Origin: Bacillota bacterium
GTDB lineage: Bacteria; Bacillota; Clostridia; Oscillospirales; Acutalibacteraceae
Reading direction: 5' to 3'
NCBI GenBank assembly: GCA_030705695.1
Contig: JAUZPX010000003.1
Span: 1-32,783, forward strand
DNA: 32,783 bases
The notes under the pieces were generated by a model. That model made no database searches, was not told the origin of the DNA, and saw only the letters and a list, made by a program, of their open reading frames with translations. This document shows positions 1-32,783 of this stretch, one piece after another (within the stretch, counting starts at the first letter, position 1; every line of letters starts with the position of its first letter). Made by a program: the position numbers and the translations under genes.

Positions 1-1039
1 CGTCTTTATCACAAATAACATAACTCAAGCTTGAGTTTTCATGAATAGTCGTATCCTGCATAATAATACAATTCGATACCTTAGCGCCTTTCGCAATGGT
101 AACTCCTTTGAAAATCACGCTGTTTTCAACTTCACCGTCTATAACACAGCCTTGAGCAACCAAAGAATTTTTAACAGAGGAAAGCAATCCGTATTTACAC
201 GGCATATCATCACGAACTTTTGTATAAATCGGACTCATTCTGTTGAAAAGCTCACGGCGAACAATCGGATCCATAAGCGACATGTTAGCATAGAAATAGC
301 TGAGTGTCGAAGTAATGGTCGCAGCATACCCTGTAAATTCATAGCCGTAAATTTTTAATTCATCAACATTTGATTGCAATAAATGCCGTTTGTAGTTAAG
401 TTTGTTTTTACTCATGCAATCGCTAATAAGCTCAATAAGCAACTTGCGTTTTATTAAAATACAGTTTATTCCGTAGTTACATTTGCCGTCGATTTTAGGA
501 TCAATTAAAATTTCGGTGGCACGCTTATTTTCATCCAGATTCAAAACAATCGGATCATAATATTTATCAGGCAATTCCTTATATAAATATACGAGCGTAA
601 TGTCAGCTTCATTCTTAATATGCGATGCAAGTACAAGGCTGTAATCTATATTGCAAACGGTATCGCAACCGCAAAGAAGCACATATTCTTCTGTTGCGTG
701 TTCGATGTATCCGATTACCGAATAGATACTTTCTATTACCGTATCAAAACGATTAATTCCGCTGCTGTACGGAGGTAAAATTGTCAAACCGCCTCTGCGT
801 TTTGAAAGGTCCCATGCTTTACCTGAACCCAAATGATCCATAAGCGATGAAAAATTATGCTTAGTAATAACTCCTACATTATTAATGCCTGAATTCACCA
901 TATTGGAAAGCGGGAAATCTATCAGCCTATACTTTCCTCCGAACGGCACAGAACCAGTTGTTCGGCGATCCGCTAGTTCAGGAATCAGTTCCTCGTTGAG
1001 GTTGGGCAAAATAAGCCCTAAAATATCGTTTCCTCTCAT
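1..1039 (-). CDS. glgD: Glucose-1-phosphate adenylyltransferase subunit GlgD (3' end truncated by window edge)
   Basis: Minus-strand frame open from ATG at 1039 to the left edge. It reads [78 protein letters not shown]..., a GlgC/GlgD-type nucleotidyltransferase without the canonical GlgC GG.G.RL motif. It follows glgC directly. Confidence 0.93.
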
Positions 1040-2256
1040 TTTGCAGCACCTCCCGGAACATGTTCGTCGATCATTGCTTTTGGCGAAACCACGGCATTTT
1101 CGCCGATTTCAAGATTATCGCCTACAACAGCAATTCCCCAATCCTGCATGTTTTCCATTTCCTCGGGTCTTGCACCTACCTTGGCGCCTTTGTGTATCAC
1201 AGCGTTTTCAGAAACGATTGCATACTGCACTACCGCTCCCTCTTCAATAACAGCACCAGGCATGATAATAGAAGCCGTCACTAATGCGTCTTTTTCAACT
1301 GTGACACCTGCAAAAAGAACTGAAAATTCAATTTCTCCCGCAATGCTACATCCGTCGGCAACAATTGAATTTTGAATAATTGCACTGTCGCTTACGTAAT
1401 GAGGCGGCATTACAGGATTTCGAGAATAGATTTTATTATTTTCTTCGCTTAAATCCAATGTAACATTGGGGTCAAGAAGATCCATATTTGCTTCCCAAAG
1501 ACTATCGATAGTTCCAACATCTTTCCAGTAACCGTTAAATTCGTAGGCGAACATTTTCTCTCCGCAGCTTAGCATCTTAGGCAAAATGTTTTTGCCGAAA
1601 TCGTTGCTGGAGTTTGTATCCGTCGCATCTTCAATAAGATATTTCTTTAACTTATCAAACGAAAATACATATATGCCCATTGAGGCTTTTGTGCTTTTCG
1701 GCTGTTGCGGTTTCTCTTCAAATTCATAAATAGAACCGTCGGTATTTGTGTTAAGTATACCAAAACGTGAGGCTTCTTCCAAATCCACATTGATAACTCC
1801 GATAGTGCAGTCGGCTTCCTTTTCCTTATGAAAGCTTATCATCTCGGCATAGTCCATCTTGTAGATATGGTCGCCTGAAAGAATAACTACGTAATCGGGG
1901 TTATATCTCTCAATGTAATTTAGATTCTGAAAAATAGCGTTTGCGGTACCCGAGTACCAATCAGCGCCGCCAACTTGCTCGTAAGGGCTAAGGCAATGTA
2001 CACCGCTGCTCATAAAATCGAGGTCCCACGGCTGACCGTTGCCTATATATTCATTTAAAACGAGCGGCTGATACTGTGTTAATACACCGACTGCTTCAAT
2101 ACCAGAATTTACGCAGTTAGATAACGGAAAGTCTATTATTCTGTACTTTCCTCCGAAAGGCACCGCCGGCTTGGCTATTTTCTTAGTCAGAACCCCCAGC
2201 CTGCTGCCTTGACCTCCGGCCAACAGCATGGCCACCACCTCTTGCTTCGGAAACAT
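1036..2256 (-). CDS. glgC: Glucose-1-phosphate adenylyltransferase (ADP-glucose pyrophosphorylase)
   Basis: ORF of 406 aa with [43 protein letters not shown], plus a C-terminal left-handed beta-helix repeat region. Confidence 0.97.
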
Positions 2257-2334
2257 ATATAACCTCCTGAATGAGTTTGTGTTTTTAAATTTATGAAACT
2301 GCTGTTATTACTCTTATACAGCAATTTGAATTTT

Positions 2335-4287
2335 TTATTCTGTTTTTGACGCTTTCTTTTTTTTCGGCTGAAGTTTTTTGGTATTCGCTAAGAATATTAC
2401 AGACATCGGCGGAAGATTTAACGACAGCGACTGATCAAATCCATGCATAGGCTCGTCGTCAGTTTTAATTTCCGTACCGTTTGTTATACCACATCCGCCA
2501 AACACAGGGCTTTCAGTGCTGAAAATCTCGCTATAAGTACCGCGTGCAGGAGCACCGATACGGTAATTTACACGTTGGACTGGCTGAAAGTTGCAAACAG
2601 CAATCAGTTCATTTCCCTTTTTATCAACTCTTCTGAATGCAATAACACTCTGAGTATAGTCATCATGAGAAATCCAGGCAAAGCCCTTCCAATCAAAATC
2701 TATTTCCCATAACATGCTGTTCTCTTTATAGAATTTGTTAATTTGCTTAAAGAATTCATTGAGTTCACGGTGTTTTGTATATTGCAAAAGCATCCAGTCG
2801 AGTTCGTTATGAGAATCCCACTCTTTGAACTGGCCAAGCTCTGAACCCATAAATGTAAGTTTTTTGCCGGGATGAGCCATCATATATGCAATAAATGTTT
2901 TTACACCTGCGAATTTTTGCTCATAGTCACCGGGAACTTTATTTATAAGAGAGCCTTTTCCGTATACGACCTCGTCATGTGAAATCGGTAACAGGAAATT
3001 CTCTGAAAATGCATACATAAATGAAAATGTCAAATTATCATGATGAAACGGACGATAAATAGGATCAAGGGACATATAATGCAGCATATCGTTCATCCAA
3101 CCCATATTCCACTTGAAATGGAAACCAAGTCCTCCTTCTTCTACAGGACGTGACACCATTGGCCATGCGGTAGATTCTTCTGCCGTCATCGAAACACCCG
3201 GGAACATTTCAGAAATATTTGTATTAAGCTTACGCAAAAAATCGACTGCTTCAAGGTTTTCTTTACCACCATAGGCATTAGGAACCCACTCGCCGTCTTT
3301 TCTGCTGTAATCAAGATAAAGCATAGACGCAACTGCATCAACACGAATTCCGTCAATATGATATACATCAAGCCAAAAAGCAGCACTAGAAAACAGAAAG
3401 CTTGCAACTTCCCAACGAGCATAATCAAAAACAAGCGTGCCCCAATCTTTATGTTCACCTTTACGCCAATCTTGATATTCATAGCAGGCTCCGCCATCAA
3501 AGCGAGCAAGTGCGTGAGCATCACGGGGAAAATGAGCAGGAACCCAGTCAATAATCACACCGATACCTGCCATATGGCATCTGTCTACAAAAAACATAAA
3601 ATCGTGAGGCGTACCGTAACGTGATGTCGGAGCAAAATAACCTGTTACCTGATAGCCCCATGAATCATCAAACGGATACTCCGTTATTGGCATAAGTTCA
3701 ATATGCGTATAACCCATATCAAGAACATACGGAATAAGCTCGTCCGCAAGTTTCTGATAATTAAAGAAGTTCCCGTCTTCATATTTTCGCCAGGAACCCG
3801 CATGAATTTCATAAACATTCATCGGAGCTTCCTTATTATTCTTCTTAGCACGGTCTTTTAGCCATTCCTCGTCGTTCCATTGATAACCTGAAATATCGTA
3901 AACCAAAGTTGCATTTTCCGGACGTGTTTGAAAATGGAATCCATATGGATCGCTTTTTAACAATTTCTCGAAATATGATGATTCAACGCAATATTTATAA
4001 ATATCATATTGCTTTATCCCTGGAATGAATGTTTCCCATGCTCCTGAGGCACTGATTTTAGTCATGTAATTTGCTGTTTTATCCCAGTTGTTAAAATCAC
4101 CGACAACCGAAACCGAAAGCGCATTTGGCGCCCATGTTCGAAACATAACACCATCAATGCCGTCTATGTTCATAAAATGCGCTCCAAAATACTCATACGC
4201 TACAAAACTATCTCCGCTGTGAAATAAATCAAGATGTGAACGATCATCGTTTTTTCGGATCATATGTTTAAACTTCTTATTTGACAT
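2335..4287 (-). CDS. glgB: 1,4-alpha-glucan branching enzyme (GH13)
   Basis: ORF of 650 aa with an N-terminal CBM48-like region (FRTWAPNALSVSVVGDFNNWD), GH13 motifs DGIRVDAVASMLYLDY, MTAEESTAWP and LLPISHDEVVYGKGSL. SD aaggagc lies upstream of the ATG. Confidence 0.97.
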   Translation of the reverse strand: MSNKKFKHMIRKNDDRSHLDLFHSGDSFVAYEYFGAHFMNIDGIDGVMFRTWAPNALSVSVVGDFNNWDKTANYMTKISASGAWETFIPGIKQYDIYKYCVESSYFEKLLKSDPYGFHFQTRPENATLVYDISGYQWNDEEWLKDRAKKNNKEAPMNVYEIHAGSWRKYEDGNFFNYQKLADELIPYVLDMGYTHIELMPITEYPFDDSWGYQVTGYFAPTSRYGTPHDFMFFVDRCHMAGIGVIIDWVPAHFPRDAHALARFDGGACYEYQDWRKGEHKDWGTLVFDYARWEVASFLFSSAAFWLDVYHIDGIRVDAVASMLYLDYSRKDGEWVPNAYGGKENLEAVDFLRKLNTNISEMFPGVSMTAEESTAWPMVSRPVEEGGLGFHFKWNMGWMNDMLHYMSLDPIYRPFHHDNLTFSFMYAFSENFLLPISHDEVVYGKGSLINKVPGDYEQKFAGVKTFIAYMMAHPGKKLTFMGSELGQFKEWDSHNELDWMLLQYTKHRELNEFFKQINKFYKENSMLWEIDFDWKGFAWISHDDYTQSVIAFRRVDKKGNELIAVCNFQPVQRVNYRIGAPARGTYSEIFSTESPVFGGCGITNGTEIKTDDEPMHGFDQSLSLNLPPMSVIFLANTKKLQPKKKKASKTE

Positions 4288-4704
4288 AGGGTCAGCTCCT
4301 TTAATTCATCGGCAAACTATCCGAAAAACTGATTTATTTATTTGAATCTTTTGATTACTTATATGTTAACAAAATCTGAGATCTGTTTCAATAGAAATTA
4401 CTAATTTTTTACGTTTTATTTTTCTATTTTTTGTAAGCTTCACAAAAAAGGACGTATCAATTAGTATATAATAAACAGAGAAAATCATTCATAAATCTAA
4501 AAAGAAAAATTTATTATATTATGCAAATGCGTAATTATTTGTTAAATTCCGTCAAAAAGATTTTTAAATTTAAATTTAAGCAATATTTTTATAAATATAA
4601 CTTTTTTTCCAAAAATGAATATGGTATAATATATAAAGTTTTTAGTGGATTATTGAATTAGCAATTTAGTATGCTAATCAATTAAAATTTGGAGGAAATG
4701 AATT

Positions 4705-5556
4705 ATGAAGAAAAAAACATTAGCATTATTATGCGCTATACTTGTAGTTACGAGTGTTATTTCATTTTCAAGCTGCAAAAAAGCAGCGAATAACCAAAAT
4801 TTTGTTGTTTTAAATGAAAAACTTGCAACAGAACAATATGGGGTTGGCTTTAGAAAAGGTGATATCGCATTAGGTCTTGAGGTTCAAAAACAACTTGATT
4901 CAATGATTTCAGACGGTACTGCCGCAAAAATCTCAACCAAGTGGTTTGGTTCCGACCAAATGATACATAATGCTTCTTTCTTGAAAGAAACCTCTGCACC
5001 TGTAGGAGATGATTCCCTGAAAAAAGTTAAAGAAAAGGGAAAGCTTATACTTGGTCTTGATGCCAGTTTCCCTCCTATGGGCTATACCGATGACAATAAC
5101 AACGTCGTCGGCTTTGACATTGACCTTGCAAAAGAAGTAGCAAAACGCATGGGCGTTACTTTGGTTCCTAAGCCGACAGACTGGGATACCATTACACTTT
5201 CTTTAAACAGCAATAAAATTGACTGCATCTGGAACGGCTTGACAATAAACAGCGATCGTTTAAAAGCAATGTTCTTTGCAAAACCTTATCTGAATAACTA
5301 TCAGGCCATCATGGTTCCTGAAGGCTCAAGCATAAAATCGGTTGCAGATCTCGCAGGAAAAAAAGTGGGATATCAAAAGGGTTCATCAGCACTTGACGCT
5401 ATCAATGCAAGCTCTGTAAAATCTTCAATTGCCAAACTATCATCTTACCCTGACAATGTTTCTGCTTTCCTCGATTTAAAAGTAGGTAGAATAGACGCTC
5501 TCGTTCTTGACAGCGTTGTAAGCAAGTATATTAGCGATAAATACAAGGATAAATAA
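4705..5556 (+). CDS. Amino-acid ABC transporter substrate-binding lipoprotein, apparently circularly permuted
   Basis: Lipoprotein signal MKKKTLALLCAILVVTSVISFSSC. Residues 32-86 (NFVVLNEKLATEQYGVGFRKGD...GTAAKISTKWFGSDQMI) match the usual C-terminal SBP segment. Residues ~103-283 (DSLKKVKEKGKLILGLDASFPPMGYTDDNNNVVGFDIDLAKEVAKRMG...VGRIDALVLDSVVSKYISDKYKDK) match the usual N-terminal and central part. Followed by permease and ATPase genes. Confidence 0.9.
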   Translation: MKKKTLALLCAILVVTSVISFSSCKKAANNQNFVVLNEKLATEQYGVGFRKGDIALGLEVQKQLDSMISDGTAAKISTKWFGSDQMIHNASFLKETSAPVGDDSLKKVKEKGKLILGLDASFPPMGYTDDNNNVVGFDIDLAKEVAKRMGVTLVPKPTDWDTITLSLNSNKIDCIWNGLTINSDRLKAMFFAKPYLNNYQAIMVPEGSSIKSVADLAGKKVGYQKGSSALDAINASSVKSSIAKLSSYPDNVSAFLDLKVGRIDALVLDSVVSKYISDKYKDK

Positions 5557-5562
5557 TATTAT

Positions 5563-6252
5563 ATGAATCTGTTTACTTTCTTGGATCTTGCACGTCAATT
5601 ATCTTATGGCGTACAATACACATTAGAGCTTTTCTTTATCACCCTGATTTTCGGCCTTCCGTTGGGACTCATACTCGGGTTAATTCGTAATGCCGGGAAA
5701 AATCTTGTTAATACACACATTAAAATCCTCGACGATGTTTTAAACACTGTAATTAGCGCAGTTGTAGGATTCTATGTTTGGATTATGCGCGGAACACCAC
5801 TTTTGCTTCAAATGGTATTCGTATATTTTGGTCTGGCAGTAATGCAAGTGGCGGCACTTGACCCATTCCCTGCCGCATGTGTGACATTTGCGCTGAACTA
5901 CGCCGCATATTTTTGCGAAATTTTTCGTGGAGGACTCCTTTCCGTTGAGAAGGGGCAGCATGAAGCCGCATCTGTACTAGGATTTACGCCGTTTAAAAAA
6001 ACAATACATATTATTATTCCTCAAATGTTTCGTGTCTGTTTGCCAACGCTTGCAAACGAATGTATTACATTAGTTAAAGACACTTCTCTTATCTATGCTT
6101 TAAGTATAACGGAAATTCTTACACTGGCAACAGATGCTGTTCGTCGTACCACTAGCCCAGCAGCTTATGTTGTTGCTGCTGTGTTTTATTTGATCTTCAC
6201 CTTTTTAATCACACAATTTTTTAAATATCTGGAAAAGAAATTTAGCTTCTAA
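5563..6252 (+). CDS. Polar amino-acid ABC transporter permease (HisM/GlnP type)
   Basis: 229 aa multi-TM protein with the EAA loop EICRGG-like EIFRGGLLSVEKGQHEAASVLGFTPFKKTIHIIIPQMFRVCLPTLANECITLVKDTSL. Confidence 0.95.
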   Translation: MNLFTFLDLARQLSYGVQYTLELFFITLIFGLPLGLILGLIRNAGKNLVNTHIKILDDVLNTVISAVVGFYVWIMRGTPLLLQMVFVYFGLAVMQVAALDPFPAACVTFALNYAAYFCEIFRGGLLSVEKGQHEAASVLGFTPFKKTIHIIIPQMFRVCLPTLANECITLVKDTSLIYALSITEILTLATDAVRRTTSPAAYVVAAVFYLIFTFLITQFFKYLEKKFSF

Positions 6253-6263
6253 GGAATTTATTT

Positions 6264-7010
6264 ATGAACAAAACCATGATTCAAGTTGCAGGCTTATGCA
6301 AACACTTCGGCGATGTAGAGGTCCTGCGAAATGTCTCTTTCACCGTTTCTAAAGGAGAAACAATTGCTGTTATCGGTCCGTCAGGTTCAGGTAAAAGCAC
6401 AATGCTTCGCTGTTTAATTAATCTTGAAAAATCAGATAACGGGACTATCGATATTGAGGGCAAAACACTTTGTAAAGACGGAATATACCAATCCAAAAAA
6501 GCTTGCCGAAGCATATGCGCCAAAATGGGTATGGTTTTTCAGAATTTTAATTTATTCCCTCATATAAGTGTCATAAATAATCTTATTTATGCACCGCATT
6601 TTGTAAAAAGGCAAGATAAAAAAGAACTTATCGTTAAAGCACATGAAATTCTTGCGAAAGTCGGACTTAGCGATAAAGAAAACGCTATGCCAAATGAGCT
6701 TTCTGGCGGGCAAAAACAGCGTGTAGCAATTGCACGTGCGTTGATGATGAACCCTGATATGTTGCTTTTTGACGAGCCGACATCTTCTCTCGACCCTCAG
6801 CTTACTGGCGAAGTCCTTGCAGTTATGAAAGAACTTGCTATGGAAAAGATGACAATGATAATTGTCACCCATGAAATGGCTTTTGCAAGAGAAGTTGCCG
6901 ATAGAATTCTTTTTATGGGCGAAAACAGTATTTTGGCTGATGACGTACCAGAAAAAATCTTTCAAAATCCAAATGAAAAAATTGCAGGATTTATAAACAG
7001 TATTATTTAA
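6264..7010 (+). CDS. Amino-acid ABC transporter ATP-binding protein (GlnQ/HisP type)
   Basis: Walker A GPSGSGKST, signature [15 protein letters not shown], Walker B MLLFDEPTSSLDPQ, H-loop VTHEM. Confidence 0.96.
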   Translation: MNKTMIQVAGLCKHFGDVEVLRNVSFTVSKGETIAVIGPSGSGKSTMLRCLINLEKSDNGTIDIEGKTLCKDGIYQSKKACRSICAKMGMVFQNFNLFPHISVINNLIYAPHFVKRQDKKELIVKAHEILAKVGLSDKENAMPNELSGGQKQRVAIARALMMNPDMLLFDEPTSSLDPQLTGEVLAVMKELAMEKMTMIIVTHEMAFAREVADRILFMGENSILADDVPEKIFQNPNEKIAGFINSII

Positions 7011-7030
7011 CTTTAACATCCAAACAAAAA

Positions 7031-7055
7031 GAGAGCCACAAAGGCTCTCTTTTTT
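7031..7055. terminator. Bidirectional intrinsic terminator between convergent genes
   Basis: gagagcc-acaaa-ggctctc stem with a T-run on the right and an A-run on the left, between the plus ATPase gene and the minus LCP gene. Confidence 0.85.
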
Positions 7056-7064
7056 ATCTCGTTT

Positions 7065-8351
7065 TTACTTGTTAAGCAAATCTTCAAAAATAAAGGTTGC
7101 AAGATCTTTTCTGGTTTTATCCCAATCATTAATTTGTACGACTGAGCCTCCATCTGAAGCTGTTCCGTAAGACCATCCGGCACCAAGGTCACCTTCCGGA
7201 ATTCTGAATTCATTATAGCTGTAATTCAAATACGTTAAAGAATTATAAATAAGGCTTGTAATTCCGTCTTTTGTTAGGTCTGTTGTAACTAATGGACCAA
7301 CTTGCTTTGTTATATCAAGTATCTGAGTTAAATTTGCTGTTTTAAAACGGCTCATAACACTGCTTAAAAGCTTCTTTTGACGGGTAACACGGTCAAAATC
7401 GTTTCCGCTTACTGTAGGACAGGCTATACCCTTATGAATCATTACATTTCCGTTATCATCATAACCAGATAGCCCTCTGTCTCTTGAGTACCATAATGCC
7501 TGCCGACCGTTTAGGTGAACGGTAACAGTTTTTGTTTGTTGCTCTTTTGTATAATCACTGTCGGAGTTATTCGAAGTAACTTCAGGATCAAAAATATCTT
7601 TTAGCTCATGTCTTGTGCTTACTTGATTGTTATAAAAGCTTTGCCAGTTAATATAATTTATTTCGCTCTCTGTTAACTGCAAATCAACACCGCCGAGAAC
7701 ATCAATAATATTTCTAAAACTTTTAAAATCGACTATAGCATAAGCGTCGACTTTTATTCCGAAATTCGACTCAACGGTTTGAATGGCAAGGTCTGCGGCA
7801 CCGGAAGGTCCGCCTCCATTTGTTCCGCCTAAAGCATATGCAGCATTGATTTTATTATTGCCATATCCCGGAATTTCGACATAGGTATCGCGCATAAAAG
7901 ATGTCATCTTGATCTTCTTATGCACGGTATCAATAGAGAAGAGAATTTCGGAATCGCTTCGTCCGTTTTCGTCACCGCTGTCGGAGCCAAAAAACATTAA
8001 ATTCAAAATATCGTCAGACTGTAAAAGATTACCGCTGTTCCCTCTTACACCAGCACCACCAATAGGAGTTGTCCCGCTAGTAGAGCCGCTGCTTGTCGTT
8101 GTTTTAGGTGAAACATATTTAATGGTATTTAATACTTGGTCCATATAAATCATACCGATACCGCTAATAAGTAAAACGATAGAAAGAACAATAACCACTG
8201 TATTTCTAATGATTATTTTCTTTTTGCTCATCTTTTTTGATTTCTTTGCGCCTTTTTTATTTTTAGCAGCATTATTGGATGATTTTACATCTACAAAGTT
8301 ATCACGATAGCCTCGTTTTGGCGTCCGTCTCATTCCTTTGTTGTTATCCAT
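7065..8351 (-). CDS. LytR-CpsA-Psr (LCP) family protein
   Basis: Cytoplasmic basic N-terminus, one TM segment, then LNLMFFGSDSGDENGRSDSEILFSIDTVHKKIKMTSFMRDTYVEIPGYGNNKINAAYALGG...DVLGGVDLQL. Start taken at MDNNKG (8351) because SD aaggag precedes it; the ORF track starts at 8375. Confidence 0.93.
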   Translation of the reverse strand: MDNNKGMRRTPKRGYRDNFVDVKSSNNAAKNKKGAKKSKKMSKKKIIIRNTVVIVLSIVLLISGIGMIYMDQVLNTIKYVSPKTTTSSGSTSGTTPIGGAGVRGNSGNLLQSDDILNLMFFGSDSGDENGRSDSEILFSIDTVHKKIKMTSFMRDTYVEIPGYGNNKINAAYALGGTNGGGPSGAADLAIQTVESNFGIKVDAYAIVDFKSFRNIIDVLGGVDLQLTESEINYINWQSFYNNQVSTRHELKDIFDPEVTSNNSDSDYTKEQQTKTVTVHLNGRQALWYSRDRGLSGYDDNGNVMIHKGIACPTVSGNDFDRVTRQKKLLSSVMSRFKTANLTQILDITKQVGPLVTTDLTKDGITSLIYNSLTYLNYSYNEFRIPEGDLGAGWSYGTASDGGSVVQINDWDKTRKDLATFIFEDLLNK

Positions 8352-8467
8352 ACAATCTCCTTGTTTGAACGTCATTATGAGTTTTAATTATAATGGGTAT
8401 TTCCTGTCGTATAATTCTGACATAGAAATTTAAAAAAATTCACAAAATGAACAAAAATGCAAAAAAA

Positions 8468-9052
8468 TTATTCCTGTTCATCAAGCGTAAGGCTGTATGA
8501 AGGAAGCATTTCCTCAATAAACACATTAACAGCAGGGATTTTCATTTGATTAATCGTTTTAAAAAGTGTTTTCTCTGCCTGAATAAACTCAGAGTTTCCC
8601 ATGCGTTTTTCTTCAATGCACTTAATCAGAGCCGTAATTTTATCTGCTGCTTTAACATAAACCAGCAATTCTTTTTCGCTTTCAGATTCTCCTAATAACG
8701 GTTCGTAAATCGGCTGCAAATCTGTAGGCAGCATTGAAATCAACTTATCTTTAGCAACTTCTTCCACTTGCTTGTAAGCATCACGGATTTTCGGGTTATA
8801 ATACTTAACAGGCGTGGGAAGATCTCCTGTAATGATTTCAGTACTGTCATGGAACATACCAAGTACGGCAGCACGTTCTGCATTTAAATTACCACCGAAA
8901 CGTTCATTGTTTATAATAACCAGTGCATGAGCAATAATTGCAACAAAAAGACTATGTTCACAAATATTTTCGTTTTTTGTATTGTTCATGAGCCCCCAAC
9001 GATTTATGTATTTCATTCTGCTCATCAACGCAAAAAAATGATATCCGCTCAT
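8468..9052 (-). CDS. HD-domain phosphohydrolase, YfbR-type 5'-deoxynucleotidase-like
   Basis: SRMKYINRWGLMNNTKNENICEHSLFVAIIAHAL...GMFHDSTEIITGDLPTPVKY has HD motifs of the YfbR family. Start inferred at MSGYHFFA with upstream gggagg; the ORF track extends to 9100. Confidence 0.85.
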   Translation of the reverse strand: MSGYHFFALMSRMKYINRWGLMNNTKNENICEHSLFVAIIAHALVIINNERFGGNLNAERAAVLGMFHDSTEIITGDLPTPVKYYNPKIRDAYKQVEEVAKDKLISMLPTDLQPIYEPLLGESESEKELLVYVKAADKITALIKCIEEKRMGNSEFIQAEKTLFKTINQMKIPAVNVFIEEMLPSYSLTLDEQE

Positions 9053-9296
9053 ATTCCGACACCCTCCCAAATCCGACAGTAATATAAAACATATTAACAT
9101 TTTTTACTGTTATTTTCAAGTTTACAGTACGAATAATACAAATTTATATTTATTTAAAAATAAGATTGTGACATTTTTATTAATTTATATCTATTATCCA
9201 GTTTTTAGGTGATTTTTGTAAATCAATGTGGTATAATAAATTTTGATTTTAATAAAGTCCGCCAGTACAAATATGGATTTTTTTGGAGGGAATTTT

Positions 9297-11729
9297 TTGA
9301 CAGCCGTAAAAACATTACGAACCGATAAAAAAACAAACTATCCATTAAAAGCATTTTTATTTGGCCTGTTATTTTCATTTATATTCTTTTTGCCGTTTAT
9401 CATTTTTAATAAAGGCTATTTTTTATTTTACGGGGATTTTGATGTTCAGCAGGTTCCGTTTTATCAAATGATACATGATGCGATTCGAAGCGGTAACTGG
9501 GCATGGAATCATACTACAGATCTTGGTGCTAACACGGTAGGCTCATACTCATTCTATCTTTTGGGCAGCCCGTTTTTCTGGCTTACAATTCCGTTCCCCA
9601 GCAATGCAGTTCCTTATCTGATGGGTCCGCTGCTGATTTTAAAATTCGGTTGCGCCTCATTGACTTCTTATATATATTTGCGCAGATATGTTAAAAATCA
9701 GAATTTTGCTCTAATCGGAAGTATTTTATATGCCTTTTCGGGATTTGGCATCTACAATATATTCTTTAACCATTTTCATGAAGCAATTATTGTTTTTCCG
9801 CTTTTGTTAGCCGCAGTAGACGAATACATGTATACCCGCCGAAGAGGAATTTTAGCGGCAACGGTATTCCTGTCTTGCATAATGAATTACTATTTCTTTG
9901 TTGGTCAAGTTATTTTCGTTATAATCTACTGGATACTGCGAATGGCAACAAAGAACTTCCCGAAAATTCATTTAAAAGATTTTCTGCGTATGGTATTTGA
10001 AATTATCATTGGGTTTACAATGGCATCTGTGCTGCTTGTTCCGACGGTAATGACAATTATTTCAAACCCGAGACTGCATAACTTACCCAAAAATTACAGT
10101 GCTCTGCTATATGATGATGTACAGCGCTATATGCAAATAACTACAAGCATGCTGTTCCCGCCGGATATCCCGGCAAGAGCTAACTTTACACCTGATAACA
10201 ATGCAAACTGGGCTTCTGTGGCTGCTTGGCTGCCTATTTTCAGTTGTACGGGTGTTGTTGCATTTTTATTGCAACAGAAAAAGCACTGGCTGAAAAAGCT
10301 TATAGTTCTGCTTATTTTTATTGCATTTGTTCCGGTGTTAAACAGCTCATTCCAACTGTTTAACACCACCTACTATGCCAGATGGTTTTATATGCTTGTG
10401 TTAATGTTCAGCCTTGCAACGATACTTTCACTTGAGAATGCAAATGCTGAATGGAAAAAAGCCATTCGCTGGACATTTACTGCAACTGTCGGCATTTCTT
10501 TAGCTATAGGACTTATTCCGCAAGTAAAAGACAATGAGGGCAATCCTATTCACAAAATAGGATTAATGGAATATCCTGACCGCTTCTGGATTTATGTCGC
10601 TATTGCACTTTTAAGTTTGCTGATTCTTACTGTATTGATAAAATCATTAAAACTCAAACCTAAAAAATTCCCAAAACGTGCAATTGCGGCTTTGGGATGT
10701 GTTATCGTTGTATATTCAGCTTATTTTATCGGACTCGGAAAATCACAGGCTTACGATGCCAACAGCTTTGTAATTCCATACTGCTTAAATAAGGGCAAGG
10801 ATATCAACTTACCAATGAAAGACAACATGCGCAGCGACTTTTATCAAACTATGGATAACGTAGGAATGTTCTGGCAAACTCCGACGATTCAGGCTTTTCA
10901 CAGCGTTGTACCCGGATCAATTATGGATTTTTATCCGACAGTCGGCGTTACTCGAGATGTCGGCTCACGTCCCGAACCGATTTATTATGCGCTTCGTTCT
11001 TTCCTTTCGTGTAAATATCTGTTTGACGCAAATAATGATAATATCTATTTCACAAGCATTCCTGACGGCATCCCTGCAATGCCCGATTGGAAATACTTAA
11101 AAAGCGCCAATGGTTTTTCAATATATGAAAACGAAGATTTTATTCCAATGGGATATTGTTTTGACAACTTCATTACAACCGACCAATACAACGAGTGCAC
11201 TCAAAATGAAAGAAGTAATCTTCTTTTAAAAGCATTGGTTATCTCCCCCGAGCAAATGAAAAAATATGCTGATATTACAGACCCCTCAGCCGCATATCAT
11301 AAGGATGATAAGTTTGTAAACAGCTTCAGTTACAACCAAACGGAATATAAAAACGACTGTAATGCGAGGAAAGCCGAAGCATGCAGCGATTTTAAATACA
11401 CTAAAGACGGATTTACAGCAAAGATTTCTGTCAATAATAAGCATGATCAACTGGTTTTCTTCAGTGTTCCATATGAACAAGGTTGGAGTGCCACAGTAAA
11501 TGGTAAGCCTGCTGATATTGAAAAAGTTGATATAGGATTTATGGCTGTTAGGGTACCTAAAGGACAGACGAGTAATATCTGCTTTACGTATAAAACACCG
11601 GGACTTATTACAGGTGCAGCAGTTACAGGTGCGGCGGCAGCTGTGTTTATAGGTTATCTGTTTTGGAGCAAAGGATTTTCCGCACCGATAAGACGACGTA
11701 AGACCTATAAAATTAAAGTAAATAACTAA
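9297..11729 (+). CDS. YfhO-family polytopic membrane protein (GT-C-like glycosyltransferase)
   Basis: Large multi-TM protein with N-terminal GDFDVQQVPFYQMIHDAIRSGNWAWNHTTDLGANTVGSYSFYLLGSPFFWL and C-terminal FFSVPYEQGWSATVNGKPADIEKVDIGFMAVRVPKG, both typical of YfhO. Start inferred at TTG 9297 with ggaggg at 9285; the ORF track begins at 9243. Confidence 0.9.
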   Translation: MTAVKTLRTDKKTNYPLKAFLFGLLFSFIFFLPFIIFNKGYFLFYGDFDVQQVPFYQMIHDAIRSGNWAWNHTTDLGANTVGSYSFYLLGSPFFWLTIPFPSNAVPYLMGPLLILKFGCASLTSYIYLRRYVKNQNFALIGSILYAFSGFGIYNIFFNHFHEAIIVFPLLLAAVDEYMYTRRRGILAATVFLSCIMNYYFFVGQVIFVIIYWILRMATKNFPKIHLKDFLRMVFEIIIGFTMASVLLVPTVMTIISNPRLHNLPKNYSALLYDDVQRYMQITTSMLFPPDIPARANFTPDNNANWASVAAWLPIFSCTGVVAFLLQQKKHWLKKLIVLLIFIAFVPVLNSSFQLFNTTYYARWFYMLVLMFSLATILSLENANAEWKKAIRWTFTATVGISLAIGLIPQVKDNEGNPIHKIGLMEYPDRFWIYVAIALLSLLILTVLIKSLKLKPKKFPKRAIAALGCVIVVYSAYFIGLGKSQAYDANSFVIPYCLNKGKDINLPMKDNMRSDFYQTMDNVGMFWQTPTIQAFHSVVPGSIMDFYPTVGVTRDVGSRPEPIYYALRSFLSCKYLFDANNDNIYFTSIPDGIPAMPDWKYLKSANGFSIYENEDFIPMGYCFDNFITTDQYNECTQNERSNLLLKALVISPEQMKKYADITDPSAAYHKDDKFVNSFSYNQTEYKNDCNARKAEACSDFKYTKDGFTAKISVNNKHDQLVFFSVPYEQGWSATVNGKPADIEKVDIGFMAVRVPKGQTSNICFTYKTPGLITGAAVTGAAAAVFIGYLFWSKGFSAPIRRRKTYKIKVNN

Positions 11730-11767
11730 TAAGATATTAAGATATAATGTTTAAAGGAGCAAATGTA

Positions 11768-12718
11768 ATGTCTAAGATTTTTTTTGTTATTCCTTGTTAT
11801 AATGAGGAAGCCGTTTTAGCGGAAACGGTAAAACAACTGACAGATAAAATTGGAAGTATGGTCAGTGAGGGTAAAATAAGCAAAGAAAGTAAAATTCTTT
11901 TTGTTGACGACGGAAGCAAAGACAAAACTTGGAAAATGATTGAAAAATACAATGAAGAAAATCCATATGTCAGCGGCTTAAAACTTGCACACAATGCCGG
12001 TCACCAAAATGCTTTGTTGGCAGGGCTTATGAAAGCCAAGGATCTTTGCGATGCTGCAATTTCGCTCGATGCTGATTTGCAGGATGATATAGACTCTTTG
12101 GATCAGTTTATCGACAAGTTCCACGAAGGCTGCCAGGTTGTATACGGTGTTCGTGACAGCCGAGAAACCGATACTGCTTTCAAAAGAGGAACCGCACAAG
12201 GATATTATAAAATATTAAGCTTTTTAGGCGTAGATATAGTTTACAATCATGCCGATTACCGCTTAATGGGCAAGCCTGCATTAGAGGCTCTTGCCGAATT
12301 TAAAGAAGTAAATCTATTTTTACGTGGTATTGTACCGCTTATAGGATTTAAAAGCGATTACGTTTATTATTCCCGTAACGAGCGCTTTGCCGGAGAATCA
12401 AAGTATCCTGTAAAAAAGATGATGAAGCTTGCATTTGACGGAATTACCTCTTTCAGCGTGAAGCCGCTTAAAACCATCTCGCACGTAGGAATAATTATAT
12501 CACTGTTAAGTATTGTGGGTCTTGTTTATGTCCTTATTTCTTATCTTATGAGCGACACCGTCCACGGTTGGACAGCTATTATGGGTTCTATATGGCTTTT
12601 GGGCGGACTTCAATTGCTCTGCATCGGCGTTGTCGGTGGTTACATAGGCAAAATTTACAGCGAAGTCAAAGCACGTCCACGATATATAATTGAAAGTTTT
12701 GTTAACAAAGAAGGCTGA
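11768..12718 (+). CDS. Family 2 glycosyltransferase, CsbB/GtrB/DPM1-like with two C-terminal TM segments
   Basis: MSKIFFVIPCYNEEAVLAETVKQL...ILFVDDGSKDKTWKMI...SLDADLQDD...YGVRDSRETDTAFKRGTAQGYYKIL...YRLMGKPALEAL, then two hydrophobic segments. SD aaaggagc precedes the ATG at 11768. Confidence 0.93.
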   Translation: MSKIFFVIPCYNEEAVLAETVKQLTDKIGSMVSEGKISKESKILFVDDGSKDKTWKMIEKYNEENPYVSGLKLAHNAGHQNALLAGLMKAKDLCDAAISLDADLQDDIDSLDQFIDKFHEGCQVVYGVRDSRETDTAFKRGTAQGYYKILSFLGVDIVYNHADYRLMGKPALEALAEFKEVNLFLRGIVPLIGFKSDYVYYSRNERFAGESKYPVKKMMKLAFDGITSFSVKPLKTISHVGIIISLLSIVGLVYVLISYLMSDTVHGWTAIMGSIWLLGGLQLLCIGVVGGYIGKIYSEVKARPRYIIESFVNKEG

Positions 12719-12742
12719 TTTTTCATATTTGGAGGAATCGTT

Positions 12743-13579
12743 TTGTCACCTGAATCTAAAATCCGACTTGAAGCAAGAAATTGTTTAGCTAGCGGTCGTT
12801 TGGCACCTGATGTAATCAGTACGATTGTTGTTCTGCTGATTCCGTGTTGCGTTATTGCAATTATTGACTTTTTACGTACTGTTTTTGTGCTTATCTACAA
12901 TCATGTAAATAACATGGCTAATCCTCCATCTTTATTGGCGGAAAATGCAATTGAAGTCAGTATAATGGCTATTGTAATTACCATTTCACTGATTTTTGTT
13001 TCACCGTTTTTTTTGGGCTACAAAAAATATCATTATGCACTCGCAAAAGGCGAAGATGCAAATATAACTGACATATTTTATTATTTTTCAAAAGAGCTGT
13101 ATGTTAAAGCCGTTGTTTTCAATCTTAGTCTTTTAATACGTTTGGTCACTTGGCTTTTTATCTTTTTAATACCAGCACTTGCTATTTTGCTGATGTCACC
13201 ATATCTTTATGATATTCTTAATCAAACTGAAAACGCAAAGTATCTAATACGTCTTTTAGTTAGCTTTTTTGTCTGTATCGGAGCAATTGGCTTTGTTTTG
13301 GTGACAACAAAATACTTTTTAGCCCCTTATCTTATGGTGGAAACAAACGATCCTCATTATGCGTTTGAAGCTTCAGCAAAAATAATTAAAGATTCTTATT
13401 ATCATGTTTTGAAGCTTATGATGTCGTTCATTGCATGGTTCGCTCTTTGCTTTCTCGTTATTCCGATATTATATGTCATGCCCTATTACGAAACAGCTTG
13501 TGCTGTAAGTGCAAAATGGATTATTGCGATGAAAATTGATGCTGCAAATAATACGGACAATCTCCTAATTAAGGAGTAA
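12743..13579 (+). CDS. Polytopic membrane protein of unknown function (possibly DUF975-like)
   Basis: 278 aa with multiple hydrophobic segments. TTG start with ggagga 7 nt upstream. Located inside the glycan operon, 24 nt after the GT2 gene and 3 nt before the next gene. Confidence 0.7.
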   Translation: MSPESKIRLEARNCLASGRLAPDVISTIVVLLIPCCVIAIIDFLRTVFVLIYNHVNNMANPPSLLAENAIEVSIMAIVITISLIFVSPFFLGYKKYHYALAKGEDANITDIFYYFSKELYVKAVVFNLSLLIRLVTWLFIFLIPALAILLMSPYLYDILNQTENAKYLIRLLVSFFVCIGAIGFVLVTTKYFLAPYLMVETNDPHYAFEASAKIIKDSYYHVLKLMMSFIAWFALCFLVIPILYVMPYYETACAVSAKWIIAMKIDAANNTDNLLIKE

Positions 13580-13582
13580 TTT

Positions 13583-14650
13583 ATGCTTATATCATTATGT
13601 GTGATTGCCAAAAACGAAGAAAATTACATTGGCAAGCTTTTAAACGATATTTTAAATCAAACGTACCCTCACAATCAAATTGAAATTATTCTTACGGATA
13701 ATTGCTCAAGCGACAATACAAAGAAAAAAATGCTTGATTTTCAAGCAGAACCGCATGATTTCTACGATATTAAAGTCCTTGACGCTCCTTGCGGTAACCA
13801 AGCTTCAAGCTGGAATATAGCCATCGAAAACGCTTCGGGCGATGTAATAATCCGCTTGGACGCTCATGCAAGAATTCCTAAAGACTTCACGCAAAATAAT
13901 GCGAAAAATATCGAAAACGGCGATTTTGTTGTTGGCGGAAGCCGTCCTGCAATAACGGATGAGCTTAATCGTTTTGGTCGAATGCTTCTTGCGGCAGAAG
14001 AATCGCTCTTTGGAAGTTCAATTGCCACATTCCGCCGCAAAACGCAAACAAAAACTGCCGTTTCTTCACTTTTTCATGCTGCTTATCGTAGGGAAGTCTT
14101 TGAAAAGGTTGGAGGCTTTAACGAATCTTTAGGTCGTACGGAAGATAATGAATTTCATTATAGAATTCGCAAGGCAGGTTATGAAATTTATCTCTGCCCT
14201 GATATTGAATCTCATCAATACATTCGCAACACGTTTTTTTCAATGATAAAGCAAAAATTCGGCAACGGTATGTGGATTGGTCTTACTCTTGGCGTATGCC
14301 CCAAATGTCTTTCATACTATCATTTCGCACCTTTCTTGCTTATTTTGGCATTGATTATCGGTGTGCTGTCTGCCGCTTTCGGGTTTTTGATACCGATATT
14401 TTTGTTGCTGTTTTTCTATCTGGCGTTTGATATTATCAACACGCTTGCATGTTTTATAAGCCAAAAGCCAAATATTCTATATTTTTTCTTACCGTTTTTG
14501 TTCCCTATTTTGCATCTTTCATATGGGATTGGAACTGTTATCGGATTAATAAAACTACCGTTTTTTAAAAAATCTTTAACAGGCAAAGAAGAACAAAGAA
14601 TAGAAGAATTCAAAATAACTATGCGAAAAAATAATCTGCAATCAATTTAA
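13583..14650 (+). CDS. Family 2 glycosyltransferase, ExoA-like, with C-terminal membrane segments
   Basis: LISLCVIAKNEENYIGKLLNDILNQTYPHNQIEIILTDNCSSDNTKKKM...GNQASSWNIAIENASGDVIIRLDAHARIPKDF...GGSRPA...FHAAYRREVFEKVGGFNESLGRTEDNEFHYRIRKAGYEIYLCPDIES. Confidence 0.93.
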   Translation: MLISLCVIAKNEENYIGKLLNDILNQTYPHNQIEIILTDNCSSDNTKKKMLDFQAEPHDFYDIKVLDAPCGNQASSWNIAIENASGDVIIRLDAHARIPKDFTQNNAKNIENGDFVVGGSRPAITDELNRFGRMLLAAEESLFGSSIATFRRKTQTKTAVSSLFHAAYRREVFEKVGGFNESLGRTEDNEFHYRIRKAGYEIYLCPDIESHQYIRNTFFSMIKQKFGNGMWIGLTLGVCPKCLSYYHFAPFLLILALIIGVLSAAFGFLIPIFLLLFFYLAFDIINTLACFISQKPNILYFFLPFLFPILHLSYGIGTVIGLIKLPFFKKSLTGKEEQRIEEFKITMRKNNLQSI

Positions 14651-14691
14651 GTTAATTATAATATACAAATATGATTGCGAAGGGATATACA

Positions 14692-15534
14692 GTGGAACAA
14701 AAAATTAAACGTGATATAATTGAATTATCACCTGAAACACTTTGCAGCCTTCAGGAAAAAGAACTTGAGGGCCTGCTTTATTTCAAAGAGTTTTGCGAAG
14801 AAAACGGGCTGCTTTTTTATTTTTGCGGAGGCTGTTGTATTGGAACGCTCAGGAATAAAGGCTTTATTCCTTGGGATGACGATATAGATGTTTTCATGCC
14901 TCGCTCCGATTATGAAATGCTTACAAAGCTATGGAAAAAAAAATCTAAAAACCCTCGCTTTGTTCTGCTTCGCAACAGTGACGATCAATTTACCGGAAAT
15001 ATTTTCACTACTATGGTTGACACAAAATACACCTTTGTGAAAGAAAACATTGCTCATTTACCTATTCCCCATGGTATTCCAATTGATATTTTCCCTCTTG
15101 ACGGCTGCCCTAAAGGTATGAAGCGCCGTTTGCAGGTCTTCTGGGCAATGATATATTGTCTGTTCGGAGCTCAGGTCGTACCCGAAAAACACGGCGGTAT
15201 TGTAAGCTTTGGCAGCAAGATTTTATTATCGCTTGTAAAGTCTAAAAAAATGCGCACGAAGATTTGGCAGTTCTGCGAAAAACAGATGTCTAAATATCCT
15301 ATCGATGAATGCGAGTATATTACGGAAATTTGCGCCGGTCCTCAATATATGATGAATGAATATCCAAAACACATATTTAAAAGTGCTGTTTACAAAACAT
15401 TTGAGGGCTATGAAATGCCAATTCCTGTTGGTTATGATGAATACTTAAAAATCGCCTTCGGAGATTACATGGAACTTCCCCCTGAAGAGAAGCGCAAGCC
15501 TCACCACGATATTGTTGAACTTGATTTGAGTTAA
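14692..15534 (+). CDS. LicD family phosphotransferase (nucleotidyltransferase fold)
   Basis: LEGLLYFKEFCEENGLLFYFCGGCCIGTLRNKGFIPWDDDIDVFMPRSDYEML is a characteristic LicD motif. GTG start at 14692 with aaggga upstream is more likely than the ATG at 14671. Confidence 0.93.
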   Translation: MEQKIKRDIIELSPETLCSLQEKELEGLLYFKEFCEENGLLFYFCGGCCIGTLRNKGFIPWDDDIDVFMPRSDYEMLTKLWKKKSKNPRFVLLRNSDDQFTGNIFTTMVDTKYTFVKENIAHLPIPHGIPIDIFPLDGCPKGMKRRLQVFWAMIYCLFGAQVVPEKHGGIVSFGSKILLSLVKSKKMRTKIWQFCEKQMSKYPIDECEYITEICAGPQYMMNEYPKHIFKSAVYKTFEGYEMPIPVGYDEYLKIAFGDYMELPPEEKRKPHHDIVELDLS

Positions 15535-15580
15535 CCCATCGTTTTTTACAAAGAAAAAATAATAAAAAGGAATGATTGAA

Positions 15581-16309
15581 ATGATTTTTGGAGCTATCCT
15601 TGCTGGTGGAAGCGGCACAAGAATGCATATTTCATCTCTTCCGAAGCAATTTTTACCTATTGGAGAAAAACCCATCATCATTCATACTCTGGAAAAAATG
15701 CTTGTCTGTCATCGTTTTGACGCAATTTTTATAGGCGTTCATAGTAGTTGGCTATCACTTATGAATGATTTACTTGAAAAACATGAAATAAATACAGATA
15801 AAGTCCGTGTTGTCTCGGGCGGAGATAACCGCAACGATACAATCTTTAATATCATCACCGAAATTGAAAAAGAATTTGGCGCAAGTGACGAGCATATTAT
15901 TGTGACGCATGACGCTGTACGTCCGTTTATTACACTGCGCATACTTGAACAAAATATAGATGCTGCCTTAAAAAATGGCGCTTGTGACACTGTAATTCCC
16001 GCAACAGATACTATTGTTGTCTCGGATAACGGAAAAGTTATTACCGATATCCCAAATCGTACATTTATGTATCAGGGACAGACTCCTCAATCTTTTAAAA
16101 TAAACTTACTTAAAGAGCTGTTTGAGCGCCTTTCTGAAGATGAAAAGCAAACTCTCACTGACGCATGTAAAATCTGTGTTCTGAACAATTACCCTGTTGC
16201 GCTTGTAAACGGGGATCTTTCCAATATTAAAATCACAACAGTAAACGATTATACAATCGCTCAGGTGATTGCAGGTGCAGAGCCTTTCGGAGGAATCAGC
16301 GGTGATTAA
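15581..16309 (+). CDS. tarI: Ribitol-5-phosphate cytidylyltransferase (TarI; IspD superfamily)
   Basis: MIFGAILAGGSGTRMHISSLPKQFLPIGEKPIIIHTLEKM...GGDNRNDTIFNII...VTHDAVRPFIT...MYQGQTPQSFKINLLKELFERLSEDEKQTLTDACKI...NGDLSNIKITTVNDYTIA closely resembles TarI as I recall it. Likely start is 15581, based on SD aagga spacing. Confidence 0.88.
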   Translation: MIFGAILAGGSGTRMHISSLPKQFLPIGEKPIIIHTLEKMLVCHRFDAIFIGVHSSWLSLMNDLLEKHEINTDKVRVVSGGDNRNDTIFNIITEIEKEFGASDEHIIVTHDAVRPFITLRILEQNIDAALKNGACDTVIPATDTIVVSDNGKVITDIPNRTFMYQGQTPQSFKINLLKELFERLSEDEKQTLTDACKICVLNNYPVALVNGDLSNIKITTVNDYTIAQVIAGAEPFGGISGD

Positions 16310-17324
16310 TTATGTGTATCAGCTGGTAAATCCGCAGTTTTTTTCAATTAAATTTGAAAATGTTGATTTAAAAAGCAAGGTTCTTGTCCGACCTCGTTTT
16401 ATGTCAATTTGTCAGGCGGATCAGCGCTATTATCTTGGAAACCGTGAAATAAACAAGCTTAACGAAAAGCTGCCTATGGCGCTTATTCATGAATGTTGCG
16501 GAGAAGTGGTTTTCGACAAAACAGGCACATATAAACCCGGGCAAAATGTAGTTATGGTTCCAAATACTCTTTCAAACGGCGAGCCATTAAAAGATTATAT
16601 GCTTGAGAATTATGTTGAAGGCTCATACTTTTTAAGCAGTGGATACGATGGTTTTATGCGTGAGTTCGTTGATATTTCACCAGACAGGCTTGTTCCTTTT
16701 GAAAATATACCATTACAAACTGCTGCAATAACAGAATTTTTCAGCGTCGCCTGTCAGGCTGTAAGCAGGTTTGATAAATTCGCTCACAGCACTCGGGAAA
16801 CTATAACTATATGGGGCGATGGAAGCCTTGCTTACGTTCTTGCCTGTGTCTTGCGTGAGAAGTTTCCAAAATCACAGCTGGTAGTCATCGGTAAAAACGA
16901 AAGAAAGCTTTCACGCTTCTCGTTTGTAAACCAAACATATTTAAATTATGAGCTGCCCGACAACTTTAAAACCGACCATGCTTTTGAATGTGTAGGCGGT
17001 GAAAGCTGCTATGACGCTATAGACCATATAATAACGCATATAAGGCCGCAAGGTGTTGTAATGCTGCTTGGCGTAAGCGAAAATAAAATAGCAATTGACA
17101 CACGTTTAATGCTCGAAAAAGGACTGACTATGATTGGATGCAGCCGCTCAGGAAAAGCAGATTTTGAGGAAGCTGTAAATTTAATGAAAACGCAGAAAGT
17201 TATTAGACGACTTTCCAGTATTATTTATGAGGACAGCCCTGTTCATAATATAGACGATATTCATCGTGTCTTTGCAACCGATCTCAACACTCCTTTTAAA
17301 ACAGTTTTTGAGTGGAAATTATAA
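16302..17324 (+). CDS. tarJ: Ribulose-5-phosphate reductase / ribitol-5-phosphate dehydrogenase (TarJ; MDR superfamily)
   Basis: INYVYQLVNPQFFSIKFENVDLKSKVLVRPRFMSICQADQRYYLGNR...KLPMALIHECCGEVVFD...VVMVPNT...SSGYDGFMREFV...IWGDGSLAYVLACVL...DHAFECVGGESC...GVVMLLGVSENKIAIDTRLMLEKGLTMIGCSRSG is TarJ-like. GTG start at 16302 follows ggagg and overlaps the tarI 3' end. Confidence 0.9.
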   Translation: MINYVYQLVNPQFFSIKFENVDLKSKVLVRPRFMSICQADQRYYLGNREINKLNEKLPMALIHECCGEVVFDKTGTYKPGQNVVMVPNTLSNGEPLKDYMLENYVEGSYFLSSGYDGFMREFVDISPDRLVPFENIPLQTAAITEFFSVACQAVSRFDKFAHSTRETITIWGDGSLAYVLACVLREKFPKSQLVVIGKNERKLSRFSFVNQTYLNYELPDNFKTDHAFECVGGESCYDAIDHIITHIRPQGVVMLLGVSENKIAIDTRLMLEKGLTMIGCSRSGKADFEEAVNLMKTQKVIRRLSSIIYEDSPVHNIDDIHRVFATDLNTPFKTVFEWKL

Positions 17325-17342
17325 ATTTATCATAATTATTTC

Positions 17343-17370
17343 TTGACAAATATTAAAAGCATGATATAAT
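17343..17370 (+). promoter_or_regulatory. Sigma-A-type promoter upstream of FMN riboswitch
   Basis: TTGACA (17343-17348), 16-bp spacer, TATAAT (17365-17370). Confidence 0.8.
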
Positions 17371-17380
17371 CCTAAATAGA

Positions 17381-17486
17381 ATCTTCGGGGCGGGGTGCGA
17401 TTCCCCACCGGTGGTGAAAGCCCACGAGCGAAAGCTGATTTGGTGAAATTCCAAAGCCGACGGTTAAAGTCCGGATGTGAGAAGAT
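17381..17486 (+). promoter_or_regulatory. FMN riboswitch (RFN element) aptamer
   Basis: atcttcggggcggggtgcgattccccaccggtggtgaaagcccacgagcgaaagctgatttggtgaaattccaaagccgacggttaaagtccggatgtgagaagat matches the RFN consensus, with P1 atctTC/GAagat. Confidence 0.96.
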
Positions 17487-17516
17487 GTGTTTACTGGCAT
17501 CAGTATACGTATATTC

Positions 17517-17547
17517 GCCCCATAACGTTTGTTATGGGGCTTTTTTT
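17517..17547 (+). terminator. Intrinsic terminator of the FMN riboswitch expression platform
   Basis: gccccataac-gttt-gttatggggc followed by ttttttt, just upstream of the ribU SD. Confidence 0.92.
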
Positions 17548-17569
17548 ATTTTAAGGAGAGAAAAATATT

Positions 17570-18205
17570 ATGAATTTCTTAAGCAAATGTAAGCAAAACA
17601 AAACAACAAATGTGCAAATGATGGTTATTACAGCCATGTTAGCTGCAATATCCTCTGTTTTGATGTTTTTTGAATTTCCTCTGTCATTTATTGCTTTGCC
17701 ATTTTATAAGCTCGACTTTAGCGAAGTTCCTGTATTAATCGGAACACTTGCTTTTGGTCCAATCTGTGGCATTGTTGTTGAAGCAATAAAAGTTCTTGTA
17801 CATTTATTATTTGTTCCGTCGCAAACTGCAGGAATCGGTGAATTAGCAAACTTTCTAATTGGTTGCTCATTCGTTATACCGTTAGGTCTTATTTACAAAT
17901 ACAAAAAAACAAGAAACTGTGCTCTTTTGGGTTTAGTAATAGGCTCCGCTATTATGACAGTCACCGCCACAGCATTAAATGCCTTTTTACTATTGCCGCT
18001 TTACTCAAAAGTTTTTAATATGCCTATGCATGTATTTACAGACATGGGTCATGCAATTATTCCGGCAATACATAATTTATTTACGTTTTGTGTTTTATCT
18101 GTCGCTCCGTTTAATTTAATAAAATGCTTTATAGTCTCTATTGCAACCTATTTTCTTTATAAACCCCTAAGAATTTTTTTGCAAAAAGATATACATACCT
18201 CTTGA
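17570..18205 (+). CDS. ribU: Riboflavin ECF transporter S component (RibU type)
   Basis: Multi-TM S component with MVITAMLAAISSVLMFFEFPLSFIALPFYKLDFSEVPVLIGTLAFGPICGIVVEAIKVLVHLLF, directly downstream of an FMN riboswitch. Confidence 0.93.
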   Translation: MNFLSKCKQNKTTNVQMMVITAMLAAISSVLMFFEFPLSFIALPFYKLDFSEVPVLIGTLAFGPICGIVVEAIKVLVHLLFVPSQTAGIGELANFLIGCSFVIPLGLIYKYKKTRNCALLGLVIGSAIMTVTATALNAFLLLPLYSKVFNMPMHVFTDMGHAIIPAIHNLFTFCVLSVAPFNLIKCFIVSIATYFLYKPLRIFLQKDIHTS

Positions 18206-18230
18206 CATCTTAGTACTAAATTGGTATTAT
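18202..18230 (+). promoter_or_regulatory. Putative promoter upstream of THF riboswitch
   Basis: TTGACA (18202-18207) and TATTAT (18225-18230) with a 17-bp spacer. Confidence 0.65.
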
Positions 18231-18263
18231 AATCACGATCTTTTACAAAAAACGATCATTTCC

Positions 18264-18372
18264 ACAGAGTAGAAACATGTGCGCATGCCAATAGGCATAC
18301 AGTGCCGCTTGAACGGGGAGTTGTCAGGCGGACGAAAGAGAAATCAGCGGTACATGTTTCGCATCCCGCTGT
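18264..18372 (+). promoter_or_regulatory. Tetrahydrofolate (THF) riboswitch aptamer
   Basis: acagagtagaaacatgtgcg...gtgccgcttgaacggggagttgtcaggcggacgaaagagaaatcagcggtacatgtttcgcatcccgctgt matches remembered THF motif landmarks (GAGUAGA, GUGCC, GGACGAAA, GCGGU, GCAUCC-CGCU). P1 ACAGAG/CGCTGT and P2 aacatgt/acatgtt can be drawn. Confidence 0.88.
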
Positions 18373-18401
18373 TACATAAAGAAATTTTTTCTGTATGATG
18401 T

Positions 18402-18436
18402 AAGCGGGGCGGTGCACCCGCTTCGTTTATTTTTTA
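18402..18436 (+). terminator. Intrinsic terminator of the THF riboswitch expression platform
   Basis: aagcggg (18402-18408) / cccgctt (18417-18423), followed by the T-rich cgtttatttttt. Confidence 0.8.
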
Positions 18437-18482
18437 CAACTTTTTCCTCTTTGTGTAACATAAAATACAAGGAGGATTTTTT

Positions 18483-19088
18483 ATGTCAAAAAAGCAATTT
18501 CCAGGTCAGTTCCCCGATCAGAATGATCAAAAGGCAATTCCCAAAATTACGAGAATACCATATTTAAAGGTATTCGAGCTAAACCCTACATTTAAACTTT
18601 CCTTAGCTGCAATGCTGTTGGCAACAAGCGTAGTCTTAGGTACTTTCGCAACTATAGCAACACCTTATCTGAAAATCGGCTTCCGGTTTCTTCCAATTGC
18701 TATTGCAGGTATTATCTTGGGTCCGATATATGGAGCTGTTATTGGCGGGCTAACGGATATACTTTGTTTTTTCACTAATAACCCTACAGGAGAACCTTAT
18801 TTCCCTGGATTCACAATAAGCCTAATTATAGTCGGTCTGGTTTATGGACTTGTTTTCTATAAAAAAGATGTAACCATTTTAAAGCTTGTAATTACTAAGA
18901 TTGGTTTGGATATTTTTATTGAAATTTTACTAAAGTCGTTTTGGATTAACATTGCATATGGAGCTCCCTTTGTTGTAATATTGCCGACATTTATTATTGA
19001 ATCAGCTATAATGCTTCCAATTGAAGTTACTTTAATTTATGCAGTAACTCTTTTGACAGCAAAAATACCTATAAAAGCTCATAATTAA
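18483..19088 (+). CDS. folT: Folate ECF transporter S component (FolT type)
   Basis: FKLSLAAMLLATSVVLGTFATIATPYLKIGFRFLPIAIAGIILGPIYGAVIGGLTDILCFFTNNPTGEPYFPGFTIS is an S-component signature. It lies downstream of the THF riboswitch with SD aaggagg. Confidence 0.88.
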   Translation: MSKKQFPGQFPDQNDQKAIPKITRIPYLKVFELNPTFKLSLAAMLLATSVVLGTFATIATPYLKIGFRFLPIAIAGIILGPIYGAVIGGLTDILCFFTNNPTGEPYFPGFTISLIIVGLVYGLVFYKKDVTILKLVITKIGLDIFIEILLKSFWINIAYGAPFVVILPTFIIESAIMLPIEVTLIYAVTLLTAKIPIKAHN

Positions 19089-19104
19089 TTTACAATCAAG
19101 ATGC

Positions 19105-19136
19105 AAATGCAGCACCCCTTGGGTGCTGCATTTATT
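19105..19136 (+). terminator. Intrinsic terminator after folT
   Basis: aaatgcagcaccc-ctt-gggtgctgcattt, a 13-bp perfect stem followed by atttgtg. Confidence 0.8.
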
Positions 19137-19306
19137 TGTGCGCTGGGACAAAATGGTTTTAGAAATAATCCCCCTCCCCCAACACACTATCGCTTTTGCG
19201 TTCTCATAAAGCACAGCTTTTGTTAATTCATTTTATTCTATAAAATACCTAATATTATAACTCTTAAAATAGTTTTCTAAGCTGTTATGAATAAAGTGTT
19301 TTCATA

Positions 19307-19343
19307 TACATAAAAAGCACCCCGACAATATAGTCGGGGTGCT
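19307..19343 (-). terminator. Intrinsic terminator of the cohesin-like surface protein gene
   Basis: agcaccccgac (19316-19326) / gtcggggtgct (19333-19343); read on the minus strand it is followed by tttttatg. Confidence 0.88.
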
Positions 19344-19388
19344 AAATTTGTTGTTTGTTCTAATTCAGATTATAGAATCTGTAAATTA

Positions 19389-20690
19389 GTCGTTAACTCT
19401 TCTCTTGCGAGCAAAGAGTACAACGCCAGCTGCTAACATCAGAACAACAAACAGAACTGTAACAGAAGTTGCCTGGCCTGTTGTTACAGAGCCACCTGGT
19501 GTAGCTGTAGTAGCTGCTGTTGTTGGAGCAACTGTAGCTACTGTTGTAGCATCTGTAGCAATTGTTGTTGGAGCAACTGTAGCATCTGTAGGAGTTACAG
19601 TTGTTGGAGTAGTTGGTTCGGTTGGTATTGTTGGTTCTGTTGGAGTTGTTGGAGCAGCTTTTACATCAATTTTCTGAGAAAGAACTGCACCGTTTGTAGC
19701 AACATTGTTAACTACGAAATCATTGAAGTTTACATCATAGCAAGAATCCATGTTGGAGTTTGCCCAGCATTGACCGTCAGCGATAACATTGAATGTTACA
19801 ACAGCAACGTCAGCACCGCCAGCAGCTGCAAATGCAGGGAAACCAGCAAGAACGGAAGCATTAAAGTTAAGTTCGCTTACGTTAGCATCATCTGTTGCAT
19901 TAGCAGTTGTACCGCCAACAACACCACTCAAATTTGGGAAAGATGCGCTTACAAATTGTAATGTTGTGTTTGAGAAATCAATTGCATCATCAATAGCAAC
20001 TACAGGAGCATCTGCTGTGCCAGCTGTTAGATGAACTGTAAATGTAACTGTATCGCCAGTTTTAACAGTAGCTGTTGATGCATCAGCAGGAACTGTTGTT
20101 GTTTGTGTTGGAACCTCTGTTGCTACTTCTGTAGGAGCAACAGTAGCATCTGTAGGAGCAACAGTAGCATCTGTAGGAGCAACAGTAGCATCTGTAGGAG
20201 CATCTGTTACAACTTCTGTAGGAGCAACTGTTGCGCCAAGTGCAGGACCATTGTAATCGATATAAGCTTTTGTGCCATCAAAACCAATAACTACTGTATC
20301 GCCGGTATTTGCAACTACAACAGTGGCATTAGCTCCGCCAAAGCTAGCATCGCCAGTCAGGTTGTATTCGCCATTATCCCAAGCATTGTTTGTAGTAATT
20401 TTGAAGTCATATGAGCCAGCTGCAACATTTGTAAATACTTTTACAATTTGGTCGGCAGGTACATATGAAGCATAAAGAGAAGATGCATCAATAGTAGCCA
20501 TGTTGTTAGCTGCATCTGCAGGCTTCCAGCCTGTTGATGTAGGATCGCTTGCTTCGCAAAGACCTTGCGCACCAGCTACGGTGTAGATTTTTGTTGTATC
20601 AACAGTGGCAAAAGCAGTAACGGAAGCAATGCATGTCATTGTTGCAACCAAAGCTATTGCTAAAATGATACCAAGTGATTTTTTGAACAT
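19389..20690 (-). CDS. Surface-anchored protein: signal peptide, X25/starch-binding-like module, Thr/Pro linker, cohesin-like domain, Thr/Pro linker, C-terminal TM
   Basis: Signal peptide MFKKSLGIILAIALVATMTCIASVTAFA. Residues ~34-146 (IYTVAGAQGLCEASDPTSTGW...YDFKITTNNAWDNGEYNLTG...) resemble X25/starch-binding modules. Residues ~206-344 (STATVKTGDTVTFTVHLTAG...IDFSNTTLQFVSASFPNL...ADVAVVTFNVIADG...) resemble a cohesin. Repeated ATVAPTD linkers. C-terminus TVLFVVLMLAAGVVLFARKRRVND. Domain names are by eye only. Confidence 0.7.
20128..20202. repeat. 21-bp tandem repeat (tctgtaggagcaacagtagca), ~3.6 copies
   Basis: Perfect copies at 20128-20148, 20149-20169 and 20170-20190, then a partial copy. 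Encodes (ATVAPTD)n on the minus strand. Confidence 0.95.
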
Positions 20691-20886
20691 TTTATAGTCC
20701 TCCTTTTTATTTATGCTTTAACTAAGCAAATTCATTATATAACACGTCACAATAAAAATCAAGATTTTTTTATTTTTTTGTAATATAAATAAATCCCATA
20801 AAAACTGTGCAACTTATACCAAAATATTATGTTTTTTTTTCTATTGAGTAAAAATTATCTGTATCAATATGCCCTTTAGACAATGT

Positions 20887-21894
20887 TTATTCATATCCGT
20901 TCTGATTATGTGATTGCCAATTCCAAGAATCTCGGCACATGTCTTCAATTGTTTTTTCAGCTGTCCAATGTAGCTTTTCACGTGCTTTTTTAGGATCAGC
21001 ATAACATTCATCTATATCACCGGGGCGTCTTTCTTTAATGGTATACGGAATTTTAAGATTATTCACTTTTTCAAAAGCTTTTACAATATCAAGTACGCTA
21101 TACCCTGTGCCTGTTCCGAGATTGAACACCTCACAGCCTTTATTCTCTTTTGCATATCCGATAGCCGCTACGTGACCTTTCGCCAAATCCACAACATGAA
21201 TATAATCACGTACGCCTGTACCGTCATGAGTATTATAATCATTGCCGAAAACACCAAGCTCGGGAAGCTTACCAACAGCTACTTGAGTTATAAAAGGAAG
21301 AAGGTTGTTTGGAATTCCGTTTGGATCCTCTCCGATACGTCCGCTCTCATGCGCACCGATTGGATTAAAATAACGTAATAAAACAACCGAAAGTTTCGGA
21401 TTGGCGAAAGCTGCATCACGCAAAATCTGCTCAATCATAAGTTTAGTAAATCCGTATGGGTTTGTGCAGCCTGTTTTCATCTCTTCATGCAGAGGTACAG
21501 ACTCAGGTATTCCATATACAGTAGCGGATGAACTGAATATAAAATTATGTACGTCGTGACGCTCCATAGTTTCAAGAATCGTTAAAGCAGTATCAATATT
21601 ATTACGATAGTATTTTAAAGGAAACTGTACACTTTCTCCTACAGCCTTATATCCTGCAAAATGAACTACTGCATCTATTTCGTTTTCATTAAAAAGTTTT
21701 TCAACAGCTTCTTTATCGGCAACGTCGATATTTACTAAAGGAATTTTTCTTCCTGTAATTTCTTCGAGTCTTCTTACAGCTTCAGGTTTGCTGTTAGAAA
21801 AATCATCTGCAATAAGTACGTCATATCCTGAATTAATTAATTCAATACATGTATGTGAGCCTATATATCCTGCCCCACCTGTTAACAGTACCAT
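20887..21894 (-). CDS. galE: UDP-glucose 4-epimerase
   Basis: MVLLTGGAGYIGSHTCIELINSGYDVLIADDFSNS...VVHFAGYKAVGESVQFPLKYYRNNI...FSSSATVYG...NPYGFTKLMIEQILRD...RRPGDIDECYADP. Confidence 0.97.
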   Translation of the reverse strand: MVLLTGGAGYIGSHTCIELINSGYDVLIADDFSNSKPEAVRRLEEITGRKIPLVNIDVADKEAVEKLFNENEIDAVVHFAGYKAVGESVQFPLKYYRNNIDTALTILETMERHDVHNFIFSSSATVYGIPESVPLHEEMKTGCTNPYGFTKLMIEQILRDAAFANPKLSVVLLRYFNPIGAHESGRIGEDPNGIPNNLLPFITQVAVGKLPELGVFGNDYNTHDGTGVRDYIHVVDLAKGHVAAIGYAKENKGCEVFNLGTGTGYSVLDIVKAFEKVNNLKIPYTIKERRPGDIDECYADPKKAREKLHWTAEKTIEDMCRDSWNWQSHNQNGYE

Positions 21895-22082
21895 AATTAT
21901 ACCTCCAAAAAAATTTATTTTTTCTATAGTTTTTTTATTCTTACTTATTACATTATAATATCTTGATTTTGTGTTTTTGTAAAGATTTTATTATTTAGCA
22001 AAACAACACTGCATGTTCAAAAATCCGTCACAATAAATGAATATACTCAGAACATCAAAAAAAACGGAAGGATGAATTCAAT

Positions 22083-23699
22083 ATGTATATTGTAAAAAAT
22101 GCGCTGAGAAGTATTACGCGCAGTCTTAGCAGAAACATATTAATTTGTATCATCGCATTGGTTATAGCAACATCGGCATGTATTGCACTATCCATTAAAC
22201 AATCATCAGCAACAGCAAAAGATAACGCACTTAAACAAATAAATGTTACGGGCGTCATTTCAATAAACGAAGAGAAGCTGCAGCAGCAGTTTGCACCAAG
22301 CAGCTCAGGGTCATCATCTACGCAACGTAAGAATATGCGTACACAAATGTCAACTCTCGAAAGCGGGCTTTCTCTTACTAATTTGCAAAAATACGCAAAA
22401 GCCAGCAGCGTTAGTAATTTTTATTATCAAATATCTTCCTCAATGAACGGCTCTGGAATTGACGCAGTTGATACAAACCAAGGTAATTTTTCTACTAGCA
22501 CAAGCCCAACAAGTACTTCTTCATCTAGCAGCAAAAAAAGCGGAGAATTTGGTGGGGAAAACGGTGGCGGAAACAGCAATGCACCAAAAATGTTTGCTGG
22601 AATGGGTCAACAAGGCGACTTCACTGTTATTGGTTACAGCACTTCAAAAGCCATGACAGATTTTGTTTCAGGCACAAAGAAATTATCCTCAGGTTCCATG
22701 TTTACTTTTGACGGCAAAAACAATTCCTGTATTATCAGCGACCAATTGGCTACTTATAACTCATTAAAAGTAGGCAGTACAATCACACTCAAAAACCCGA
22801 ACAAAACTTCAGGTACAGCGGAAACATATACCTTTACTGTTACAGGTATTTATCATAATTCAGAATCTAGTACGAGTTCTTCAGGCGGTATGAGTTTTGG
22901 TGCCAGCAGCAACACTGCAAATCAGATTTATACTTCTTACACAGCACTGAATAACATTACCACAACTTCCACAAAAAGTGCCACAACAAGCAAGGATGAT
23001 CAAGGAAACACCACAAGCACAGCTTTAAGATCACAAGTATCTGGCACATATGTATTCGGAACAGAAGCAGCTTTCAACACATTCAAAAAACAAGTAAAAA
23101 CAATGGGACTTTCTGACAGTTATACTGTCACATCTCCTGACATCACCAGTTTTGAAAACAGCATTAAACCCCTTGATACCCTTGGCGGATATGCTACTAT
23201 ATTCTTACTCATTGTACTTCTTGTCGGAGGTGTTCTTCTCGCTCTCATAAACATATTCAGCATTCGCGACAGAAAATACGAAGTCGGCGTTTTAGCTGCA
23301 ATCGGCATGAAGAAATTTAAAGTAGCTTCTCAATTTGTTGTCGAGCTGTTTATAGTAACATTTGTTGCGATTATTATAGGAACTTCGGTAGGTGCGGCAG
23401 TTTCGGTACCTGTTACCAACTCGCTGCTGCAAAATCAGATAGCACAACAAACAAGCACCGCAAGCAGCATTAACAATAACTTTGGCTATCGAGGCGGACA
23501 GGGCGGTCCTGGAATGTCAAGCATCAGTCAGGCAAGCACCAATACTAATTTTGTAAAACAAGTTCAAAGTGCAACCGACTTGAATGTTGTTATGGAGCTT
23601 GTTGGAATAGGAATTTTGCTAACATTAATTTCCAGTTCAATCGCCATCATCTTCATCTCAAGGTATGAGCCACTGAAGATACTTTCTAATAGAGATTAA
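22083..23699 (+). CDS. ABC transporter permease, FtsX/MacB type
   Basis: N-terminal TM plus a large Ser/Thr/Gly-rich external domain, then three C-terminal TMs (ATIFLLIVLLVGGVLLALINIFSIRDRKYEVGVLAAIGMKKFKVASQFVVELFIV). Confidence 0.92.
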   Translation: MYIVKNALRSITRSLSRNILICIIALVIATSACIALSIKQSSATAKDNALKQINVTGVISINEEKLQQQFAPSSSGSSSTQRKNMRTQMSTLESGLSLTNLQKYAKASSVSNFYYQISSSMNGSGIDAVDTNQGNFSTSTSPTSTSSSSSKKSGEFGGENGGGNSNAPKMFAGMGQQGDFTVIGYSTSKAMTDFVSGTKKLSSGSMFTFDGKNNSCIISDQLATYNSLKVGSTITLKNPNKTSGTAETYTFTVTGIYHNSESSTSSSGGMSFGASSNTANQIYTSYTALNNITTTSTKSATTSKDDQGNTTSTALRSQVSGTYVFGTEAAFNTFKKQVKTMGLSDSYTVTSPDITSFENSIKPLDTLGGYATIFLLIVLLVGGVLLALINIFSIRDRKYEVGVLAAIGMKKFKVASQFVVELFIVTFVAIIIGTSVGAAVSVPVTNSLLQNQIAQQTSTASSINNNFGYRGGQGGPGMSSISQASTNTNFVKQVQSATDLNVVMELVGIGILLTLISSSIAIIFISRYEPLKILSNRD

Positions 23700-23716
23700 A
23701 TAAGGAGGACTATAAC

Positions 23717-24412
23717 ATGAGTATTTTAAGTTTAGATAATGTTTCCTACTTCTATGACGGAACAAAAAAGAATGTTCTTGAAAACATTTCATATGATTTT
23801 GACCCGGGTTTGATTTATGCGGTGGTTGGACGTTCCGGTGCAGGAAAAACGACACTACTTTCTTTGCTTTCAGGTTTGACAAATCCTAAAAAGGGTTCAA
23901 TTCTCTGGAACGAGAAAGATATTAATAAGCTAAACAAATATACTTACCGCAGCCAATACATCGGTGTAATATTTCAAAGCTTTAATCTTCTACCCAATCT
24001 TACTGCAGTTGAAAACGTAATTCTTTCTATGGATATTTCAGGCAAAAAGTTTAATAACAAAAAGCAACATGCTTTAGAGCTTCTGGGCAAAGTAGGTTTA
24101 AGCGAAGATGAGGCACATCGCAGAGTCTTAAAGCTTTCAGGCGGACAGCAACAAAGAGTCGCAATTGCCAGGGCACTTTCATACGATCCTGAAATCATTC
24201 TTGCTGACGAACCCACAGGTAATCTTGACCTTGAAACTCAGGATGATATTCTCGACATCTTCAGCAAACTTGCAAAAGAAGAAAACAAGTGCATTGTCCT
24301 TGTAACTCACTCTCCGCAGGTTTCAGAACGAGCAGACAAGATTTACGAACTGATTCCGCTTAAGGGAACTCGTCCAAAGTCTGACCAACAATCAAACGAA
24401 AAAATCGGATAA
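23717..24412 (+). CDS. ABC transporter ATP-binding protein (MacB/LolD type)
   Basis: Walker [10 protein letters not shown], signature [15 protein letters not shown], Walker [14 protein letters not shown]-loop VTHS. Confidence 0.96.
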
Positions 24413-24492
24413 TAAAATTTTTCAGTATGTTTTTCTCTAAATTTTTTCATTATATTTTCTTCTAAAATTGTTCACTTCTTCTCCACTAAAAT

Positions 24493-24533
24493 AAGCAAAA
24501 GCAGCGGGATTAAAGCCTCGCTGCTTTTTGCTT
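24493..24533. terminator. Terminator hairpin between convergent genes
   Basis: aagcaaaagcagcg / cgctgctttttgctt stem, located between the plus ATPase gene and the minus LysM gene. Confidence 0.75.
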
Positions 24534-24557
24534 AAATGCTTTCGAAAAATCAACTGA

Positions 24558-25280
24558 TTAAAACATTCCAGGGAACTGTTTTATAATCCCGTTTGTAAAC
24601 TCATCAGCCATATCCATTGCCTGATTTTCAATTTTATCAAAAGAATGAATATCATTTACATAATCTTTTGATAAACGGTTTATTACTTCCTCTTTTGTTA
24701 AATCAAGATGGTCATAAAGCATATTGCGTATTTCATCCTGATCATAATAAGGATTGATTGTATGGAATGCGACAGCCATATCATCTGCATTTTTATACCA
24801 CTGTAAATTAAGCTTTTCAGCTTCTTGCATATCTTTGTTTTTCAGCGCTGTTATTAGCTGTTTGCCTATAGCAAGATGTTGTGTCAAAAGATTTGAAATT
24901 ATTTTTGCATCATCTGCACCATAATAAGGCATAAAGATTTTTGCAATATCATTTGGATTTTGCAAAAGTCGATTTGTAACAGCATCGGTATCAAGAAGAT
25001 TATCCACAATACTTATAATAAGCAACCGTGTCCATAGCACATGTTCAAACCAGACTCTGCGCAAATTATTAGAAAGAGTCATTTGACGGCTGCTAATTGT
25101 CCCAACGGGTGAAGCATTTCCTGGTGTTACCACAATTGTGGAGCCAACACGCATATTATAAGGATCGATATGCGCATTATCGTTAAGTAAACTTGCAACG
25201 GTTGTGTTAAAGTTTCTTGCAATTTTGTATAAACTGTCATCTGGCTGAATGGTATAGAAAAACTGATGTTGTGTATTCAT
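24558..25280 (-). CDS. LysM-domain protein with C-terminal helical domain, no signal peptide
   Basis: N-terminal LysM QFFYTIQPDDSLYKIARNFNTTVASLLNDNAHIDPYNMRVGSTIVVTPG, then a helical ~160-aa region. Start inferred at MNTQHQ (25280). Confidence 0.85.
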   Translation of the reverse strand: MNTQHQFFYTIQPDDSLYKIARNFNTTVASLLNDNAHIDPYNMRVGSTIVVTPGNASPVGTISSRQMTLSNNLRRVWFEHVLWTRLLIISIVDNLLDTDAVTNRLLQNPNDIAKIFMPYYGADDAKIISNLLTQHLAIGKQLITALKNKDMQEAEKLNLQWYKNADDMAVAFHTINPYYDQDEIRNMLYDHLDLTKEEVINRLSKDYVNDIHSFDKIENQAMDMADEFTNGIIKQFPGMF

Positions 25281-25397
25281 ACTGCACCTCATTTTATAAA
25301 TATATGGTACATTATATGCGAGCTTTTAAGTTGCTGTGAGCTGTTCTATTAAAATAAAACTATAAAAATATTTTAGTATAAATATTAACATTACAAT

Positions 25398-25435
25398 AAA
25401 GAAACCACGAACGTATATGAGTTCGTGGTTTCTTT
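25398..25435 (-). terminator. Intrinsic terminator after spoIIE
   Basis: aaagaaaccacgaac / gttcgtggtttcttt, a 15-bp perfect stem with loop gtatatga, 20 nt past the spoIIE stop. Confidence 0.8.
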
Positions 25436-25454
25436 ATATATTAAACACTGATTA

Positions 25455-27782
25455 TCAATTTTTTGTCATCTTCATAACAATGGCTGTAACATCATCATCA
25501 TGCCCATCATTTCGGCGTCGAACAGCTTCATCTACAATTTCCGCTGCAAAATCGCGTGGCTCCCCCTCTTTCCAAGAAAGAATCATTTTCTCCAGCCAAT
25601 TTTCACCTATGGAAATAGCGCCATCGGAAACCATAACGACCACATCGTTTTCATCCAGCTCCTCATAATCATGCGAGAATCGCACACCTGGCAATATCCC
25701 AGCAGGAAGTGATGGAGAATCTTTTCGCATTATTTTTTCCCCCTTTCTAATTATTGTAAGCGGTGCCCCCGCTTTCATAAATTCAACTTCGCCCGTGAAT
25801 AAATCAATTGAGGACAAATCGAGCGTAGCAAGAGATTCGTCACCCGATTTCACCATAAGAGCTGAATTCACTACCTGCAATGCACAATCAAAACTTAAGC
25901 CAGCTTTACAAAGCTTTACCATAATAGCCGTTGCCATATTACCGTCAACAGCAGCTCGACCTCCCGTACCCATACCATCGCTGATAAGCGTAATAAGATG
26001 ACCGTTGCCATCATTGAAATAGTCAAAACAGTCTCCGCAAAGCATACCGTTTCCGCTGACATGCTGAGCACTTCCTATAGCAACATCAAAATACGGACGT
26101 TCACTCAACTGAATTCGAATGCGGTTCGGAGCTTCACTTATCATCGGCGGATCAAAACGACGACCGCAGGCTTTTGCTACTTCTTTTTGAAGTTTTACAT
26201 TTTTTAATTCACGGCGATCAGTTTCTGCTGTTTCAATTTCCACTGCCATTCTGCCGAATCTGTCAATACGGCAACTGACATCAATTGGAACAAGCCCCGC
26301 CTGTTTAAGCACCGTTATTATTCGCTGAGAAGCTTCGGTATCGAAGCGCTCAAAATTATCAAATTCCTCTGCCATATCCCCCAAAATTTGCGATAGCCCT
26401 GCAAACTGCCCTGCAACTACTCCTCGAATCTCACAGACACGGCGCTCTGCCGCCTCACCCGCTTTATAGGCATCGAAATTTCGATTTATCGATGATACCA
26501 TTTCAACTGGCTTACAGCATTTTTTCTGAAACGCTTCTGTAAATTCTTTTTCGGTTACAGTTCCGTGTTTTGTTAGTAAAGATGAGACGTGTGTAAATAC
26601 CTCAGAATTTTTTAGCTTTTGATGCTCCCAGCAAAAAGTCTTTAATCCGCACCGTGAGCAGGTATCCTCAATTGTTTTACTATAAATACTGTCAACATTT
26701 GCAGTATAGAATTTTTGCAGCTTGTCCGCCACGTCGTTTACTGAATCCGTTACATCGCTTAATGCCCTTGAGGCAAAGTCCAACCGCATAATTACCGAGC
26801 GGCGAAGACCTTCTGAATTGTTTGTTCCTGCAGCAGGAGCAAAAATCGCTGCAACTGTATTTCCAAGTTCTTTCGGAAGCACCATGAAAATTGCTGATGC
26901 AATAACCATTTCAATTAATGCAGCCTGAACCATGCTTGGATCGGCAGAATTTATAACCATTACCGCATTACATAGAATAAAAGTAACAGCGGAACCGACT
27001 TTACCCGTAGGAGCAAACAATCCTGCCATTAATCCGCCAAAAGCATACGCACCTGAAATAAATGTAAGATCTGTTGATGCCATGCTGAAAATTATTCCGG
27101 TGGCAATTCCTGCAATACAGCCGCCAGCAATTCCTCCATACCTTGCACAAAGCAAAATAATTAGAATTGCAATAATTCTACCCAGTGAAACCGAAGATAC
27201 GGTTATACCTGAAAATGCAAGTATAAATATGCAACCTGACATCACAAGACAAGCAATCTCCTGCTGATTTAACGCAGTAAGACTTCGTGATCCTACGCTG
27301 ATATCAATGCTTCGAGAAAAAAAGAATGCACCCACGGCTGCAAGCATAGCTTCTATTAAACACATAGCTAACGTTGGCATATTGTTGCTATGTATAGTCA
27401 GAAGCACAAAACCCGTTGCCATTATCGGAAAGAAAGCAATTATCGGTGCAAACAACTTACTTTTTGATATTCGCTTAATATCGTTAAGTGTCCATCGAAT
27501 TGCCGCCACAGCAATAACCGCTGCAACATATCTGAAACTGTTTGAAGGCGATAAAAGCATATACCCCACTATTGTTCCTGCAAGTGAAGCTACAACTTTC
27601 TTGGGCGGAACCGCAGCAATATATGACGCTCCAAAAGGTGCCAATGAGCCAAAAATTGCTCCTCTTGCAACAATAATACCTGATGCAAAACAAATCAATT
27701 GCATCACAATCGCTTTGATTGTTTTCGCTGAAAATTCCTGGTTATTTATTTCTCTTGTCTTTGCTATTGTACTTGCTGACAT
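25455..27782 (-). CDS. spoIIE: Stage II sporulation protein E (PP2C-type serine phosphatase)
   Basis: Polytopic N-terminal half, then a cytoplasmic region with CSRCGLKTFCWE. PP2C domain: CGDCFDYFNDGNGHLITLISDGMGTGGRAAVDGNMATAIMVKLC...MVSDGAI...DDDVTAIVMKM. Start inferred at MSASTIAK (27782) because a promoter lies inside the upstream ORF extension. Confidence 0.94.
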   Translation of the reverse strand: MSASTIAKTREINNQEFSAKTIKAIVMQLICFASGIIVARGAIFGSLAPFGASYIAAVPPKKVVASLAGTIVGYMLLSPSNSFRYVAAVIAVAAIRWTLNDIKRISKSKLFAPIIAFFPIMATGFVLLTIHSNNMPTLAMCLIEAMLAAVGAFFFSRSIDISVGSRSLTALNQQEIACLVMSGCIFILAFSGITVSSVSLGRIIAILIILLCARYGGIAGGCIAGIATGIIFSMASTDLTFISGAYAFGGLMAGLFAPTGKVGSAVTFILCNAVMVINSADPSMVQAALIEMVIASAIFMVLPKELGNTVAAIFAPAAGTNNSEGLRRSVIMRLDFASRALSDVTDSVNDVADKLQKFYTANVDSIYSKTIEDTCSRCGLKTFCWEHQKLKNSEVFTHVSSLLTKHGTVTEKEFTEAFQKKCCKPVEMVSSINRNFDAYKAGEAAERRVCEIRGVVAGQFAGLSQILGDMAEEFDNFERFDTEASQRIITVLKQAGLVPIDVSCRIDRFGRMAVEIETAETDRRELKNVKLQKEVAKACGRRFDPPMISEAPNRIRIQLSERPYFDVAIGSAQHVSGNGMLCGDCFDYFNDGNGHLITLISDGMGTGGRAAVDGNMATAIMVKLCKAGLSFDCALQVVNSALMVKSGDESLATLDLSSIDLFTGEVEFMKAGAPLTIIRKGEKIMRKDSPSLPAGILPGVRFSHDYEELDENDVVVMVSDGAISIGENWLEKMILSWKEGEPRDFAAEIVDEAVRRRNDGHDDDVTAIVMKMTKN

Positions 27783-27830
27783 TTTTTCACCGTCTTTAAT
27801 TTCATTTTCCGTTCTTTTGGAACAGTTCAA

Positions 27831-27863
27831 ATTATAAGACGAAAGTGCCATAGGATTTGTCAA
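27831..27863 (-). promoter_or_regulatory. Putative spoIIE promoter with extended 21-bp spacer and overlapping Spo0A-box-like motif
   Basis: On the minus strand: TTGACA (27863-27858), 21 nt, TATAAT (27836-27831), about 49 nt upstream of the inferred ATG. TGTCAAA (27858-27864, plus) is one mismatch from the 0A box TGTCGAA. Confidence 0.65.
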
Positions 27864-27944
27864 ATTCTTGATGTTTATTTTTAGCTCTTTTTGCCGTAAA
27901 TATATGGAACAACAGATATACAAAATGCCTACACAAGATGTAGT

Positions 27945-28005
27945 ACAACAAAAAAAGACTCGGTACATAAATTGAAAAAATTTCTTTTCAGTACCGAATC
28001 TTTTT
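27945..28005 (-). terminator. Intrinsic terminator downstream of the alpha-amylase gene
   Basis: aaaagactcggtac (27953-27966) / gtaccgaatctttt (27991-28004) with one mismatch; minus-strand transcript continues tttttttgttg. Confidence 0.75.
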
Positions 28006-28036
28006 ATTTTTAATTTTACTAATCGTGAATTATATT

Positions 28037-29698
28037 TTATTTTGTAGCCAAAATTGCCGTCGAATACGGCGGAATATGCAATGTTCCGTCGCTATCTAAA
28101 GTAATGTGAGGAATCGTCTTTTTTCCGCTTCCGTCATCTATTTGACCACATCCCACTAAATCTGCAATAATTTTAGGATTTTTAATCATTTTGTCGGTGA
28201 TTTTCAACGCTTTTGTTGTATCACTGCTTAAATTATGAATTATAAGCATATCTTTACCCTGATAGGTATTGATATAAGCACCGATATTGATATCACCAAA
28301 ATCAACGACCTGCGTTATTGTTCCTCTGGCAATCCCGGGATTTTGATCCTTAATCTTTATAATTCTTCGATAATAATTTAAAAGTGACTGTGAATCTGCC
28401 AATTGAGTTTCAACGCTACCAGCTTTAGGAATGTTCGGGTCAACAACACCCGGAGGTAAATCTGTAATTCCTTTTGTATTCTTAGTTGACCAAATCATCG
28501 GCGTACGTTTGGAAGCATCTGTAGAAATACTTGTCATTCCCAGTTCTTCACCATAATAAGTAAAGGAGTTACCCGGGAAAAGCATATACAATGCTGCTGC
28601 TGCTTTTTCCATTGAAAGCTGCTCCCAAAGATCTGAAGCACTGCGCACCTGATCATGATTTGAAAGAAAGTTTGCATCTATGCCATTCGGATTCGACTTT
28701 TTAAAAATTTCTTGCCAATTTTTCATTTTTGAAACAGCAAAACCTGAATTTGAACGAACAGCACTTATATAAAAACCTCCTACCTCAGAAAACGGGAAAT
28801 TAAACAAGCTGTCAATACCTGATTTATAGTTATCTGATATCTGTGCGTTGCCTTCCCAGTCCTCGCCTACCATGTAGATATCGCTTTTTAAAGTTTTAGC
28901 CGTTCCGTAAAGCCATGTCAAAAAGCTTTCACTTGTAATATTTGTATCATTATAATACTTAACTGCATCAAGTCTGAAACCGTCAACACCACGATCAAGC
29001 CAGAACTTCATAATTTTTTTGAATTCATCTCTTGTGCATTGCTGTGTTAAATCCCATTCTGGCATTTCACCACCGAAATTTGCTTCGTAATACCAATTAT
29101 CTGTTCCTGATACTGGCTTATAACCACCTGGCTGAACACTTGCCTGTTTAAAGCAAAAATATTTGGCATCATGAGTTGAATCACCATTTCGAAGCTCTTC
29201 ACATGCCTTTTTAAACAGAGGCAGTGAACTTGAACAGTGATTAATAACAAGATCAAGAATAACTTTGACGCCACGTTTATGTGCAGCTGACATAAGATTA
29301 TCGAAATCTTTCAGTGTACCGTATGCTGGATCAACATTATAATAATCGGTAACGTCATACTTATGATACGATGGTGAAGACATAATAGGCATCAACCAAA
29401 TACCGTCGGCACCAAGGTCATTACCGCTGTTTGGATTTCCGTCATTTATATAATCCAGTTTTTGGGTAAGACCGTTTAAATCGCCTGTCCCATCATTGTT
29501 GCTGTCATAAAATGAGTTGACAAATACTTCATAATAATTTCTGTACTTATCTGTTGAAGCTGTTGCCTTGACTCCTTCTATTGGATCTTTGTATGCAACA
29601 TTAGCTTGTCCGGAAGAAGATGCTTGCTGAGTGCATCCTGTAAGAAAAACAGTGGCTGTAAGGCACAGCACCAAAATTCCTGAAATAAACTTTTTCAT
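28037..29698 (-). CDS. Alpha-amylase family (GH13) lipoprotein
   Basis: Lipobox LTGC in MKKFISGILVLCLTATVFLTGC. GH13 motifs DLVINH, DGFRLDAVKYY, MVGEDWEG, FLSNHDQVR. No dockerin-like region is visible. Confidence 0.94.
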   Translation of the reverse strand: MKKFISGILVLCLTATVFLTGCTQQASSSGQANVAYKDPIEGVKATASTDKYRNYYEVFVNSFYDSNNDGTGDLNGLTQKLDYINDGNPNSGNDLGADGIWLMPIMSSPSYHKYDVTDYYNVDPAYGTLKDFDNLMSAAHKRGVKVILDLVINHCSSSLPLFKKACEELRNGDSTHDAKYFCFKQASVQPGGYKPVSGTDNWYYEANFGGEMPEWDLTQQCTRDEFKKIMKFWLDRGVDGFRLDAVKYYNDTNITSESFLTWLYGTAKTLKSDIYMVGEDWEGNAQISDNYKSGIDSLFNFPFSEVGGFYISAVRSNSGFAVSKMKNWQEIFKKSNPNGIDANFLSNHDQVRSASDLWEQLSMEKAAAALYMLFPGNSFTYYGEELGMTSISTDASKRTPMIWSTKNTKGITDLPPGVVDPNIPKAGSVETQLADSQSLLNYYRRIIKIKDQNPGIARGTITQVVDFGDINIGAYINTYQGKDMLIIHNLSSDTTKALKITDKMIKNPKIIADLVGCGQIDDGSGKKTIPHITLDSDGTLHIPPYSTAILATK

Positions 29699-29734
29699 AA
29701 TAACACCTCAATACATAAAAACATTAAATTTCAG

Positions 29735-29767
29735 AAAAACAGAGGCAGAAGATAATCTACTGCCTCT
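29735..29767 (-). terminator. Intercistronic terminator-like hairpin between malG and amylase
   Basis: agaggcag (29741-29748) / ctgcctct (29760-29767); minus-strand transcript continues gtttttctg. Confidence 0.7.
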
Positions 29768-29778
29768 AGTTTTATAAG

Positions 29779-30639
29779 TTAACCTTTGACTGCGCCACCT
29801 GTGACGCCTTCTACATAGAATTTCTGCAATTTTAAGAAGAGTAGAGTAATTGGAACTGCAATGAGTACCGAACCTGCACAGAAATACAGATATTGAGTAT
29901 TGATATTTTCGGAATTTACCATCTGCAATAACATATATGCAATAGTAAAGTTTTCCGGGTGATTTGGTCCGATAATAAAACCTATGAAGATAAAATCGCA
30001 CCAAGGACCGATAAACGAAGTTAAAATGGTGTAAATTACAATAGGCTTTGACATTGGCAAAATAATTTTCCAGAAAATCTGGTTTTTTGTTGCTCCGTCA
30101 ATTGTTGCCGCTTCATCCAGCGCTCTTGGAATTGTATCAAAAAAGCCTTTTGAAATTAAGTATCCAAGACCCGCAGTAGCCGAATAGCAAATAATCAGTG
30201 AAACTAATCTGCCATCAAGATTCATTGCTTTAAGCAAATAATAGATAGCGATCATTGTCATGAATCCAGGGAACATTCCTAAAATCATACCAATATTAAT
30301 GAAGAATTTACGTGTTTTAAAACGCAAGCGGCTAAATGTATAGCTAACCATCAAAACTGAGAATGTAGACAAAACACAAGAACAACAAGCAACGAACAAT
30401 GTGTTGGTAAAGCAGTGTAGATAGTTAAATGTTGTATCATTATTTGTGAAAAGCTCTATATAGTTGTTAAGCGTCCAGTCTTGCGGTATAAGATAAACTG
30501 GTGCAACACCGCCAGTAGCACGAAATGATGTCATAATCAAATCCGCAATCGGCAACACCCAAATAATACATAAAACCGAAAGAAAAATGTAAATCAGCGT
30601 GTTTGAAATAATTCTTCTTGCCTTATAACTTTTTATCAT
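29779..30639 (-). CDS. malG: Maltose/maltodextrin-type ABC transporter permease (MalG type)
   Basis: 286 aa, EAA motif EAATIDGATKNQIFWKIILPMSKPIVIYTIL, C-terminal FYVEGVTGGAVKG typical of MalG. Confidence 0.94.
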   Translation of the reverse strand: MIKSYKARRIISNTLIYIFLSVLCIIWVLPIADLIMTSFRATGGVAPVYLIPQDWTLNNYIELFTNNDTTFNYLHCFTNTLFVACCSCVLSTFSVLMVSYTFSRLRFKTRKFFINIGMILGMFPGFMTMIAIYYLLKAMNLDGRLVSLIICYSATAGLGYLISKGFFDTIPRALDEAATIDGATKNQIFWKIILPMSKPIVIYTILTSFIGPWCDFIFIGFIIGPNHPENFTIAYMLLQMVNSENINTQYLYFCAGSVLIAVPITLLFLKLQKFYVEGVTGGAVKG

Positions 30640-32126
30640 GAGAATTCCTCCTCATTACGCGCTGATTTAGACATATTAAATGTAATCAATGTAAATGCGG
30701 CGCAAATAATAAACACAATAATACCGATTGTTGCTGCGAGCTTGAAGTTTGAATCAACGGTTGTCAATTTAAACAGCCATGTAACAAGCAAGTCTGTTTG
30801 CCCAGCCTGATAGTAATTTGCCGTTGCCGGACCGCCGTTAGTAAGTAGATAAATAACGTTAAAGTTATTTAAGTTACCTACAAATTGAGTAATCAAATAC
30901 GGTGTGGTAACAAACAACATATACGGTAATGTGATTTTTGTAAATGTTTTGAAAGGACTTGCTCCATCAATACGTGCCGACTCATAAAGCTCTTCCGGAA
31001 TATTCATAAGAATACCGCTGGTAATCAAAATTGTATAGGGAATACCTACCCATAAATTGACAATAAGAACGGTTGCTTTCGGAAGAATCGAATTAACCTT
31101 ATCCAAAAATTGAATCGGAGCATGCGTAATTCCGTAAGATTGCAATAAAGTATTAACAATACCTGTATCTTGAAGCATTTGATTCATAAACAACAATGTA
31201 ACAAACTGTGGTACTGCAATTGTCAGAACAAACATTGTTCTGAATAAAGATTTACACTTAATACCTTTTTTGTTAATCATTAATGCCAATATCATTCCAA
31301 GGATATAGTTACTGAAAGTTGCAATAATAGCCCACACAAATGTCCATTCCGTAAGTTTTTTAAATGTATAAGCCTTTAGAGGGTTACCGCCTAAAATATC
31401 GTGAAAGTTTTGTGTTCCTACCCACTGGAATAAGTATGCCTGTGGCTGATGGTTTGAATCGAAATTAGTAAAGGCAATTAATATCATAAAGATCAGTGGT
31501 ATGATAAGAAAAACCGAAATCATTACGATAGGATATGTCAATAATGTTGTATGATATCTCTTATCAAACAGATCTCTAAATTCCGAAATAAAGCTTGCAG
31601 GTTTTCTTCCTTCTTTTACATCTGTTTCAACTTTATATGCCATTTTCGTACTTGCAACATAAATAAAGAAAACAGCAATTGAAATAAGAATAGTCATAAC
31701 GCTGTATAAAAGGATGTGCATTGAGTTATCGCCATTAACTAAAATATTACACTCTGCAAGACCTGACTTTTGCTGAATTAATCCTAATGTCGGAAACATT
31801 TGCAAATAACCCCAGCCAAAGTTAATCATGAATAATATGTATGAAAATTCAATTGCAAGAAGTAAAATTCCTTTAATAATTTGTCCGCGAACAATATTAC
31901 CAAAACCCATAATTACAAATGAAATTTTGGTTGCGAAATCTCCGCGAATAAAACGAAGGAAATAGTTTTTAATTCCAAATACAATTCCTAATAAAAATCC
32001 TAAAATAGCTTTCCCAAGAAAAATAATTCCATTTCCAATATTTTTGGGTAAATTTTTAAACCCTTGTATGGTTTTGAATATGGTTCTTTGAAAGGCACTT
32101 TTACTGGCATAATCAATATAATTCAT
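30636..32126 (-). CDS. malF: Maltose/maltodextrin-type ABC transporter permease (MalF type, extended N-terminus)
   Basis: 496 aa, EAA motif ESARIDGASPFKTFTKITLPYMLFVTTPYLITQFVGNLNNFNVIYLLTNGGP. The 3' end overlaps the malG start. Confidence 0.94.
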   Translation of the reverse strand: MNYIDYASKSAFQRTIFKTIQGFKNLPKNIGNGIIFLGKAILGFLLGIVFGIKNYFLRFIRGDFATKISFVIMGFGNIVRGQIIKGILLLAIEFSYILFMINFGWGYLQMFPTLGLIQQKSGLAECNILVNGDNSMHILLYSVMTILISIAVFFIYVASTKMAYKVETDVKEGRKPASFISEFRDLFDKRYHTTLLTYPIVMISVFLIIPLIFMILIAFTNFDSNHQPQAYLFQWVGTQNFHDILGGNPLKAYTFKKLTEWTFVWAIIATFSNYILGMILALMINKKGIKCKSLFRTMFVLTIAVPQFVTLLFMNQMLQDTGIVNTLLQSYGITHAPIQFLDKVNSILPKATVLIVNLWVGIPYTILITSGILMNIPEELYESARIDGASPFKTFTKITLPYMLFVTTPYLITQFVGNLNNFNVIYLLTNGGPATANYYQAGQTDLLVTWLFKLTTVDSNFKLAATIGIIVFIICAAFTLITFNMSKSARNEEEFS

Positions 32127-32194
32127 TCGTTCACACTCCTTTGCCGAAATATAAAATGCCTTACCATGAAAAATGAAACAGTTTCATTGCTTTA

Positions 32195-32228
32195 TTCAAG
32201 CAGCTTGGGCGAACCCAAACTGCTTGAA
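32195..32228 (-). promoter_or_regulatory. Intercistronic stem-loop between malE and malF
   Basis: ttcaagcag-c-ttggg-cgaa-cccaa-a-ctgcttgaa. Stem of 14 bp with one internal mismatch and no following T-run on the minus strand. Confidence 0.75.
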
Positions 32229-32267
32229 CAAACATTTTATATTTTTAAACTAAATTAATGCTATATT

Positions 32268-32783
32268 TTACTCGCAGATTGCTGATTTTGTATCATTCAT
32301 TAGTTTTGTAAGTGCAGCTGGTGTTAATGGATTGCCTTTTTCTGTTATCAGGTATGAGCCTATAGCTGCCATCGGATCCCAGAATGTGCCGACCATAACA
32401 GTTTGTGGGAGAGAGTACTGAGCCTGTTCTTGAACAGCTTGGATAGCAGGATCATTTTTAGCAGCAGGATCTTGTTGTGCTTCTTTGTTTGAAGGACCCC
32501 AACCTAAATCTTTAACTCTGTCAATCTGGCTAGTCTTGTCGGTAAGGAACTGAGCAAGGGCATGAGCTGTATTCGGGTATTTTGTGTTTTTGTTAACTCC
32601 GAGCATTTTGTATCCCATTAAGCTTATTGTCTGTGTTGCAGTACCGTTAATGTTAATTGTCGGCAATTTAGCAACTGCAAAATTTTTGCCTAGAGCACTT
32701 TTAATAGCAACTGAATCCCAAGTGCCGTCGATCAAAGCAGCAGCCTGACCGCCTTGCAGTTTGGAAACGCCCGATGTAACAGA
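32268..32783 (-). CDS. malE: Maltose/maltodextrin-type ABC transporter substrate-binding protein, C-terminal part (5' end beyond window)
   Basis: Minus frame open to the right edge: SVTSGVSKLQGGQAAALIDGTWDSVAIKSALGKNFAVAKLPTININGTATQTISLMGYKMLGVNKNTKYPNTAHALAQFLTDKTSQIDRVKDLGWGPSNKEAQ, MalE-like and upstream of malFG. Confidence 0.88.
   Translation of the reverse strand, partial: SVTSGVSKLQGGQAAALIDGTWDSVAIKSALGKNFAVAKLPTININGTATQTISLMGYKMLGVNKNTKYPNTAHALAQFLTDKTSQIDRVKDLGWGPSNKEAQQDPAAKNDPAIQAVQEQAQYSLPQTVMVGTFWDPMAAIGSYLITEKGNPLTPAALTKLMNDTKSAICE

Follow-up and report, generated by a model that had tools for sequence, protein, structure and literature searches.

A circularly permuted lipoprotein of the amino-acid-binding SBP family in a probable gut Clostridia bacterium

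Binding proteins of ABC importers and the order of their parts

A binding protein of an ABC importer whose chain has been rotated has been described, but it belongs to a different fold class from the protein considered here. TpMglB-2 (Tp0684) of Treponema pallidum, assigned to Type Ic / cluster Bc, is a lipid-anchored glucose SBP that is naturally circularly permuted, binds its ligand and changes conformation, and has homologues in treponemes and Gram-positive gut bacteria (PMC4990184). It has the type I sugar-binding fold, with its first three N-lobe strands moved to the C-terminus and an added fourth crossover, and the moved part matches poorly in sequence (13%). Its authors proposed an anchoring benefit for their case. 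I found no report of natural permutation in a type II amino-acid SBP, in a literature search that leaves out most subscription papers and preprints.

The family 3 amino-acid SBPs (SBP_bac_3, PF00497; type II / cluster F), such as HisJ, GlnBP, T. maritima ArgBP and AncQR, are built of three segments, which I call A (the N-terminal part of lobe 1), B (lobe 2) and C (the C-terminal segment of lobe 1 with the second hinge strand). The canonical order is A-B-C. In the tandem SBD importers of the GlnPQ type (e.g. the chain of 6h30), two such domains lie head to tail, each complete and canonical, fused to the permease, so that C of the first abuts A of the second.

The sequence at issue lies in a stretch of 32,783 nucleotides (the window) from a Bacillota bacterium of the family Acutalibacteraceae, NCBI GenBank assembly GCA_030705695.1, contig JAUZPX010000003.1, positions 1 to 32,783 of the forward strand. 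A first-pass annotation claimed that the gene at 4705-5556 encodes a lipoprotein with its C-terminal segment transposed to the front, plausibly through duplication and then truncation. The analysis confirms the observation and supports the interpretation. The features are these:

4692..4704 (+), Shine-Dalgarno-like GGAGG (at about 4692) and spacer before the SBP start
4705..5556 (+), circularly permuted (C-A-B) lipoprotein of SBP_bac_3 type, inferred to bind amino acids, 283 aa, beginning with ATG
4705..4776 (+), lipoprotein signal peptide with lipobox FSSC (Cys24), identified by inspection, the Cys being invariant in the set A1
4801..4950 (+), segment C, the canonical C-terminal part of lobe 1 with the second hinge strand (residues 33-82)
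4951..5034 (+), linker joining the ancestral C- and N-termini (about residues 83-110)
5038..5304 (+), segment A, the N-terminal part of lobe 1 with the T180/R185 ligand motif (residues 112-200)
5326..5529 (+), segment B, lobe 2 with the S227/S228 loop and invariant D269 (residues 208-275)
5563..6252 (+), permease, BPD_transp_1 (PF00528, E 3.2e-19)
6264..7010 (+), ABC ATPase (PF00005, E 1.7e-38)
7026..7054 (+), terminator-like hairpin closing the operon, a 12-bp stem with a T-run, by consensus match only

A binding protein in the order C-A-B

The protein matches PF00497 with 126.7 bits against a cut-off of 26.4, and no type I SBP family appeared in the Pfam scan. A phmmer search against PDB chains places residues 111-273 on residues 9-171 of AncQR 4zv1 (130 bits, E 8e-37) and residues 30-82 on its C-terminal segment, chain residues 180-232 (E 9.7e-5), in swapped order. 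No PDB chain matched permuted proteins collinearly as a single domain, and the only spanning alignments run across the two domains of tandem GlnPQ 6h30. To avoid circularity, I built profiles of the three segments from 63 canonical relatives only. The C profile hits residues 33-82 with 71.9 bits (E 4.4e-21), where the best of 2000 shuffles reached 6.6 bits, the A profile hits residues 112-200 with 125.8 bits (E 8.7e-38), and the B profile hits residues 208-275 with 76.0 bits (E 3.8e-22). No other ORF of the window carries a C-like segment, the next best having 6.3 bits, and the ATG of the permease follows 7 nt after the stop, so no C segment is left downstream. Two observations that might have undone the first-pass annotation thus do not: the N-terminal segment does match the canonical C-terminus, and no canonical C segment lies downstream. 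Its boundaries need small corrections, since it put the moved segment at residues 32-86 and the linker at about 20 residues. The C segment is residues 33-82/86, and the linker that joins the old ends is about 20-28 residues long (83-110). The median C-A linker in C-A-B proteins is 20.5 aa.

An AlphaFold2 model, computed from a 16-row alignment (the window protein, a related locus L034, and segments of canonical relatives), is confident (pLDDT 86.5, pTM 0.80). Confidence is low only in the signal peptide (around 50) and dips in the linker (64 at residues 91-100) and at the last residues (67). Foldseek, which is sequential and not permutation-aware, matches the model to type II amino-acid SBPs such as T. 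maritima ArgBP (6ggp, E 3e-16) over the A-B part, about 177 columns (TMq 0.37-0.58). The bilobal type II fold is predicted by a model rather than seen in a solved structure. A member of a second C-A-B subfamily (locus L038, 5004-5897) models at pLDDT 79.8 and pTM 0.67.

The positions expected from HisJ, LAO and GlnBP to contact an alpha-amino acid are preserved in all three segment orders found among the relatives (see the next section). The lobe-2 Asp, D269, is found in 115 of 115 units, the lobe-1 Arg, R185, in 105 of 115, and T/S180 and the S/T227-228 loop are likewise kept. The substrate is not resolved beyond "amino acid": NCBIfam gives no family above cut-off, and its models for Lys/Arg/Orn, cystine and Gln SBPs all score below it. 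With only one permease gene in the operon, the transporter presumably uses a permease homodimer, which might make a swap of the anchored lobe easier to tolerate.

Around the importer lies a starch and glycogen region, with two ADP-glucose-pyrophosphorylase-like genes and a branching-enzyme-like gene on one side (window 1-4287, - strand; these three by sequence inspection only) and a lipoprotein alpha-amylase with ABC permease genes on the other (window 28040-32126, - strand). Between them, at 19389-20690 on the - strand, is a gene for a secreted 433-aa protein with a weak Pullulanase X25 match, Thr/Pro-rich tandem repeats (a perfect 21-bp repeat at 20128-20202) and a C-terminal hydrophobic anchor with basic tail. 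Its antisense strand reads as long Cys-rich open frames.

Recurrent permutation in related genomes

When segment profiles were applied to related loci, three orders were found: A-B-C, C-A-B, and a second permutation, B-C-A, cut at the other hinge crossover. In 250 genomes of the window's family searched with the window-type alignment, C-A-B proteins were verified in 17, including the window's own, and B-C-A proteins in 7 of the loci retrieved from that search, all of these being lower bounds. Samples of 157 genomes across the class gave 4 genomes with window-type C-A-B (including the window), 8 with the second C-A-B subfamily and 9 with B-C-A. Sampling of the phylum at strict thresholds gave permuted forms only within the window's class, although weaker or other permuted lineages elsewhere could have been missed, because only the top candidates per genome were scored. 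Nearly every permuted SBP whose flanking sequence was at hand precedes a permease and ATPase. Two B-C-A proteins are fused to the permease in one chain (loci L050, 1408-2937, and L105, 1330-2940), so that the permease is joined through the hinge end of segment A rather than the canonical C-terminus. At loci L128 (ORFs 666-1415 and 1497-2300 on the reverse strand) and L132 (1233-2833), a canonical SBP gene lies directly before a B-C-A gene, followed by permease and ATPase. The two are 44-45% identical in segment A, and two SBPs of different topology seem to serve one transporter. Some single genomes also carry both a C-A-B and a B-C-A protein (loci L107 and L122 in genome G722, L108 and L120 in genome G693).

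All proteins were then re-ordered to A+B+C and trees built from them, resting on 212 columns. Permuted and canonical SBPs alternate on these trees, and strongly supported branches alone force at least 7 changes for C-A-B and 4 for B-C-A, counting possible reversions; the canonical proteins of loci L005 and L073 sit inside a C-A-B clade. AU tests reject a single clade for C-A-B (p 9e-4), for B-C-A (p 9e-47), for window-type C-A-B (p 0.002) and for all permuted proteins together (p 2e-5). The best pair is L067 (C-A-B) and L005 (A-B-C), whose parts align in swapped order with 67% and 57% identity, whose segments A, B and C are 77%, 65% and 71% identical, and whose permeases are 73% identical. The L067 linker reads largely as the L005 C-terminal tail followed by the L005 mature N-terminal stretch, as permutation by duplication predicts. 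BLAST also aligned the signal peptides of P0001 and L067 to the end of lobe 2, which I treat as a hydrophobic chance extension. A second pair, at 72% and 56%, is formed by L052 (B-C-A) and L002, the canonical SBP of the window's own genome and the one further SBP hit it carries, on contig 135.

Candidate precursors, in-frame ABC-ABC proteins, are present in the same family of bacteria. The copies are 100/100/96% identical by segment in L135 (ORF of 760 aa), 98/92/80% in L009 (ORF of 787 aa) and 89/88/59% in L090. Those of L135 and L009 are SBP-SBP-permease fusions of the GlnPQ type, with very recent internal duplications. The tandem protein of L090 is the nearest relative of the window protein on the tree, with only moderate support (86-90% bootstrap).

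Origin and consequences of the permuted order

I propose, with high confidence, that the gene encodes the naturally permuted binding protein of an amino-acid ABC importer and that it arose by in-frame tandem duplication of the SBP domain (ABC-ABC) followed by loss of the first A-B and of the last C, leaving C-A-B behind a lipoprotein signal. The duplication and truncation are well supported by the tandem proteins, but the exact deletion steps are inferred. No CABC or ABCAB intermediate was seen. The chain should refold into the ordinary type II SBP, close on an alpha-amino acid by the Venus-flytrap mechanism, and hand it to the permease and ATPase encoded just downstream, binding and transport being inferred. 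The lipid anchor is likewise inferred to have left lobe 1 and to enter at lobe 2 beside the hinge, on a tether of about 8 residues. The median tether from the Cys to the first segment is 9 residues in C-A-B proteins, 8.5 in B-C-A proteins and 20 in canonical proteins, although the last number includes the first helix. In comparison with TpMglB-2, the fold class, ligand class and cut site all differ, and the moved part here retains a match of about 50-58%.

It might be supposed that two neighboring SBP genes were wrongly joined in a metagenome assembly, since the window comes from one of 236 contigs. This is refuted by recurrence: the same order, in one open frame and the same operon, is found in at least 16 other genomes of the family and in other families, and conservation spans the junction. 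It is also very unlikely that the N-terminal 50 residues are a fused or decoy fragment of another SBP attached to a truncated, non-functional protein. The C segments are only about 49-58% identical to those of the nearest relatives, so the segment could come from a paralogue, but C-A-B proteins are kept across diverse genera with ligand residues intact, nearly all in intact transporter operons, and the model packs the chain confidently. Nor is it likely that the repeated changes of order are an artefact of recombination or long branches and that permutation arose only once or twice. The columns are few, some nodes are unresolved, and reversals count as changes, yet the strongly supported branches and the AU tests speak against it, and mixed-order sister pairs agree in all three segments and in their permeases.

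A different matter is whether the permuted protein works in a changed way, anchoring through lobe 2 having been selected because it alters docking or tethering on the permease. The first-pass annotation had suggested that docking geometry could be altered. Both cut sites put the anchored N-terminus at lobe 2 beside the hinge, the tethers are short, and an anchoring benefit was proposed for TpMglB-2 (PMC4990184). However, hinge-adjacent loops may just be the only tolerated cut sites, and orthologous operons use either order, which fits neutrality. I regard the idea as doubtful. Equally tentative is the broader view that in Clostridia the chain order of amino-acid SBPs is evolutionarily fluid, the same fold having been re-cut repeatedly, in both directions, at two hinge-adjacent loops, with each move of the anchor selected for its effect at the permease.

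In practical terms, Pfam and NCBIfam models match such proteins only in part or in two pieces, so collinear coverage filters may misjudge them, while the proteins themselves are ready-made permuted scaffolds for SBP-based biosensors. Orthologous transporters that differ in chain order also give natural controls for whether the anchored lobe matters in SBP-permease docking. Natural circular permutation is usually inferred across distant homologues. Here orthologous transporters with about 70% identical parts differ in chain order, with tandem-duplicated likely intermediates in the same family of bacteria, so the route, permutation by duplication, can be followed nearly step by step.
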